Shown: one piece after another, positions 1 through 63,365 of the stretch
How the letters are laid out: every line of letters begins with the position of its first letter
How positions within the stretch are numbered: the stretch's first letter is position 1
Source of the DNA: Acidimicrobiaceae bacterium
GTDB lineage: Bacteria; Actinomycetota; Acidimicrobiia; Acidimicrobiales; MedAcidi-G1
DNA length: 63,365 nucleotides
Direction of reading: 5' to 3'
NCBI GenBank assembly: GCA_002729765.1
Contig: PBYV01000038.1
Span: 1-63,365, forward strand
Program-made: the position numbers and the translations under genes
The notes under the pieces: model-generated
The model's input: only the letters and a program-made list of their open reading frames with translations
The model's database searches: none
Told to the model about the DNA's origin: nothing

Positions 1-137
1 CAACTCTGCTTATAATGCTTGATGCGTTCCTGGGGGAAAGGTGGCGGTCTCTATATGAAGAGGCACTATATGAGAATTACAGATTCCTATCTTTTGGAGA
101 CGCAATGCTTGTACAAAGAGAATTTCTCAGAAAGTAG
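1..137 (+). CDS. queA: QueA C-terminal fragment (tRNA preQ1 ribosyltransferase-isomerase)
   Basis: This is the last 44 codons of the enzyme that moves the ribosyl group of S-adenosylmethionine onto preQ1 at tRNA position 34, giving epoxyqueuosine. Read from base 3, the frame ends at TAG 135-137 and carries the family's closing motif [12 protein letters not shown], with [12 protein letters not shown] before it. The start is outside the window. The stop is 11 nt before tgt, which inserts preQ1 into the same tRNAs, so two consecutive queuosine steps are co-transcribed. The final residues QREFLRK run slightly past the usual end. Identity rests on this short but diagnostic C-terminus. Confidence 0.9.
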
Positions 138-148
138 GCTGATCACTA

Positions 149-1258
149 ATGAGAGCTGACTTTGATTTAGAAAATACGGATGGAGAAGCAAGAACAGGCA
201 CTGTAAGGCTTGTAAATGGCTCCTTTAAAACACCCTGCTTCATGCCTGTAGGTACAAGAGGATCAGTTAGACATTTGTCTTCCTTGGATCTAAAAGACTT
301 AGGGGCTCAGGTGGTTTTAGCAAACACATATCACCTGATGCTCAGACCAGGTGCAGAAATAGTAAAAAATGCTGGAGGCATAGCATCATTTGCAAATTGG
401 ACAGGCTTGACACTAACTGATTCAGGCGGGTACCAGATATTTTCACTTGACCCAAAAATAGACGAAGAGGGCGCGACATTTCGTTCTGTATATGACGGTT
501 CCTTCCACAAACTAACACCAGAAAGTTCTGCTGAAATACAAGCTGACATCGGTGCAGACATTCAGATGGTTTTAGATATCTGTCCTGCTTTGCCAGCACC
601 GGAAGAGACCATAAGAGATTCTGTCGAAATGACTTCAGCGTGGGCCGAGAGAGGAAGAAAAACTTTTATTGACCACCCTGACGCTTCCTCTCGTCAAAGC
701 CAATTCGGCATAGTTCAAGGAGGAGTTAATCCTGAATTAAGAGCTGAGAGTGCAGAACGCACTTTGGAAATTGGTTTTGACGGTTATGCCATTGGAGGGT
801 TGAGCGTTGGTGAAGGTAGAGACGAAATGCTTGATTCAGTCTCAGTAGTAACTGATTTAGTCCCTAAAGACCAACCAAGATATTTCATGGGTTTAGGCGA
901 CCCGGTCGGTTTAGTGAATGTAGTTGAAAGAGGAATAGACATGTTCGATTGTGTTTTGCCAACTCGCTTGGCTAGACACGGTACCGTTTTAACGTCAGAA
1001 GGCAGAATCAACATCGGTAATGCCCGTTTTGCGAAAGACGACGATCCGCTTGATCCTGGGTTTCCTCAAAGTCCTGGAAATCATTGGTCTAGAGCGTATT
1101 TGCGTCATTTGATGGCCACGAATGAACCGACTGGGGCGCGTATTTTGACTTTACACAATCTTGCATGGCTTTTTAATTTTGTGGAACGTATGAGGACTTC
1201 TATAGATGAAAATGAATTTGATAACTTCCGAAAAGAAACTTTAGATATTTGGTCCTAA
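149..1258 (+). CDS. tgt: tRNA-guanine transglycosylase, lacking the usual zinc cysteines
   Basis: This enzyme exchanges guanine 34 of GUN-anticodon tRNAs for preQ1 in queuosine synthesis. At 369 residues it has normal length. The general-base Asp is visible in LTDSGGYQ (D91) and the nucleophile in MFDCVLPTR (D267). The ATG start gives the expected N-terminus and lies 11 nt after queA. One feature is odd: the bacterial family has a CxCxxC zinc site after the conserved DP-DP segment, but here residues 302-312 read DPGFPQSPGNH with no cysteine, although the downstream HNL histidine and the following AYLRHL helix remain. The enzyme may be metal-free or use other ligands; loss of activity cannot be excluded. 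Confidence 0.93.
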   Translation: MRADFDLENTDGEARTGTVRLVNGSFKTPCFMPVGTRGSVRHLSSLDLKDLGAQVVLANTYHLMLRPGAEIVKNAGGIASFANWTGLTLTDSGGYQIFSLDPKIDEEGATFRSVYDGSFHKLTPESSAEIQADIGADIQMVLDICPALPAPEETIRDSVEMTSAWAERGRKTFIDHPDASSRQSQFGIVQGGVNPELRAESAERTLEIGFDGYAIGGLSVGEGRDEMLDSVSVVTDLVPKDQPRYFMGLGDPVGLVNVVERGIDMFDCVLPTRLARHGTVLTSEGRINIGNARFAKDDDPLDPGFPQSPGNHWSRAYLRHLMATNEPTGARILTLHNLAWLFNFVERMRTSIDENEFDNFRKETLDIWS

Positions 1259-1274
1259 GTCATTAAGTCGAGCC

Positions 1275-1304
1275 TTAACATCCTCACTCGGCGTAAACTA
1301 TAAG
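1275..1304 (+). promoter_or_regulatory. Probable sigma-A promoter for yajC-secD-secF-rel
   Basis: TTAACA at 1275-1280 and TATAAG at 1299-1304 are separated by 18 bp; each differs from consensus at one base. It lies in the 76-nt gap between tgt and yajC and would give a leader of about 24 nt. It is the only plausible promoter between queA and the sec genes. This is a sequence match only. Confidence 0.55.
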
Positions 1305-1334
1305 TGTAAGTATTCCCTAAATTAAAGAGCCCAA

Positions 1335-1616
1335 ATGTCTTTTTTGCCACTCATAGTAATCATGTTGTTGATGTACATGTTTCTTATACGACCACAACAA
1401 AAACGTGTTAAAGAACAGCAAGCCTTGGTGAAATCCTTAGCCGCAGGTGACGAAGTATTGCTCAGCTCAGGTATCCATGGAGTGGTTAAAGAAGTTGAGG
1501 AAGAAAGCGGAGTGATATGGCTTGAAGTAGCTCAAGATCTTGAGTTAAAAGTGCTTAGAAGCGCTGTCGACAGAAAATTTCAAACAGATATAGATGAGAG
1601 TTCCTCGGAGGATTAA
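1335..1616 (+). CDS. yajC: Sec translocon accessory protein YajC
   Basis: YajC is a small inner-membrane subunit that associates with SecDF and stimulates Sec-dependent export. The 93-residue product has one N-terminal membrane segment (about residues 3-20), then the family signature FLIRPQQKRVKEQQ, a cytosolic domain with GDEVLLSSGIHG, and an acidic C-terminus. Size and order of parts match the family. It is 20 nt before secD and follows tgt, as in many bacteria (tgt-yajC-secD-secF). A good promoter lies just upstream. Confidence 0.95.
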   Translation: MSFLPLIVIMLLMYMFLIRPQQKRVKEQQALVKSLAAGDEVLLSSGIHGVVKEVEEESGVIWLEVAQDLELKVLRSAVDRKFQTDIDESSSED

Positions 1617-1636
1617 TCCCTGTAGGGAAAACTAGA

Positions 1637-3151
1637 ATGCGTCGACAATTAACTCTCCTTATAGGGATTCTTGCAGTAACTATTGTTTCAATAGTGGGAA
1701 CAGTCCTTTGGAAGAATGAACCTTTACTTGGCCTTGACCTTCAAGGAGGAGTGTCCGTTCGACTCATTGCGACTCAACCAGCAGATGACATCATGCTTGA
1801 TCAGACTGTGGAAATAATACGTAATCGAGTCGATGGCTTAGGAGTAGCGGAACCGGAGATATCCCGTATCGAGGGGGGAGTAATGGTATCGCTTCCGGGT
1901 GTCAAGGATCAAGATAGAGCACTTCAATTAGTTGGAACAACGGCTGAAATGCGATTCCGTCCAGTTTGCAACGTGTTTTCTTCTGTTGGAAATCAAAACG
2001 CAGAAAGTAAAGGCAACGACTATGAGGCTGTTCCTCTAGCATCTTGCGCCAGAGCAATAAACGGAGAAATACAACCAGTTATTGGGATTGATGGATTAAC
2101 CCCAAAGGAAGCAGACCAAGCAAACAATTTCGTTATTTTAAACTCCCAGGATGACCCTGGAGCGAGTTACCTTCTGGGTCCGAGTGTGTTAACAGGAGAC
2201 GCACTCAGTGATGCGGGAGCAGATTTCTACGATTATCAGTGGCAAATAAGTCTTGTTATTAAAGACGGTCAGAATGGTATCGAAGCTTTCAATTCAGTTT
2301 CAGCACAATGTTATATCGGGTCAGAGTCATGCCCAAAACTTCCAGGATTCACGAATGGGCGTCTAGCGATCGTCTTAGATGGAGAAGTTATTACAGCTCC
2401 ACAAATTAGAGCCCCTGAATTTGAAAGAGATGCAATTGTGATTTCAGGAGCCTACGAAAAAGAAGAAGCTGAAAATGTCGCACTTGCTTTGAGGTACGGT
2501 TCTCTTCCCGTTGAACTAGAAGCAGAAAATACTCAACTCGTTTCCGCGACGATAGGAGAAGATTCGCTTGATGCAGGAATCAAAGCTGGGATCATCGGAC
2601 TACTTCTTGTGGCCCTTTTCATGCTGTTCTATTACAGGTTGCTTGGTCTAGTCGCTTTATCAAGTCTGTTAGTTTCAGGGGCTCTTTTGTGGGCAATTGT
2701 CGCTCATTTAGGCACTCAAGAAGGGCTTGCCCTCACACTCGCTGGTATAACAGGAATCATTGTTGCAATAGGCGTCTCAGTTGATTCGAACATAGTTTAT
2801 TTTGAACATCTTAAAGAAGATGTACTTGATGGAAGAACAGCCCGCTCATCAGTTGACCGAGCTTTCCCAATTGCTTTCTCTACGATAGTTAAAGCAGACA
2901 TGGCTTCGCTGATAGGCGCAATTTTGCTTTGGTGGCTCACAGTTGGAGCGGTCAAGGGTTTTGCTTTTTACCTAGGGTTAGCGACTTTACTCGACTTAGT
3001 GGCAACGTATTTTTTTATGGGACCACTCGTGAAGGTGCTTGCCAAAACCGATTGGTTTGCAAACCATCCTAAAAGATTTGGTCTGCCAGCTATCGGGGCA
3101 GTAAGCGAGTCAAGACCAAAGGTCAGTTCACCGTCGGTGGAGACAATATGA
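1637..3151 (+). CDS. secD: Protein translocase subunit SecD
   Basis: SecD with SecF uses the proton motive force to help pull exported proteins out of the SecYEG channel. The 504-residue product has an N-terminal membrane helix (about residues 5-25), the conserved LGLDLQGGVSVRL, a large periplasmic region, and a C-terminal block of about five membrane helices with the family motif GVSVDSNIVYFEHLKED. The periplasmic part has several cysteines and is near the usual size. The ATG follows an AGGGAA-like ribosome site. The stop overlaps the secF start by 4 nt (ATGA), which indicates translational coupling. Confidence 0.96.
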   Translation: MRRQLTLLIGILAVTIVSIVGTVLWKNEPLLGLDLQGGVSVRLIATQPADDIMLDQTVEIIRNRVDGLGVAEPEISRIEGGVMVSLPGVKDQDRALQLVGTTAEMRFRPVCNVFSSVGNQNAESKGNDYEAVPLASCARAINGEIQPVIGIDGLTPKEADQANNFVILNSQDDPGASYLLGPSVLTGDALSDAGADFYDYQWQISLVIKDGQNGIEAFNSVSAQCYIGSESCPKLPGFTNGRLAIVLDGEVITAPQIRAPEFERDAIVISGAYEKEEAENVALALRYGSLPVELEAENTQLVSATIGEDSLDAGIKAGIIGLLLVALFMLFYYRLLGLVALSSLLVSGALLWAIVAHLGTQEGLALTLAGITGIIVAIGVSVDSNIVYFEHLKEDVLDGRTARSSVDRAFPIAFSTIVKADMASLIGAILLWWLTVGAVKGFAFYLGLATLLDLVATYFFMGPLVKVLAKTDWFANHPKRFGLPAIGAVSESRPKVSSPSVETI

Positions 3152-4248
3152 AAACTTTGAAGAGTCTTTACCTAGGAGAAAATCCTGTTAACTTCCCAAA
3201 CTTATGGAAGCGAGCTTTCATTGCTTCAACCGTTGTACTGCTCGTAGGAATAGGTTCCTTCGCTATTCGTGGTCTTAACTTGGGACTTGACTTCGAAGGA
3301 GGAACTTCTTACGAGGTCCGTTCTTCAAATGTGACAGTTTCTGAAACCAGAGAGGTGCTTTCAAGCGTTGGGGCAGCTGATTCGAGAGTGCAGAAAGTAG
3401 GCGATGATTTAACGAGAATCAGATCTGACATAGATGACCCTCAAAAAGCTAATGAACTCAGAGAACTTCTAGAAAATCGCATAGGGGAAGTGGAGACATT
3501 TGAACAGGTTGGTCCAACTTGGGGGTCGGATGTAACAAATAAAGCTATAAAAGCACTGCTCGTATTTTTTGCTGTAGTAGCTGTGTATCTTACGATTCGT
3601 CTTGAATGGAAAATGGCGTTTGGAGCATTAGTAGCAGTAATTCACGACATTATTATTAGCGTTGGCGTGTACTCATTTTTCCAATTTGAAATAACGCCCG
3701 CCACGGTAGTTGCTTTTCTCACAATCATGGGTTATTCCCTCTATGACACAATTGTCGTCTATGACAAAGTCAGAGAAATCACAGGGAGATTAGGGGCAAC
3801 TGAAAAGTATTCTTACACAGAGATGATGAATTTGGCGCTTAACAGAGTGGCAATGAGGTCAATAAATACAAGTATTTCTTCAGCTTTACCAGTGCTTTCA
3901 TTGCTTGTGATCGGTGCTTTCATAATGGGTGCAACTACTTTGCAGGAATTTAGTGTTGCATTATTGGTAGGGATACTGGTTGGTTCATATTCTTCAATCT
4001 TTCTTGCATCTTCATTAGTTTCCAGACTTAAGGAAAGAGAAGAAAGATGGCAACAAGTAAGAAACAGACTTGGACAAAAGGGAATTAAGTACGAGACGGT
4101 TCGAAAAATTGACAGGCAAGAAGCATCTAAACCAGAGTTGAAGAAAAAAGAACGCATCGAAGGAGTTAGAGGCCCGGCACGTGGGCGTCCCGCTCCCTTG
4201 CAGAACTCCGGAGCAATCCCTCCAAGACCTCGTAAGAAGCGTAGATAA
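3148..4248 (+). CDS. secF: Protein translocase subunit SecF
   Basis: This is the partner of SecD in the proton-driven export motor. The 366 residues contain an N-terminal helix (about 24-42), the LGLDFEGGTSYEV motif, a short periplasmic domain, and membrane helices with GYSLYDTIVVYDKVRE, the SecF counterpart of the SecD helix-4 motif. The C-terminal tail beyond residue 300 is long and very basic, ending in PRPRKKRR, as in many actinobacterial SecF proteins, and probably lies in the cytoplasm. The start overlaps secD by 4 nt and the stop abuts rel directly, so all three are likely read as one unit. Confidence 0.96.
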   Translation: MKTLKSLYLGENPVNFPNLWKRAFIASTVVLLVGIGSFAIRGLNLGLDFEGGTSYEVRSSNVTVSETREVLSSVGAADSRVQKVGDDLTRIRSDIDDPQKANELRELLENRIGEVETFEQVGPTWGSDVTNKAIKALLVFFAVVAVYLTIRLEWKMAFGALVAVIHDIIISVGVYSFFQFEITPATVVAFLTIMGYSLYDTIVVYDKVREITGRLGATEKYSYTEMMNLALNRVAMRSINTSISSALPVLSLLVIGAFIMGATTLQEFSVALLVGILVGSYSSIFLASSLVSRLKEREERWQQVRNRLGQKGIKYETVRKIDRQEASKPELKKKERIEGVRGPARGRPAPLQNSGAIPPRPRKKRR

Positions 4249-6495
4249 ATGGTAGCGACACGTCGAGTTGTTCCATGGCGCCGTCGAGCTTCAGGAAAAA
4301 GTGATGAAACAGCGGCTTTAGTAGACGCCTATCTGGAACGTCACCCAAAAGGCGACGTTGCGTTAATAGAGCGTGCATATAAAACAGCTGTACTTGCACA
4401 TGAGGGACAAACCCGTAAGTCTGGAGAGCCCTACGTCCATCACCCTCTAGCCGTAGCTACTATCGTCGCCCATCAAGGCCTTGATGATGTCACCATAGGA
4501 GCAGCTTTACTCCATGACGCGATAGAAGACACAGAGATAGATCTAACAGACCTTGAAAGAGATTTCGGCACTGAAGTCGCGAGCATCGTTGATGGGGTCA
4601 CAAAACTAGACAGAATTAATTTTGATTCCCGTGAAGATCAACAAGCAGCAAGTATGAGGAAAATGCTTGTAGCAGTAGCAAAAGATTTGAGAGTGTTAGT
4701 AATAAAACTTGCTGACCGTCTGCATAACATGCGAACCCTCGCAGCTCTGCCGGAATTCAAACAAGAAAGAACAGCTAGGGAAACTCTTGACATATATGCC
4801 CCGCTAGCTAATCGGTTAGGGATGCAAGACGTAAAAGTACAGTTGGAGGATCTCTCATTAGCAACACTTCATCCAAAGCGCTACAGCGAAATTGCACAAA
4901 TGGTCCAGGATCGTGCCCCGGAAAGAGATATGTACCTTACGCAATTAGTTGCAAATGTGAAAGAACGTTTCAATGATATGGGTATCAAGGCGGACGTGTC
5001 GGGAAGACCTAAGCACCTTTGGAGCATTTACGAAAAAATGATTGTTAAAGGAAGACCATTTGAGGAAATATATGACCTTGTGGGAATCCGAGTGATACTC
5101 GAAAACGTAAGAGATTGCTACGCGGCTCTCGGAACAATTCACGCGACTTGGAAACCTGTCCAAGGCCGCTTCAAAGACTACATCGCAATGCCAAAATTCA
5201 ACCTTTACCAGTCATTACACACCACTGTTATAGGTCCGCAAGCGAAACAAGCAGAATTTCAGATCAGAACCCGAGAAATGCATCAACGTGCTGAGTTCGG
5301 AATTGCTTCACATTGGGATTATAAAATCAAAAGCCCTTCAGATGAGATGGAATGGCTGGGGCGAATGGTTGAGTGGCAAGAAGAAACAGCTGATCCGAAT
5401 GCTTTTATGGCGAACCTTAAGACAGACCTCGAACAGGATGAGGTTTATATTTTTACGCCTAAAGGAGATGTCGTCACGCTTCCAATTGGATCGACTCCAG
5501 TTGATTTCGCATATTCAATACATACAGAAGTTGGTCATAGATGTGTTGGAGCAAAAGTAGAAGGACGACTAGTGCCTCTTGACACTCGATTAGCTTCCGG
5601 TCAGACCGTTGAAATAGTAGCGTCGAAGCAGAGTGAAGCTGCTCCTAGTAAAGACTGGCTTCAGTTCGTGGCATCACATCGTTCGGCAAGCAAAATAAGA
5701 CAGTGGTATTCGCAGGAACGACGAAGCGAAGCGATTGATATGGGACATGATGACCTTGTCAAAGAATTGAGAAGAGCCGATTTACCAGTTAAGGAAACGT
5801 TAGACGGCGAGACACTCGTAACAGTTGCAAATGATCTTAACTATGCAGACCTTGACGCTTTGTTTGCTGCAATTGGCGAACATCATGTTTCAGCTCGTTC
5901 AGTCATAGGAAAAATTGAAAAAGAATTGGATGAATCAGAACCGGGACGCTTTAAGGAACAGGCAACAGTTTTCCAACCACAAAGAGAACGAAGGGACTCT
6001 ACAAAAGTAGGTGTCCACGTTGAAGGTTTCAGCGATCTAATGATTCGTTTATCACGATGCTGTACGCCAGTGCCACCAGATGAAATTATTGGTTTTGTTA
6101 CAAAAGGGCGTGGTGTTTCTGTGCATCGAAGCGACTGCGCAAATGCTTCATCGTTATCGTTAGATCAACCAGATCGACTAATTGAGGTTGAGTGGGATGA
6201 ACATTTAGAAGGGTATTTTGTTGCTTCTGTCGAGATAAAAGCTCTTGATCGCCCTGGATTGTTAAGAGATATAGGTGATGTGATGTCAGAAAATCAGGTG
6301 AATGTAATAGGAGTTGAAACTTCAACGAATATTTCTGATCGAGTAGCACGAATGCGTTTTGATTTTGAGATAAGCGACCCAACACACCTTAATAGGCTTA
6401 TTTATGTGATACGTGAAATCGATTCCGTGTATGACATATACCGGATTGTTCCCGGGGGAGATGAACAACAAATTTTAAGTGGCAGTGACAACTAG
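4249..6495 (+). CDS. rel: Bifunctional (p)ppGpp synthetase/hydrolase Rel
   Basis: Rel makes and degrades the stringent-response alarmone (p)ppGpp. At 748 residues it has the complete long-RSH layout: an HD hydrolase domain with YVHHPLAVA and LLHDAIEDT, the helical link with RLHNMRTL, a synthetase domain with GRFKDYIAMPK and YQSLHTTVIGP, a TGS domain (YIFTPKGDV), a Cys-containing zinc-finger region (LSRCCTPVPPDEI), and a C-terminal ACT domain. The RFKD (RxKD) motif and intact HD residues are those of bifunctional enzymes, not synthesis-only RelA. The ATG immediately follows the secF stop. A basic N-terminus (RRVVPWRRR) precedes the HD domain. Confidence 0.95.
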   Translation: MVATRRVVPWRRRASGKSDETAALVDAYLERHPKGDVALIERAYKTAVLAHEGQTRKSGEPYVHHPLAVATIVAHQGLDDVTIGAALLHDAIEDTEIDLTDLERDFGTEVASIVDGVTKLDRINFDSREDQQAASMRKMLVAVAKDLRVLVIKLADRLHNMRTLAALPEFKQERTARETLDIYAPLANRLGMQDVKVQLEDLSLATLHPKRYSEIAQMVQDRAPERDMYLTQLVANVKERFNDMGIKADVSGRPKHLWSIYEKMIVKGRPFEEIYDLVGIRVILENVRDCYAALGTIHATWKPVQGRFKDYIAMPKFNLYQSLHTTVIGPQAKQAEFQIRTREMHQRAEFGIASHWDYKIKSPSDEMEWLGRMVEWQEETADPNAFMANLKTDLEQDEVYIFTPKGDVVTLPIGSTPVDFAYSIHTEVGHRCVGAKVEGRLVPLDTRLASGQTVEIVASKQSEAAPSKDWLQFVASHRSASKIRQWYSQERRSEAIDMGHDDLVKELRRADLPVKETLDGETLVTVANDLNYADLDALFAAIGEHHVSARSVIGKIEKELDESEPGRFKEQATVFQPQRERRDSTKVGVHVEGFSDLMIRLSRCCTPVPPDEIIGFVTKGRGVSVHRSDCANASSLSLDQPDRLIEVEWDEHLEGYFVASVEIKALDRPGLLRDIGDVMSENQVNVIGVETSTNISDRVARMRFDFEISDPTHLNRLIYVIREIDSVYDIYRIVPGGDEQQILSGSDN

Positions 6496-6506
6496 GCCAA
6501 TAATAG

Positions 6507-6512
6507 TAACCT
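6507..6512 (+). promoter_or_regulatory. -10-like element of a probable leaderless hisS transcript
   Basis: TAACCT ends 7 nt before the GTG of hisS, the distance expected if transcription starts at the start codon. No Shine-Dalgarno sequence is visible before hisS. No convincing -35 is present, so support is positional and comes from the same pattern before other genes here. Confidence 0.35.
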
Positions 6513-6519
6513 CGTTCTT

Positions 6520-7779
6520 GTGAAGGATTCCGTTTACCGTGCCCCTAAAGGCACCCGAGATTTAGTTTGGCCAGATTCTGAACGAAGGCGTTCATTTATA
6601 GATTTGTTTTCAGGAATTGCTAGTAGCGCCGGTTATGCAGAAATAGTTCCACCAATGTTCGAACACATAGAGGTTTTCCAACGGCTTGGTGATGGTACAG
6701 ATGTTGTAAGAAAAGAAATGTACAACTTCGAAGACAAAGGTGGGAGAAATATAGCTTTAAGACCTGAACAAACAGCTTCGATTGTTCGATCTTACGCAGA
6801 GCATCGCCCATCTTTACCATGGAAGGTTTGGTACGCGGGACCCAACTTTCGATATGAAAGGGCGCAAAAAGGTCGATTCAGACAGTTTGATCAAGTAGGC
6901 GTCGAAGCATTAGGGACAGACGATCCATATTTAGATGTAGAAGTTATAGCTATCGCTTGGAGATTTTATGAAGCTCTAGGTCTCAAACAAGTGAACCTTT
7001 TATTGAATTCTGTCGGAACTACCCAAGACCGAACAAGGTATGTGGAAGCTTTAAGAGAATACTTAGAAAAACGAAAGGATGACCTCTCAACTGAGACGCA
7101 AGAGACCCTTACTTCTAATCCGTTAAGAGTTTTAGATTCCAAACGTGCTGAAGATATCGAAGTAATTTCTGAAGCACCCAGTATTCTCGAACACCTGTCT
7201 GCTGAAGCAAACAGTCATTTCAACAAGGTTCAAGAAGGTTTACAGAAATTGAAAATACCCTACTCGGTAACGCCGAATCTTGTTAGAGGTCTCGACTATT
7301 ACGTCCAAACTACTTTTGAGTTCACAACCAAAAGCATTGATGCAGCGCAGGATGCAATTGGAGGCGGAGGTCGTTATGACGGTTTAGCCGCAGAAATGGG
7401 AGCTCCAGAAACACCTGGAGTCGGTTTCGCTCTAGGTTTAGACAGAACCTTAATGGCTTGCGAAGCAGAGAAAACTTTCATAGGGCAAGAACAGTTATTA
7501 CAAATTTACGTCGTAGATACAACTGGTGGAGAAAACTCACTAGTCATTACAGATCAGTTGAGACAAAAAGGTTTTAAGGTCGATAGATCTTTCGGAGACC
7601 GCTCAATGAAAGCCCAGATGAAAGCAGCGGATAAAAGTGGAGCAAAAATTGCGTTAATCATCGGAGAGGATGAAGTGGAAAAAGGAGTTGTTACGATTCG
7701 AGACCTAAGAGGCGAAGAAGGTCAAGAAGAAATAGCCTCAGATTCAATAATTGCCAATCTTGAAAAGAGACTCGGATGA
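6520..7779 (+). CDS. hisS: Histidine-tRNA ligase
   Basis: This class II synthetase charges tRNA-His. The 419-residue length is typical. It shows motif 2 in the form GPNFRYERAQKGRFRQF, the histidine-specific LVRGLDYYVQTTFEF, the glycine loop GGGGRYDGL and motif 3 GVGFALGLDRTL, followed by an anticodon-binding domain. The GTG start gives the expected N-terminus VYRAPKGTRD a few residues in. No ribosome site precedes it, while a -10-like TAACCT sits 7 nt upstream, so the message may be leaderless. Its stop overlaps aspS by 4 nt, a usual partner arrangement. Confidence 0.95.
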   Translation: MKDSVYRAPKGTRDLVWPDSERRRSFIDLFSGIASSAGYAEIVPPMFEHIEVFQRLGDGTDVVRKEMYNFEDKGGRNIALRPEQTASIVRSYAEHRPSLPWKVWYAGPNFRYERAQKGRFRQFDQVGVEALGTDDPYLDVEVIAIAWRFYEALGLKQVNLLLNSVGTTQDRTRYVEALREYLEKRKDDLSTETQETLTSNPLRVLDSKRAEDIEVISEAPSILEHLSAEANSHFNKVQEGLQKLKIPYSVTPNLVRGLDYYVQTTFEFTTKSIDAAQDAIGGGGRYDGLAAEMGAPETPGVGFALGLDRTLMACEAEKTFIGQEQLLQIYVVDTTGGENSLVITDQLRQKGFKVDRSFGDRSMKAQMKAADKSGAKIALIIGEDEVEKGVVTIRDLRGEEGQEEIASDSIIANLEKRLG

Positions 7780-9515
7780 CAAACTATGAAACCTCTATGC
7801 GATCACATAGATGCGGAGATCTTCGAGTTGACGATGTAGGAAAAGAAGTAACACTATGCGGTTGGGTTGGCCGGCGCAGAGAACACGGCGAACACCTTGC
7901 ATTTATAGATTTGCGAGATCGAAGCGGAGTTATTCAAGTTGTGGTTCAAGGGGCTGCAGATTTGCGCTCAGAGTATGTTCTTCAAGTAACAGGAACAGTC
8001 AGGGAAAGACCGTCTGAGACCGTAAATGATTCGTTGGACACGGGAGGCATAGAGGTTGAAGGTTCTGAAATCATAGTTCTAGCAGAATCCGAACCTCCAC
8101 CGTTTCCAATAGATGACAGAACGGATGTAGATGAAGTTTTAAGACTTAGACATCGATACGTAGATCTGAGAAGAAACAGACTTCAAAATAATTTACAATC
8201 ACGTGCACTGGTAACGAGCTCTGTTCGAAAAGCAATGGAAGAACAAGGCTTTATGGAAGTTGAAACCCCGATGCTTGTAGCTAGTACCCCCGAAGGGGCT
8301 AGAGACTTTGTGGTTCCATCACGAAAAGACCCAGGTTCTTTTTATGCCCTTCCACAAAGTCCTCAGATCTTCAAACAACTCTGCATGCTTGGGGGTGTAG
8401 ATAGGTACTACCAAATAGCTAGATGTCTTAGAGATGAAGACCTAAGAGCAGACAGACAATATGAGTTCATGCAACTAGACATTGAAGCAAGTTTTGTGAA
8501 TGGTGAAGATATAAGAAACATAGTTTCTTCAGCAGTTGCTGTGGCTGCAGAGGCTGTAACCGGCGAAAAAATAACCACAATCCCGTCAATTACATGGCAA
8601 GAGGCAATGGAACGCTTCGGTTCAGACAAACCAGACATACGATTCGGTCTCGAACTGGTTGAACTCACAGACCTTTTCAAAAGTACCGAGTTCAGAGCTT
8701 TCCAAGCACCTTGTGTAAAGGGGATACGTGTTCCAGGAGGAGCAGAATTTTCAAGAAGCAGATTAGACGAACTAACTGATAAATCTCAGAATTGGGGCGC
8801 TAAAGGCCTAGCTTGGATAAAAATAGAAAACTCTGAAATGGTTTCGCCTATAGCCAAGTTTCTTTCAGAGGAAGAAAAATCCTCTCTTATGTCTGAGATG
8901 TCTGGCGAAGAAGGCGATCTTTTACTCCTGGTAGCTGACGAATGGTCTACCGCTTGCCATGTTCTAGGTCTAGTGAGATTAGAAATAGGAAGACCACCAA
9001 TAAATGAAGGCGGATTTCATTTCCTCTGGGTCATAGATTTCCCCTTATTTGAAGGCACTGACGAAAATGGAAATCCATCTTCTTCACACCATCCATTTAC
9101 GATGCCGCATAAAGACGACCTAGCTCTTTTGGAAGATGGCAAAACCGAAGGTATCCGGTCACTAGCTTACGACTTGGTTTTGAATGGCTGGGAACTCGGA
9201 TCCGGAAGTGTGAGGATACACAGGCAAGACATTCAGCAAAGAATCTTTACTGCACTTGGGATAGAGCCGGACGAAGCGAGAAAACGATTTGGTTTCTTAT
9301 TGGATGCATTTAAATTCGGGGCACCACCACACGCTGGTTTTGCCGTTGGACTAGATCGACTAACAGCGATTCTTGTAGGAGAAGAGAATATCCGTGAAGT
9401 CATAGCATTCCCTAAGACTCAATCAGGTTCAGATCCGCTTACCAGTGCACCATTGCCCATAGACGATCGACACTTGAAGGAACTTGGTTTGAAAGTTTTA
9501 CCTCCATCGACATGA
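7776..9515 (+). CDS. aspS: Aspartate-tRNA ligase (bacterial type)
   Basis: This class II synthetase charges tRNA-Asp, and possibly tRNA-Asn if an amidotransferase is present elsewhere. The 579 residues hold an N-terminal OB-fold anticodon domain (CGWVGRRREHG), class II motif 2 (YYQIARCLRDEDLRADRQ), the bacterial GAD insertion, and motif 3 (AGFAVGLDRLTAILV). The length fits the long bacterial form. The ATG overlaps the hisS stop (ATGA); a second in-frame ATG seven codons on could also serve, since the conserved part starts at MRSHRCG. Specificity for Asp alone cannot be judged from sequence. Confidence 0.95.
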   Translation: MTNYETSMRSHRCGDLRVDDVGKEVTLCGWVGRRREHGEHLAFIDLRDRSGVIQVVVQGAADLRSEYVLQVTGTVRERPSETVNDSLDTGGIEVEGSEIIVLAESEPPPFPIDDRTDVDEVLRLRHRYVDLRRNRLQNNLQSRALVTSSVRKAMEEQGFMEVETPMLVASTPEGARDFVVPSRKDPGSFYALPQSPQIFKQLCMLGGVDRYYQIARCLRDEDLRADRQYEFMQLDIEASFVNGEDIRNIVSSAVAVAAEAVTGEKITTIPSITWQEAMERFGSDKPDIRFGLELVELTDLFKSTEFRAFQAPCVKGIRVPGGAEFSRSRLDELTDKSQNWGAKGLAWIKIENSEMVSPIAKFLSEEEKSSLMSEMSGEEGDLLLLVADEWSTACHVLGLVRLEIGRPPINEGGFHFLWVIDFPLFEGTDENGNPSSSHHPFTMPHKDDLALLEDGKTEGIRSLAYDLVLNGWELGSGSVRIHRQDIQQRIFTALGIEPDEARKRFGFLLDAFKFGAPPHAGFAVGLDRLTAILVGEENIREVIAFPKTQSGSDPLTSAPLPIDDRHLKELGLKVLPPST

Positions 9516-9543
9516 GATGACTAATTGATCTGTAGAACTCAAC

Positions 9544-9549
9544 TAGGTT
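9544..9549 (+). promoter_or_regulatory. -10-like element of a probable leaderless rarA transcript
   Basis: TAGGTT lies 7 nt before the GTG start of rarA in the 41-nt gap after aspS. There is no Shine-Dalgarno sequence and no clear -35. The spacing fits transcription starting at the start codon. Confidence 0.3.
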
Positions 9550-9556
9550 CTATTAG

Positions 9557-10882
9557 GTGACCGAAGACCTTTTTACACACGTAGCAAAAGAGCGTCTAAA
9601 AAATAGAGGACCTTTAGCAGACCGTTTAAGGCCATTACGGATAGATGATGTAGTCGGCCAGGAGCATCTGATTGGCAAAGACCAACCCCTCCGTCAACTG
9701 ATCGAAACAGACAAGCTTTCTTCTTTAATACTTTGGGGACCTCCAGGGACTGGCAAAACAACAATCGCGAGAGTTATAGCACGAGTTACGCAACAAGACT
9801 TTCATGAGATGTCAGCTGTTTCTGCAAGCGTAAAAGATGTGAGAGAACTAGTAGCGGCTGCAGAAACACGTTTAGGTGAAGCAGAAGTAGGAACAATACT
9901 TTTCTTAGATGAAGTGCATCGTTTTAACAAATCTCAACAGGACGCTTTGTTGCCTTCAGTTGAATCTGGCCTGATCGTGTTAATAGGTGCCACAACTGAG
10001 AACCCGTATTTTGAAGTGAATGCACCTTTGCTTTCACGGTCAACATTATTTCGCCTTGAACCTTTAGATAGAGATTCGATCGTAGAACTGCTAACTAAAG
10101 GTGCAGAAGAAGAAGGAGTGAAAGCCGATTCAGAAGCTTTGGATTTATTAGCAGATCGATCCGCAGGGGACGGTAGACAAGCTTTAACCAGTCTTGAAGT
10201 TGCTTCTGCGATAGCAGTTGGGCGAGGTGAAAGAAAAATAACATTAAAAGACGTTGAAGCGTCTTTGGGGGCTAAAGCTATCCGTTACGGCAGAGATGAT
10301 CATTACGACATAATTAGCGCGTTTATAAAAAGCATCCGAGGGTCTGATACCGACTCAGGTCTCTACTGGTTGGCCCGCATGTTGAAAGCAGGTGAAGATC
10401 CAAGATTCGTAGCTCGTCGCTTAGTCATTCTCGCGAGTGAGGATATTGGTATGGCAGACCCAACTAGTCTGCTCATAGCAGATGCTGCAGCACGTGCAGT
10501 AGAGTTCGTAGGTCTCCCTGAAGCTCAACTCAATTTAGCTCAAGCTGTAGTCCACTTAGCTACAGCTCCGAAATCTAACCGGGTAACACTTGCCTTGACT
10601 TCAGCTATGCAAGATGTTTCTTCACCAGGCGAAGGGCGTGTTCCCCCACATTTGAGAGATGCGCATTACAGTGGGGCATCAAGCATCGGACATGGAGAAG
10701 GTTATGAGTACCCACATAATGATCCAAGAGGTTGGGTTGAACAAAAATATAGACCCGAAGAGGTTGAATCGAATATCTACTACAAACCTTCACCACATGG
10801 ATTTGAAGAGCAGGTATTGGAAAGAATGACTGAACTAAAAGAAACTCGAAATGAAGAAGTTGTTCCAGAGGAGCAAAACTAA
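9557..10882 (+). CDS. rarA: Replication-associated recombination protein A (RarA/MgsA), AAA+ ATPase
   Basis: RarA is a clamp-loader-like AAA+ ATPase that acts at stalled replication forks. The 441 residues begin with a RuvB-like N-terminus (RPLRIDDVVGQEHLIG) and contain Walker A (WGPPGTGKTT), Walker B (ILFLDEVHRF), sensor 1 (IGATTENPYFEVN) and the C-terminal tetramerisation region (YKPSPHGFEEQVLERM). It is normal length. The GTG start gives a short tail before the conserved domain; a -10-like TAGGTT 7 nt upstream hints at a leaderless message. The stop overlaps the next small gene by 1 nt. In Actinobacteria this gene commonly sits just upstream of alaS, as here. Confidence 0.94.
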   Translation: MTEDLFTHVAKERLKNRGPLADRLRPLRIDDVVGQEHLIGKDQPLRQLIETDKLSSLILWGPPGTGKTTIARVIARVTQQDFHEMSAVSASVKDVRELVAAAETRLGEAEVGTILFLDEVHRFNKSQQDALLPSVESGLIVLIGATTENPYFEVNAPLLSRSTLFRLEPLDRDSIVELLTKGAEEEGVKADSEALDLLADRSAGDGRQALTSLEVASAIAVGRGERKITLKDVEASLGAKAIRYGRDDHYDIISAFIKSIRGSDTDSGLYWLARMLKAGEDPRFVARRLVILASEDIGMADPTSLLIADAAARAVEFVGLPEAQLNLAQAVVHLATAPKSNRVTLALTSAMQDVSSPGEGRVPPHLRDAHYSGASSIGHGEGYEYPHNDPRGWVEQKYRPEEVESNIYYKPSPHGFEEQVLERMTELKETRNEEVVPEEQN

Positions 10883-11190
10883 TGCGGCGACGTTTATTTT
10901 GGTTGCTTTTGGGTTGGTCTGTAGGCGTTCTTGCTTCAAATTGGATGGAAAATCGTTTTCGTCGAACTGTAAATAAATATGTACGAAACACTATTTCCAA
11001 ACTTGGATTCCTACCAGATGAAATATTCAATAAAAGAACTGAAGTGTTCGAAAGGTTCCGGAAAAGGTTCATTGGCCAAGAGTCAGATTTCATTACAAAA
11101 AGCAGGAAAAATTTTGCCTCGTCTATTAATGGACAGGAGAGCTATTTAAGACGACAACACAGACCAGTAAGACCCCAAAGGCATAATTGA
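10882..11190 (+). CDS. Small basic membrane-anchored protein of unknown function
   Basis: The 102-residue product begins with an uncleaved-looking membrane segment (RRRLFWLLLGWSVGVLAS) and continues as a strongly basic cytosolic tail rich in Arg, Lys and Asn. I do not recognise a catalytic motif. Many actinobacteria carry one or two small membrane proteins (DUF948 and DUF6167 families) between rarA and alaS; this one resembles the second in size, place and N-terminus, but the family match is inference. Its ATG overlaps the rarA stop (TAATG), so it is probably translated with rarA. Confidence 0.7.
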   Translation: MRRRLFWLLLGWSVGVLASNWMENRFRRTVNKYVRNTISKLGFLPDEIFNKRTEVFERFRKRFIGQESDFITKSRKNFASSINGQESYLRRQHRPVRPQRHN

Positions 11191-11225
11191 GCTTAGACCT
11201 ACCTATTTGCCTCACTTCATAGCGC

Positions 11226-11231
11226 TAGGCT
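11226..11231 (+). promoter_or_regulatory. -10-like element of a probable leaderless alaS transcript
   Basis: TAGGCT is 7 nt before the alaS ATG, and the intervening bases (TGTTTTT) contain no ribosome site. No good -35 is visible. It is one of several similarly placed hexamers in the window. Confidence 0.35.
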
Positions 11232-11238
11232 TGTTTTT

Positions 11239-13818
11239 ATGGGAAAGTTGCCGGCAACAGCAAAAGCAATTCGTAACGAATTCACGGATTTCTTTTCTAC
11301 GCGTGACCACGAAACGGTTTCATCAGGAAGCCTGATACCCCACGACCAGACACTTCTGTTCACTGTGGCTGGGATGGTTCAGTTCAAACCCTATTTAATT
11401 GGTGAACAGCCAGCCCCATGGCCGCGAGCTGTGACTGTGCAAAAGTGTGTCAGAGCTGGTGGAAAACACAACGATCTTGATGAAGTCGGAAGAACGAGCC
11501 GTCATTTAACTTTTTTCGAAATGATGGGAAATTTCAGTTTCGGAGACTATTTCAAATCCGAGGCATGTTCTTTCGCATGGGAATTTGTAACAAAAAATCT
11601 TGGTTTGGATGCTGAAAGACTCTGGGTAACAGTTCACGAAAGTGATGATGAAGCTGAGGAGATTTGGATAAACGAAGTAGGTGTTTCCCCTGACAAGATT
11701 CAACGTTTAGGAGAAGACAACTATTGGCGGATGGCTGAAACCGGTCCATGCGGACCTTGTTCAGAAATTTTCTGGGACAAAGGATCAGAATTCGGCGCTG
11801 ATGGAGGACCAGCACACGGAGGGGAAGAGAGGTTTGTTGAAATATGGAACCTTGTATTTATGCAATTCGAACAACACCCAGATGGTTCCACGACACCACT
11901 GCCTTCTCCGGCTATAGATACAGGTCTGGGTCTAGAAAGAATTCTGACAGTAATGCAAGGAGTCGACTCTGTTTGGGAAACGGACGAAATTTCAAAAATC
12001 ATTGAAAAAATCGGTCAACTGGCAGGGGTCTCATATGGAGAGGAAGAAAGGTCCGATATCTCAATGAGAATTATTGCCGACCATGCTCGTTCTTCCACAT
12101 TTTTGATAAGTGATGGAGTTTTCCCAAGCAACGAAGATAGAGGCTACGTGCTTAGACGAATTATTCGTCGATCTGTAAGACACGCATGGCTACTAGGACT
12201 TGAAGACTCCGTGATGCCGTTACTTGCAGAATCAGTTGTGACAATTATGGGATCTGATTATCCCGAGCTTAAACAAAACATCGAGTTTATTCAGGAAGTT
12301 CTGAGCAGAGAAGAAGACAGATTCCGCGAAACTTTAAAATCTGGATTACTGATTCTCGATGAAGCAATATCTGACCTTGGGAAAAATAAAACACTCAGTG
12401 GTGAAGTTTCTTTCAAATTGCACGACACGTATGGATTCCCTCTCGAATTAACTGAGGAAATTTGTGCAGAAAGATCTATTGAGGTCGACATTGAAGGATT
12501 TAAAGAATCAATGGCAAGTCAGCAAGATAGAGCTCGTTCAGCGCGTAAAGATGCAATAAGCATCGATGAGACAGGCGAGTTAAGAAAAGTTCTTGATGAA
12601 AAAGGTCCAACTAATTTTGTCGGCTATGAGAAAACTAGTGTTGATTCAACTGTCATATATTTTGATGACAATCTGATAGCACTTGACGTGACACCTTTTT
12701 ACGCGGAGTCTGGCGGTCAGATAGGTGACACAGGAAGAATTTCCACGGCAACTGCCAAAATTGAAATTGTTGACACGACTCTCGCCTTAGATGCAATACA
12801 TGTGCATCAATATGAATTGTTAGAAGGGCATTTAGAACTAGGTCAGCAGGCAAATGCTGAAGTTGACAGTGATAGAAGATCGCGAATTCGACGCAACCAT
12901 ACGGCTACACACTTGATCCATTGGGCTTTAAGAGAGGTTTTGGGAGAACACGTAAAACAACAAGGTTCATATGTGGGTTCAGACCGGTTACGTTTCGATT
13001 TCAGCCATTTCGAAGCGGTTACTGGTGAGCAAATGTCTTCAGTGGAGGACCTTGTTAATTCTGAAATACTAAACAATTCTGAATGTCTACATGAGGAAAT
13101 GACACGTGAGGAAGCTGAAGAAAAAGGTGCGATAGCTTTTTTTGGTGACAAGTACGGAGAGACCGTCCGAGTTTTACAGGCAGGACCAAATTCTCTTGAG
13201 TTTTGCGGAGGAACGCATGTTTCGGCATTGGGTGACATCGGATTAGTAAAAATTGTTTCTGAAGGTTCCATAGGCTCGAACATTCGACGATTAGAGGCAG
13301 TTACCGGCGCATCCACTGTTGAAAATTTGAGAGAAGCTGAGAGTTTTCTTTCAAGTGCAGCGGACCTTGTAGGGGTGCCACGTGAAGATTTATTAGACGG
13401 AATCCAAAGAAAAATGGATGAGCTTAAATCGCTGAAAAACGAAGTTCAAAATTTGAAACGTAAAGAAGCATTAGGGATGGTTCAAGAGCTTGCAGAAAAT
13501 GTAGAAGATGGAATAGTTGTTTCAATCATAGAAAGTATAGATAAGGAAAGTTTGAGGGAACTAGCAGTTGCCGTAAGAGGTCAAGAAGAAGTTAAAGCTG
13601 TGATATTAGGAACTGCACCACCCGATGGAGGTGCTGCTCTAATAGCTGCCGTCGAGATCGACAGTGGTTTAAATGCGGGAACTATTTTAGCTGAGGCGGC
13701 TAAAACAATAGGTGGTGGAGGAAGGCCAAATGCTGAACTCACAATAGTTGGTGGTAAGAGTCCAGAAAATCTTGAAGAAGCATTAGAGCAAGCTAGAGCA
13801 GTTGCCCAAGCTGGTTGA
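11239..13818 (+). CDS. alaS: Alanine-tRNA ligase
   Basis: This enzyme charges tRNA-Ala and clears mischarged Ser/Gly-tRNA. The 859 residues have the full bacterial order: a catalytic domain with FTVAGMVQFKPYL, the TFFEMMGNFSFGDYF motif 2 region and GLGLERI motif 3; an editing domain with the zinc motif HTATHLIH and later FCGGTHV; and a C-terminal domain with a coiled segment (about 720-745) and the GGGGRPN glycine motif. Nothing essential is missing. The ATG has no ribosome site but follows a -10-like TAGGCT by 7 nt. It is followed 4 nt later by ruvX, a standard actinobacterial order. Confidence 0.96.
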   Translation: MGKLPATAKAIRNEFTDFFSTRDHETVSSGSLIPHDQTLLFTVAGMVQFKPYLIGEQPAPWPRAVTVQKCVRAGGKHNDLDEVGRTSRHLTFFEMMGNFSFGDYFKSEACSFAWEFVTKNLGLDAERLWVTVHESDDEAEEIWINEVGVSPDKIQRLGEDNYWRMAETGPCGPCSEIFWDKGSEFGADGGPAHGGEERFVEIWNLVFMQFEQHPDGSTTPLPSPAIDTGLGLERILTVMQGVDSVWETDEISKIIEKIGQLAGVSYGEEERSDISMRIIADHARSSTFLISDGVFPSNEDRGYVLRRIIRRSVRHAWLLGLEDSVMPLLAESVVTIMGSDYPELKQNIEFIQEVLSREEDRFRETLKSGLLILDEAISDLGKNKTLSGEVSFKLHDTYGFPLELTEEICAERSIEVDIEGFKESMASQQDRARSARKDAISIDETGELRKVLDEKGPTNFVGYEKTSVDSTVIYFDDNLIALDVTPFYAESGGQIGDTGRISTATAKIEIVDTTLALDAIHVHQYELLEGHLELGQQANAEVDSDRRSRIRRNHTATHLIHWALREVLGEHVKQQGSYVGSDRLRFDFSHFEAVTGEQMSSVEDLVNSEILNNSECLHEEMTREEAEEKGAIAFFGDKYGETVRVLQAGPNSLEFCGGTHVSALGDIGLVKIVSEGSIGSNIRRLEAVTGASTVENLREAESFLSSAADLVGVPREDLLDGIQRKMDELKSLKNEVQNLKRKEALGMVQELAENVEDGIVVSIIESIDKESLRELAVAVRGQEEVKAVILGTAPPDGGAALIAAVEIDSGLNAGTILAEAAKTIGGGGRPNAELTIVGGKSPENLEEALEQARAVAQAG

Positions 13819-13822
13819 TTAG

Positions 13823-14236
13823 GTGAGAGCTTTAGGGATAGACCTGGGGGGCAAAAGGATCGGGGTCGCTGTAAGCGATAATGATGGGAAAGTGGCGACT
13901 CCTCTACAAGTCTTAACACGTTCAAAAAACACCAAAGAGGATCACAAAAAAATTAGTGACTTGGTGTCCGAATGGGAAGCAGAGTGTGTTGTGGTCGGAA
14001 TGCCTTATTCACTAAATGGAGACAAAGGCCCAGCTGCCAAAGCGGTTGAGGAAGAAGTCGAAGAATTGGCTTCTGTCGTATCCGTTCCGGTGGATATACA
14101 TGATGAACGTTTAACAACAGTAATAGCAGCCCAAGAGTTGTCTTTGCAGGGCCTAGACAACAAGAGACAACGTGAAGTGATTGACCAGGTTGCAGCATCA
14201 GTGATTCTGCAATCATGGTTAGACAAACGAACTTGA
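13823..14236 (+). CDS. ruvX: Putative pre-16S rRNA nuclease YqgF/RuvX
   Basis: This RNase H-fold protein is implicated in maturation of the 16S rRNA 5' end. The 137-residue product has the family features: an N-terminal strand with catalytic Asp in RALGIDLGGKRIGVAVSD, the middle GMPYSLNGDKGPAA, and the C-terminal DERLTT segment with a second acidic site. The length is normal. The GTG start is 4 nt after the alaS stop, and mltG follows 10 nt on, so alaS-ruvX-mltG probably form one unit. The older Holliday-junction resolvase label for this family is less well supported. Confidence 0.92.
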   Translation: MRALGIDLGGKRIGVAVSDNDGKVATPLQVLTRSKNTKEDHKKISDLVSEWEAECVVVGMPYSLNGDKGPAAKAVEEEVEELASVVSVPVDIHDERLTTVIAAQELSLQGLDNKRQREVIDQVAASVILQSWLDKRT

Positions 14237-14246
14237 ACGGAGACGG

Positions 14247-15485
14247 GTGACAGAGGAAACACCAATCGAAGAGCCTTATGAAAAAAGTTCTCTTCATGAA
14301 GAAGACAGCAACTTCGAAGAGTTCTATCTAAGCGATGATGATTATGAAATAAGACCAGATGTTCGATGGGTTCGCTATAGACCTCCTATGGGACCCATAG
14401 TTCGCTGGGGGTTAGTAGCGCTGGTTGTACTCGTGGTTTCAATCAGTGGATGGACAAGGCTTGAAAATTGGATAGATGACCAGGTCGAACCCAATCCAAC
14501 ACCAGGAGTGGAAATTGAATTTTCGATAGAAGACGGTTGGACCACGAATGATGTAATAGCAACTTTAGGTGATTTGGAAATAATTGACAGTCCGACGATG
14601 TTTAGACAGTGGATGAGATGTCCTTCTGTACTTAAAAGATTTTTGAACTGCAATCCAGGTGAGGATTATTCCTTTCAAGCAGGAAGATACTTACTGAGAG
14701 AGCATTCCAGTTTCCAAGACACAGTGGCAGAACTTCGGAAAGGTCCGATACCAGAAGAAGTTATACGGGTAACAGTTCCTGAGGGGTTGACTTTAGAGCA
14801 GATAACTAAGCGTTTGTTAGGAGCATTGCCTGCTTTTAATGAAGAAGAGCTCCGGATTTCACTTTTGGATGATCGCCTAAAATGGGAGCACTACCCGTCG
14901 AATCTTTCATTTCTTCTAGCAGAAGGTTTATTATTCCCGGACACATATCAATTAGATGAAGCGACACTGTCAGATGAAATGAGTCTTCTGTTGCGGATGC
15001 ATCAACAATTTTTGAAAGTGATTGAAGAGGAAGAAATAGAGAAAAAAACACGAAACCTTGGTATCACTCCATATGAAGCTCTAATAATTGCATCATTGAT
15101 TGAAGAAGAAGCGCAACTAGCTGAAGAGAGACCAATGATAGCGAGAGTCATTTATAACCGACTACGAAGAGGGTGGAGGTTGGGTATTGATGCAACATCT
15201 CGTTATGCGGTCGGTAAAACTGCCGGACAGGAACTCAGTGTTGAAGATTTGGAATATGATTCCCCATGGAACACACGCGTATCGTTAGGGCTTCCACCGA
15301 CAGCTATTTCAGCACCTGGTAGAGCTTCAATCCAAGCAGCTCTTAACCCAGTTAAAGGTGACTGGCTTTATTACGTCAGAACTGATCAAAATGGGGTTGT
15401 AGGTGCTCACACATTTGCTACAACTTCGGACGACTTTGAAAAAGCACGGAAAATATGCGTAAATAAAGATCTCGGGTGCGGTTAG
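14247..15485 (+). CDS. mltG: Endolytic murein transglycosylase MltG (YceG family)
   Basis: MltG cuts nascent peptidoglycan glycan strands in the membrane and is thought to set strand length. The 412-residue product has an acidic cytosolic N-terminus (about 50 residues), one membrane helix (about 50-68, RWGLVALVVLVVSIS), an extracellular region with TVPEGLTLEQI (LysM-like), and the catalytic domain with ASLIEEEAQLAEERP, in which the conserved Glu lies, followed by ARVIYNRLRRGWRL and the SPWNTR segment. The GTG start follows GGAGACGG, a fair ribosome site. It sits between ruvX and aroE, as in many actinobacteria. Confidence 0.92.
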   Translation: MTEETPIEEPYEKSSLHEEDSNFEEFYLSDDDYEIRPDVRWVRYRPPMGPIVRWGLVALVVLVVSISGWTRLENWIDDQVEPNPTPGVEIEFSIEDGWTTNDVIATLGDLEIIDSPTMFRQWMRCPSVLKRFLNCNPGEDYSFQAGRYLLREHSSFQDTVAELRKGPIPEEVIRVTVPEGLTLEQITKRLLGALPAFNEEELRISLLDDRLKWEHYPSNLSFLLAEGLLFPDTYQLDEATLSDEMSLLLRMHQQFLKVIEEEEIEKKTRNLGITPYEALIIASLIEEEAQLAEERPMIARVIYNRLRRGWRLGIDATSRYAVGKTAGQELSVEDLEYDSPWNTRVSLGLPPTAISAPGRASIQAALNPVKGDWLYYVRTDQNGVVGAHTFATTSDDFEKARKICVNKDLGCG

Positions 15486-15491
15486 ATCTGC

Positions 15492-15497
15492 GATAAT
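15492..15497 (+). promoter_or_regulatory. -10-like element of a probable leaderless aroE transcript
   Basis: GATAAT ends 6 nt before the aroE ATG in the 18-nt gap after mltG. It matches TATAAT at five of six bases. There is no ribosome site between it and the ATG. Any -35 would lie inside mltG and none is convincing. Confidence 0.35.
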
Positions 15498-15503
15498 TTC
15501 ATT

Positions 15504-16352
15504 ATGAGGATTAGCGGGTCAACAACATTGGTAGGAGTGATTGGAAATCCAGTAAAACATTCTCTATCTCCTGTAATACTCAATGCTGCTTTTAGAGAAG
15601 CAAAAATGAATTGGGTGTATACAGCTTTTGAGACGCCCGAAGAAAAACTTGCGGATGCCATCAGTGGGATTAGAGCCTTGGGTATAGCCGGCCTTTCTGT
15701 AACCATGCCACACAAGGCAAGTGTCTGTCCCCTCCTCGACGAAATTAGCGATAGTGCAAAAACGTTGCAGGCAGTCAACTGCATCGTTAATGATGCAGGA
15801 AACTTAAAAGGACATAACACGGATGGAGACGGGTTTTTAGATGCAGTGAAACATGATGCAGGAATGGATATCGCTGGTAAAAAAGTTTTAGTAATTGGAT
15901 CAGGAGGTTCAGCAAGATCAATAATTCATTCACTTGGCAAAGCAGGAGTAAGAGAAATAGCTGTCATGAATAGAACAAAAAAGAAAGCTTTCGATGCATT
16001 AGAACTAGCCGGTCCGGTTGGTAGATATGTAGAAGAAAACGAAATTTCTGAAGTGGTTTCTGAAGCTGATCTGGTTATTAATGCCACACCAATAGGGATG
16101 TCTGACACTGGGAACACTACAAATTTTCCGATAGAACCAAATTTATTTACCAAAGGCCAACTAGCTGTAGATCTGATTTACCACCCCATATCAACTCCGT
16201 GGATGAAAGCACTTAGAGACCGAGAAGTAGAAGCCCATGGCGGTCTGTCAATGTTGATTTTTCAAGCTGCTAGGGCATTCAAACTCTGGACCGGCAAGGA
16301 AGCCCCTGTGGATGCTATGAGAAAAGCAGCTTTAGATGAAATCGAAAAATAA
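15504..16352 (+). CDS. aroE: Shikimate dehydrogenase
   Basis: This enzyme reduces 3-dehydroshikimate to shikimate with NADPH in the chorismate pathway. The 282 residues show the substrate motif GNPVKHSLSPVI, the catalytic Lys in SVTMPHKASV, the Asn/Asp pair in NCIV...GHNTDGDGF, and the nucleotide-binding VLVIGSGGSARSI followed by MNRTKKKA, whose basic residues suit NADPH. The length is typical. It starts a set of aromatic genes (aroE, aroK, aroB, aroQ). Chorismate synthase (aroC), often found between aroE and aroK in Actinobacteria, is not here: the 64-nt gap is noncoding. Confidence 0.95.
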   Translation: MRISGSTTLVGVIGNPVKHSLSPVILNAAFREAKMNWVYTAFETPEEKLADAISGIRALGIAGLSVTMPHKASVCPLLDEISDSAKTLQAVNCIVNDAGNLKGHNTDGDGFLDAVKHDAGMDIAGKKVLVIGSGGSARSIIHSLGKAGVREIAVMNRTKKKAFDALELAGPVGRYVEENEISEVVSEADLVINATPIGMSDTGNTTNFPIEPNLFTKGQLAVDLIYHPISTPWMKALRDREVEAHGGLSMLIFQAARAFKLWTGKEAPVDAMRKAALDEIEK

Positions 16353-16404
16353 GCATAATAAGAAACATTTGACTAATCGTTTCAGTTGAGCGTCACTAAA
16401 TAGG

Positions 16405-16410
16405 TAATCT
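16405..16410 (+). promoter_or_regulatory. -10-like element of a probable leaderless aroK transcript
   Basis: TAATCT ends 6 nt before the aroK ATG. The 6 nt between (AAAGAG) resemble a ribosome site but abut the ATG too closely to act as one. A TTGACT at 16369-16374 is too far away (30 bp) to be its -35. Confidence 0.35.
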
Positions 16411-16416
16411 AAAGAG

Positions 16417-16962
16417 ATGCCTAAAGAAAAATTACGTCACGTTACTTTGGTGGGTCACATGGGTTCAGGTAAATCCACGATCGGGTCATTACTAGGAAAG
16501 TTAATGAATTATGATCACGCCGACCTTGATGTAGTAATAGCAAATCAAGCAGGGCGAAGTATAGGTGTAATTTTTGCTGAAAAAGGGGAAAAGATTTTTC
16601 GAGATCTTGAGGAACAGGCTCTCGAATCTAAACTTTCGACTCCAGATCCTTTGGTCATCTCAACAGGTGGAGGGATTGTAGAAAGGTCTTCAAATCGAAG
16701 ATTATTGCAGGAAAAGTCTTTTGTTATTTGGCTTCATACTGATATAAAAACTTTGGTCAAACGCGTAAGCAGACGTTCCACAAGACCGCTTTTAAAAGGA
16801 AAAGACCCTTTAGAAGTGCTTACGAAACTAGACAACGAAAGAGCAGACCTTTATGCAGAAATAGCGGACTTAACTATAGATACCAACAACATGAAAGCTT
16901 CAAATGTTTCTGAGTTGTTGTTCGATAGTTTAAAGTCGCGTTTAGGTGTAGAAAATGAATGA
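16417..16962 (+). CDS. aroK: Shikimate kinase
   Basis: Shikimate kinase phosphorylates shikimate at the 3-hydroxyl using ATP. The 181-residue product has the P-loop GHMGSGKSTIG near the N-terminus, the substrate-binding DLDVVIANQAGRSI segment, STGGGIVE, and the lid-region arginines in RSTRPLL. Length and order fit the family. The ATG lies 6 nt after a -10-like hexamer, suggesting that aroK-aroB are transcribed from here. Its stop overlaps the aroB start by 8 nt. Confidence 0.94.
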   Translation: MPKEKLRHVTLVGHMGSGKSTIGSLLGKLMNYDHADLDVVIANQAGRSIGVIFAEKGEKIFRDLEEQALESKLSTPDPLVISTGGGIVERSSNRRLLQEKSFVIWLHTDIKTLVKRVSRRSTRPLLKGKDPLEVLTKLDNERADLYAEIADLTIDTNNMKASNVSELLFDSLKSRLGVENE

Positions 16963-17959
16963 AGTCAAAGTAGAGCTACCTAGTGGTATTGAGTATCCGG
17001 TCATTATTGGTAATGGCGCAATGGATAGATTGCCAAGTCTGATTCCTTCTGGAGCTCATCGCGCTGCAATTGTCACACAGGCAAAAATTGGAATAACTGT
17101 AGAACCTGAAATCGAACATAAAGTCTTTGAAATTGGTGACGGAGAAGAAGCCAAATCTTTAACAACAGTTGGAGAACTTTGTAGCGCTTTTGCTTCTTGG
17201 GGTTTAACAAGAGCTGATGTAATCATAGGAGTAGGAGGAGGTGTGGTTACCGATGTGGCAGGATTTGCAGCTGCCACATATCACAGAGGGGTCGCTGTTA
17301 TTCACGTAGCTACAACTCTTTTAGCTCAGATCGATGCCGCCGTAGGTGGTAAAACAGGAGTCAATCTTCCAGAAGGAAAAAATTTAATGGGTTCCTTTTG
17401 GCAGCCGTCAGGAGTCATATGTGACCTTGACACTTTAGACACTCTCCCTGAACGCGAATTACGTTCAGGTCTGGGAGAGTTAGCTAAATACCATTTCCTG
17501 ACTGGTGATCCGCTTATCCAAATGGAACTTGAAGACAGAATTTCAAGGGCAGTTGAGATAAAAGCTGAGATCGTCGTACAAGATGAAAAAGAGCAAGGTA
17601 AAAGAGCCTTGCTCAACTATGGCCACACCTTAGGTCACGCCATTGAAAATATTGGCAATTATGAGATTAAACACGGAGAAGCAGTAGCCATAGGACTGAT
17701 TTATGCCGCTGAACTTGCTCACACCCTGGACCGAATAGACCATGAAAGAGTTTTGGAGCATCGTCACATAGTGGAAAGCTATGGTCTCCCTAGTGTTTTA
17801 CCTGCAACAATGGGTAGTGAGGATTTATTATTTGCAATGACGCGGGATAAAAAAGCAGTGGACGGCTTTACCTTCGTTCTAGATGGTCCAAATGGTTTAG
17901 AAGTAGTAAAAGGTATAGAAGAGAGTCTCATAAAAGAAACTCTTAATAAAGTTCGATGA
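16955..17959 (+). CDS. aroB: 3-Dehydroquinate synthase
   Basis: This NAD- and divalent-metal-dependent enzyme cyclises DAHP to 3-dehydroquinate, the second step of the shikimate pathway. The 334 residues contain the NAD-binding IGVGGGVVTDVAGFAAATYHRG, the metal-binding region NYGHTLGHAIE and KHGEAVAIG, and the catalytic-site KTGVNLPEGKNLMGSF. It is slightly short against typical 345-360-residue proteins but has all core motifs. It overlaps aroK by 8 nt and precedes aroQ, which acts next on its product. Confidence 0.95.
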   Translation: MNEVKVELPSGIEYPVIIGNGAMDRLPSLIPSGAHRAAIVTQAKIGITVEPEIEHKVFEIGDGEEAKSLTTVGELCSAFASWGLTRADVIIGVGGGVVTDVAGFAAATYHRGVAVIHVATTLLAQIDAAVGGKTGVNLPEGKNLMGSFWQPSGVICDLDTLDTLPERELRSGLGELAKYHFLTGDPLIQMELEDRISRAVEIKAEIVVQDEKEQGKRALLNYGHTLGHAIENIGNYEIKHGEAVAIGLIYAAELAHTLDRIDHERVLEHRHIVESYGLPSVLPATMGSEDLLFAMTRDKKAVDGFTFVLDGPNGLEVVKGIEESLIKETLNKVR

Positions 17960-17984
17960 TTTTGAAAAAGGAGTGGAGGAAAAT

Positions 17985-18428
17985 ATGAGCGAACCAATTT
18001 TATTGCTTCTATCTGGGCCAAATTTAAATCTTCTGGGAGAAAGAGAACCTGAAACGTACGGGAGCGAAACTTTAGAGGAGCATGTTGAAGCAGCTAAAAA
18101 CAAAGCAGCTGAAATAGGATTTTCGCTCGAACATTTTCAATCAAACCATGAAGGTGAACTTGTCGACTCGATCCACGCTGCCCGAAATAGATGTTCAGGA
18201 ATAATTATAAATCCTGGAGCTTTCACCCATTATGCATGGTCTATACATGATGCTTTAGCCAGTTTTGATGGCCCCATCATCGAGCTACATATTTCTAACC
18301 CAGCATCAAGAGAGCCATGGCGACACACCTCTGTTGTGGCACCAGTAAGCTCAGGTACTATCGCTGGGTTTGGGGCAAAGGGATATCAAATGGCAATTGA
18401 TGCCATGGCGGGCATGATTAAAGAATGA
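17985..18428 (+). CDS. aroQ: 3-Dehydroquinate dehydratase, type II
   Basis: This enzyme dehydrates 3-dehydroquinate to 3-dehydroshikimate. The 147-residue product is the small dodecameric type II form: SGPNLNLLGEREPETYG holds the catalytic Tyr, followed by FQSNHEGELVD, INPGAFTHYAWSIHDAL and ELHISNPASREPWRHTS with the catalytic His. I chose ATG 17985 because GGAGG (17975-17979) is 5 nt upstream; the in-frame GTG at 17973 lies against that same ribosome site and would add only four residues. Its stop overlaps the next gene by 4 nt. Confidence 0.95.
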   Translation: MSEPILLLLSGPNLNLLGEREPETYGSETLEEHVEAAKNKAAEIGFSLEHFQSNHEGELVDSIHAARNRCSGIIINPGAFTHYAWSIHDALASFDGPIIELHISNPASREPWRHTSVVAPVSSGTIAGFGAKGYQMAIDAMAGMIKE

Positions 18429-19522
18429 CAAACAATTTCAATTTGGATTTTGACATGAAAGGCAGACTTTCGAGACTTGCTGAGAAATTTGAATCAGCAG
18501 GATGCGAAGCTTTATTGGTTACTTCACTTACTAACATCTACTACCTTTCAGGATTTACAGGTTCTGCTGGCTTGCTTTGGATTGATTCAGAGAAAGCTTT
18601 ACTTTTAGTGGATGGACGTTATGGAGATCAGGCAGTCGAAGAAGTAGAAAAATCAGGTGCTCAAATTGAAGTTGAAATGGTTGGTGCGAAGCAGTCTGAA
18701 AGACTTAAGACCATTTCCAGAATGACTAAAAGCGTTGGACTTGAAGCCCAGTCCGTTACTTGGGCGAGGATGAAGAGTTTGGAGAAGGTTTTTGAAAGTT
18801 CAGAATTGATATTCACCGAAGGTCTCGTAGAAGATCTAAGACAGATTAAAGACAAAGGTGAAATTGCTCTGATGAAAACAGCAGCAGAAATAGCTGACAA
18901 AGCACTCGCTAGTATTTGGCCGATGCTAGAAACCGGAGTAAGTGAAAAAGAAGTTTCTACCGCTCTAGACGAAATGATGGTAAAACAAGGAGCTGAAGGA
19001 ACTGCTTTTGAAACAATTATCGCTGCAGGCCCTAATAGCGCGCGTCCTCATGCAAGACCTGGTGACAGAATCCTGTCAGAAGGAGATCTCGTAGTTTGCG
19101 ATATGGGAGCTCTTTATAAAAACTACAGGTCAGATATGACCCGCTCGACCCGCATTGGCGGCACCGGAACGGGTCAACCGGCCGAAATGCTTGAGGTGGT
19201 TTTAGAAGCGCAAAAAGCAGGATTAGAAAAAGTAAAAGAAGGCGTGCCGAATGCAGATGTTGATTCTGCATGTAGAGAAGTATTAAAGGAAGCTGGTTTA
19301 GCGGAAGCTTTTACCCATGGAACAGGTCACGGAGTAGGACTTGACATTCATGAAGCTCCCACGCTTTCTGGACTTACTACTGATACTCTTCGCGCAGGGC
19401 AAGTGGTGACAGTTGAACCTGGAGTCTATTTGCCTGATGTCGGTGGTGTTAGATGGGAAGATACTGTGATTGTTACTGAACAAGGTTGTGAGTTCTTGAC
19501 TCACTCCCCAAAAATAATTTAA
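18425..19522 (+). CDS. Xaa-Pro aminopeptidase / prolidase-like M24 metallopeptidase
   Basis: This cytosolic metallopeptidase is expected to remove N-terminal residues next to proline. The 365 residues have a creatinase-type N-terminal domain (about 1-130) and a pita-bread catalytic domain. Visible metal ligands are the two Asp in VCDMGALYKNYRSDMTRS, the His in HGTGHGVGLDIHEAP, and two Glu in VTVEPGVYLP and RWEDTVIV, so it should be active. It overlaps aroQ by 4 nt and precedes efp, the same order as pepQ in Mycobacterium. Substrate choice (aminopeptidase P or dipeptidase) cannot be decided from sequence. Confidence 0.9.
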   Translation: MTNNFNLDFDMKGRLSRLAEKFESAGCEALLVTSLTNIYYLSGFTGSAGLLWIDSEKALLLVDGRYGDQAVEEVEKSGAQIEVEMVGAKQSERLKTISRMTKSVGLEAQSVTWARMKSLEKVFESSELIFTEGLVEDLRQIKDKGEIALMKTAAEIADKALASIWPMLETGVSEKEVSTALDEMMVKQGAEGTAFETIIAAGPNSARPHARPGDRILSEGDLVVCDMGALYKNYRSDMTRSTRIGGTGTGQPAEMLEVVLEAQKAGLEKVKEGVPNADVDSACREVLKEAGLAEAFTHGTGHGVGLDIHEAPTLSGLTTDTLRAGQVVTVEPGVYLPDVGGVRWEDTVIVTEQGCEFLTHSPKII

Positions 19523-19539
19523 TAAATAAGAGAAAAAAA

Positions 19540-20103
19540 ATGCCTGTTATAACAACGAATGACTTAAAAAATGGAATGACGCTTGAACTGGACAATGAGT
19601 TGTATCAAGTCGTTGAGTTCCAACATGTCAAACCAGGGAAAGGTCATGCTTTTGTGCGAACCACTTTAAGAGGTCTGCAGAATGGTGTAGTAGTCGATAG
19701 AACTTTTAGAGCTGGAGAAAAAGTGGAACGAGCAATTATCGATAAGCGTTCCATGCAGTTGTTGTACAGGGATGGCAATGATTATGTGTTTATGGATTCT
19801 GAATCTTTTGAGCAGATATCGATAGAGCCAGAAACTCTTGGGGATTCGGTCAATTACCTAGCAGAACAAAGTGAAGCACAGATGTTAATGTTTGGAAGCG
19901 AAATTGTGGGAGTTGAATTGCCGGCAGCGGTCGAACTGAAGATCGCTGAAACTGAACCTGGAGTTCAAGGTGACAGAGTTTCTGGAGGTAGAAAACCTGC
20001 GACTCTAGAGACCGGACTAGTTGTTCAGGTGCCACTCTTTGTTGAACCAAATGAACAAGTAAAGATTGATACTAGAACCGGCGAATATCTAAGCCGTGTT
20101 TAA
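19540..20103 (+). CDS. efp: Translation elongation factor P
   Basis: EF-P binds ribosomes stalled at polyproline and promotes peptide bond formation. The 187-residue product has three beta-barrel domains: a KOW-like domain I with the loop VKPGKGHAFVRT, whose Lys in PGKG lies at the tip reaching the peptidyl-transferase centre, then two OB domains ending in the conserved KIDTRTGEYLSRV. No lysine-modifying enzymes (EpmA/B) are in this window. The ATG follows an AAGAGA purine run. The setting after pepQ and before nusB matches other actinobacteria. Confidence 0.96.
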   Translation: MPVITTNDLKNGMTLELDNELYQVVEFQHVKPGKGHAFVRTTLRGLQNGVVVDRTFRAGEKVERAIIDKRSMQLLYRDGNDYVFMDSESFEQISIEPETLGDSVNYLAEQSEAQMLMFGSEIVGVELPAAVELKIAETEPGVQGDRVSGGRKPATLETGLVVQVPLFVEPNEQVKIDTRTGEYLSRV

Positions 20104-20134
20104 TAATAACAACTGTCGGTTAGAGGTTTGAATA

Positions 20135-20548
20135 ATGCCATCAGGTGCCAGTAGTGGTTTTGGATCCAGACGTGAAGACAGAGAAACAGCATTAGGAGTT
20201 CTTTACGCGGCTGAAACTCAAGGAAGGGAAAATTTAGAAGTTCTGAATGAACAGCCAGTAAGGCCAGAGAGTTACGTTTATGACTTAATCGAAGGAATAG
20301 CATCAAAACGACAAGAAATTGATTCACTGATTGAAAGCAACGCAGAAGAATGGCGTTTAGAGCGGATGCCAGTTGTGGACCGAGCTGTACTAAGAGTAGC
20401 GGTACTTGAATTAATCAATTTCCCTGAAACGTCAATAGCCACAATTATTAATGAAGCGGTGGAACTAGTTGGTGAATATTCAACGGAGAATTCCAAGCGT
20501 TTTGTAAACGGGTTACTTTCTCAAATAGCAGATCAAGTCAGATCATAG
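20135..20548 (+). CDS. nusB: Transcription antitermination factor NusB
   Basis: NusB with S10 binds boxA RNA and supports antitermination of rRNA operons. The 137-residue all-helical product shows SRREDRETALGVLYAAE at the N-terminus, RLERMPVVDRAVLRVAVLEL in the middle and the C-terminal NEAVELVGEYSTENSKRFVNGLL, all typical. The ATG has AGAGG 8 nt upstream. A boxA-like element precedes the 16S gene at the end of this window, a likely target. The pyr operon leader follows directly, with no terminator at the nusB stop itself. Confidence 0.94.
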   Translation: MPSGASSGFGSRREDRETALGVLYAAETQGRENLEVLNEQPVRPESYVYDLIEGIASKRQEIDSLIESNAEEWRLERMPVVDRAVLRVAVLELINFPETSIATIINEAVELVGEYSTENSKRFVNGLLSQIADQVRS

Positions 20549-20650
20549 GAATCTTTCTTTAAAACGTTTACAAGTAGAGACTCTTAAAAAAAATTTCTTC
20601 TAAGCATGAATACGCAAATACCTAGCGGACGCGTATATGGTAGTGCTTGG

Positions 20651-20682
20651 CCGTCAAACGGGTCCTAGTGAGGCCCATACGG
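20651..20682 (+). promoter_or_regulatory. PyrR-binding RNA hairpin (anti-antiterminator-like loop)
   Basis: The RNA can fold with a lower stem CCGU/ACGG (20651-20654 with 20679-20682), a 5'-side internal bulge CAAAC, and an upper 5-bp stem GGGUC/GGCCC (20660-20664 with 20672-20676) closing the loop CUAGUGA. The order stem, 5' bulge, stem, and the UCC...GUGAGG sequence around the loop resemble the known PyrR-binding loop of pyr leaders. Its 3' end is only 3 nt before the AAGGAG ribosome site (20686-20691) of pyrR, so bound PyrR should block ribosome entry. The loop has one base more than the Bacillus consensus. Confidence 0.65.
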
Positions 20683-20700
20683 ATCAAGGAGATATGGCCT

Positions 20701-21267
20701 ATGGCCGACCGAGAAAGACGTATGACGCCCCCTTTCGGGGGCGTTTTTGTTGCAAGCGCTCGTGTAATGACACGAGACGACATGAGAAGAGCGATTCGAC
20801 GCATGGCTCATGAAGTGATTGAAAGAAATCAAGGATCAGAAGACATTCTTATAGTGGGCTTGCAAACAGGTGGAGTCAAAGTAGCAGAAAACCTTGTAAA
20901 AGCATTAGAAGAGATCGAGGGACGAGAAATAGAATCTGGTTGCTTAGATGTCGCGTTGCATAGGGACGACATTGGTTTGAGACCGGTTGTTCCAGAAGCA
21001 GCCACAAATTTGCCTGATCTCATAGATGGCAAAATAGTTGTAATCGCAGATGATGTTCTTTTCACAGGAAGAACGATTCGAGCTGCTCTTGATGCTATCT
21101 GTCATTTTGGTCGTCCTAGATCAATTCAACTTGCAGTGATGGTGGATAGAGGTCACCGAGAATTGCCTATACGGCCAGACTATGTAGGTAAAAATTTACC
21201 TACAAGGATTGACGAACTAGTAGATGTGACCGAAGAAGGAGTGGATCTAGGAGTGATGCGAAAATGA
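20701..21267 (+). CDS. pyrR: Bifunctional pyr operon regulator / uracil phosphoribosyltransferase PyrR
   Basis: PyrR senses UMP/UTP and binds pyr mRNA to lower expression; many members also make UMP from uracil and PRPP. The PRPP loop is in VIADDVLFTGRTIRAALD, and RPVVPEA, VDRGHRELPIRPDYVGKN and the helix RRAIRRMAHEVIERN are all present. I chose ATG 20701 because AAGGAG is 9 nt upstream and the resulting 188 residues match the family; ATG 20767 would give a short 166-residue protein missing the first strand. ATG 20722 (181 residues) is another option. With the chosen start, an intrinsic terminator falls within codons 9-15. It overlaps pyrB by 4 nt. Confidence 0.88.
   Translation: MADRERRMTPPFGGVFVASARVMTRDDMRRAIRRMAHEVIERNQGSEDILIVGLQTGGVKVAENLVKALEEIEGREIESGCLDVALHRDDIGLRPVVPEAATNLPDLIDGKIVVIADDVLFTGRTIRAALDAICHFGRPRSIQLAVMVDRGHRELPIRPDYVGKNLPTRIDELVDVTEEGVDLGVMRK
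20725..20748 (+). terminator. Intrinsic terminator of the pyr attenuator, inside the 5' end of pyrR
   Basis: A perfect 8-bp GC-rich stem ACGCCCCC/GGGGGCGT (20725-20732 with 20737-20744) closes a UUUC loop and runs into UUUUU (20744-20748), a textbook Rho-independent terminator. It lies 42 nt after the PyrR-type hairpin and before pyrB-F, so it is the attenuation point of the operon. A CATACG/CGTATG pairing (20676-20681 with 20719-20724) could compete with the lower stem of the PyrR hairpin, but no clear antiterminator sequestering the 5' arm was found. Confidence 0.85.
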
Positions 21268-22235
21268 GTTTAGATTTTGAAACTCCTCCAGATTTAAGTA
21301 AGCATCTTCTAGGCATAGAAGGCACAACTAGAGAACAACTGGAACTGATACTCGAATTAACTGACCGGTTCGCTGAAATAGGGAAAAGACCTATTCCAAA
21401 AGTTCCGGCACTAAGAGGAAGAACAGTGGCTTCAGTGTTTTTTGAAGATTCGACTAGAACAAGACTTTCATTTGAATCTGCAGCACGTCGGTTATCAGCA
21501 GACACGCTGACATTTTCAGCGGGTTCATCGTCGCTCTCTAAAGGTGAAAGTCTTCGGGACACAGTAGAAGTAATCAGTTCATATGGAGCGGATGTTTTAA
21601 TTGTCAGACACAGCATGGCCGGAACGCCACAAAGAGTTTCAGAGTGGACTAATGCATCGGTTATCAACGCAGGAGATGGGTGCCATGAACATCCGACACA
21701 AGCGTTGCTGGATTGTTACACGTTGAAACAACAACGCGGATCATTGGATGGAATGTCGATTGGAATAGTAGGGGATATAAGACATTCCCGTGTCGCTAGA
21801 TCAAACGTCTTAGCTTTTTCCTCTTTGGGGGCAAAAGTTACACTTATAGCTCCACAGACACTCATGCCTCCATCGCTCAATAACTGGCCAGTTGAAGTTT
21901 CAAATGTTTTAGATGACGTCATTTCGGATCTAGATGCCTGCTACCTGCTAAGAATGCAGGCCGAGAGACACAGCAAAGGCCTTATTCCTTCCTTGCGAGA
22001 ATATGCAAAAGATTTCGGTTTAAATGGGCGTAGATGCGAGATGCTTTCAAAGGACGCATTAATACTTCATCCAGGTCCGACGAATCAAGGAGTAGAAATA
22101 ACTGCTGAGGTTTCAACGGACCCACGATCCATAATTCTTGATCAAGTTACAAATGGAGTTTCCTTAAGAATGGCAGTTCTTTTCATGCTTCTAGGACAGC
22201 ATGAAACATCTAAACAGGATGAGGTGCAGGAATGA
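21264..22235 (+). CDS. pyrB: Aspartate carbamoyltransferase catalytic subunit
   Basis: This enzyme condenses carbamoyl phosphate and aspartate, the first committed step of UMP synthesis. The 323-residue product contains the carbamoyl-phosphate motif FEDSTRTRLSFE, the DGCHEHPTQALLDCYTL segment, GIVGDIRHSRVARSN, and the C-terminal LHPGPTNQGVEI with the family's LHPGP. Length is normal for the catalytic chain. No regulatory pyrI gene is present, in keeping with PyrR control. It overlaps both pyrR and pyrC by 4 nt. Confidence 0.96.
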   Translation: MSLDFETPPDLSKHLLGIEGTTREQLELILELTDRFAEIGKRPIPKVPALRGRTVASVFFEDSTRTRLSFESAARRLSADTLTFSAGSSSLSKGESLRDTVEVISSYGADVLIVRHSMAGTPQRVSEWTNASVINAGDGCHEHPTQALLDCYTLKQQRGSLDGMSIGIVGDIRHSRVARSNVLAFSSLGAKVTLIAPQTLMPPSLNNWPVEVSNVLDDVISDLDACYLLRMQAERHSKGLIPSLREYAKDFGLNGRRCEMLSKDALILHPGPTNQGVEITAEVSTDPRSIILDQVTNGVSLRMAVLFMLLGQHETSKQDEVQE

Positions 22236-23524
22236 GCATTGTTTTAAAAGGAGGCAAGATCCTTGATAAGAAGGGTGAAAGATCCTTAGATGTATCCATC
22301 GGTACAGATGGAAAAATTTTAGACACTGGAAAAAAACTAGAAGGAGATACAGAAGTTGATTGTTCAGGTTGTGTGATTACATCAGGACTTGTTGACCTTC
22401 ATGTGCATTTTCGCGAACCAGGAAATGAAGAAGCAGAGACGATAGAAACAGGCGCACGTGCGGGAGCAATGGGAGGCTTCACAGCGCTTGTAGCAATGCC
22501 AAACACTGAACCAGCGACTGATTGTCTTGCTGTAGTTGAACAAATAAAAACTCTCGGCAAAAAGTCGTCTTGTGAGATCATTCCATCAGCTGCGATGACA
22601 ATAGGACGAGAAGGGAAAGAAATGGTTCAGATGGGGGAACTGGTAGATAATGGAATAGGAATATTTACTGACGATGGAACAGGCGTTCAAGATCCGCAAC
22701 TTATGCGCCGCTTGATGGAGTACAGCACAGGTCTCGAATCTCGATTAGGCAGACCCGTAGTCTTAGCTCAGCATTGCGAAGTTCATGAACTAGCTGAGGG
22801 TGGCTATATGCACGAGGGGGAATGGTCTTCGTTATTGGGAATACCCGGACAACCATCAGAGGCTGAAGAATTGATGGTCATGCGCGATATAGCATTGTCA
22901 AAAATGACAGGAGCAAGAATTCATTTTCAGCACCTTTCAACGTTGGGTTCAGTGCAAATGGTCAGAGAAGCCAAAGCTGCGGGTCTGCCTGTTACCGCTG
23001 AAGCCACCACACATCATTTCACACTTACCGACTCTGCATGTAGCTGCTACGACCCTGTTTTTAAGGTTCACCCACCTTTGAGAACAGAATCTGATGTAAA
23101 AGCGATAAAAGAAGGACTAGAGGACGGAACTATTGATGCAATCGCAACGGATCATGCGCCGCATAGCCAACACTCCAAGGAAATGCCATTTGATCAAGCT
23201 CCACCTGGGATGCTGGGACTGGAAACGGCGTTATCTCTTTCCCTTGAACACAGCGGACTTGATTTGCCGGGAGTACTAGGACTGCTCTCTTGGCAGCCAG
23301 CGAAAATTGCCGGGGTAGATGATCGTCATGGAATGACAGTTGAGAAAGACAACCCGGCGAATTTGTGTGTAATTGACCTAGATGAAACATGGACAGTTTC
23401 AGGGAAGGAAATGTCAAGCAGGAGCTCAAATACGCCATATGAAGGGTGGAACCTGAGAGGACGTGTACGACACACCATAAATAACGGACTTTTAGTTGTT
23501 TTTGATGGAGAATCTACCAAGTGA
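22232..23524 (+). CDS. pyrC: Dihydroorotase
   Basis: Dihydroorotase cyclises carbamoyl aspartate to dihydroorotate. The 430-residue product is the long class I form: metal-binding DLHVHFREPG near residue 60, a GMGGFTA-like loop (AMGGFTALVAMPNTEP), LAQHCEVHELAEGG, HFQHLST, and the catalytic-Asp motif ATDHAPHS. All metal ligands are visible. The ATG overlaps the pyrB stop and its own stop overlaps carA, so synthesis is likely coupled through the operon. Confidence 0.95.
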   Translation: MSIVLKGGKILDKKGERSLDVSIGTDGKILDTGKKLEGDTEVDCSGCVITSGLVDLHVHFREPGNEEAETIETGARAGAMGGFTALVAMPNTEPATDCLAVVEQIKTLGKKSSCEIIPSAAMTIGREGKEMVQMGELVDNGIGIFTDDGTGVQDPQLMRRLMEYSTGLESRLGRPVVLAQHCEVHELAEGGYMHEGEWSSLLGIPGQPSEAEELMVMRDIALSKMTGARIHFQHLSTLGSVQMVREAKAAGLPVTAEATTHHFTLTDSACSCYDPVFKVHPPLRTESDVKAIKEGLEDGTIDAIATDHAPHSQHSKEMPFDQAPPGMLGLETALSLSLEHSGLDLPGVLGLLSWQPAKIAGVDDRHGMTVEKDNPANLCVIDLDETWTVSGKEMSSRSSNTPYEGWNLRGRVRHTINNGLLVVFDGESTK

Positions 23525-24621
23525 AAAAAGATCAAAGAAAATTAGTTGAAGCACACTTAGTTCTTTCAGATGGAACAATTTTTACCGGAGAAATGATCGG
23601 GGCTGTTCCTGAAGGAGGACTTGTTTCAGGAGAGGTTGTATTTAACACGGTACTAAGTGGATATCAAGAAGTGATAACAGACCCTTCATATGCCGGGCAG
23701 ATAATCACTTTTACTTACCCACACATCGGCAATTATGGAACTAACGACGATGACAATGAAAGTTCACAACCTTTCTGTAGGGGAATGATAGTAAGAGACT
23801 TAAGTAGAAGACACAGTAATTGGAGAGCAACTCAAAGTCTTGATGAAATGCTCAATGTAAGAGGGATTGCTGGAATAGCTGGTGTAGACACTCGCAGACT
23901 TACCAGACACATACGAAACGTAGGTGCGATGCCAGGTGCATTTGGAACAGTAGATATTGAACAATTGCAACTCGCAGCGAGCGAAGAACCAGGAACTGAC
24001 AACATAGATCTCGTAAAAACAGTTACTTGCAGAGAAATGTATAAAGTTTCTTCAACCGGCGGCAAGAGAAAAATTGTTGCTTATGACTTTGGCATAAAAT
24101 CAACTATTCTTCGACATCTATCGAACCTGGGTGAAATAACAGTAGTACCAGCAGACACCGCATCCGAGGTTGTTTTAGACATGAAACCTGATGGGGTTTT
24201 TCTATCAAATGGCCCCGGAGACCCAGAGCCTTTGGATTATGTTCGAGAAAACATAAAAAATATTCTTGGAAAGGTACCTATCTTCGGGATCTGCTTAGGG
24301 CATCAACTTTTAGCGGAGACTTTAGGAGCTGAAATTTTCAAACTCCCATTTGGACACCATGGCGGCAACCATCCCGTAAGGAATGTAAAAACAGGCGTAG
24401 TTGAGATTACTAGCCAGAATCACAACTACTGTGTCGCGGAAGGTTCTATCAAAGATGCAGAAGTAACGCACATAAATTTAAATGACGGAACCATAGCTGG
24501 CATTAATTGCCTTAAAGCTCCAGCGTTTAGCGTGCAATATCATCCTGAAGCTGGCCCCGGACCTCATGACAGCAGCTATCTTTTCGAACAATTCGAAGAC
24601 CTTTTGGGCAGAGCAGGATAA
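23521..24621 (+). CDS. carA: Carbamoyl-phosphate synthase small subunit
   Basis: CarA is the glutaminase subunit; it passes ammonia to CarB for carbamoyl phosphate used in pyrimidine and arginine synthesis. The 366 residues have the N-terminal domain ([29 protein letters not shown]) and a class I glutamine amidotransferase domain with nucleophile Cys in FGICLGHQL (C258) and the His/Glu pair in [10 protein letters not shown]. The GTG start overlaps the pyrC stop by 4 nt. The same product also feeds the arg operon at 48642-56972. Confidence 0.96.
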
Positions 24622-24626
24622 ATCTG

Positions 24627-27600
24627 ATGCCTAGAAGAGATGACATAAATAGTATTCTTCTAATTGGTTCAGGACCAATAGTAATTGGTCAGGCATGCGA
24701 ATTTGATTATTCAGGAACTCAAGCATGCCGCGTATTAAAAGAAGAGGGTTACCGAGTAATACTAGCGAACTCCAATCCAGCGACGATTATGACAGACCCT
24801 GATTTCGCTGATGCCACTTACATAGAGCCTTTAAGACTGGATGTAATAAAGAGAATTATTGAGAAGGAAAAACCTGACGCTTTATTGCCGACACTCGGTG
24901 GGCAGACAGCTTTAAACCTTGCTCGTGAACTAGCAGAAGAAGGAATCTTAGAAGAAAATAACGTTGAACTCATTGGTGCAGATGCTGATGCAATTGCAAC
25001 AGCGGAAGATAGAGAAAAATTTAAAGTAGCAATGACAGAAATCGGACTTGGGGTGCCGGCATCAGGAGTTGCTCGCAATTTGAAAGAAGCAAGTGAAATT
25101 GCTAATGATCTTGGGCTGCCTTTGATAGTTAGACCTGCTTACATTCTGGGTGGCAAGGGCACAGGTATAGCTTCAACAAACGAAGAGTTTGAACAAATAG
25201 CAGAGCGAGGCATTGAAGCTAGTCCTATAAATGAAATCTTGATCGAGAAGTCAATAGCAGGCTGGAAGGAATTCGAACTCGAAGTAATGCGCGATAAGGC
25301 AGATAATTGTGTTGTCATATGCTCGATTGAGAATCTGGATCCGATGGGTGTTCACACCGGTGATTCAATAACAGTCGCTCCGGCACAAACACTTACTGAC
25401 GTTGAATATCAAATAATGAGAGATGCAGCGTTCGCATGTTTACGTCGTGTTGGAGTTGAAACGGGCGGTTCGAATGTTCAGTTTGCAGTAGATCCAAACA
25501 CAGGAGAACAAGTAGTTATAGAAATGAATCCAAGGGTAAGTAGATCTTCAGCGCTAGCTTCAAAGGCAACAGGATTTCCAATTGCAAAAATCGCTACTCA
25601 ACTAGCTATTGGTTACACGTTAGATGAAATAACTAACGACATAACTAAGGAAACTCCCGCATCATTCGAACCGAGTATCGACTATGTAGTTACGAAGATT
25701 CCGAGATGGACTTTTGAGAAATTTCCTGGCTCATCCGGAGTTCTGGGAACGTCAATGCAATCTGTGGGGGAAGTAATGTCCATAGGCAGAACTTTTCCAG
25801 AATCTCTACAAAAAGGCATGAGGTCACTCGAGAATGGGAGACAAGGACTTAATGCTGATCCAGGTGAACATAAATTTTCAGAAATGGAAGATGAAGTTCT
25901 GATCAGCAAAGTTGGCATTCCGACACCTGAACGTCTCTTCCAACTTGAAACGCTACTTCGAAGAGGTTATTCGATTGAAAGACTTTTTGAAGAAACGTCG
26001 ATAGATCCATGGTTCATAGATCAGATCTCAATAATTACAGAAGAAAGAATGGCTCTTGAAAAACTGTCACCAGAGGAACTAGTACCAAATGAATGGAAAA
26101 GAGCGAAACAGCTAGGTTTTTCAGACGCACAACTGTCTTACATCTGGGAATGCACATCAGAGAAAGTCAGGGAGTTACGAGAGAAGTCTGATGTGTGGCC
26201 AACATACAAAACAGTGGACACATGTGCAGCAGAATTCTCATCTGAGACTCCGTATCACTACTCGACATGGGAAGATGAAAATGAAGTTCTACCCTCAGAA
26301 AGACCTAAAGTTATCATTCTGGGAGCTGGCCCAAATCGGATAGGTCAAGGAATTGAATTCGATTACTGTTGTGTCCACGCGAGTTTTGCTTTAAGCGAGG
26401 CTGGTTATGAGACAGTTATGGTGAATTGCAATCCGGAGACAGTTTCGACAGATTATGACACCAGTGATCGACTTTATTTTGAACCGTTAACTTTTGAAGA
26501 TGTGAGCAACATAGTCAATGTGGAAGAGCCTGAAGCAATAATCGTTTCATTAGGTGGTCAGACGCCACTCAAATTAGCAGGAGTTCTCCCGCCAGAACTG
26601 GTTGCAGGTACAAGCCCTGAATCAATTGACCGAGCGGAGGACCGAGAAAACTGGAACCAGCTATGTGTGGATTTGAAAATTCTTCAACCACCAGGGGGAA
26701 CAGCAAAAAACCTTCAAGAAGCTCTTCAAGTAGCCAAAAAAGTTGACTATCCAGTTTTAGTTAGGCCCTCTTATGTCTTAGGAGGCAGAGCGATGGAAAT
26801 CGTATATGACGATAACCAGCTCGAAAAAACTATGGAAGAAATGACGCGGTTTGGAAGTTTGGGAATAGAAGGAGGTCTTTCAGCTGAAAGACCAGTTCTT
26901 ATCGATCGATTTCTTGAAGATGCAACTGAGGTCGATGTTGACGCTGTTCGAGATCATGAAGGAGATGTTCTTATTGGTGCTGTGATGGAACATGTTGAAG
27001 AAGCTGGCATCCATAGTGGTGATAGTGCCTGTGTCATACCGCCTCCGAATCTCAAAGAAGAAGTGGTGAAACTCATAGAAAGCCACACTAGAAGAATTGC
27101 AGAAGCTCTTGACGTGAAAGGCTTAATAAACGTTCAGTATGCGGTAAAGGATGATGAAGTTTACGTGATCGAAGCAAATCCAAGAGCTTCAAGGACAGTT
27201 CCTTTTGTCGCTAAAGCCACAGGGATTCCTCTTGCGAAAATCGCAAGTCGAGTGATGATGCGAGCCACACTTAAAGAATTACGTGAAGAAGGACTTCTTC
27301 AAGAAGCAGTCAAGGGGGATCACATTTCGGTCAAAGAAGCCGTACTGCCGTTTAATCGTTTTCCTGAAGCAGATCCGGTCTTAGGGCCTGAGATGCGTTC
27401 GACGGGTGAAGTGATGGGAATTGACCTCACTCCGGGATTAGCGTTCGCAAAGTCGCAGATAGCAGCGGGAGGCGCACTTCCAACTGAAGGAACAGTTTTC
27501 ATGTCTCTTGCCGATCGTGATAAAAGTTCAGGCTTAGAGGCAGCAAAAGGCTTTTTGAGACTTGGTTTGGAAATAGTTGCAACTGGTGGAACAGCAGACT

Positions 27601-27917
27601 ATCTAGAAGAAAATGGAGTAAATGTTGCTGATCGGGTAGCAAAGATCGGGGAAGAAGGAACCGATGCTGTCCGTCTCATTAGGTCAGGAAAAATTCAACT
27701 TGTAGTCAATAGCCCGCGCGGACGAGGCCCGAGAGCAGATGGTGACCATATAAGAGGGGCGGCTGCCGCAGAAGGTATACCACTACTGACGACTGCTGCT
27801 GCTGCGCTTGCTGCTGTGAAAGGTTTAACGGATTGGAACAAATATCCTCTTTCTGTCCGAACTCTTCAGGAGTATCATCTTGGAGTTTTTAAATCAGAAG
27901 TATCGGAAAATGGCTGA
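24627..27917 (+). CDS. carB: Carbamoyl-phosphate synthase large subunit
   Basis: CarB makes carbamoyl phosphate from bicarbonate, ammonia and two ATP. The 1096-residue product has two homologous ATP-grasp halves: the first begins [25 protein letters not shown] with [21 protein letters not shown], the second begins [21 protein letters not shown] with [20 protein letters not shown]. The C-terminal methylglyoxal-synthase-like domain (ATGGTADYL) is the usual allosteric site for UMP and ornithine. Full length, no missing motif. It begins 5 nt after carA and ends 3 nt before pyrD. Confidence 0.96.
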
Positions 27918-27920
27918 CTC

Positions 27921-28853
27921 ATGAGAACGGCTAAAGCAAATGTCGATCTGACAACGACTTTAGGATCTGTTACTCTTCCAAATCCTGTTATGACAGCTTC
28001 AGGTACAGCAGGTTATGGCAGTGAGTTATCTGAATATATGGACTTGCAAGAAATAGGTGCAATAGTAGTCAAATCACTTCATGCGGATAAGTGGGAGGGT
28101 AATTTGCCGCCGAGGCTCCATCCAACCCCATCAGGGATGTTGAATAGTGTTGGACTTCAAGGGCCTGGTGTAAAGGCTTGGATAGATGAAAAGTTGCCTT
28201 CATTAAGGAATTCTAATGCCCGTATAGTCGCGAGTATTTGGGGTTCAACAGTTGAAGAGTTTGCTGAAGCTGCTTTTCTTTTACGCGATTCACCTCCTGA
28301 AGTGGTAGCAATAGAAATTAATGCTTCGTGTCCAAACTTGGAAGATCGAAGAAAACTGTTTTCACATTCAATCCAAGCCATTACGGAAGTAGTAGAAGCA
28401 GCAAATGTTGTCAATAAACCACTTTGGGCGAAACTCAGTCCGAATACACCCGAACTGCCAGATATCGCAGAAGCAGCCCATAAGGCAGGAGCTGAGGCTG
28501 TTGTAATAGCAAATACTGTTCTAGGAATGGCAATTGATGTCGAATCAAGAAAACCAATTTTAGGAGCAAAGCGTGGTGGTCTGTCTGGACCAGCAATAAG
28601 ACCAATTGCTGTCCGAGCAGTTTTTGATACTCACGAAGCTCATCCAGAATTGCCAATTATAGGTGTTGGTGGTATTAACAGTGCTGAAGACGCGTTGGAG
28701 TTTATTCTCGCAGGAGCAACGGGATTACAGATAGGCACAGCAACTTTTAAAGATCCAAGAATATGTAAAAAAGTTATAGCAGGGCTTTCGAGATGGTGTG
28801 AAAGTCATGAAGTTAAAAGAATCAGCGATCTGATTGGAGGCGCGCATGGTTGA
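27921..28853 (+). CDS. pyrD: Dihydroorotate dehydrogenase, class 1B-like catalytic subunit
   Basis: This FMN enzyme oxidises dihydroorotate to orotate. The 310 residues match the class 1B subfamily: TASGTAGYGSELSEY at the N-terminus, PSGMLNSVGLQGPGV, and the active-site Cys in EINASCPNLEDR, where class 2 enzymes have Ser and an N-terminal membrane helix. GVGGINSAEDALEFILAGA binds the FMN phosphate. Class 1B enzymes normally pair with the iron-sulfur/FAD subunit PyrK, but no pyrK lies in this operon. The electron acceptor is therefore open. The stop overlaps pyrF by 8 nt. Confidence 0.92.
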   Translation: MRTAKANVDLTTTLGSVTLPNPVMTASGTAGYGSELSEYMDLQEIGAIVVKSLHADKWEGNLPPRLHPTPSGMLNSVGLQGPGVKAWIDEKLPSLRNSNARIVASIWGSTVEEFAEAAFLLRDSPPEVVAIEINASCPNLEDRRKLFSHSIQAITEVVEAANVVNKPLWAKLSPNTPELPDIAEAAHKAGAEAVVIANTVLGMAIDVESRKPILGAKRGGLSGPAIRPIAVRAVFDTHEAHPELPIIGVGGINSAEDALEFILAGATGLQIGTATFKDPRICKKVIAGLSRWCESHEVKRISDLIGGAHG

Positions 28854-29610
28854 GAAATATGAGTCATTAGATGAGTTGTTCGAAGACGAAGAATTCGAAA
28901 TTAGTGAAGAGTCAGAAGACAACGTCCCGTTAGAGATTAAAAGCCGTCTTGCCTTGGCTTTAGACGTCGATGATTTGATTGATGCTCGCCGTCTTGCCGG
29001 TTCTCTATTTGATTTCTTTGGCACGGTAAAGGTCGGACTGGAACTTTATACGGCAGCAGGACCTGATTCGGTAGGAGTTTTCACTGAGGCAGGTTTTAAT
29101 GTTTTCTGTGATTTGAAACTACATGACATTCCAACAACAGTTCATAAGGCTGCTCGTGTAGTCGGATCGGTAGGCGCAAGATGGGTTACGGCGCATGCCG
29201 CAGGGGGAGAGGAAATGCTCAAAGCTGCTGTAGATGGCTTAAGAGAAGGGGCAGAGAGTGTAGGTTTGCCAACTCCAGGTGTTTTAGGAGTGACAGTGCT
29301 AACGAGCGACACAGTAAAAAATGAAGAGACAATTGTTTCACGCTGTGAAACTGCGTTAAAAGCAGGTTGTGAAGGGATCATTTGTGCAGCACCTGATCTT
29401 GAAGCCACTTCAAGTTTTTCTGACAAGCTGATAAGAGTTGTTCCGGGTTTAAGGTTGCCTGGTGGTGACAGCCATGACCAAGCGAGAGTAGCAACACCTA
29501 TGGAAGCAATTAGTGGTGGAGCTGACATGTTGGTGATAGGGAGAATGGTAACGGAAGCTGAAAATCCTATAGATGCTTCTGAAGAATTAGTAAGTGAGCT
29601 TTTAGGATAA
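28846..29610 (+). CDS. pyrF: Orotidine 5'-phosphate decarboxylase with acidic N-terminal extension
   Basis: PyrF decarboxylates OMP to UMP, the last step of the pathway. The TIM-barrel core starts at about residue 31 (LALALDVDDL) and has the catalytic DxKxxD in CDLKLHDIPTT, then TAHAAGG, the VVPGLRLPGGDSHDQARV phosphate loop and DMLVIGRMVTEAENP. Ahead of the core lies a 30-residue very acidic segment (FEDEEFEISEESEDN) of unknown role. I chose ATG 28846, which has GGAGG 5 nt upstream; an in-frame TTG at 28834 includes that ribosome site. pyrE (orotate phosphoribosyltransferase) is not in the operon. Confidence 0.94.
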   Translation: MVEKYESLDELFEDEEFEISEESEDNVPLEIKSRLALALDVDDLIDARRLAGSLFDFFGTVKVGLELYTAAGPDSVGVFTEAGFNVFCDLKLHDIPTTVHKAARVVGSVGARWVTAHAAGGEEMLKAAVDGLREGAESVGLPTPGVLGVTVLTSDTVKNEETIVSRCETALKAGCEGIICAAPDLEATSSFSDKLIRVVPGLRLPGGDSHDQARVATPMEAISGGADMLVIGRMVTEAENPIDASEELVSELLG

Positions 29611-29617
29611 AAAATTT

Positions 29618-29646
29618 TTGCTTCTGCAGAATGCAAATTTTATAAT
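29618..29646 (+). promoter_or_regulatory. Strong sigma-A-type promoter before mIHF
   Basis: TTGCTT (29618-29623) and a perfect TATAAT (29641-29646) are 17 bp apart. Transcription should start near 29653, about 16 nt before the mIHF ATG. The spacer holds a perfect 10-bp palindrome, TTCTGCAGAA (29622-29631), a possible operator overlapping the -35. It separates the pyr operon from mIHF-gmk. Confidence 0.75.
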
Positions 29647-29668
29647 GATTGCCTACTATGGTTTTCGC

Positions 29669-29992
29669 ATGAACCGACCTCCGCCACTCACAGATGAACA
29701 GAGGCGTCAAGCCCTAGTAAAGGCAGCAGAAGCTAGAAGGCTACGTGCTGAAATTAAAGAACTTTTAAAAATGGGATCTCTGTCTTTAGAAGATCTGTTA
29801 GAACGTTCGGACACTGATGAAAGTCTCGGTCGAATGAAGGTCCTTGCGGTTTTGGAGTCCTTGCCACGACTCGGCAAAGTAAAAGCGCGCAGGACCATGG
29901 AAGAAATAGGTATAAGTGAAAGTCGTCGATTGCGTGGTTTAGGTCCTCAACAACGAGCTTCGCTTGTATCACGTTTCCCTGATCAATCGTGA
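29669..29992 (+). CDS. mihF: Actinobacterial integration host factor (mIHF)
   Basis: mIHF is a small nucleoid-associated DNA-binding protein restricted to Actinobacteria and not related to E. coli IHF. The 107-residue product starts with LTDEQRRQALVKAAEARRLRA and ends with a helix-two-turn-helix region (VLESLPRLGKVKARRTMEEIGI, then RRLRGLGPQQRASL), the conserved DNA-binding part. ATG 29669 gives the standard N-terminus; an in-frame TTG at 29618 would lie inside the promoter. No clear ribosome site is present. Its stop overlaps gmk by 4 nt, the usual actinobacterial pairing. Confidence 0.93.
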   Translation: MNRPPPLTDEQRRQALVKAAEARRLRAEIKELLKMGSLSLEDLLERSDTDESLGRMKVLAVLESLPRLGKVKARRTMEEIGISESRRLRGLGPQQRASLVSRFPDQS

Positions 29993-30546
29993 CATCTGAA
30001 GGAACGAAGGCACCTTTGATCATTGTTATATCAGGTCCCGGTGGCGCAGGTAAAGGAACGATCGTACGTGAACTATGCGAACAGGATCCCAAAGTTACTG
30101 TAAGTAGGTCGTGGACCACAAGAGAACCTCGAGTAGATGATAAGGACGATTCATATTTTTTTGTCGATGACGCTGAATTCAACAGGCACAAGGACAACGG
30201 AGGCTTTATCGAATGGAATGATTTTTTAGGCTCGATGTATGGAACCCCTATGCCTGAATCTAATGATGGAAGAGATCTGATCTTGGAAATAGATGTTTCA
30301 GGAGGGCGTCAAATAAATGAGAAACTTCCAGAAGCAATTTTAATTTTCATCGATGTTGAAGACCCAGAATTGCGAAGACGGTTATCTGCAAGAGGTGATA
30401 AGTCGAGTGAAATAGACAAGCGTTTGCTGGAAGCAGAAAGAGAGAGAAAAGAAGCAAAAGAGCTTAATTATCAGATCATTTTGAATAATGATCTCGCAAA
30501 AGCCACAAAAGCAATAAGTGAAATTATTTGCAAAGCTCGACTTTAA
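29989..30546 (+). CDS. gmk: Guanylate kinase
   Basis: Guanylate kinase phosphorylates GMP to GDP. The 185-residue product has the P-loop SGPGGAGKGT, the GMP-binding VSRSWTTREPR and EWNDFLGSMYGTP, LILEIDVSGG, and the C-terminal FIDVEDPELRRRLSARG lid, all in order. The start is a GTG that overlaps the mIHF stop by 4 nt. It is followed by a structured RNA element and rpoZ; gmk next to rpoZ is very common in bacteria. Confidence 0.95.
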   Translation: MTSEGTKAPLIIVISGPGGAGKGTIVRELCEQDPKVTVSRSWTTREPRVDDKDDSYFFVDDAEFNRHKDNGGFIEWNDFLGSMYGTPMPESNDGRDLILEIDVSGGRQINEKLPEAILIFIDVEDPELRRRLSARGDKSSEIDKRLLEAERERKEAKELNYQIILNNDLAKATKAISEIICKARL

Positions 30547-30583
30547 GAGAACCGTAGGGAAGTTACTCTCGTTCTGATACCTT

Positions 30584-30622
30584 GGAGATGCCGCAGGAAC
30601 CACCTGCAAGAGTGGCATTTCT
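30584..30622 (+). ncRNA. Conserved-looking bulged hairpin in the rpoZ leader
   Basis: GGAGATGCC (30584-30592) pairs with GGCATTTCT (30614-30622), and the directly adjoining GCAGG (30593-30597) pairs with CCTGC (30603-30607) around an AACCA loop. All unpaired bases are on the 3' side (AAGAGT, 30608-30613), so the two stems should stack as one 14-bp helix. It sits between gmk and the rpoZ ribosome site. It lacks a proper U-tract, so it is a weak terminator at best; an mRNA leader element or processing site is equally possible. Confidence 0.5.
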
Positions 30623-30637
30623 TCAAGAGGAGTCGCT

Positions 30638-30991
30638 ATGCGACGTTATGACACATTGATGAACCCAGAGATTGAAGGTCTTTTAGACACGACTGAATCA
30701 AAATTTGGTCTTGTTGTTCTCGGCGCCAGAAGGGCTCGACAAATAACTTCATATTTTGGTCAGTTAGGTGAAGGTTTGGGAGCTTCAGTTCCACCTCAGA
30801 TAACTTCAACTTCAAGAAAACCTTTATCAATAGCTTTTGAAGAGGTATCAGTTGAGAAAATCGTCCCTATAGAGCTTCCTGATGAACCTGAGATTGAAGA
30901 AGTTGCTGAAGCAGGAGCAGGAGCAGAAGCAGAAGTTTTGATGGGCGAAGAATCAGGTGAAACCTCATCTGAAGACGACGAGAGCGCTTAG
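30638..30991 (+). CDS. rpoZ: RNA polymerase omega subunit with acidic C-terminal tail
   Basis: Omega assists RNA polymerase assembly by clasping the beta-prime subunit. The 117-residue product has the core motifs: MNPEIEGLLDTTESKFGLVVLGARRARQI near the N-terminus is written here in parts as TESKFGLV and LGARRARQITSY, followed by KPLSIAFEEV. The last 35 residues form a very acidic, Ala/Gly/Glu-rich tail (AEAGAGAEAE), longer than in many omegas. AAGAGGAG upstream of the ATG is a clear ribosome site. It follows gmk and precedes coaBC, a standard order. Confidence 0.92.
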   Translation: MRRYDTLMNPEIEGLLDTTESKFGLVVLGARRARQITSYFGQLGEGLGASVPPQITSTSRKPLSIAFEEVSVEKIVPIELPDEPEIEEVAEAGAGAEAEVLMGEESGETSSEDDESA

Positions 30992-31008
30992 CCTCGTTTA
31001 TATCCCAA

Positions 31009-32250
31009 ATGGGTCAGCTCGACGGTCGTAGGATCGTTCTAGGAATTACCGGTGGAGTAGCCGCTTATAAGGCTATAGAGGTATGCAGGCGACTTACAGA
31101 CGCTGGGGCTCATGTCTCACCAGTAATGACAAAAGGTGCACTTCGTTTTGTCGGAAAGTCGACCTTTGATGCTTTAGGTTCTGAAAAAACACAGATTTCC
31201 TTGTGGGATGAAGAACATGCGATTCCACATACAAGACTGGGTCAAGGGGCTGATTTGATTGTTGTATGTCCCGCTACAGCCCGACTCATATCCGATTATC
31301 GAAACGGTAGATCAGGGGATTTGTTAACAGCCACTCTTTTAGCGACACGTGCAGATGTGATGATCTGCCCAGCAATGCATACAGAGATGTGGGAACAAGC
31401 TTCGGTAATTGAAAATATTGCTGTACTACGAGAGCGCGGCGTTCAAATAGTGGGACCTGTTGAAGGGAGACTAGCTGGAGGGGATAGTGGTTTCGGACGG
31501 TTAGCGGAACCAGAAGATGTAGTGGAATCAGTTTTCAAACTTTTAGGTAAAGACGGTAAACACCAGCCTGGGGATCTTGCAGGGCTAACAGTTTTAGTTA
31601 CGGCAGGTGGCACGCGAGAACCTATAGGGCCGGTTCGTTATATCGGAAATCGATCATCAGGTAAACAAGGTCATGCGTTGGCGAGTGAAGCAGCATTAAG
31701 AGGAGCGAAGGTGGTTTGTGTAACGACAGAAGCTGAAACAGCACCAGATGAATTAGGAATTGAAGTAATAGGAATCGAAACAGCTCAAGAAATGCATGAC
31801 TCGGTAATGGAAAATTCTTCAAGAGCAGACTGGATATTTATGGCTGCTGCAGTAGCAGATTTTAAGCCTCGAAAAGTCGCTAGCCATAAAATAAAAAAAG
31901 AAGAAGGTGTTCCTGAAATACCACTTGAGCCAACAGTGGACATTCTGAAAGCTTTAGATAAAACAAGAAAAGGTAATCAACTTATTATCGGTTTTGCAGC
32001 TGAAACAAAGAATTTACTTGAGAATGCTTCGAGGAAACTAGAAAGCAAAAACCTTGATCTTATTGTTGCGAATGATGTTTCTGCTCCTGGAGTCGGATTT
32101 GGACACGACACAAATTCGGTTTCTGTAATCGATCGAAATGGAGTTTCAACCGAAATTTCATTATGTGACAAAAGAGAAATAGCAAGAAACGTAATAGATA
32201 TAGTTTCTGAATCGTGGTCTATGCAGGGAACTGATCCTAAGATTCAATAA
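31009..32250 (+). CDS. coaBC: Bifunctional phosphopantothenoylcysteine decarboxylase / phosphopantothenate-cysteine ligase
   Basis: CoaBC performs two coenzyme A steps: adding cysteine to phosphopantothenate and decarboxylating the product. The 413 residues have an FMN-binding CoaC half with [12 protein letters not shown], the active-site His in IPHTRLGQG, and PAMHTEMW; the CoaB half starts near residue 190 with [24 protein letters not shown], then AAAVADFKP and FAAETKN. Length is normal for the fused form. It is 17 nt after rpoZ and 16 nt before metK. Confidence 0.95.
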
Positions 32251-32266
32251 AAGGAAAGAGATAATA

Positions 32267-33463
32267 GTGTCGCGAAAGTGGAGTTTCACATCAGAGTCAG
32301 TGACAGAAGGTCACCCAGACAAAATGGCGGACCAGATTTCTGATGCGATACTAGATGCACTTTTAGAAGAGGATCCTTATTCCAGAGTCGCTTGTGAAAC
32401 AATGGTGACCACTGGTATTTGTGTCGTATCGGGAGAGATAACAACTTCGGGTTATGTGGACATACCAGGGATAGTTCGCCAAACTATTCGAGAAATTGGA
32501 TATGACAGAGAAGACTACGGATTTGATGGGAGCACCTGCGGAGTGATGGTAACTCTCGACTCTCAGTCTGATGACATAAGTCGAGGTATTAATAGTTCTG
32601 AAGAGACTCGTTCTGGGGCATCAGATGATGAGGATGAATTAGACCGACAAGGTGCTGGAGATCAAGGAATGATGTTTGGTTACGCTTGTGACGAAACGGA
32701 AGCTTTAATGCCTTTACCGATTCAAGTAGCTAATCGTATGGCAGAAAGACATGCGGAAATAAGAAAGGCGGGCAATATTCCGTATTTGAGACCAGATGGT
32801 AAAACTCAGGTCACATTTGACTACGAAGACAACAAACCTGTCCGTTTAAATACTGTTTTAGTGTCAACTCAACATAATGACGGAATTGATAGAGACACAA
32901 TTATTCGTCCAGATCTGATTGAACACGTAATAAGGCCCACAATTCCTGAAGAATTCAGTGAAGATGATTACACGGTTTTGGTTAACCCAACAGGGCGTTT
33001 TGTTGTTGGAGGGCCTGTGGGGGATGCAGGGCTGACTGGAAGAAAGATTATTGTCGACACTTACGGAGGGATAGCCAGACATGGGGGCGGCGCATTTTCA
33101 GGTAAAGACCCAAGCAAGGTGGACCGGTCGGCAGCGTATGCAACGCGATGGGTTGCAAAAAACTTAGTCGCTGCTGGAGCCGCATCAAGATGTGAGGTTC
33201 AAGTCGCTTACGCAATTGGAATGGCAAGACCAGTGTCAATCCTTGTTGAAACTTTCGGAACGGAAAAAGTCGATCCCATTAAAATCGAAAGTGCTATTCA
33301 AGAGATCTTTGATTTAAGACCAGCGGCAATAATTAGGGATCTTGATTTGAGGAGACCGATCTATAAGTCAACTGCGGCGTATGGTCATTTTGGTCGTGAG
33401 GAGTTCCCTTGGGAGCAGGTTAATCGCGCCGATGATGTGCGTTCTTACTTAGGGTTAAACTGA
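32267..33463 (+). CDS. metK: S-adenosylmethionine synthase
   Basis: MetK makes S-adenosylmethionine from methionine and ATP. The 398-residue product carries the N-terminal [21 protein letters not shown]-type motif (seen as [13 protein letters not shown]), [12 protein letters not shown], the P-loop-like [19 protein letters not shown], and the C-terminal [14 protein letters not shown]. All are standard. The GTG start has an AAGGAAAG ribosome site. Only 16 nt separate it from coaBC, so no SAM riboswitch controls it locally. Confidence 0.96.
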
Positions 33464-33477
33464 TCCCCCGGGCCTCT

Positions 33478-35325
33478 ATGAATGCCCGAAATAAAAATGG
33501 CCAGTTGACTTTTGAGTCAGCACTTGAATCAACTGAGGATGCTGAATCTGAAGTTCTTAGTTCTAATGACGATAAATCAAACTTGAGAGCAGTCAGGGTG
33601 CTTCCTGATGTTCCAGCTATCGATAAACCATTTGATTATTCAATTCCTCAGTTATGGATTGAAGATGGGAGAGCTGATCAAATAAAAGTTGGAACTATGG
33701 TCAGGGTGCCTTTCAGTGGACGACAGGTAAATGGTTGGGTATTAGAGATTGACATTCAACCTGAAGAAGGAATTAATCTGCTTTCGTTATCCAAATACAG
33801 AGGTGTTGGACCTTCTTCGGAAGTAATAGATCTGGCTCGTTGGGCGGCACATCGTTGGGCAGGTCGTCTCAATAGGTTTTTAACGACAGCGTCACCACCG
33901 AAGAATGTTCCTTTACTGGAGCAACGTAAGGATGGGATAGGGGAAACAAAAACCACTGCAAATGATACGGTTTGGTGGCAAGAAGCAGTGAAACATAAAG
34001 AGACTGTTCTTAGACTGCCACCATCACAGGATGCTGTCGCAATAGCATCTGAATTTGTGAGCAAGGGTAATACTTTGATCCTTTTCCCTTCAATTTCTGG
34101 TGCGCAGAAACTTGCTGCAGGTTTAAAGAGTAAGGGCTTACATGTTTCAGTAGTACCTGAACAATGGCAACATGCTGCTGTTGGGGGTTCTGTAGTGGGA
34201 AGCCGGTCGGCGGCATTTGCTCCTATAGTCGATCTTTCTGCAGTCGTTGTTTTTGATGAACATGACGCTTCCTATCAAGAGGAACGTGCTCCAACATGGA
34301 ATGCGCGTGATGTAGTTGCAGAACGAGCAAAAAGGAAAAATGTGCCATGCGTTTTAGTTTCCGCGATTCCTACGCTGGAAGCGATTTCATGGGGTCATCA
34401 AATTAAACCTTCACGTGAAGAAGAACGGGATGGATGGCCAATAGTTGAAATAATCGATCGGCGAGTTGATGATCCTATACGATCTGGTCTTTTAAGCCAG
34501 AAGCTAACTTCAATTTTAAGAGATGAAACAGGTCCTGTTGTTTGCATTTTGAACAGAAAAGGTCGTTCACGGCTCTTAGCATGTGACCGGTGCGGTTCTC
34601 TTGCAAGATGTGAAAAGCATTTGATTCCTCTGACTCAAAAAGAAGACCATGCACTTGAATGTCCATCTGGTTGCAATGATCGTCCTGTGGTATGTGATTC
34701 TTGTGGGTCAACAAGATTCAAAAATTTGCGTGCAGGAATAGCAAGACTGAGAGAAGAGTTGGAAGCGTTATCAAAGAAAAAAGTTGTAGAAATAAGTTCA
34801 GATTCAAAAGGAAAAATACCGGATTCAGATATTTATATTGGAACTGAAGCAGCTCTCCACAGAGTAGAACGAGCATCTCAGATAGTTTTTTTAGAGTTCG
34901 ATCAGGAACTTTTAGCACCAAGGTTTAGAGCTGCTGAACAAGCGGCTTCTCTATTAATTCGATCTGCACGGCTAATAGGTAACAGGAACGGAGGAGGAAG
35001 ATTAATCATCCAAACCCGGCAACCAGAGCACGAAGTTCTACAAGCTGTTCTCCATGCAAATCCAGAGAAACTAATCGAAGCGGAATCTGAGAGAAGACGT
35101 TTATTGCAATTACCGCCATACAGTGCTTTAGCTCAAATTTCAGGAGCTTCAGCTTCTGAAATGGTTCAATCTCTAAGTGGAATTTCCGGAATCGAAATTA
35201 TGGGTCCACGTGATGACTGTTGGCTCGTTCGCGCTACTGATAATAACGCTTTATCTCAAGCTATTTCGAGTGTGGGACGACCAAAAGGTAAAATTCGGAT
35301 AGAAATTGATCCGCGAAGAGCTTGA
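33478..35325 (+). CDS. priA: PriA-like primosomal protein N', helicase motifs degenerate
   Basis: PriA binds forked DNA and helps restart replication. The 615-residue product has the N-terminal DNA-binding domain (VRVLPDVPAIDKPFDYSIP), the Cys zinc-binding region (CDRCGSLARC ... CPSGC ... CDSCGS) and the C-terminal domain. The helicase part is eroded: the usual GxTGSGKTE Walker A is replaced by KGNTLILFPSISG, and DEEH by FDEHDASY. Loss of helicase motifs is known for actinobacterial PriA, which suggests a structural or loading role. The ATG is 14 nt after metK, with no good ribosome site. Confidence 0.85.
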   Translation: MNARNKNGQLTFESALESTEDAESEVLSSNDDKSNLRAVRVLPDVPAIDKPFDYSIPQLWIEDGRADQIKVGTMVRVPFSGRQVNGWVLEIDIQPEEGINLLSLSKYRGVGPSSEVIDLARWAAHRWAGRLNRFLTTASPPKNVPLLEQRKDGIGETKTTANDTVWWQEAVKHKETVLRLPPSQDAVAIASEFVSKGNTLILFPSISGAQKLAAGLKSKGLHVSVVPEQWQHAAVGGSVVGSRSAAFAPIVDLSAVVVFDEHDASYQEERAPTWNARDVVAERAKRKNVPCVLVSAIPTLEAISWGHQIKPSREEERDGWPIVEIIDRRVDDPIRSGLLSQKLTSILRDETGPVVCILNRKGRSRLLACDRCGSLARCEKHLIPLTQKEDHALECPSGCNDRPVVCDSCGSTRFKNLRAGIARLREELEALSKKKVVEISSDSKGKIPDSDIYIGTEAALHRVERASQIVFLEFDQELLAPRFRAAEQAASLLIRSARLIGNRNGGGRLIIQTRQPEHEVLQAVLHANPEKLIEAESERRRLLQLPPYSALAQISGASASEMVQSLSGISGIEIMGPRDDCWLVRATDNNALSQAISSVGRPKGKIRIEIDPRRA

Positions 35326-35351
35326 CAGTCAAACCAAAAGCCTTCTGACGA

Positions 35352-35357
35352 TAACCT
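35352..35357 (+). promoter_or_regulatory. -10-like element of a probable leaderless def transcript
   Basis: TAACCT ends 6 nt before the def ATG; the gap (TTCATA) has no ribosome site. It is in the 38-nt space after priA. No convincing -35. Confidence 0.35.
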
Positions 35358-35363
35358 TTCATA

Positions 35364-35906
35364 ATGGTTATGAATGCGATAAGAGTCATAGGAGATCCTG
35401 TATTAAGGGTCAAGGCAAAAGAAGTAACAGAAATAACAGAAAATCTCGCCCGTTTGACACAAGAAATGCTGTCAACTATGTACTCAGCTCCTGGAATAGG
35501 TTTAGCAGCACCTCAAGTGGGAGTCCAAAAAAGACTTTTTGTCTACGATTGGGGTTCAGGTCCAGGTGTTTTGATAAATCCTGAAATAAAAGATGCTGAC
35601 GGAGAATGGACTTTTGAAGAAGGTTGTCTGTCGATTCCGGGTCTTTCATGGGAATTACTGAGGCCCAAACAGGTTCATATAGTGGGAATCGATTTAGATG
35701 GTAAAGAAGTTTCTTTCGAGGCTGACGAACTGGAAGCTCGATTGTTCCAACATGAAATGGACCACTTGGACGGAGTATTACTCGTTGATCACCTAGACGA
35801 AGATCAAAGACGTGAGGCTAATAAAACACTAATGGGTATTGGCGATTCAATAGGTTCTCCACTTCCAATAGTGGGAGAGAGTCTTGGGTTTCCACAAAGT
35901 GAATAA
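35364..35906 (+). CDS. def: Peptide deformylase
   Basis: Peptide deformylase removes the formyl group from the N-terminal Met of new proteins. The 180-residue product has all three motifs: GIGLAAPQVG, EEGCLSIPG with the metal-binding Cys, and the HExxH in QHEMDHLDGVLL. A start at ATG 35370 is also possible, since the conserved part begins MNAIRVIGDPVLR. The upstream TAACCT at 6 nt fits a leaderless transcript from 35364. It overlaps fmt, the enzyme that formylates Met-tRNA, so both ends of the formyl cycle are coupled. Confidence 0.95.
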   Translation: MVMNAIRVIGDPVLRVKAKEVTEITENLARLTQEMLSTMYSAPGIGLAAPQVGVQKRLFVYDWGSGPGVLINPEIKDADGEWTFEEGCLSIPGLSWELLRPKQVHIVGIDLDGKEVSFEADELEARLFQHEMDHLDGVLLVDHLDEDQRREANKTLMGIGDSIGSPLPIVGESLGFPQSE

Positions 35907-36780
35907 TGATTTCAAGAGGTTGGCTTTTGTAGGCACTCCCGAGTTATCGGTTCCTTTTATGACGAGTTTATGTTCATCTGGATATGACATTGGAGTGGTG
36001 GTAACCGGAGAGGATCGTAGAAGGGGCAGAGGTGAAGAACCTTCGCCTTCTCCTGTGAAACGAGCTGCTATTGAAATGGGTCTACCAGTGATTCACGAGA
36101 TAGAAGAGGTAGAAAATTTCGAAATTGACCTTGCAGTGGTAGTAGCGTACGGAAGTTTCATTCCGGTTGATCTTCTTGAAAGAGTCCAAATGATAAATGT
36201 TCATTTTTCGTTACTCCCAAGGTGGAGAGGGCCTGCTCCTATAGAAAGAGCGATTCTTGCCGGTGATGCAAAAAGTGGGGTCTGCATAATGGAAATAGGA
36301 GAAGAGTTTGATGTTGGAGGTGTTTTTACCCGACAAGAAGTAGAAATTTCACCACGTGATACTACAGAAACTCTTAGAGATCGATTGATTGAAGCGGGAT
36401 GTGAACTGCTCGTATCAACACTCGGCGATGGGCTTGGCGCACCAGTACCTCAAGTGGGGGAGATAGTTTGGGCTGAAAAAGTAACCCCTCAAGAGAGAGC
36501 AATAGATTGGGGACTCGAGGCTGAAAAAATCGATCGGCTAGTCAGAATAGGTGGAGCATGGACAACGTTTAGAGGTGAGCGTTTCAAAATTTGGAAAGCT
36601 GAAGCAAATACACAACAGATTCAGGGTTCACCTGGTCAACTGGTTGGAGATCAGGTGGCTAGCGGTAAAGGTGCATTACGACTCATTGAGGTTCAGTCTC
36701 AAAATCGAGCCCGACAAGAATTCGATTCATGGAAACTAGGTGCGCGTTTAGAAGAAAATTGCGTATTCGGAGATGGCTGA
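35899..36780 (+). CDS. fmt: Methionyl-tRNA formyltransferase
   Basis: Fmt formylates initiator Met-tRNA using 10-formyl-tetrahydrofolate. The 293-residue product has RLAFVGTPELSVPFM, the catalytic segment INVHFSLLPRWRGPAPIERAI with Asn and His, and the conserved Asp in EEFDVGGVF, followed by a C-terminal tRNA-binding domain. I chose GTG 35899, which overlaps def by 8 nt and gives the usual short N-terminus; an in-frame TTG at 35884 would add five residues. The protein is a little shorter than the 310-315 usual. It overlaps rsmB by 8 nt. Confidence 0.93.
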   Translation: MNNDFKRLAFVGTPELSVPFMTSLCSSGYDIGVVVTGEDRRRGRGEEPSPSPVKRAAIEMGLPVIHEIEEVENFEIDLAVVVAYGSFIPVDLLERVQMINVHFSLLPRWRGPAPIERAILAGDAKSGVCIMEIGEEFDVGGVFTRQEVEISPRDTTETLRDRLIEAGCELLVSTLGDGLGAPVPQVGEIVWAEKVTPQERAIDWGLEAEKIDRLVRIGGAWTTFRGERFKIWKAEANTQQIQGSPGQLVGDQVASGKGALRLIEVQSQNRARQEFDSWKLGARLEENCVFGDG

Positions 36781-37900
36781 AAATAACGAGGCACGTGCTC
36801 TGGCTTTAAAGGTTCTTGGTCGGATAGAAAAGGATTCAGCATTCGCGAATTTAGTGTTAAGAACTGCTTTGGATAACTCTGAACTGGATGAAAGAGATAA
36901 GGCATTAGTCACTGAACTGGTTTATGGCGTTACAAGAATGCGTAGATCATGTGATTTTTTGATTGATCGATTCATCAGTAAAAAATTACATCCAGATGTT
37001 CGTACAATTTTGCGTTTAGGTACCTACCAGCTTCATTGGATGAACATACCCGACCATGCTGCTGTGAACGGTTCAGTTTCTTTAGCGCCTAAATGGGCAA
37101 CAGGGTTATGTAATGCCGTGTTGCGCAAGGTTGCCAAAGAGACGGTTGAGTGGCCCACAAAAGCGATCGAATACAGCTATCCGGATTGGATAGTCGAGAG
37201 ACTTGAGTCTGATCTTGGAGAACCTGAAGCTAGTGCAGCACTTAAGTGTATGAATAGTTCAAAATCAGCGACTCCCCGTGAAGACGGCTATTTTCAAGAT
37301 GCGGCTTCTCAACTAGTGTCAGATCTTTTAACACAGGAGGGAAACTGGGGGGAAGGTCCGGTAATCGATGTATGCGCAGCTCCAGGAGGTAAAGCTAGTG
37401 CAGCTGTTTCAGCAGGATTTCCTGTAATCGCAGCAGATGCATCCTTAAAAAGACTGAAATTAGCGAGATCAAATTCTCTTGAACTCAATATAAAACTTCC
37501 ATTGGTTGTCTCTGACGGAACAGATCTACCATTCAGAAAAGGTGAAGCTTCAAGAGTTATAGTTGATGCTCCTTGCAGCGGACTTGGTGTTTTAAGAAGA
37601 AGAGCTGACGCTAGATGGAGAATCAAAGAAGCAGACCTAGCTGTTTTAGCGGATCTTCAGTTAAAACTACTGTGTTCAGCCTTGACCATGGTTAAATCTG
37701 GAGGTTTGCTTATTTACAGCGTTTGCACACTAACTAATTTAGAAACTATTGGAGTAGATGAAAAATTTCGAAACCTCGTGAATGTCGAAGAAATAGGTGA
37801 CTTGCCTCACCCTTGGCGAAAACATGGAAGAGGTGGAATGATCCTTCCTCAAGATCTAGACAGCGAAGGAATGTCTGTGTTCTGTTACAGGGCACCTTGA
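36773..37900 (+). CDS. rsmB: 16S rRNA m5C methyltransferase RsmB/Sun-like, shortened centre
   Basis: RsmB methylates C967 of 16S rRNA. The 375-residue product has an N-terminal NusB-like domain (ARALALKVLGRIEKDSAFANL, LRLGTYQLHWM) and a Rossmann methyltransferase domain with VIDVCAAPGGKASA, DAPCSGLGVLRRR (C268) and YSVCTLTNLE (C318, catalytic). It is about 55-60 residues shorter than the usual ~430: the segment between WIVERLESDLG and YFQDAASQLV, normally holding the LRVN strand region that contacts RNA, is almost absent. Catalytic cysteines remain. It overlaps fmt, completing the priA-def-fmt-rsmB order common in Actinobacteria. Confidence 0.9.
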   Translation: MAENNEARALALKVLGRIEKDSAFANLVLRTALDNSELDERDKALVTELVYGVTRMRRSCDFLIDRFISKKLHPDVRTILRLGTYQLHWMNIPDHAAVNGSVSLAPKWATGLCNAVLRKVAKETVEWPTKAIEYSYPDWIVERLESDLGEPEASAALKCMNSSKSATPREDGYFQDAASQLVSDLLTQEGNWGEGPVIDVCAAPGGKASAAVSAGFPVIAADASLKRLKLARSNSLELNIKLPLVVSDGTDLPFRKGEASRVIVDAPCSGLGVLRRRADARWRIKEADLAVLADLQLKLLCSALTMVKSGGLLIYSVCTLTNLETIGVDEKFRNLVNVEEIGDLPHPWRKHGRGGMILPQDLDSEGMSVFCYRAP

Positions 37901-37904
37901 TGTC

Positions 37905-38699
37905 TTAAACAGCAATAAGTTTTTCTCTCAAATGCTCAAGAACGAGTTTTAGAGCTTCGAAAGTTGGGTGTCCTGGTTCATCGACAAACTCTTCGGTAAG
38001 CACGGAATGGGCGCGTGTGCTGATTCTATGAGTGTTACCGGGTGACGAATCAATTTCGACAGACACAAATCCGTCTCCGAACTCTTCATGAAGTCTCGCA
38101 AAACGTTCGCTGGGAACCATCGAATCATTAGAGAACCTGAGACCTAAAATGCAAACTCCACTATCGACACGACTTTTAGCTACTTCAAGATCAGAATTCG
38201 AAATGCCAATTGATTTCTTTCGTTTTTTCCCAAACGGTAAAGGCAAACTAGGTTGACTTAGAACCGGTGCTACAAGTCGTTCATCCAGCATCATTCCTAA
38301 AGCGAAACCTCCCGTGAAACACATTCCTATTGCACCAACTCCGGGACCTCCACACCTTCCGTGTTCAAAAGCAGCGAGTGCCCGTAACCAGTCGGTGACT
38401 GGAGATGTTTTTCGAGTCATGAGAGCGGTGAATTCTCGAGAGATGCAGGCTTTTTGCAGCGTTCGGATCGAATTACCGAGTGTTGGTTTTTCCCCAGGAA
38501 CTCCAAAAAGAGAGGGGAGAATTGCGGTGCAGCCTATTCCAGCAACCTTTCTACCAAATTCAGCGACTTTAGGTGTGATTCCAGGAATTTCTGACATGAC
38601 GATAACAGCGGGACCTGAACCAATACGAAGAACTGTTTTGCTTTTACCACTATGTTCAAATTCAGCTATTTCATAGCCGTCTAAAGCGCTTAATTCCAT
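37905..38699 (-). CDS. Dienelactone hydrolase family protein
   Basis: This alpha/beta hydrolase of 264 residues has the nucleophile Cys in GMCFTGGFALGM, as in dienelactone hydrolases (GxCxGG), and a likely catalytic His in STRAHSVLTEEF near the C-terminus; an Asp is likely in RFSNDSMVP. The substrate is unknown; family members open lactone rings or hydrolyse esters. The gene is on the opposite strand to its neighbours: its stop is 4 nt from the convergent rsmB stop and its start is only 21 nt from the divergent Mog-like gene, so it must have its own promoter inside or across that short space. Confidence 0.85.
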   Translation of the reverse strand: MELSALDGYEIAEFEHSGKSKTVLRIGSGPAVIVMSEIPGITPKVAEFGRKVAGIGCTAILPSLFGVPGEKPTLGNSIRTLQKACISREFTALMTRKTSPVTDWLRALAAFEHGRCGGPGVGAIGMCFTGGFALGMMLDERLVAPVLSQPSLPLPFGKKRKKSIGISNSDLEVAKSRVDSGVCILGLRFSNDSMVPSERFARLHEEFGDGFVSVEIDSSPGNTHRISTRAHSVLTEEFVDEPGHPTFEALKLVLEHLREKLIAV

Positions 38700-38720
38700 T
38701 TTCAGACTTTATCGGAAGTC

Positions 38721-39257
38721 ATGAGTAGAGGAGACGGTAGTTATGCTTATTATGTGAACGAAAAAGCACAATCTGTGAAAAAAGAAATGAAAGTAAAAAT
38801 TTTGACAGTCTCAGATGGAGTGGCGCACGGAGTGCGTGAAAACAAATCAAGTGAAGCATTGGTTGAACGTGTTTCCAATGAAGGGTGGACTGTTGAGGAC
38901 ACTGTGGTTTCACCTGATGGTGATGATGAAGTGGCTAAAACTCTGGTGTCTTTGGCACATGAATTTCATGGGTTGATAGTCACTACGGGAGGTACAGGTT
39001 TTGGTCCCCGTGATCAAACACCAGAAGGCACGTTGAAAGTAATAGACAGAGAAGCTCCAGGATTGGCTGAAGCGATGAGATTGGTCAATCCGCTGGGAAG
39101 ACTTTCACGAGGCGTTGCCGGAACGATTGGGACGTCACTTGTTGTAAACACACCTGGTTCTGAAAAAGGCTGCATTGAATGTTTAGAAGCGATCATAGAT
39201 GTTATTCCACACGCAGTTGGTCTCCTATCGGACAACACTGACCCACACCCGATCTGA
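38721..39257 (+). CDS. Molybdopterin adenylyltransferase-like protein (MoaB/Mog family)
   Basis: Family members adenylylate molybdopterin before molybdenum insertion. The core has KILTVSDGVAHG, the signature TTGGTGFGPRDQTPEGTL, and the C-terminal LVVNTPGSEKGCIECLEAI. The 178 residues include about 25 extra residues ahead of the core; ATG 38787 would begin right at MKVKILTVSDG and leave 87 nt for a promoter after the divergent hydrolase gene, so the true start may be there. No other molybdenum cofactor genes are in the window. Its stop is 2 nt before ribD. Confidence 0.88.
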   Translation: MSRGDGSYAYYVNEKAQSVKKEMKVKILTVSDGVAHGVRENKSSEALVERVSNEGWTVEDTVVSPDGDDEVAKTLVSLAHEFHGLIVTTGGTGFGPRDQTPEGTLKVIDREAPGLAEAMRLVNPLGRLSRGVAGTIGTSLVVNTPGSEKGCIECLEAIIDVIPHAVGLLSDNTDPHPI

Positions 39258-39259
39258 TC

Positions 39260-40303
39260 ATGAACTTAGAAGAAGACGCCAAGTTCATGGCTGAGGCTAT
39301 TGAGGTCGCAGAAAAAGCAAGGTTTTGGTCCTCACCTAATCCTTGGGTTGGGGTAGTGGTTGTCGCAAAAGGAGAGGTAGTAGGAAAAGGATTTACGGGA
39401 CCATTTAATGCAACTGATGTTGCAGAAAATTCAACGCAACCTGAAGAAGGATTTGAGTCCAGCGTTGGCGTCCATGCAGAAATAGCAGCTCTTGCACAGG
39501 CAGGGAAATTTGCAAACGGAGCAACTTTATACACGACTCTTGAACCGTGTAATCATCATGGTCGTACTAGCCCATGCACCGATGCGATTATTCAAGCGGG
39601 GATCAAGAGAGTGGTTGTGGCATTAGTCGATCCAGATAAAAGAGTTTCAGGGTCTGGTGTGGAGTCACTTAGATCCGCTGGGATTGAAGTGGATGTAGGT
39701 CAAAACAGTGCTGGTGCTGAGAAACAACTAACCCCTTACCTTCATCACAGACATACAGGCCGACCTTATGTGTTTCTTAAGTTAGCGGCAACATTAGATG
39801 GTCGTATTGCTGCACCTGATGGGTCAAGTAATTGGATTACAGGTGAAGAAGCAAGAATCGACGTGCACAAGTTACGAGCAGAAAGTGATGCTATTTGTGT
39901 GGGGGCGGGAACAGTTAGGAGCGACGACCCTAGGCTTACCGTCAGATCAGTCGATGGTCCTAGTCCACGTCGAATTGTAATCGGTGAAATACCAGAAGGT
40001 GCTCAAGTCGAACCTGCTGAATCGTGGAAAGGGTCTTTAGAAGATTTGATTCAAAAATTGGGGAATGAAGGGGTGCTGCAACTACTTGTTGAGGGGGGAG
40101 CTCATCTGGCTGGGCAAATGCACAGGGAAGGGCTGGTAGACCGTTATGTGATCTATGTTTCCCCTTCGATCATGGGAGGTGATGACGGTAAACCTTTGTT
40201 AAGTGGTGATGGTGTCGCGACTATGGAATCGATTAGTCGTGGAAAATTTGCCAATGTTACCCAATTGGGTGAGGACGTTCGATTGGATTTAGTTCTTTCA
40301 TGA
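39260..40303 (+). CDS. ribD: Riboflavin deaminase/reductase RibD
   Basis: RibD carries out two successive riboflavin steps, deamination of the pyrimidine and reduction of the ribose. The deaminase domain has PNPWVGVVVV, the zinc motif VHAEIAAL and PCNHHGRTSPC, with an insert of about 15 residues before the HAE. The reductase domain follows with RPYVFLKLAATLDGRIA, WITGEEARID, VGAGTVRSDDPRLTVR and LLVEGGAHLAG. The 347 residues are on the short side but complete. No ribE, ribBA or ribH follows, unlike many bacteria; hisG is next. Confidence 0.94.
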   Translation: MNLEEDAKFMAEAIEVAEKARFWSSPNPWVGVVVVAKGEVVGKGFTGPFNATDVAENSTQPEEGFESSVGVHAEIAALAQAGKFANGATLYTTLEPCNHHGRTSPCTDAIIQAGIKRVVVALVDPDKRVSGSGVESLRSAGIEVDVGQNSAGAEKQLTPYLHHRHTGRPYVFLKLAATLDGRIAAPDGSSNWITGEEARIDVHKLRAESDAICVGAGTVRSDDPRLTVRSVDGPSPRRIVIGEIPEGAQVEPAESWKGSLEDLIQKLGNEGVLQLLVEGGAHLAGQMHREGLVDRYVIYVSPSIMGGDDGKPLLSGDGVATMESISRGKFANVTQLGEDVRLDLVLS

Positions 40304-40344
40304 AAGTTATTTAAAATCAGCACACTTGTGCGTCACCCAGTGGC

Positions 40345-40350
40345 TAAGTT
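40345..40350 (+). promoter_or_regulatory. -10-like element of a probable leaderless hisG transcript
   Basis: TAAGTT ends 6 nt before the GTG start of hisG in the 53-nt gap after ribD; no ribosome site lies between. The -35 region is not convincing. Confidence 0.35.
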
Positions 40351-40356
40351 TGTATT

Positions 40357-41232
40357 GTGCTAAAAATTGTTTTACCAAAAGGTTCCTTAGAGCAAGCGAC
40401 ATTGGACTTGTTCGATTCTGCTGATCTCTCAGTTAGTCGTTCTTCAAAAGTTGACTATAAGGCTAATATTGACGACCCGCGAATTGATGAAGTTAGAATC
40501 CTGAGACCACAGGAAATTCCTACTTACATTGCCGATGGCTTGTTTGATATAGGAATAACAGGACGTGATTGGATCGAAGAAACCGAAAGTGACGTGGTTT
40601 CATTAGGGAAGTTGCATTACTCCAAAGCCACGGCAAGGCCGGTTAATATCGTTGTGGCTGTCCCCGAGGATTCGTCTTTCGAAAAAGTACAAGATTTACC
40701 TTCAGGTGTAAAAGTTTCCACTGAATACCCAAATTTGACTAGAAATTTTTTTGCTGCACAAGGTGTTGATGCGGACATACAACTCAGCTATGGAGCTACC
40801 GAAGCCAAGGCTCCTGACATAGTTGATGCTGTAGTGGACTTGACCGAGACAGGAAGAGCGCTAAAAGCTGCAGGTTTGAAAATTATAGACACGATACTTA
40901 CAAGCCATACCGAATTGGTAGCGAATCGTGAGTCTGCAGAAAATCCTGAACTGCGTCATGCTATGGAACAAATTCACACACTTCTAGAGGGGACCTTAGA
41001 AGCAAGAGGCAAGGTTCTTGTAAAAATGAATGTTGCGGCAACTCAGTTGCAGAGTGTTCTTGAAGTTATACCTTCTATGAAGGCTCCAACAGTTAATGAG
41101 CTTGCTAAGGGTGAGGGATACGCTGTTGAAACGGTTGTGGCAAAAACAGAAATAAACATATTAATTCCTGAACTTAGAGATAAAGGTGCTTCTGACATTA
41201 TTGAACTCCCTTTGTCCAAGATTGTTCACTAA
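40357..41232 (+). CDS. hisG: ATP phosphoribosyltransferase, long form
   Basis: HisG joins ATP and PRPP in the first step of histidine synthesis. The 291-residue length marks the long form, with a C-terminal ACT-like regulatory domain (about residues 210-291, from KVLVKMNVAATQL) that binds histidine and makes HisZ unnecessary. Conserved parts include VLPKGSLEQATLDLF, DIGITGRDWI, VSTEYPNLTRNFF and the PRPP-binding ADIVDAVVDLTETGRAL region (seen as VDAVVDLTETGRAL). The GTG start is preceded by a -10-like hexamer at 6 nt. Other his genes are not nearby. Confidence 0.95.
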   Translation: MLKIVLPKGSLEQATLDLFDSADLSVSRSSKVDYKANIDDPRIDEVRILRPQEIPTYIADGLFDIGITGRDWIEETESDVVSLGKLHYSKATARPVNIVVAVPEDSSFEKVQDLPSGVKVSTEYPNLTRNFFAAQGVDADIQLSYGATEAKAPDIVDAVVDLTETGRALKAAGLKIIDTILTSHTELVANRESAENPELRHAMEQIHTLLEGTLEARGKVLVKMNVAATQLQSVLEVIPSMKAPTVNELAKGEGYAVETVVAKTEINILIPELRDKGASDIIELPLSKIVH

Positions 41233-41247
41233 AAGCGATTACATAAC

Positions 41248-41646
41248 CTACTCTTCGTCAGGGGTGTCTTCCTGATTGCCAAGTTGAACAAAGGCAAGAC
41301 GAATTTGGTGCAAGGCGTCTTTTAGAGTTCCCTCAGCTTCCCCTAGTCTTCCAGCTAAAGAATCCAAAACTGCTGACATTGCATCGATAGCCAGAGAAGC
41401 TTCATCCATTTTTGGTGGTTGTTGGGAAAGATGTATTGCTGCGAGTTCATATAAACCCATTAGATGGTTAGCCACAACGATTTCAGCAGGTGCTGCAGCT
41501 AGTTGTTCACGTACTGCATTCATCTCAGCAGCTAATGCTTCTGCCTGTTCCTGCTCATCTTGTGAGAGTTCAGGAAACTCTGAAGACTCCACTTCTTGTT
41601 CCGGGTCAACGCTATGTTCTCCATCCGGCGTCCATAAACTATTCAT
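41248..41646 (-). CDS. DUF1844-like hypothetical protein
   Basis: The 132-residue acidic protein has a low-complexity N-terminal third rich in Glu and Gln and a helical C-terminal part: NHLMGLYELAAIHL, then AIDAMSAVLDSLAGRL and LKDALHQIRLAFVQL. This pattern of helices, with an internal ID.....L and ending LR..FV, resembles DUF1844 proteins, which in other actinobacteria are also encoded next to infC. Function is unknown; no enzyme motif or membrane segment. It is convergent with hisG (15 nt between stops) and divergent from infC. CCTCC on the plus strand (41652-41656) is its ribosome site on the minus strand. Confidence 0.75.
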   Translation of the reverse strand: MNSLWTPDGEHSVDPEQEVESSEFPELSQDEQEQAEALAAEMNAVREQLAAAPAEIVVANHLMGLYELAAIHLSQQPPKMDEASLAIDAMSAVLDSLAGRLGEAEGTLKDALHQIRLAFVQLGNQEDTPDEE

Positions 41647-41713
41647 TATTCCTCCAATTTATTAAATATTTTCTGATGCAACTCTGCACTGCTTCAGTTC
41701 TATGTTGGTACTC

Positions 41714-41765
41714 TAGAGTGCGAAAATAAATAGAAAGCGGGTTCCCACCCCACCAGACCACTCTA
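41714..41765 (+). promoter_or_regulatory. 5' stem of the infC leader
   Basis: TAGAGTG (41714-41720) is complementary to CACTCTA (41759-41765), enclosing GCGGG (about 41738-41742), which could instead pair with CCCGC in the downstream terminator arm (41806-41810). This gives two exclusive folds, as in attenuators. A TGGTACTCT just before (TACTCT 41709-41714) could be an extended -10, in which case the first stem strand would lie at the transcript start. Folding is by eye only. Confidence 0.35.
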
Positions 41766-41784
41766 AGTGAGTTTTGGTTTTTAC

Positions 41785-41822
41785 GGCGGGCTCCTTTTTC
41801 TATTGCCCGCCTTTATTTTTTA
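41785..41822 (+). terminator. Terminator-like hairpin in the infC leader (attenuator candidate)
   Basis: GGCGGGC (41785-41791) and GCCCGCC (41805-41811) form a perfect 7-bp GC stem with a 13-nt pyrimidine-rich loop, followed by UUUAUUUUUU. It stands about 70 nt before the start of translation and downstream of the likely infC promoter, with no gene end on this strand before it, so it is more likely a regulatory attenuator of infC-rpmI-rplT than a plain end of a transcript. Confidence 0.75.
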
Positions 41823-41890
41823 GATGGTCATAAAAGTCTAAAGGGTATTTGCGTGTAAGGAAATGTAATCAACCACGGAGGAGAAACTAC

Positions 41891-41917
41891 GTGCCACACA
41901 GGAGTGACGAACAATAG
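41891..41917 (+). CDS. Eight-codon minicistron overlapping the infC start
   Basis: GTG 41891 has an excellent ribosome site (GGAGGAG, 41877-41883, 7 nt upstream) and opens a frame of eight codons (peptide MPHRSDEQ) closed by TAG at 41915-41917. That stop overlaps the in-frame AUA of infC (41914-41916) by two bases. The ribosome site for infC (AGGAG, 41900-41904) lies inside this minicistron. Either it couples infC translation by termination and re-initiation, or one A is missing here and GTG is the real infC start: an extra A would fuse the two frames smoothly. Confidence 0.5.
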   Translation: MPHRSDEQ

Positions 41918-42636
41918 CTAACCCAACTGAAGAAGAACCGAGAGTTAATGAGGATATTCGGGTAGAAAATGTCCGACTGGTTTCCGCTGAAGGAGAACAG
42001 GTGGGAATTAAACCGATTTCAGAGGCGCTTCGTTTTGCACAAGAAGCAGGATTAGATTTGGTGGAAGTTGCCAACCAGGCAGACCCTCCAGTTTGTCGTG
42101 TTATGGACTACGGAAAGTTCAAATACGAACAATCTCAGAAGGCTAAGGAATCGCGAAAAAAAGCAACCCATATCCTAGTAAAGGAAATGAAATACCGTCC
42201 GAAAATAGGATCAGGTGATTTCGAAACGAAAACTCGACGGGTAGAAAAGTTTTTAGCAGAAGGAAGTAAAGTCAAAGTGACCATCATGTTCAGAGGTCGG
42301 GAAATTCAATACCCACAACTCGGACGGAAGATCTTAGACGAAATTGCTGAATCCATTTCACACGTTGGAAGGGTTGAGGTTTACCCTGAACAAGAAGGTC
42401 GGAATATGACCATGTTGCTAACTCCAGGAAAGGCAACTCGTAGGCAACGTGAAGCAATTGAAGCCTTGCAAGCGGAAGCACTTGAAATGGAGGAAGCTTT
42501 AGAAGATGCCGAATCTTCATCAGAAGTTGACGAAGAGCAGGCAAGTGATGAAGTTGCAGAAGAAGTTGCAGAAGAAGTTGCAGAAGAAGTTGCAGAAGAA
42601 GTTGCAGAAGAAGAGCAAGATTTAGAAACTGATTAG
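41914..42636 (+). CDS. infC: Translation initiation factor IF-3, apparent AUA start
   Basis: IF-3 keeps ribosomal subunits apart and rejects wrong start codons. Conserved segments are RVNEDIRVENVRLV, the linker and C-terminal domain RPKIGSGDFETKTRRVEKFL, KVTIMFRGREIQYPQ and QEGRNMTMLLTP. The conserved N-terminus begins before GTG 42001, and after the upstream in-frame stop (41905-41907) the only sensible start is AUA 41914, 9 nt after AGGAG, giving 240 residues. Rare starts (AUU, AUC, AUA) are typical of infC and allow IF-3 to repress itself. The C-terminus carries an acidic repeat tail. It is followed by rpmI and rplT. Confidence 0.9.
   Translation: MANPTEEEPRVNEDIRVENVRLVSAEGEQVGIKPISEALRFAQEAGLDLVEVANQADPPVCRVMDYGKFKYEQSQKAKESRKKATHILVKEMKYRPKIGSGDFETKTRRVEKFLAEGSKVKVTIMFRGREIQYPQLGRKILDEIAESISHVGRVEVYPEQEGRNMTMLLTPGKATRRQREAIEALQAEALEMEEALEDAESSSEVDEEQASDEVAEEVAEEVAEEVAEEVAEEEQDLETD
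42550..42609 (+). repeat. Five perfect 12-bp tandem repeats encoding EVAE in infC
   Basis: GAAGTTGCAGAA is repeated five times without any change and encodes five EVAE units in the acidic tail of IF-3. The unit is a multiple of three, so copy-number change would keep the frame. Identity at synonymous positions indicates recent expansion by slippage. Confidence 0.95.
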
Positions 42637-42658
42637 AACTTAAAAAGCGAGAGTAATT

Positions 42659-42853
42659 ATGCCAAAAATGAAAACCCATAGAGGTGCTGCTAAGAGAATA
42701 AAAGTTACAGGTAGTGGTCGTTTGCGACGCCGTAAGGCAAACAAAAGTCACATACTTGAGAAAAAAACCTCTACTCGTAAGCGCCGCTTAGGAAGAATGA
42801 CTGAAGTAGACGGAGCTAACAGTAAAGCAATACGCAAACAATTAGGTATTTAA
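42659..42853 (+). CDS. rpmI: Ribosomal protein bL35
   Basis: A 64-residue basic protein of the large subunit. The start [20 protein letters not shown] and the middle [12 protein letters not shown] are diagnostic for bL35. It lies 22 nt after infC with a GAGAG purine run before the ATG, and 48 nt before rplT, forming the standard infC-rpmI-rplT set, normally regulated as one unit from the infC leader. Confidence 0.97.
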
Positions 42854-42901
42854 TAACACCAGAGTCCTCATAAAGAAGGTCTCCGATAAAAGGAGTTGAA
42901 G

Positions 42902-43249
42902 ATGGCCAGGGTCAAAAGAGCTGTCCACAGCAAAAAGAAACATAAAGCAGTTTTAAAACAGGCTAAAGGCTATTACGGAAATAAAAGCCGTACTTTCAGA
43001 GCTGCGAATGAACAAGTCATGCATTCAGGAAATTACGCGTTCAGGGACCGTCGTGCAAGAAAAGGTCAATTTAGACGCCTTTGGATCCAGCGTATTAATG
43101 CAGCATGCCGAATTCATGGTACGACCTACAGTGTGTTTATTGCTGGTCTCAAAAATGCCGGTATAGAGGTTGATAGAAAAGTTCTCGCTGATGTAGCGGT
43201 AGCTGACCCTGACGCATTTGCACAACTAGTGGAAATTTCCAAACAATAG
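42902..43249 (+). CDS. rplT: Ribosomal protein bL20
   Basis: bL20 is an early assembly protein of the 50S subunit. The 115 residues show [61 protein letters not shown] and [21 protein letters not shown] split along the usual two parts. I chose ATG 42902, 6 nt after AAAAGGAG; an in-frame TTG at 42896 abuts that ribosome site. In other bacteria bL20 represses this operon by binding its mRNA; whether it acts on the leader at 41714-41822 is unknown. Confidence 0.97.
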
Positions 43250-43315
43250 CAACTAATGACACTCTATGGAATTCCTTTGATTAAGAGGATCTGAGAAAAG
43301 TTATTAGTTAACAAG

Positions 43316-44095
43316 ATGTCGTTCAACAGCCAACGTATTCGGAGAATGCGGCGTTTAGCGAGAGATGCTGAAGTCCGAGACTCAGAAGAACTCTTTGTGG
43401 TTGAAGGGCCAAGACTCGTTGAAGAAGCGATAAGCGCAGGCCTCGAAATTGATGAGGTTATTTTGCCTGCAGATGAACTAGATCATGATCTGATTACGGT
43501 TCTAAGCGAAGAAAAAATCCAATTTCATTTGGTTGATAGAAAGATCTTCTCGGGTTTAACGACCTTACGCAATCCCCAAGCCGCTATAGCATCTGTTCGT
43601 CAGCATGGGATCGAGTTGAGTGACCTAGTTGAAAAAAAAGGTTTACTGCTTATTTTGTCCGGCGTTTCTGATCCTGGCAATTGTGGCAATTTGATCAGAA
43701 CAGCAGAAGCATTTGGAGCTTCAGGGGTTCTTTTTCATGGAGGCGTGGACCCCTACAACCCGAAAGTGGTTAGATCATCTGCAGGTTCATTTTTTAGAAC
43801 GAGATTTACAGTGATCGATGAAAAATTTTCTACTGAAAAACTATTTGAAGAATTGAAAAAGTCGGAATATAGATTTGTTGCTACTTCACCTTCTGGTGGA
43901 ATAACCCCAGAAGGTGTTGCTGATAATAGTCAAATAGCGTTGATTCTAGGAAACGAACCTAGGGGTTTACCAAAGGAAATAGAAGTCCTATGTGACGAGA
44001 TTGTGACTGTGCCAATTGAAAATACTGTTGAATCTCTAAATGTAGCTACTGCAGGGGCGGTTGTTCTCTATGGAATTAAAAGATCGCGTATTTAG
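43316..44095 (+). CDS. SpoU/TrmH-family RNA 2'-O-methyltransferase
   Basis: This protein methylates ribose in rRNA or tRNA using S-adenosylmethionine through a trefoil-knot (SPOUT) fold. The 259 residues have an N-terminal substrate-binding domain (EELFVVEGPRLVEEAI) and the knot motifs SGVSDPGNCGNLIRTAEAFGA, LILGNEPRGLP and PIENTVESLNVATAGAVVLY, each conserved. The place between rplT and pheS matches tsnR in Mycobacterium, which modifies 23S rRNA; the exact target here is unknown. A 66-nt gap precedes it, with no clear ribosome site. Confidence 0.9.
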   Translation: MSFNSQRIRRMRRLARDAEVRDSEELFVVEGPRLVEEAISAGLEIDEVILPADELDHDLITVLSEEKIQFHLVDRKIFSGLTTLRNPQAAIASVRQHGIELSDLVEKKGLLLILSGVSDPGNCGNLIRTAEAFGASGVLFHGGVDPYNPKVVRSSAGSFFRTRFTVIDEKFSTEKLFEELKKSEYRFVATSPSGGITPEGVADNSQIALILGNEPRGLPKEIEVLCDEIVTVPIENTVESLNVATAGAVVLYGIKRSRI

Positions 44096-44183
44096 TGTTT
44101 AAGTAAAATAACCCTTCTAAGCCTATTCATATGGCGTAACCTTCGATAAACGGATTCGAAAAACTTACAACTGGTATTTGGAA

Positions 44184-45182
44184 ATGAATCAAGACTATGA
44201 CCTGCATTTAGAAGAGGCAAAAGGAAAGATTGAAGAGTCTTCCGATTTAGAAGCCTTGAAGAAACTAGAAATAGATCTGCTGGGTAAACAGTCATTAACT
44301 GCCCAAGCAAAAGGATCTTTAGGTGGATTAGAGCCTGAAGAGCGTCGAGAATTGGGACTTGTCCTGAACGAGACTCGCTCAAAACTTGAGGAAATGCTTG
44401 CAACACGAAGAAGGAAGCTTGAGTCGGAAGTGAAGGGAGAGCAGTTAGAGAATGAGAGATTGGACCTGACCGAGTTTGATCGAGGTCATCGACTAGGCCA
44501 TCGACATGTGGTTACTCAAACATGGGAAAGATTGGAAGATCTTTTTATCGGCATGGGGTATACGGTCTCGGAGGGGCCAGAAATAGAAGATGAATGGCAT
44601 AATTTCGGTGCTTTGAATTTCCCTCTTGGTCACCCTGCTCGAGACATGTACGACACTCTTTATGTCGAGTATGGAGACCCTATGAGCACCCTTTTAAGAA
44701 CGCATACCTCGCCAGTTCAGATCAGGGTAATGGAGGAAGAGGATCCGCCAATTTATTCAATCATGCCAGGAAGAGTTTTTAGAAGTGATACAGCAGATTC
44801 AACTCATATGCCTGTTTTTCATCAAATCGAAGCATTGGTAGTGGATAAAGGTATTACCTTCGGCGATTTAGCGGGAACCATAGAGGCTTTCACCACTGCG
44901 TATTTTGGAAAAGATTTCGAATCGAGACTTCGACCATCTTATTTTCCTTTCACGGAACCTTCTGCAGAATTTGATATACGACACCCAGGTGGCAAATGGT
45001 TGGAGTTGGGCGGTTGTGGGATGGTTCATCCGGAGGTTTTAAAAGCTGGAGGCTTAGATCCTGAAGAGTGGCAAGGATTCGCATTTGGATTCGGCCTTGA
45101 CCGCTTAGCTCTGATGCGTCATGAAATTGATGATTTGCGTGAGTTGTTTCGTAACGACTACCGATTTTTGGCGCAATTCTGA
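44184..45182 (+). CDS. pheS: Phenylalanine-tRNA ligase alpha subunit
   Basis: PheS is the catalytic chain of the alpha2beta2 enzyme. The 332 residues begin with a coiled-coil arm that binds tRNA (about 1-90) and continue with the class II core: HVVTQTWERLEDLFIGMGY, THTSPVQIRVM (motif 2 region), GRVFRSDTADSTHMPVFHQ, and motif 3 GFAFGFGLDRLALMR. I chose ATG 44184; an in-frame TTG lies two codons earlier. A TTCGA/TCGAA inverted repeat (44142-44160) lies in the 88-nt upstream gap, role unknown. pheT begins 46 nt after the stop. Confidence 0.95.
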   Translation: MNQDYDLHLEEAKGKIEESSDLEALKKLEIDLLGKQSLTAQAKGSLGGLEPEERRELGLVLNETRSKLEEMLATRRRKLESEVKGEQLENERLDLTEFDRGHRLGHRHVVTQTWERLEDLFIGMGYTVSEGPEIEDEWHNFGALNFPLGHPARDMYDTLYVEYGDPMSTLLRTHTSPVQIRVMEEEDPPIYSIMPGRVFRSDTADSTHMPVFHQIEALVVDKGITFGDLAGTIEAFTTAYFGKDFESRLRPSYFPFTEPSAEFDIRHPGGKWLELGGCGMVHPEVLKAGGLDPEEWQGFAFGFGLDRLALMRHEIDDLRELFRNDYRFLAQF

Positions 45183-45228
45183 TGCAGATTTTACAGATTT
45201 GTTCAGAACTCGAAAAGGTTGTGGGATT

Positions 45229-47580
45229 ATGAAAGTTTTACTCTCCTGGCTGAAAGAGTTTGCTCCTATTGGGGGAGAGCCAGATGCAATAGGTGAACAG
45301 TTGAGTGAGTTAGGTTTGGCAGTTGAGGAAATAACTCGAACAGGGGAAAATCTCGAGGGTGTCGTGGTGGCAAAAGTTTTGGACTTGAGACCTCATCCTG
45401 ATGCAGACCGTATCCAAATTGTCGAAGTTGACAGTGGTGACGGTCAACCATTACAGATTTGCTGTGGGGCATTTAATATGTCTCCTGGTGATTTCGTTCC
45501 ACTTGCAACCATAGGAACAACAATGCCTAATGGGATGGAAATAAGTCGTCGGAAATTACGCGGTGAGTGGTCAAATGGGATGCTTTGTTCAGGAGCTGAA
45601 ATAGATCTAGGTGAAGATCATGATGGAATTCTGATCCTAGGGAATGAAAGTGAACAGGGAACTCCTTTAGCTGATTCATTGGGGATTGAATCTGATGTTC
45701 TTTATGACCTTGAAGTAAACCCGAACCGACCAGATGCCATGTCTGTAGCTGGTGTTGCACGTGATTTAGCTGCTTATCAAAAAATACCTTTCAGTATTCC
45801 AGTACCTGAAGTTTCTGAAAAAGGGAAAGATATTTCTGAGATTCTGAAAACTGAGATCGTTTCCCCAGATCTTTGCGGCCGCTTTGTGGCAAGGGTAATT
45901 GACGGAATTTCAATCCAGGATTCTCCTCAGTGGTTGAAAAATAGAATTACTGCATTAGGAATGAGGCCAGTTAACAACGTTGTGGATGTATCTAACTATG
46001 TGATGTTGGAATTGGGTCAACCAAGTCACACTTTTGATTTGGTTTCTGTTGCGAATTCAGAATTTCGAGTCAGGTGGGCTTCAGATGGGGAGGAAATTGT
46101 AACTCTTGATGGAGTAGTAAGAAATCTGACGACACAGGACGGTGTGGTGACTGATGGCTCAAATTCTCCGATTGGGATTGCGGGTGTAATGGGTGGTGTT
46201 TCAACAGAAATAAGTGAAGGTACTTCAACGGTGGCTTTGGAAATGGCCTGGTGGAATCCATCAGCAATAGCAAAAACGTCGAGAAGACTTGGATTGAGGA
46301 GCGAAGCTTCAGCGCGTTTTGAAAGAGGAACTGATCCAGAAATAATTGAAACTGCCATGCTGAGATTTTGCGAATTGTTGGGACCTGAGGCGCTTATGTC
46401 TCCAGGGATAATTGATGAGAAAGGTGATTTGCCCGCAAGGGAGAAAATCAAAGTTCGTGTTTCTAGGGTTAATAGCATTCTTGGAACGGACCTTAACCAG
46501 AAGGACATTCTTCAGATACTTGATCCCATAGGTTTTGAAGCTGAATCTGTTGATCATGATATTGATGTAATGGTTCCAAGCTTTCGACCAGACACTTCAT
46601 TAGAGATAGATGTGATTGAAGAGATTGCAAGAATTTATGGTTACGAAAGGATTGTAAAGACAGTTCCAAAGTCTAAAACCTTTGGTTCGCTCACAGGTAA
46701 ACAAAATGACCGCCGTTTAATTAGAACAACGATGATGGGTTTAGGTTTAGATGAAGCAATGCCCGTACCCTTTCTTGCGCCAGGTGAACTGGAAAATGCA
46801 GGACTCGAATCTGATGGAATAAAAGTTGCAAATCCTTTAGTTGCAGAGGAGTCAGTAATGCGCTCTTCTCTGCGACCTGGCCTATTAAAAACTTTGGCTT
46901 ACAACGAGTCGCATAGACTCACTGGGTTAAGACTCTTTGAACTTGGCCACATCTATAGGCAGCCTGATAAACCTCAACCGTTACCAGATGAGAGAGAGCA
47001 GCTTGTAGCTGTTCTTGCTGGAAATGAAGCTGGAGAAATTGTTAAGATCTGGTCAGCGTTGGCTGATGCGTTGGCTTTTGATGAGTACGAACTAATAAGT
47101 GACTCGCCACCTGGCTTTCATGCAACTAGAACATCCCGAATTGAAATTCAGGGTAGAACGATTGGTTTCTTAGGGGAAATTGATCCATCGGTTCTTTCTT
47201 TATTCGAGGTTAGTGAGAGGGTTGCATGTCTTGAGGTTGATATTGATGACCTTTTGTCAATATCTCACGGACACCGCTCATATGTGCCTTTTAGTCGCTA
47301 TCCATCATCGGACATCGACTTAGCATTTGAAGTTGATGAAGGCATCTCGTCGAATGAAGTAAAAAAATGTTTACAAGAACAAGCTGGAGTGCTACTTGTA
47401 GACATCTACCTGTTTGATATTTTCAGAGGTGAACCTGTTTCAGAAGGTCGAAGAAGTCTCGCGTTCAAATTGCGACTTCAAGCTGAAGACAGGACTCTTA
47501 CAGACGCAGAGGTAGCGAAAGTCCACGGAGAATGCATCGAGTCGGTTGAGAAAAAGTTTTCTGCAAAACTTCGGAGTTGA
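45229..47580 (+). CDS. pheT: Phenylalanine-tRNA ligase beta subunit
   Basis: PheT forms the structural half of the enzyme and edits Tyr-tRNA-Phe. The 783 residues show the standard series: KVLLSWLKEFAPI, an EMAP-like tRNA-binding domain (VVAKVLDLRPHPDADRI), the B3/B4 editing domain, the class II-like core (EIARIYGYERI), and the C-terminal ferredoxin-like anticodon domain with RYPSSDIDLAFEVD and LTDAEV. The reading frame is open further upstream into pheS, but ATG 45229 gives the family N-terminus exactly. Ribosome site is weak. Confidence 0.96.
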   Translation: MKVLLSWLKEFAPIGGEPDAIGEQLSELGLAVEEITRTGENLEGVVVAKVLDLRPHPDADRIQIVEVDSGDGQPLQICCGAFNMSPGDFVPLATIGTTMPNGMEISRRKLRGEWSNGMLCSGAEIDLGEDHDGILILGNESEQGTPLADSLGIESDVLYDLEVNPNRPDAMSVAGVARDLAAYQKIPFSIPVPEVSEKGKDISEILKTEIVSPDLCGRFVARVIDGISIQDSPQWLKNRITALGMRPVNNVVDVSNYVMLELGQPSHTFDLVSVANSEFRVRWASDGEEIVTLDGVVRNLTTQDGVVTDGSNSPIGIAGVMGGVSTEISEGTSTVALEMAWWNPSAIAKTSRRLGLRSEASARFERGTDPEIIETAMLRFCELLGPEALMSPGIIDEKGDLPAREKIKVRVSRVNSILGTDLNQKDILQILDPIGFEAESVDHDIDVMVPSFRPDTSLEIDVIEEIARIYGYERIVKTVPKSKTFGSLTGKQNDRRLIRTTMMGLGLDEAMPVPFLAPGELENAGLESDGIKVANPLVAEESVMRSSLRPGLLKTLAYNESHRLTGLRLFELGHIYRQPDKPQPLPDEREQLVAVLAGNEAGEIVKIWSALADALAFDEYELISDSPPGFHATRTSRIEIQGRTIGFLGEIDPSVLSLFEVSERVACLEVDIDDLLSISHGHRSYVPFSRYPSSDIDLAFEVDEGISSNEVKKCLQEQAGVLLVDIYLFDIFRGEPVSEGRRSLAFKLRLQAEDRTLTDAEVAKVHGECIESVEKKFSAKLRS

Positions 47581-47620
47581 ACTGCTTCCAGGAATGAACA
47601 ATATTTGAAAGGATCTGATT

Positions 47621-48601
47621 ATGAAAGCATGGCAAATACACGAGTTGGGAGAACCAAAGGAAACTTTGAAACTCCAAGAGATGGAAACTCCAGAACCCAT
47701 GGCTGGTCAATTGTTAGTAGAAGTGGATGCGGTGGGTCTGGCTTTCCCGGATGTGCTCCAATGTCGAGGGGAGTATCAAGTTAAACCACCTCTGCCCTTC
47801 ACACCAGGAGGTGAAACAGCAGGCAGAGTAATAGCTGTAGGTGAAGGAGTGGAAGGTTTCAGTGTAGGTCAGAAGATCATTTCGCTAGGAGGGGGTTTGT
47901 CTGAGCAGGCTTTAGTGCATGCACACATGTCTTTTGTCGTGCCTGACTCGGTGGATCAAGTTAAGGCTGCGGCTTTACCAATGAATTATGGAACAACTTG
48001 GTTTGCTTTACATGACCGTGCCCTTATACAGAGTGGAGAAACACTCTTAGTGACCGGAGCTTCGGGAGGGACTGGTTCCGCAGCAATACAGTTGGGATTG
48101 GCAGCTGGAGCAAGAGTCATAGCAGTGGCAGGTGGCCAGGAGAAAGTAAATGCATGCATAGAGCTTGGTGCAGATGTCGTAATCGACCACAAAGAAGAAG
48201 AAGATCTTGTTGAAAAAGTAAGGGAAGTTACAAACAATCAAGGTGTCGATGTAGCGTATGACCCAGTCGGCGGAGATATGTTCCAAAAAGTAAGAAGATG
48301 CATGGCATGGGATGGACGATTATTGGTCATTGGTTTTGTAGCTGGGATACCAGAGTTGGCGACTAATCATGTATTACTTAAAAATTATTCAGTGGTGGGA
48401 GTACATTGGGGAGCTTCGTTAGGAAGAGATCCCAGCTCCTTTAAACGGCAAATGGCATCAGTGGTAGAGTTGAGTGAGGAAGGCAAAGTGGACCCGTTGT
48501 TGCATCCGACTTATGCTTTTGACTCTTCAAATCAGGCCCTGCAGGACATTGCTGATCGTAAAGTGGTAGGGAAAGTGGTAGTAGATCTAAATAAAACCTA
48601 G
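47621..48601 (+). CDS. Zinc-free quinone oxidoreductase (MDR superfamily)
   Basis: This NADPH-dependent medium-chain reductase has 326 residues, with a GroES-like N-terminal domain (LPFTPGGETAGRVIAVGEGV) and a Rossmann domain with VTGASGGTGSAAIQLGLAAGARVIAV, written here in parts as GASGGTGSAAIQ, and VAYDPVGGDMF. The catalytic and structural zinc cysteines of alcohol dehydrogenases are absent, which places it with quinone oxidoreductases or enoyl reductases. AAAGGAT upstream is a fair ribosome site. It is unrelated in function to pheT and the arg operon on either side and lies directly before the ArgR operator. Confidence 0.9.
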   Translation: MKAWQIHELGEPKETLKLQEMETPEPMAGQLLVEVDAVGLAFPDVLQCRGEYQVKPPLPFTPGGETAGRVIAVGEGVEGFSVGQKIISLGGGLSEQALVHAHMSFVVPDSVDQVKAAALPMNYGTTWFALHDRALIQSGETLLVTGASGGTGSAAIQLGLAAGARVIAVAGGQEKVNACIELGADVVIDHKEEEDLVEKVREVTNNQGVDVAYDPVGGDMFQKVRRCMAWDGRLLVIGFVAGIPELATNHVLLKNYSVVGVHWGASLGRDPSSFKRQMASVVELSEEGKVDPLLHPTYAFDSSNQALQDIADRKVVGKVVVDLNKT

Positions 48602-48606
48602 AAATA

Positions 48607-48641
48607 TTGTATTTTTATACATGAAACTGTATGATGATACT
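48607..48641 (+). promoter_or_regulatory. ArgR-controlled promoter with two ARG boxes
   Basis: Box 1 is the perfect palindrome TGTATTTTTATACA (48608-48621), an ideal ARG box of the form TGNAT-W4-ATNCA. Box 2 is TGTATGATGATACT (48628-48641), one base off symmetry. Their centres are 20 bp apart, two helical turns, as ArgR hexamers prefer. A promoter TTGTAT (48607-48612), 17 bp, TATGAT (48630-48635) overlaps both, with box 1 on the -35 and box 2 on the -10. The expected start of transcription is at the argC ATG (48642). Confidence 0.85.
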
Positions 48642-49688
48642 ATGATTTCAGTAGGTATTATTGGGGCTTCGGGTTATACCGGTGCCGAATTATTAAGAAT
48701 TTGTTCAAGGCACCCTAGCTTTGAAGTTAAAACCGCTGTCGCATCGACTTATGCAGGAACAGCTATATCTGATGTTCATGCACATCTTTCACCTGAATTT
48801 CCAGAAATGCTGTTTGAGGATAAAGACTCAGCACCATTAAGTGAATGTGAAATTATTTTTACTGGGTTACCTCATGGAGCCTCACAAAAAGTAATTCCAG
48901 AATTTCTTGAGACAGCAAAACTGATTGTCGATTTGGGAGCTGATTTTAGACTCAAAAACGCCGAAACGTATAAGCAATGGTATGAAGAAGATCACATCGC
49001 TCCTGAACTTCTTGATTCCGCGTCCTATGGGCTACCAGAACTTTTTAGAGATGGGCTAGAAAATAGTTCTTTAGTAGCTGCGCCTGGTTGTTACCCCACA
49101 GCTGCATCTCTAGCTTTGGCTCCCTTTATAAGGGCAGGAGTAATTGAATCTGATGAAATTATTGTTGACGCAGCAAGCGGCGCTTCGGGTGCAGGTAAAA
49201 ATCCTCAACCAAATAGTTTATTTTGTACTATTGATGAGAATTTCGCAGCTTATGGTTTGCTTTCACACCGTCATACTCCCGAAATTGAACAGACACTTAG
49301 CACTGGTTCAAACGGGAGTTCGATAGCTAATGCATCAGTTTTGTTTACACCACATTTAGCCCCAATGAATCGCGGAATTCTTGCCACTTGCTATGGCAGA
49401 GTCAAGGGTGAACTTGACACGGATGCCGCTCTCCAAATTTTGAACGAAGCCTACTCTGGTATGCCTTTTATTGTGGTTAGCGAAAAATCGCCAACAACAA
49501 AATCAACTTTTGGATCAAATGCCGCTCATCTCACAGTAAGAGTAGATCCAAGAACAGGACTGTTAGTTTCATTTTGTGCAATAGACAATCTGGGTAAGGG
49601 TGCTTCTGGTCAGGCGGTTCAATGCGCAAATATAGTTTTAGGGCTTGATGAGTCTGATGGTCTAAGTGCAATTGGAATAAGCCCATGA
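48642..49688 (+). CDS. argC: N-acetyl-gamma-glutamyl-phosphate reductase
   Basis: ArgC reduces N-acetylglutamyl phosphate to the semialdehyde in arginine synthesis. The 348-residue product opens with SVGIIGASGYTGAELLRI (NADP-binding), has the catalytic Cys in APGCYPTAASLAL (C150), and ends with LVSFCAIDNLGKGASGQAVQ. I chose ATG 48642 because it gives the family N-terminus and coincides with the predicted transcription start, so the mRNA would be leaderless. An in-frame ATG at 48621 lies inside ARG box 1, upstream of the -10, so it would be absent from that mRNA. Confidence 0.94.
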   Translation: MISVGIIGASGYTGAELLRICSRHPSFEVKTAVASTYAGTAISDVHAHLSPEFPEMLFEDKDSAPLSECEIIFTGLPHGASQKVIPEFLETAKLIVDLGADFRLKNAETYKQWYEEDHIAPELLDSASYGLPELFRDGLENSSLVAAPGCYPTAASLALAPFIRAGVIESDEIIVDAASGASGAGKNPQPNSLFCTIDENFAAYGLLSHRHTPEIEQTLSTGSNGSSIANASVLFTPHLAPMNRGILATCYGRVKGELDTDAALQILNEAYSGMPFIVVSEKSPTTKSTFGSNAAHLTVRVDPRTGLLVSFCAIDNLGKGASGQAVQCANIVLGLDESDGLSAIGISP

Positions 49689-50848
49689 CAATCACAGATG
49701 TTGAAGGTTTTCTAGCTAGTGGCGTAGCCAGCGGAATTAAAAATAATAAAGAACTTGATCTAGCGTTAGTTACGACCGAAGATCAACAACCGGTGCCGGC
49801 TGCGGCTGTTTTTACTTCAAATAAAATGACAGCAGCACCGGTCTTAGTATCTCGTAAACATCTGGAAGTAACCGGAGGGACTGCTTCTACTGTTGTTCTT
49901 AACAGTGGAAATGCAAATGCAGCCACAGGGGAGCAAGGTTTACTGGATGCTGAAAGGATGTGCCAGTTAACAGCACAAGGTCTTGGATGTGAATCGAGTG
50001 AAGTCCTAGTTTGTTCAACAGGATGGATTGGATATCCACTTCCGATGGAAGAGGTTACCTATGGAATAAAAAGTGCAATTGATTCTCTTAAGGATGATCA
50101 AGGGACAACAGCAGCAAAAGCAATTATGACCACAGACACGGTTCCTAAAAATACTCTTGTTAAGGCGAAAGGTTTTTCGGTTGGGGGTATATCTAAAGGA
50201 GCGGCAATGCTTCAACCGAATATGGCAACAATGCTTTCAGTACTGACAACTGATGCTGTAATCAACCCGCAGGAGGCTACAAGACTGTTGCAAAAAGCAG
50301 TTTCAGTTTCCTTTAATTGCCTAACAGTAGATGGAGCAGAATCTACTAATGACACGGTTATTCTCTTAGCAAATGGTAAGTCAGGAGTAGAAGATCCTAC
50401 CCTCCTTGGAGAGGCTCTGATTGAAGCATGTAAAGACTTAGCTGTACAAATGGCTGATGATGCTGAAGGCTCAACTAAAACGGTTTTCCTTCATGTGACT
50501 GGAGCGAAAGACGACACCGAGGCTGAATTGGCAGCTAGAAGTACAGCTAATAGCCAGTTGATCAAATGTTCTTGGTACGGGGAAGACCCTTACTGGGGTC
50601 GAATAGCGGCACAGATAGGTGCATCTGGAATCCAATTCGATCCTGAGACAATCTCAGTTTCTTATGGAGGTCAAATCGTTTATACGCAAGGAAAAGCCCA
50701 AGAAGTCGACTCTGAAGCCTTGGGAAAACACATGTCTCAGAGACGTTTAGAGCTACATGTCGATCTGGGACAGGGTAGAGGCGAATCTGATGTGGTTACA
50801 ACAGATCTAACGCATGCTTACATTGATGAAAATATGAGGACCTCGTGA
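49685..50848 (+). CDS. argJ: Glutamate N-acetyltransferase / amino-acid N-acetyltransferase
   Basis: ArgJ moves the acetyl group from N-acetylornithine to glutamate, recycling it; some members also use acetyl-CoA. The 387-residue precursor cleaves itself before a conserved Thr, here T182 in GAAMLQPNMATML, giving two chains. SNKMTAAPV, VLNSGNANAATG and WYGEDPYWGRIAAQIGASG are further family motifs. No separate argA is in the operon, so it may also supply the first acetylation. It overlaps argC by 4 nt and argB by 1 nt. Confidence 0.95.
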   Translation: MTITDVEGFLASGVASGIKNNKELDLALVTTEDQQPVPAAAVFTSNKMTAAPVLVSRKHLEVTGGTASTVVLNSGNANAATGEQGLLDAERMCQLTAQGLGCESSEVLVCSTGWIGYPLPMEEVTYGIKSAIDSLKDDQGTTAAKAIMTTDTVPKNTLVKAKGFSVGGISKGAAMLQPNMATMLSVLTTDAVINPQEATRLLQKAVSVSFNCLTVDGAESTNDTVILLANGKSGVEDPTLLGEALIEACKDLAVQMADDAEGSTKTVFLHVTGAKDDTEAELAARSTANSQLIKCSWYGEDPYWGRIAAQIGASGIQFDPETISVSYGGQIVYTQGKAQEVDSEALGKHMSQRRLELHVDLGQGRGESDVVTTDLTHAYIDENMRTS

Positions 50849-51786
50849 TGAATAACAAGAATATTAATGCCAAAGAAGAACTGGTTTTTTCACCTGAAAG
50901 AAGAGCAGGAGTTTTGGTGGAAACTCTTCCCTATATAACAAGATTTGCTGGGAGGGTTGTAGTTGTAAAATTTGGTGGCAATGCAATGGAAAGCGACGAG
51001 TTAGCTGACCAATTCGCCCAGGATATTGTTTTGATGCATTCAGTAGGCATTAAACCTGTAGTTGTTCACGGGGGTGGACCTCAAATTGGCGACTTAGTAG
51101 AGAGGTTAGGTTTAAGCACAGAATTCAAAGATGGGCAGCGAGTAACTGATAAGGAGACTCTAGAAATTGCTCAGATGGTCCTCGTTGGAAAAGTCAATAC
51201 AGACATTGTCTCGAGCATCAACGTTCATTCTCCAATAGCTGTAGGTCTCTCAGGAGGCGATTCAAAATTAATCGAAGCAACTCAAAGAGATTCATCGCTT
51301 GGTTACGTTGGTGATGTAGTAAAAATAAATCCTTCCATTGTGGATTGCCTTATGGAAGAAAATCTCATTCCCGTAATATCAACCATTGGAACAGATTCAA
51401 ACGGACAGGCTTACAACATAAATTCAGACACTGTGGCAGCTGCTTTAGCTGGTTCTCTGAAAGCTGAAAGGTTGCTCTACCTGACTGATGTAGAGGGACT
51501 ATTAGAGGATGTTTCAGACCCAGAAAGCAAGATCTCAAAGATCGGTATTTCAAGTTTGAATGACTTGATCGACAAAGGAATTGTCAAGTCTGGGATGATC
51601 CCTAAAGCACAAGCATGCATTGATGCAATAAAAGAAGGTGTGGCCTCAGCTCATATGGTTGATGGTCGGATACCTCACGTTTTACTTCTCGAATTGTTTA
51701 CAGATGCTGGAATAGGAACAATGGTTCTACCAGAAGACATGGTGGATTCATTCAAGTCTGAAACTCACGAGCAGGATCAATTATGA
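50848..51786 (+). CDS. argB: Acetylglutamate kinase
   Basis: ArgB phosphorylates N-acetylglutamate. The 312 residues contain VVVVKFGGNAMES, VVVHGGGPQIGDLVERLGL, the active-site NINSDTVAAALAGSL and LTDVEGLLEDV. The N-terminal helix ahead of the kinase fold (about residues 10-30, PERRAGVLVETLPYI) is the feature of hexameric, arginine-inhibited enzymes, so feedback control is likely. I chose ATG 50848 (TGATG junction with argJ) with GAGGA 7 nt upstream; GTG 50845 is an alternative that adds one residue. Confidence 0.95.
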   Translation: MNNKNINAKEELVFSPERRAGVLVETLPYITRFAGRVVVVKFGGNAMESDELADQFAQDIVLMHSVGIKPVVVHGGGPQIGDLVERLGLSTEFKDGQRVTDKETLEIAQMVLVGKVNTDIVSSINVHSPIAVGLSGGDSKLIEATQRDSSLGYVGDVVKINPSIVDCLMEENLIPVISTIGTDSNGQAYNINSDTVAAALAGSLKAERLLYLTDVEGLLEDVSDPESKISKIGISSLNDLIDKGIVKSGMIPKAQACIDAIKEGVASAHMVDGRIPHVLLLELFTDAGIGTMVLPEDMVDSFKSETHEQDQL

Positions 51787-52976
51787 ACTGGTCTGAATTG
51801 TTAATGCCAAATTATGGCACACCGTCGGTGACATTTGTTAAAGGTTCAGGTACGGAACTCTTCGATAAAGATGGGAAAAGGTATTTAGATTTCTTATGTG
51901 GAATAGCGGTAACTGGCTTAGGGCACAGCCACCCAAGAATAGCTGACGCCATATCAGAACAAGCAAACACACTCTTACATGTTTCAAACCTTTTTATTAC
52001 AGAACCACAACTTGAAGTTGCGGCAACTTTAGACAGACTTATAAATACAGGGAAAGACCAACCAGGAAAAATTCTATTTCAAAATTCTGGAGCTGAAGCT
52101 AATGAAGCTGCCATGAAACTAGCTCGAAAATATCAAGGCATAGGAAAACATGGAGTGGTTTCTGCTTATAAGTCTTTTCACGGCAGAACTATGGCAACTT
52201 TGGCTGCGACTGGTCAACCTGAGAAACATGAACCATTTATGCCTTTGCCCGAGGGATTCCGATACGCCGAATGGAACGATTTAGGTTCTTTTGAAGAGGC
52301 TATCGACCAAACAACTGGCGCAATATTAGTTGAACCAATTCAAGGTGAAGGTGGAGTTAACAATGCAGGAAAAGACTTCTTGCAAGGACTTCGAAAGCTT
52401 TGTGATGAGAAGGGGTTACTACTGATAATGGATGAGATTCAAACCGGTCTTGGAAGGACGGGAGAGTGGTTCGGTTTTCACCATGCAGATATCAAACCTG
52501 ACATTGTAACAATGGCTAAAGGAATGGCTAATGGTGTTCCTATCGGAGCCGTTTGGGCAAAATCAGAAATAGCAGACGCTTTTCAACCCGGCGATCATGG
52601 TTCCACTTTCGCTGGACAACCGCTAGCAACCTCTGCTGCAAGAGAAACTCTCAGGGTTCTCGAGGAAATTCAAGCACCTAAATTAGCTAAAGAAAAAGGC
52701 GAAGAGATGGTTGCAGCAATTTCCGATATCGATGGAGTTGACTCGGTTAGAGGTTTAGGGCTTCTGTTAGGAGTGGAAATCGAAAAAGAAAGACTGGTGC
52801 AGGGCGATGCACGAGACTTGACGCAGGCTTGTTTAAAAGAGGGACTAGTCGTAAATGGAGTCACACCTACTGCTCTTCGATTGGCGCCACCTTTGACAAT
52901 TTCTTCAGAAGAAATAATTGAAGGGGCAGAGATTCTTGAAAAGGTTCTAAAAACACGGAAGGGAAAAGCATCATGA
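51783..52976 (+). CDS. argD: Acetylornithine aminotransferase
   Basis: This PLP enzyme converts N-acetylglutamate semialdehyde to N-acetylornithine. The 397 residues show [49 protein letters not shown], the Asp in [18 protein letters not shown] and the PLP Lys in [17 protein letters not shown]. Length is typical. CAGGA lies a few bases before the ATG, which overlaps argB by 4 nt; the stop overlaps argF by 4 nt. Confidence 0.95.
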
Positions 52977-53875
52977 GAAGTTTTTTAGAAGTTGACGACC
53001 TTACCGTAGAAGAACTTCACAGAGTTCTTGATCTTTGCCTTGATTCTAATCCTCCTCAGGTTTTAGAAGGTGAAGGTGTCGCTTTGGTATTTGAAAAACC
53101 TTCGAACCGCACACGTAATTCGATGGAAATGGCCGTTTTCCAACTAGGAGGACACCCGGTCTACATCCGCGGCGAAGAACTAGGTTTTGACAAAAGAGAA
53201 TCCGTAGAAGATGCAGTTTCAACTCTTTCTGGTTACTACAAATGCATTGCAGCGAGAGTTTTTGATCACAAGACACTCGAGAGAATGGCCAAAGTGGAAC
53301 TTTGCCCAATTGTAAATCTTCTCTCTGACACAGGTCATCCCATGCAAGCACTAGCCGACGTCATAACACTAGTTAAAGAGTACGGGGACATTAATGGTAA
53401 GAGTTTAGCTTTTATAGGTGATGGCAATAATGTGTTTCGTTCTTTAGCAATGGCAGCTGGCATGTTAGGCGCCGAAATTCGTTTCGCTGGACCAAGTGAT
53501 TATTGCTTGAGTGAAATAGATAAGGACAGGCTGGCTGCAGTTGATGTAATAGTTAATGAATTTGATTTCGCACAAGATGCGGCTGACGGTGCAAATATTG
53601 TTTATACAGATGTATGGACCTCAATGGGTCAAGAATCCGAGATGGAAGAAAGAAAAAAAGCTTTCGAAGCATTTACGGTGGATAGCAATTTAATGGGAGT
53701 TACATCATCAGATGCTGTTTTCCTACACTGTCTTCCTGCTCACAGAGGTGAAGAAGTAACAGCGGAAGTGATAGATGGACCAAAGAGTCGTGTATGGAGT
53801 CAATCGGAAAACAGAATGCATGCAGCCCGAGGACTGCTTGCATGGCTTCTAGCTGAAGGTCAAGAAAATGAGTAA
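52973..53875 (+). CDS. argF: Ornithine carbamoyltransferase
   Basis: ArgF makes citrulline from ornithine and carbamoyl phosphate supplied by carAB (23521-27917). The 300 residues have [27 protein letters not shown], and the C-terminal [11 protein letters not shown]. The carbamoyl-phosphate loop, usually STRTR, reads [12 protein letters not shown], with Asn for the Thr and no Phe after; both Arg are kept. This variant is unusual but the remaining motifs and operon context make the assignment firm. It overlaps argD by 4 nt and argR by 8 nt. Confidence 0.93.
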
Positions 53876-54347
53876 ATCACAAAGACAACATCTACTTGCA
53901 AAGATACTTGAAGAACAGGCTGTTTCAAGTCAAGCAAAACTCGTTGAACTGCTTAAGGCTGAAGGTATAGACGTTACTCAAGCCACACTCTCACGTGACC
54001 TCGAAGAACTCGGAGCTGTCAAGGTAAGAGTTCCTGTAGGCGACAGTATTTATGCAGTACCAGATAATCCGACAGAAAGGGTCTTACCAGTTGATTATCT
54101 CAGGCGTGTATTAGGAGAATGGCTAGTAGAAGTATCAGTTTCAAACAACATCGTTGTTTTACGGACACCACCCGGTTCTGCACACGTTGTAGCGTCGGCA
54201 GTTGACAGGGCGAGTCTTCCAGAAATCATAGGGACGGTTGCAGGAGACGACACTGTCATATTAGTAGCTGCTTCAGATACGACTGGTGAGAAAGTATCTG
54301 AAAAATTAAAGGATTTAGCAGGTATTAGAACTGCTATTAGTGAATGA
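53868..54347 (+). CDS. argR: Arginine repressor ArgR
   Basis: ArgR is a hexameric repressor that binds ARG boxes when arginine is present. The 159-residue product has a winged-helix DNA-binding domain ([40 protein letters not shown]) and a C-terminal oligomerisation/arginine-binding domain with [14 protein letters not shown] and [13 protein letters not shown]. It sits in the middle of the operon it presumably controls through the two boxes before argC, so autoregulation is expected. It overlaps both neighbours. Confidence 0.96.
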
Positions 54348-54354
54348 GAGAAAT

Positions 54355-55590
54355 ATGAAAGATATTAAAAAGGTTGTACTTGCTTATTCAGGAGGTCTCG
54401 ACACTTCCATAATCTTAAAATGGCTCCAGGAAACTTATGACTGTGAAGTTGTGACATTCACTGCAGATCTCGGTCAGGGAGAGGAGCTTGAACCAGCGCG
54501 GAGTAAAGCTCAAAGTATGGATGTAAAAGAGATCTATATCGAAGACTTGAGAGACGAGTTTGTTTCTGAGTATGTGTTCCCAATGTTCAGAGCGAATGCT
54601 ATTTATGAAGGAGAGTACCTTCTAGGGACTTCCATAGCGAGACCCCTCATAGCAAAAAGATTAGTTGAGATAGCAGAAGAGACAGGGGCAGATGCCATTA
54701 GTCATGGGGCGACAGGCAAAGGCAACGATCAGGTTCGTTTCGAGCTCGGAGCTTATGCTCTCAATCCGAGTATCAACATAATTGCACCATGGAGAGAATG
54801 GGATCTCGGTTCAAGAAAAAGCCTCTTAGATTATGCCGAGAAACATGGGATACCAGTTGAAATGAAAAGAGGCAACGAGTCGCCCTACTCAATGGATGCG
54901 AATCTTCTCCACATTTCTTACGAAGGTGGTCCTTTAGAAGATCCATGGAAGGAACCTTCTACGGAGATGTGGCGTTGGACAGTGAATCCAGAGCTTGCAC
55001 CCAATGAAGCCACCTATTTGGATTTGGATTTCGAAAATGGAGATCCAGTTGCAATCGATGGTGTGAAAATGTCTCCTGCGGAGCTTTTAAATGAACTAAA
55101 TAGGTTAGGTGGAGCAAATGGTGTGGGAAGAACTGACATAGTGGAAAACCGTTATGTAGGTATGAAATCAAGAGGAGCTTATGAAACTCCTGGTGGGTCA
55201 ATCCTGCTCAAAGCACACAGAGCTATTGAGTCAATAACTTTAGACAGAGGCGTAGCTCATCTAAAAGATGAGTTGATGCCCAAATATGCAGAGTTAATTT
55301 ATAACGGTTACTGGTTCAGTCCAGAGAGGGAAATGCTTCAAACTGCCATAGACCACTCACAAAGATGGGTAAATGGAAAAGTTAGACTCAAGCTCTATAA
55401 AGGCAACATAGAAATTACCGGGAGAGAGTCTGAAGACACTTTGTTTGATGAGGCCATAGCTACTTTTGAAGATGATTCTGGCGCATACAATCAAGCAGAT
55501 GCTGAGGGATTCATAAGGCTGAATGCTCTAAGACTACGCACTGAATCGTTAAGAGATTCAAAGCGTGGTGGAAAACAAGGAGGAGCATAA
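54355..55590 (+). CDS. argG: Argininosuccinate synthase
   Basis: ArgG joins citrulline and aspartate with ATP. The 411 residues have the PP-loop [60 protein letters not shown] and [10 protein letters not shown], all standard for the type 1 enzyme. I chose ATG 54355, with GAGAG just upstream; an in-frame GTG at 54340, overlapping the argR end, would add five residues. argH follows with a 1-nt overlap (TAATG). Confidence 0.95.
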
Positions 55591-56972
55591 TGGCAACTTT
55601 GTGGGAAGGGAGACTGAGCGGGGCGACAACAGATGCATTAAAAGCCCTAAATGACAGTCTTCAAATAGACAAAAGGTTATATAGGGAAGATATCTCAGGT
55701 TCAATAGCCCACGTAAAAATGCTCGTTTCTGTAGGTCTGATCGAAGAGTCTGATGGAGAGTTGATTCTTGATGCCCTTAAGACGACTGAAGAAGAGATGA
55801 CATCAGGATCTTTTGTTTTTCAGCCTGAGGATGAGGACATACACACAGCTGTTGAGAGAAGAGTCACAGAGATTGCCGGTGAGGCCGGAGCTCGGATGCA
55901 CACGGGCAGGAGCAGAAATGATCAAGTGGTAACGGATCTCAGACTATGGACATTAAAGAACTTAGATGAGTTAGCAGCACTCGTTGTTTCTTTGCAGAAG
56001 TCACTGATTGAACAAGCTGAAAAAGCAGAAGCGACACGACTGCCGGGATACACCCATTTACAACAGGCCCAACCGGTGCTTTTATCGCATCATCTGTTAG
56101 CTCATGCTTGGGCTCTTTCAAGAGATTTTGACAGAATCATAGAAACACGTTCCAGAACAGACGTTTCTCCTTTGGGAGCAGGAGCATTAGCTGGTTCTTC
56201 CTTACCCATAGATCCCATAATGACTTCAGAAACCCTAGGTTTCTCAGAAACTTTCAAAAATTCACTTGATGCTGTTTCTGATAGAGACTTTGTAGCTGAG
56301 GCAATTTTCGTCAATGCGTTGTTAGCTGTTCATCTTTCCAGAATCGGAGAGGAGCTTGTGCTTTGGTCGAGTGAAGAGTTCGGGTTTGTGGATATAGATG
56401 ATGCGTACACTACGGGTTCCTCCATGCTTCCTCAGAAAAAGAATCCAGATATAGCTGAGTTAGCAAGAGCCAAAACAGGAAGAATAGTTGGACACTTAGC
56501 AGGACTTTTGACAGTTTTGAAAGGACTGCCCTTGACTTACAACAAAGATCTTCAAGAAGATAAGGAACCTTTATTTGATTCTTTTGACACAAACACTTTG
56601 GTTCTGACGGCATTAACGGGAATTTTTGATTCCATTACTTTCAACAAGGAAGAAATGGCTCAAGCGGCTGATAAGCCTTTCTCGGTGGCAGTAGACCTCG
56701 CTGAATATCTAGTGCATAAAGGTATGCCTTTCAGGGAAGCCCATTCGTTGATCGGCGGACTAGTCAAAGCTTCAATAGAAGATCAAAAGGATTTCAACAA
56801 GGTTGTATTAGAAAATGAGAATTTCGGACCTGAGATAGAAGATTTTTTCAAACCAGAGATGGCTATCAAAAGACGTATCACGCCGGGAAGCACGGGTCTA
56901 GACGCTGTAGAGGTTCAAAAAGAACAAATTAAGAAACGTTTAGAAATACAAATTGCCATGATGTCAAGATGA
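55590..56972 (+). CDS. argH: Argininosuccinate lyase
   Basis: ArgH splits argininosuccinate into arginine and fumarate, the final step. The 460-residue protein has HTAVERRVTEIAGEAGARMHTGRSRNDQV, visible as MHTGRSRNDQV, the GYTHLQQAQPVLLSHH histidine region and the superfamily signature SSMLPQKKNPDIAELAR. Length is normal. GGAGG lies directly before the ATG at the argG end. The stop overlaps the thioesterase gene by 4 nt, so transcription of the arg operon probably continues into it. Confidence 0.96.
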   Translation: MATLWEGRLSGATTDALKALNDSLQIDKRLYREDISGSIAHVKMLVSVGLIEESDGELILDALKTTEEEMTSGSFVFQPEDEDIHTAVERRVTEIAGEAGARMHTGRSRNDQVVTDLRLWTLKNLDELAALVVSLQKSLIEQAEKAEATRLPGYTHLQQAQPVLLSHHLLAHAWALSRDFDRIIETRSRTDVSPLGAGALAGSSLPIDPIMTSETLGFSETFKNSLDAVSDRDFVAEAIFVNALLAVHLSRIGEELVLWSSEEFGFVDIDDAYTTGSSMLPQKKNPDIAELARAKTGRIVGHLAGLLTVLKGLPLTYNKDLQEDKEPLFDSFDTNTLVLTALTGIFDSITFNKEEMAQAADKPFSVAVDLAEYLVHKGMPFREAHSLIGGLVKASIEDQKDFNKVVLENENFGPEIEDFFKPEMAIKRRITPGSTGLDAVEVQKEQIKKRLEIQIAMMSR

Positions 56973-57364
56973 CATATTCAATGGACATTAAGGTCCGTTA
57001 TGGAGAAGTTGACAGACAGGGAGTTGTTTTCAACGCCCACTACCTTGCGTATCTAGATGATGTAGTTGACAGTTGGCTACGCGAATTCGAAGGTGATTTT
57101 GAATCTCTAGGGTGGGATTTGATGCTCAAAAAAGTCAACTTGGAATGGCATGGGCCAGCAGGGACGGGAGAGGTGTTGAATGTCGAGGCATACATCAGCA
57201 GATGGGGAAATACTTCTTTTGATGTTTCCTTTGAGGTGAAAGTCAAAAATAGGCTTGTTTTGACCGCAACAATTGTTTACGTCGGTGTAAAGACAGGCAC
57301 AACTGAAACGTTAGAAGCACCAGAACAAATCCGCGAGTATCTTTCAAATGAAAAAGTTTCTTGA
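56969..57364 (+). CDS. Hotdog-fold acyl-CoA thioesterase (YbgC/4HBT-like)
   Basis: The 131-residue protein fits the 4-hydroxybenzoyl-CoA thioesterase group: the N-terminal VRYGEVDRQGVVFNAHYLAYLDDV carries the catalytic Asp in EVDRQGVV, followed by the typical strand pattern. It should hydrolyse an acyl-CoA, substrate unknown. It begins inside the argH stop (ATGA) and overlaps the Nudix gene by 17 nt. Its presence at the end of the arg operon has no evident metabolic reason and may be simple read-through. Confidence 0.87.
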   Translation: MTYSMDIKVRYGEVDRQGVVFNAHYLAYLDDVVDSWLREFEGDFESLGWDLMLKKVNLEWHGPAGTGEVLNVEAYISRWGNTSFDVSFEVKVKNRLVLTATIVYVGVKTGTTETLEAPEQIREYLSNEKVS

Positions 57365-57914
57365 GAAAAACGACTTTGACAGTCTGACAGATATCTCTGT
57401 TGCTCAAATAGTAGCTTCTTGTAGTAACTCAAAATTTCGAAACGATTTTCTAAATTTCGTTGAGAAGTTTCCAGATCATTTAGATCGAACGTGCCAGATC
57501 GGTCATTTGACTGGCTCCTCACTATTAGTGAGAGAGGAAGATCACAAAATTTTACTCTTATTCCATACAAAACTTCAAAAATGGTTACAGCCAGGAGGAC
57601 ATGCGGATGGTGACCCTAATTTAGCCCGAGTGGCACTTAGAGAAGCTGAAGAAGAAACTGGGATTAATCACTTAAAGATTTACCAAATTCCAATAGACCT
57701 TGACATACATATTGTTCGTCCGCCCGGTGAAAAAGAACATAAACATTTTGATGTCAGATACCTAACGCTCGCTCCTAAAGATGCCGAACCTATCGGAAAT
57801 CACGAATCACAAGATTTACGTTGGTTCACTAAGGACGAAATTAATTCGATGAGTTTAGATCACGGATTGGTAAGAATGATTGAAACAGGATTCGAATTAT
57901 TATCAACGATGTAA
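57348..57914 (+). CDS. Nudix hydrolase
   Basis: The 188-residue product has a Nudix box region GGHADGDPNLARVALREAEEETGI; the core REAEEETG that binds metal is intact, but the usual Glu six residues after the first Gly is replaced by Asp-Pro. Preceding residues KWLQPGGH and later HFDVRYLTL are typical of the family branch annotated as NUDIX proteins of unknown substrate. An N-terminal helical part of about 60 residues precedes the domain. The ATG lies 17 nt inside the thioesterase gene. It is convergent with the minus-strand gene 4 nt away. Confidence 0.85.
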   Translation: MKKFLEKNDFDSLTDISVAQIVASCSNSKFRNDFLNFVEKFPDHLDRTCQIGHLTGSSLLVREEDHKILLLFHTKLQKWLQPGGHADGDPNLARVALREAEEETGINHLKIYQIPIDLDIHIVRPPGEKEHKHFDVRYLTLAPKDAEPIGNHESQDLRWFTKDEINSMSLDHGLVRMIETGFELLSTM

Positions 57915-57918
57915 ACGG

Positions 57919-58446
57919 TTAGAAGTCTCCAGGGTCTAGACAAGAATCCAGATCATTTACTCGTGCAAATCCATTCATCCTCTCAAGAACGCTTTTGCCG
58001 TTATCTGTTGCCGTTAGGAGAGGCTCAATGTCGCCTAGCTCGGTTAAACGTTTTACATGGTTTCTCCGATCTCCTAAATAAGTATCCCAGTCCGATAACC
58101 AACTATTCGTATTGAAATTGTCCTTTTCTGAATTCAGTGGCAAGGCAGCCAAGCTAGTTGTCATTTTTTCAAGCACTTGTGTTCCCTGTGTTATTAGTTC
58201 GGCACGGTCAGCAGGGGTTCTCGATTCTTTTGCTAAAGGTAACAAATCTATTTTGTTCAGAGCTTGCGAACAGATCGTTTCTGCTTTCTCAAGCCATACC
58301 TCATTTTCCACACGATCAGGATTACCTGAAGGAGCGAAGAAGAAAGCGTAAGCCCAAAGACCTATTATTCCAGCAACTGCGACAATCTTGAGAAGTGAAG
58401 AAGCAGTGGGAACAAAATTTGATTTTTTGGAAATTTTTTCTTTCAA
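57919..58446 (-). CDS. Single-pass membrane protein of unknown function
   Basis: The 175-residue product has a short basic cytosolic N-terminus, one membrane helix (about residues 17-38, LLKIVAVAGIIGLWAYAFFFA) shown here as IVAVAGIIGLWAYAFFF, and an outside domain of about 135 residues with two Cys (ICSQALN and LDSCLDPGDF) that may form a disulfide. The helical extracellular part resembles small conserved actinobacterial proteins, but I do not recognise the family. It starts 1 nt after the stop of the upstream class A PBP gene on the same strand and is likely co-expressed, so a cell-envelope role is possible. Confidence 0.75.
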   Translation of the reverse strand: MKEKISKKSNFVPTASSLLKIVAVAGIIGLWAYAFFFAPSGNPDRVENEVWLEKAETICSQALNKIDLLPLAKESRTPADRAELITQGTQVLEKMTTSLAALPLNSEKDNFNTNSWLSDWDTYLGDRRNHVKRLTELGDIEPLLTATDNGKSVLERMNGFARVNDLDSCLDPGDF

Positions 58447-58447
58447 G

Positions 58448-61069
58448 TTATGGTGCCATTCGGAGAGAAATCACAGAACCAGAATCGACCATAGTCCCAG
58501 GATTAGGATTTTGCGCCCAAATAATTTCCGGCAGTTCATTCTCGTTTTCAGGGTTAGGAATAAGAGCAATTTCATAGCCGAGCCCCAAGGACGCCAGTAA
58601 CGGTGATATGTCGACTAAGACCTCTCCGACTAGATCAGGGACGTTAGTTTTATTCGTCTCCGTAGGTTGAATTGCTACTTCAACAAGAATTTTTGAAGAA
58701 GTAAGTAACGACGTTCCGACCTCAGGAGATTGGCCGAGGATTATTCCCGGCTCACTGTCAGCATCTGTTACTTCGATCACAGTAAGTGTTTGATCTCCCA
58801 AACCATCGTTTTCAAGATTCAATTCTGCATTCTCTAGAGTTAACCCAATCAGTTCAGGCATGACTAGACCGCCCTTGTCAGGGATTGTGGTGGTAGAAGA
58901 AGCAGGAGGAGTTGCAAAATCCTTAACTGGCAAGTCGGCATGTGCGGCCAGCATCACATCTTTCCAAATTAGAGCCGGGAAGGTTCCGCCGTACACTTTG
59001 CGTTCTGTTAAAGGAGGAACCATAGGTATTTGCCCTTTTGGGTAGCCGACCCATACTGCCGTAGCGATTTGTGGTGTATACCCGACAAAAAGAGCGTCGG
59101 CATAATTTTGTGTTGTACCAGTCTTACCGGCTGCGGGTCTGCCTATTTTCGCTCTATGGCCAGTGCCTTCAGCGATCGTTCCTTCCAGAACCCAAGTCAG
59201 TTGATCAACTAACTTCGAGTCAAGAGCGCGTTCAAGTTCCCTGTTCCATTTCCATAGAGGCGTCCCGTCCATTCGGGTGACACGGGTCACCATTGAAGGA
59301 GGTGTATAGACGCCACGGTTTGCAAATGTGCTATAGGCGCTGGCCATGTCCAGCAAGGTAACGTTAGAAGTGCCCAAAACGTTAGAATTTACAGGTTGGA
59401 CTGGAGACTTTACGCCAAGTCTTCTAGCTAAATTCACAACTCTCTCAGCCCCCATTTGCATACTCAACTGAGCAAAAACTGTGTTGTAAGAACTTCTTGT
59501 CGCACGAGTTAAGTCGACCATGGGGGGTTCAGCCATTGGTATCAGTTCAGTACCTTCGATGGGTTCCCAGTTCCATCCCGGAACGTCTTCAAGCATTTTT
59601 ATGCGATAGTCGAATAAAGAGTTCATCGAATACTCCCATTTTCGATTATTTATCCATTCATTCAATCTCACATCTACAAAATCAGGATCATCTTCTGGAT
59701 CGTCTCTGTATTCAATAGTTTCCGTGTGCTCTTCTGGGATTTCTATATGACCTTCCCGGACTAAAAATTGGAATAGTGCCATGAGTCCTTTTTCGAATTT
59801 CGGTTCATCAGCGTCATGCCCGTTTAAGCCACCGCTAACCCACCAAACTCTGTTGTCATTGTCGGCTCCAGGTATAAAAAACTCGAGTACATTCGGTGCT
59901 GGATAAGTAGCAGTCACTTCCCAACCGGACTCAAGAGCAGCGGCAAGCCCAATAGGTTTAAAAGAAGACCCAGCCTGTCTGCCGTTACCCATCGCGAGAT
60001 TTACTTTCGCATCATCTTCTTCAGCAAAAAAATCTCTCCCTCCCACCATTGCTATTATCTGGCCAGTTTGTGGATCTATTACTACCACGGAAGCATCTGG
60101 AAGATTTTGATTAGAGGGAAGATGGCTTTCTACGGCTTTTTCAGCAGCTGCTTGGAGATTGAGATCTATAGTGGTTTCGATTCGAACACCACCTTCGTAC
60201 AGGAGCATTTCTCGTAGTGATCTATTAGCTCCAAAAGCAGGATTTTCTAAGAACCATTTTCTAACTTCTTCAACAAAATGACCTGCTGGGTATTCGGTTT
60301 CTAATCTAGGTTTATATTCTTCGAGCTTGGGTGGTGATGAAGTTGCTTCGTCACGTTGCTCTGGTGTTATGAATCCATTGGCTACCATTCGGTCTAAAAC
60401 AAGGTGACTTCTACGAAGGCTTTGTGAGTAGTTTCGGAAAGGGTCGTAACGGCTTGGAGCCTTTAATAATCCAGCGAGAAGTGCAGCTTCATTGATAGAA
60501 ATTTCATTTATATCTTTGTTGAAGTATGTCTGAGCAGCTGCTTTTATTCCATAAGCACCATGACCGAAATAGACAGTGTTCAGATACTGCAAAAGAATGA
60601 AATCTTTGCCATATTCATCCTCTAATCGGGTCGCATACCAAAGTTCTTCGAGTTTACGACTAGCTGTTTGTTCGACATTTTCTATTATTGCCAGCTTGAC
60701 ATACTGCTGGGTGATGGTAGAACCACCCTGGCTGATACCGCCAGCTTCAAGATTTGAACGAGCAGCTCGCAGAATACCCTTAAGGTCGAAACCATCGTGT
60801 TTGTAAAAGCGTTCGTCTTCTATAGCTATCACGGCGTTTCGAGCAATTTCTGGAATTTCTTCTAGACGTCTAGCACTAGTTCGATTTTCAGGAGCTACCA
60901 AAGTCGTTATCAACGTTCCATCTGAAGCTATAACGATTGAAGATTCAGCTTGTTCTGGAATATTTATGTCGAAGTCAAGAGTTTCGTAGGTGTAACAACT
61001 TGTTGAAAGGAGCGAAACGACAAAAATACTCAATAGAAAAAATGCATATCTCGGATTTCTGCTTGCCAT
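58448..61069 (-). CDS. Class A penicillin-binding protein with PASTA domains
   Basis: This bifunctional enzyme builds and cross-links peptidoglycan outside the membrane. The 873 residues contain an N-terminal membrane segment (about 8-24), a GT51 glycosyltransferase domain with AIEDERFYKHDGFDL and GGSTITQQYVKL, a transpeptidase domain with SSFK, SYN and KTGTT motifs, and two C-terminal PASTA repeats. Between SSFK and SYN are about 160 residues instead of about 60, an acidic, Trp-rich insertion. The N-terminal STSC resembles but does not fit a lipobox. No ribosome site is evident. It is divergent from tyrS. Confidence 0.93.
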   Translation of the reverse strand: MASRNPRYAFFLLSIFVVSLLSTSCYTYETLDFDINIPEQAESSIVIASDGTLITTLVAPENRTSARRLEEIPEIARNAVIAIEDERFYKHDGFDLKGILRAARSNLEAGGISQGGSTITQQYVKLAIIENVEQTASRKLEELWYATRLEDEYGKDFILLQYLNTVYFGHGAYGIKAAAQTYFNKDINEISINEAALLAGLLKAPSRYDPFRNYSQSLRRSHLVLDRMVANGFITPEQRDEATSSPPKLEEYKPRLETEYPAGHFVEEVRKWFLENPAFGANRSLREMLLYEGGVRIETTIDLNLQAAAEKAVESHLPSNQNLPDASVVVIDPQTGQIIAMVGGRDFFAEEDDAKVNLAMGNGRQAGSSFKPIGLAAALESGWEVTATYPAPNVLEFFIPGADNDNRVWWVSGGLNGHDADEPKFEKGLMALFQFLVREGHIEIPEEHTETIEYRDDPEDDPDFVDVRLNEWINNRKWEYSMNSLFDYRIKMLEDVPGWNWEPIEGTELIPMAEPPMVDLTRATRSSYNTVFAQLSMQMGAERVVNLARRLGVKSPVQPVNSNVLGTSNVTLLDMASAYSTFANRGVYTPPSMVTRVTRMDGTPLWKWNRELERALDSKLVDQLTWVLEGTIAEGTGHRAKIGRPAAGKTGTTQNYADALFVGYTPQIATAVWVGYPKGQIPMVPPLTERKVYGGTFPALIWKDVMLAAHADLPVKDFATPPASSTTTIPDKGGLVMPELIGLTLENAELNLENDGLGDQTLTVIEVTDADSEPGIILGQSPEVGTSLLTSSKILVEVAIQPTETNKTNVPDLVGEVLVDISPLLASLGLGYEIALIPNPENENELPEIIWAQNPNPGTMVDSGSVISLRMAP

Positions 61070-61164
61070 ATGTCTAGTTTGACCTGACTGGAAGGCAAAT
61101 TGGTGGCAGGTGCAAGGAACTTTTCTTAAGACTTAATTTAAAATTGCCGGCTTTCAGTCTGTTA

Positions 61165-62484
61165 ATGCTCCATACTGGTCTAGTGGGCAATACTGAAAGA
61201 AAAGGAATCCTTGAGGATTTAACCCTGAGAGGACTTCTTCAAGACAGCACAGATCAAACTGCACTCCAAGAGAGGTTAGAACAAGGACCTATTACTCTCT
61301 ATTGTGGGTTTGATCCAACAGCAGACAGTCTTCATCTCGGACACTTAGTGCCACTGTTGACTTTGAGACGTTTTCAAGATGCGGGACACCGTCCTATTGC
61401 ACTAGCTGGAGGGGCTACTGGGATGGTGGGTGATCCAAGTGGTAGATCTGAAGAAAGAAATCTGTTAGATCAAAATGAACTGAGTTCGAATGTCGCAGCT
61501 GTTGCCGCACAGCTGGAGTCATTTCTGAGTTTCGATGCTGAGTCAAAGAAAAAAGGAATAGCAGCTTTACTCGTAGATAATCGAGAATGGACAGTCGAAG
61601 TAAATGTTCTTGACTTTCTAAGGGACGTCGGAAAGCACGTGACGGTAGGGACAATGCTTTCAAAAGAATCAGTTAAAACACGACTGGCAAGTGAACAAGG
61701 ACTGTCATTTACAGAGTTCAGCTACATGCTTCTTCAGGCAAACGATTTCTTTGAGTTGCATAAGAATCATGAATGTGAAATGCAGATAGGTGGTTCGGAT
61801 CAGTGGGGGAATATAACCGCTGGAATCGACATGATCAGAAGGCGGAGTTCTGCAATTGCTTACGGTCTTACTGTCCCTTTAGTTACCAGATCAGATGGAG
61901 CAAAATTCGGTAAAACAGCTGAAGGTACTGTGTGGCTTGACTCGAAACGAACTTTACCTTATGAGTTGCACCAATATTTGATAAATGTTGATGACAGGGA
62001 TGTTGAAAAATTACTTCTACAACTAACCCTTGTTTCTGTGTCGGAGATTTCTGAGTTAATGCTGGATCATCGCAAGTCTCCAGAAGACCGAAGTGCACAA
62101 CAGCGTTTGGCAACCGAAGTCTGTCGCTTAGTCCACGGTGATGAAGAGGCAGAACAGGCACTATTAGCCACTCAGGGTCTCTTTGGAAGTAAATCAAATT
62201 CAGAGGATTCATTAGAAGCGCTTAGAGGGATAGTCCCTGAAACAGAAGTAAGAGCATCTGACCTTAAGCAGGGGGAAGAATCGCTGATAGATGTTTTGGT
62301 TTTGAGTGGTTTATGTAGCTCCAGAGGCGATGCACGCCGGACAATTGCAGCTGGAGGAATCTCGGTGAATGGAGACAGGCAGGCCACGGATGCTGTTTCA
62401 TTACCCAATGACCTGCTTTTAAACGGTGATTATGTCTTAATTCAAAAAGGTAAAAAAAATCGCCATTTACTCGTAATTGTTTAA
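61165..62484 (+). CDS. tyrS: Tyrosine-tRNA ligase
   Basis: This class I synthetase charges tRNA-Tyr. The product has YCGFDPTADSLHLGHLVPL with the HIGH-type HLGH, the tyrosine-binding GGSDQWGNITAGIDMIRR, the KMSKS-type KFGKTAEG, and a C-terminal S4 domain (ISVNGDRQATDAV). The start is uncertain: ATG 61165 gives 439 residues; TTG 61144 is longer; GTG 61183, preceded by a -10-like CATACT at 6 nt, gives the most usual N-terminus. None has a ribosome site. It stands between the divergent PBP gene and the rRNA operon. Confidence 0.93.
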   Translation: MLHTGLVGNTERKGILEDLTLRGLLQDSTDQTALQERLEQGPITLYCGFDPTADSLHLGHLVPLLTLRRFQDAGHRPIALAGGATGMVGDPSGRSEERNLLDQNELSSNVAAVAAQLESFLSFDAESKKKGIAALLVDNREWTVEVNVLDFLRDVGKHVTVGTMLSKESVKTRLASEQGLSFTEFSYMLLQANDFFELHKNHECEMQIGGSDQWGNITAGIDMIRRRSSAIAYGLTVPLVTRSDGAKFGKTAEGTVWLDSKRTLPYELHQYLINVDDRDVEKLLLQLTLVSVSEISELMLDHRKSPEDRSAQQRLATEVCRLVHGDEEAEQALLATQGLFGSKSNSEDSLEALRGIVPETEVRASDLKQGEESLIDVLVLSGLCSSRGDARRTIAAGGISVNGDRQATDAVSLPNDLLLNGDYVLIQKGKKNRHLLVIV

Positions 62485-62494
62485 CTAAACAATT
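62475..62494 (+). terminator. AT-rich inverted repeat at the tyrS stop, weak terminator candidate
   Basis: AATTGTTTA (62475-62483) and TAAACAATT (62486-62494) form a perfect 9-bp inverted repeat spaced by 2 nt, followed by ATTTAA. It spans the tyrS stop codon. The stem has only one GC pair and the tail is short, so termination would be weak. Confidence 0.3.
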
Positions 62495-62972
62495 ATTTAA
62501 AGTAGTCCTCTGAATATGGTGGATCAGCACTCTCCAGCGGATAGCGTCTATCTGCCCGCAAGTTCTTGATCTTTTCATCGAGCGCGCTTAACGTGGGTGG
62601 GTTGCTCTCGATTCAAGCGAAAGCCCTTCAAGAGCAACTTAGGGCATTAAACAGCTATGAAATTTTGTTTCTGGTTGTCTGCCAGATGACTGATGGTCAT
62701 CAGGTGCTCCTTGAAAACGGGATAGAGGACGAATTAAAGCCAGTGCGGGTCGTCCACATAAGCGATCGCGAGTCGCCGTGGATGAACCTAAACAATTCAA
62801 TGAAATAAATTAAGCACTGACGGACAACGGTGTTTGACTAAGTCAGACACCTTGTACCTGTGCCTGGTCGATTGGGATTGGTGTCCCTTTTGACCGCAAA
62901 CTCGCAGGTGTCGCTTCGGCGGCATCGCACCATGATTTCAAGGTTTCATTCTCTTTGAGAGTGGAACTGAGA
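62485..62972 (+). other. Intergenic region between tyrS and 16S rRNA: no convincing gene, rRNA promoter/leader
   Basis: These 488 nt hold no recognisable protein gene. A TTG-initiated 80-codon frame (62566-62808) has no ribosome site, family resemblance or conserved motif. At 62829-62851 a 10-bp hairpin (GGTGTTTGAC with GTCAGACACC) includes a TTGACT (62834-62839) that could be an rRNA promoter -35; the best -10 (TACCTG, 15-bp spacing) is poor. Base composition is visibly richer in G and C than the surrounding genes, as expected of an rRNA leader. Confidence 0.5.
62907..62960 (+). promoter_or_regulatory. boxB/boxA-like rRNA antitermination leader
   Basis: A UUCG-capped hairpin (GTCGC 62910-62914 with GCGGC 62919-62923) is followed by TTCTCTTTGAGA (62949-62960), which matches the E. 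coli boxA TGCTCTTTAACA at nine of twelve positions. A boxB-like stem and then boxA upstream of 16S is the usual layout for Nus-factor antitermination; NusB is encoded at 20135-20548. Its closeness to the 16S start is unusual. Confidence 0.45.

Positions 62973-63365
<393 letters not shown>

Follow-up and report, generated by a model that had tools for sequence, protein, structure and literature searches.

Bacterial tRNA-guanine transglycosylase (TGT) is the first enzyme of the queuosine modification of tRNA and normally contains a structural zinc ion. For the Z. mobilis TGT (TIGR00430; PDB 1pud, 1enu), a homodimer interface cluster of Phe92, Trp326, Tyr330 and His333 is described in PMC5395182. 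Human QTRT1 and mouse QTRT2 belong to the same barrel family as the enzyme analyzed here, but differ from it in that both possess a zinc-binding domain, according to PMC6165067. The Tgt described in the following shares with the Z. mobilis enzyme the full-length fold, the pair of aspartates, the substrate pocket, the aromatic dimer cluster, the zinc-loop length and the histidine of the zinc site, whereas the three cysteine ligands are replaced by F305, Q307 and G310.

The enzyme is encoded in the window, i.e. the whole stretch of 63,365 nucleotides that was analyzed (Table 1). In profile searches, its sequence matched TIGR00430 with 417.6 bits (cut-off 306.75) and PF01702 with 438 bits; the archaeosine TGT profile TIGR00432 scored 110.1 bits, which is below its cut-off of 350. 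The ligand columns were assigned by aligning the window Tgt with 266 other Tgts (267 rows), and the zinc-histidine column contains His in 231 of the 267 rows. In the pairwise alignment, the zinc stretch PLDSECHCAVCQKWSRAY of the Z. mobilis TGT corresponds without gaps to PLDPGFPQSPGNHWSRAY in the window Tgt. An earlier note on this DNA had claimed that the three zinc cysteines are absent after DPLDP, that D91 and D267 are both kept as catalytic aspartates and that the later zinc histidine is retained. All of this was borne out, since the alignment places F305, Q307 and G310 in the cysteine columns without an indel, equates the two aspartates with D102 and D280 of Z. mobilis and identifies the histidine as H336. 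From the CxCxxC plus His zinc site, H336 alone is left, and judged by its residues the protein is filed as a TGT outside the zinc-containing TGTs, which are the form represented by the solved structures.

Table 1 Coordinates of the tgt locus and of the zinc-site and catalytic codons in the window.
Feature	Position	Strand	Basis
queA, 3' end, cut by the window start	1..137	+	ending read by eye; same ending precedes tgt in relatives
tgt, tRNA-guanine(34) transglycosylase, 369 aa	149..1258	+	TIGR00430 and PF01702 matches
Catalytic D91 codon (Z. mobilis D102)	419..421	+	alignment; every row of the four compared groups has D
Catalytic D267 codon (Z. mobilis D280)	947..949	+	alignment
Residues 302-312, DPGFPQSPGNH (CxCxxC stretch of zinc-containing TGTs)	1052..1084	+	translation, alignment
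F305 codon (first zinc Cys of other TGTs)	1061..1063	+	267-Tgt alignment
Q307 codon (second zinc Cys of other TGTs)	1067..1069	+	267-Tgt alignment
G310 codon (third zinc Cys of other TGTs)	1076..1078	+	267-Tgt alignment
H336 codon (zinc His of other TGTs, kept)	1154..1156	+	267-Tgt alignment

The genome from which the window originates is fragmented (82 contigs) and has a completeness of 79.6%, which could point to a sequencing or assembly error as the origin of the cysteine loss. However, all members of the genus of the window (9/9) are without the three zinc cysteines, and the same holds for all three columns in 34 of 34 readable Tgts of its family f1, which comprises 37 genomes, two without a match and one, G028, covering residues 2-226 only, these three being left out; further families show the same loss. 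Cysteines in close relatives, which the earlier note had named as the observation speaking against its claim, were thus looked for and are absent in these 34 Tgts. Furthermore, tgt is under strong purifying selection, and this includes the zinc segment. The dN/dS values between the window tgt and four genus mates are 0.03-0.09, and pooled pN/pS among genus members is 0.094 for the whole protein versus 0.077 for residues 299-340, i.e. the zinc segment is equally constrained, with both analyses based on plus-strand loci and thus leaving out the genus mates L003, L006, L007 and L008. Because the loss occurs in all readable relatives of the family and the segment is under purifying selection, chance or base-calling error is excluded, and we regard the probability that an error in the source genome created the loss as practically negligible.

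Within the set of relatives, in which 57 of 61 genomes had a Tgt match, 56 Tgts were readable, including 37 with none of the zinc cysteines, 18 with all three and one with a single one. In the Acidimicrobiia sample, Tgt was found in 167 of 247 genomes. The DNA pattern of the full zinc motif was detected in 158 of the 247 genomes, but this number is not a count of losses, since some matches are located outside tgt and the pattern-negative G071, G244 and G222 have three cysteines when read. When the Tgt-positive and motif-positive genomes were matched up and the doubtful ones read, cysteine-poor Tgts were also identified in families f13, f17, f18, f29, f31 and f32, one zinc cysteine is left in families f25 and f34, and most other families keep CxCxxC. 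The survey of Acidimicrobiia that had been proposed together with the initial observation therefore revealed that the loss spans the whole family of the window and several further families of the order. The cysteine-poor Acidimicrobiia Tgts group together or close by in trees, and a single clade of them is compatible with the data (p-AU 0.716); since f31 is located among cysteine-containing rows in the free tree, two losses within Acidimicrobiia could also have taken place. Two side observations concern the same sample. Many genomes of about 97% completeness from family f23 of the same order (genera g28, g39, g46) had no Tgt match, and queuosine seems to have been lost in much of this family, of which one member, G277, keeps a Tgt with the full set of zinc cysteines. 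The Tgt of L089, a record titled Bifidobacterium breve MAG, is separated by a very short branch from its neighbour in the tree, an Acidimicrobiia family (L076), and this record is probably a mislabelled bin.

The view of the loss as a peculiarity of one lineage turned out to be too narrow, because Alphaproteobacteria, and probably other groups too, have undergone an independent loss. Cysteine-poor records in a broad scan of named genome contigs included ones labelled Caulobacter, Phenylobacterium, Brevundimonas, Rhizobium, Brucella, a Parvularculaceae, a Rickettsiales and a Flavobacteriales. The best 80 of 592 Tgts from many phyla comprised 63 with three zinc cysteines, ten with one and seven with none, although most of the queries used for the similarity ranking were themselves cysteine-poor, which biases the sample to cysteine-poor Tgts. 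For the class of Caulobacter, Tgt was present in 170 of 190 genomes, and the 70 Tgts that were read, i.e. the 30 most similar to the Caulobacter Tgt plus 40 spread down the list, included 46 with three cysteines, one with two, 20 with one and three with none. All 41 of 41 genomes from the family that includes Rhizobium sp. Root708 have lost zinc cysteines one and three, and the zinc-histidine column of 30 proteins is occupied by Asn (22), Val (3), Ser (1) and His (4). The middle zinc cysteine is fixed in every protein read from this family (L239-L279), in which the histidine is mostly gone along with the first and third cysteines. The TGTs of Rhizobium, Brucella, Caulobacter and their kin thus resemble the window Tgt in the loss of the first and third zinc cysteines and in the single Tgt per genome; however, the alphaproteobacterial enzymes are of independent origin and mostly have S-x-C-P-A-S/A/T with the middle cysteine kept and His often changed to Asn, and the prolines of their replacement loop are located in another column.

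One tree was built on all columns and later trees omit the ligand columns, all of them being quick trees. In a 208-row tree with the ligand columns removed, 11 changes of the zinc-site state were needed, which has to be read against the weak forks of a quick tree. A single origin of the losses in Acidimicrobiia and Alphaproteobacteria was rejected (p-AU 1.27e-13). From this we conclude that there is good support for a minimum of two independent losses, and that several others are likely. A replacement motif shared by both lineages (S-P-A in Acidimicrobiia, C-P-A-S in Alphaproteobacteria) was considered and rejected, because the prolines are in different columns (309 versus 308) and because many alphaproteobacterial Tgts that still have the cysteines already carry P308-A309. 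As a side observation, the Tgt of L161, a record labelled Candidatus Sulfopaludibacter, falls within the Caulobacterales/Rhizobiales group, and this record represents either a mislabelled bin or a transfer.

An altered queuosine pathway, the second explanation offered in the earlier note, is unsupported, since a queA ending directly precedes the gene in 29 of the 35 loci with a cysteine-poor Tgt, a number obtained with an expression that may miss divergent endings, and queG is present in the genome of the window (258.7 bits, cut-off 200). This genome and 8/8 genus mates have one Tgt each, and a single Tgt match was likewise obtained for 17 of 17 genomes with a cysteine-poor Tgt in the named collection, three of which are Acidimicrobiia-like. 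The cysteine-poor Tgts of both Acidimicrobiia and Alphaproteobacteria show no variation in the catalytic and pocket columns, and the four aromatic interface positions (F81, W313, Y317 and H320 in the window Tgt) are kept. The window Tgt would exchange guanine 34 of tRNAs with a GUN anticodon for preQ1 by means of D91 and D267. Two alphaproteobacteria provide a link to genetics. By analogy with their kin, we infer that the zinc cysteines are also missing from Tgt SMc01206 of S. meliloti, a member of the Rhizobiaceae, the Rhizobium family sampled here, and from Tgt A0A0R4J8M4 of B. henselae, which belongs to the Hyphomicrobiales. According to PMC3568095, loss of tgt in S. meliloti produces the same phenotypes as loss of queC or queF, and of these mutants only the latter two are rescued by preQ1; according to PMC11570991, part of the Q-tRNA of an E. 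coli queDF tgt mutant is regained with the bTGT of B. henselae. This rhizobial and Bartonella tgt genetics, combined with a cysteine state deduced from kin, suggests that such cysteine-poor enzymes work, although the rhizobial ones still have the middle cysteine and in this respect differ from the window Tgt.

The zinc site is called a hallmark of the family in PMC6165067, and its loss could therefore indicate that the window Tgt is decaying or was repurposed to another function. Such a fate is very unlikely in view of the low dN/dS values mentioned above, the conservation of the catalytic and substrate-pocket columns, the synteny with queA and the presence of queG. We consider it highly probable that the window encodes an ordinary queuosine-pathway TGT in a metal-free variant form, in which the zinc site is replaced.

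How the fold might be held in such a variant was addressed with an AlphaFold2 model of the window Tgt (55 sequences), which yielded a mean pLDDT of 93.4, a pTM of 0.92 and a mean of 91 for residues 301-310, although AlphaFold2 ignores metals and follows aligned homologues, so that its confidence is no proof of metal-free stability. The model superimposed on 1pud with Z 54.5 and rmsd 1.4 over 368 residues, and a model of the Rhizobium Tgt L143 (pLDDT 92.3) did so with Z 51.9 and rmsd 1.6 over 364 residues. The window Tgt is thus predicted to adopt the TIM-barrel TGT fold over its whole chain. In the model, the length of the zinc loop is unchanged compared to the Z. mobilis TGT, and the C-terminal subdomain contains helices 315-323 and 327-353. 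Of the readings offered in the earlier note, which had also suggested a structure prediction, a fold held without the metal site is the best supported. In the window Tgt, a proline/aromatic loop F305-P-x-S-P-G/A310 would replace the zinc site, and F305 together with the prolines might hold the C-terminal subdomain by packing in place of the metal; Alphaproteobacteria would reach the same outcome with other residues, S-x-C-P-A-S/A/T. Since the dimer-contact positions are kept, dimer formation and tRNA binding are expected to be unchanged. Overall, the results presented here concern sequence, distribution, selection, genomic context and predicted fold, and we infer the metal-free state, the packing role of the loop, the activity and the dimer of the window Tgt.

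Alternatively, a metal might still be bound at the place of the zinc via H336 and other side chains or a partner subunit. Indeed, H336 is unchanged in 34 of 34 family f1 rows and in the listed cysteine-poor Acidimicrobiia, which would allow for some residual ligand. However, a comparison of 23 nonredundant cysteine-poor Tgts with 33 cysteine-containing ones of the Acidimicrobiia set revealed no column with a newly conserved Cys, His, Asp or Glu, some genus mates have N or Y in place of H312 of the window Tgt, and the histidine is gone as well in 26 of 30 Tgts of the Rhizobium-containing family, so that we regard a residual metal as unlikely. The idea of compensating substitutions common to both lineages was dropped, as a clear difference was confined to the ligand columns, followed by column 132 and the chain ends, which have no evident meaning. 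The list of 50 distinct sequences obtained with a Rhizobium query included no recognizable solved structure of a cysteine-poor TGT, with residues compared in the top alignment only and not in entries such as 10fa and 10fb.

In the metal-free reading, the question arises whether the loss is part of a lineage-wide zinc-saving programme, which was addressed in tests of 30 or 31 genomes each, hand-chosen from genomes with a Tgt read. Ribosomal protein L31 is cysteine-free in 15 of 16 readable Acidimicrobiia genomes with Tgt loss versus 2 of 10 readable ones with the full Tgt site (30 genomes searched, 29 matched, 26 read), as would be expected from such a programme, but this correlation tracks phylogeny and has exceptions in G247, G047 and G055. 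Moreover, each of the 26 readable alphaproteobacterial genomes has a cysteine-free L31, with Tgt loss in 12 of them and no such loss in the other 14. Other zinc proteins disagree as well: the CxxC pairs of ribosomal S14 are kept in 29 of 29 matches, the zinc enzyme FolE is present in 26 of 31 genomes searched, and candidate zinc ligands persist in two proteins of the window, namely HTATH and CGGTH in AlaRS, and C369/C372, C395/C399 and C406/C409 in a protein resembling PriA. Zinc saving as the driver, which is unlikely given the disagreement of S14 and the others and the independence of alphaproteobacterial L31 from the Tgt state, was therefore dropped to a weak rival. A relaxed need for the metal would be the simpler driver of the metal-free form, as in the model helices 315-323 and 327-353 may already hold the subdomain while packing stabilizes the loop.

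Some further observations were made on these proteins. The sole L31 found in the genome of the window (L305, G000:C6:47313-47546) is of the cysteine-free type, which also occurs in most cysteine-poor Tgt families of the order. The 615-residue PriA-like protein (window 33478-35325) keeps its paired cysteines, and its match is limited to the 3' DNA-binding domain of PriA (E 1e-10 or better). The FolE match in the genome of the window (G000:C32:3968-4498) scored 182 bits compared to about 256 in two genus mates, and might represent a diverged gene copy, another enzyme or a contig from contamination.

Among the results listed in searches of the open-licence literature, there was no report that a TGT lacks its zinc ligands and none on queuosine in the lineages concerned, and the words 'zinc' and 'cysteine' are absent from the main text of the Bartonella paper (PMC11570991). 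Taken together, we consider it likely that the zinc site is evolutionarily dispensable and that TGT became metal-independent on at least two occasions, and probably on four or more, with replacement loops that differ, the transglycosylase step proceeding without zinc in these lineages. What emerges is a genuine variant of a well-known enzyme that extends over whole clades and recurs, and the zinc rule for TGT seems to have exceptions. In a 2022 paper, FolE1, QueD, QueC and TGT are listed as requiring zinc (PMC9508795); if rhizobia, Caulobacter and other clades run TGT without a zinc site, this statement would need an exception. The links between queuosine and zinc status would then vary by lineage, and approaches that target the zinc subdomain and the dimer interface, by inhibitors or by engineering, might not be transferable. 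Finally, these lineages represent a natural experiment in replacing a structural zinc site, which includes intermediates with one or two cysteines.
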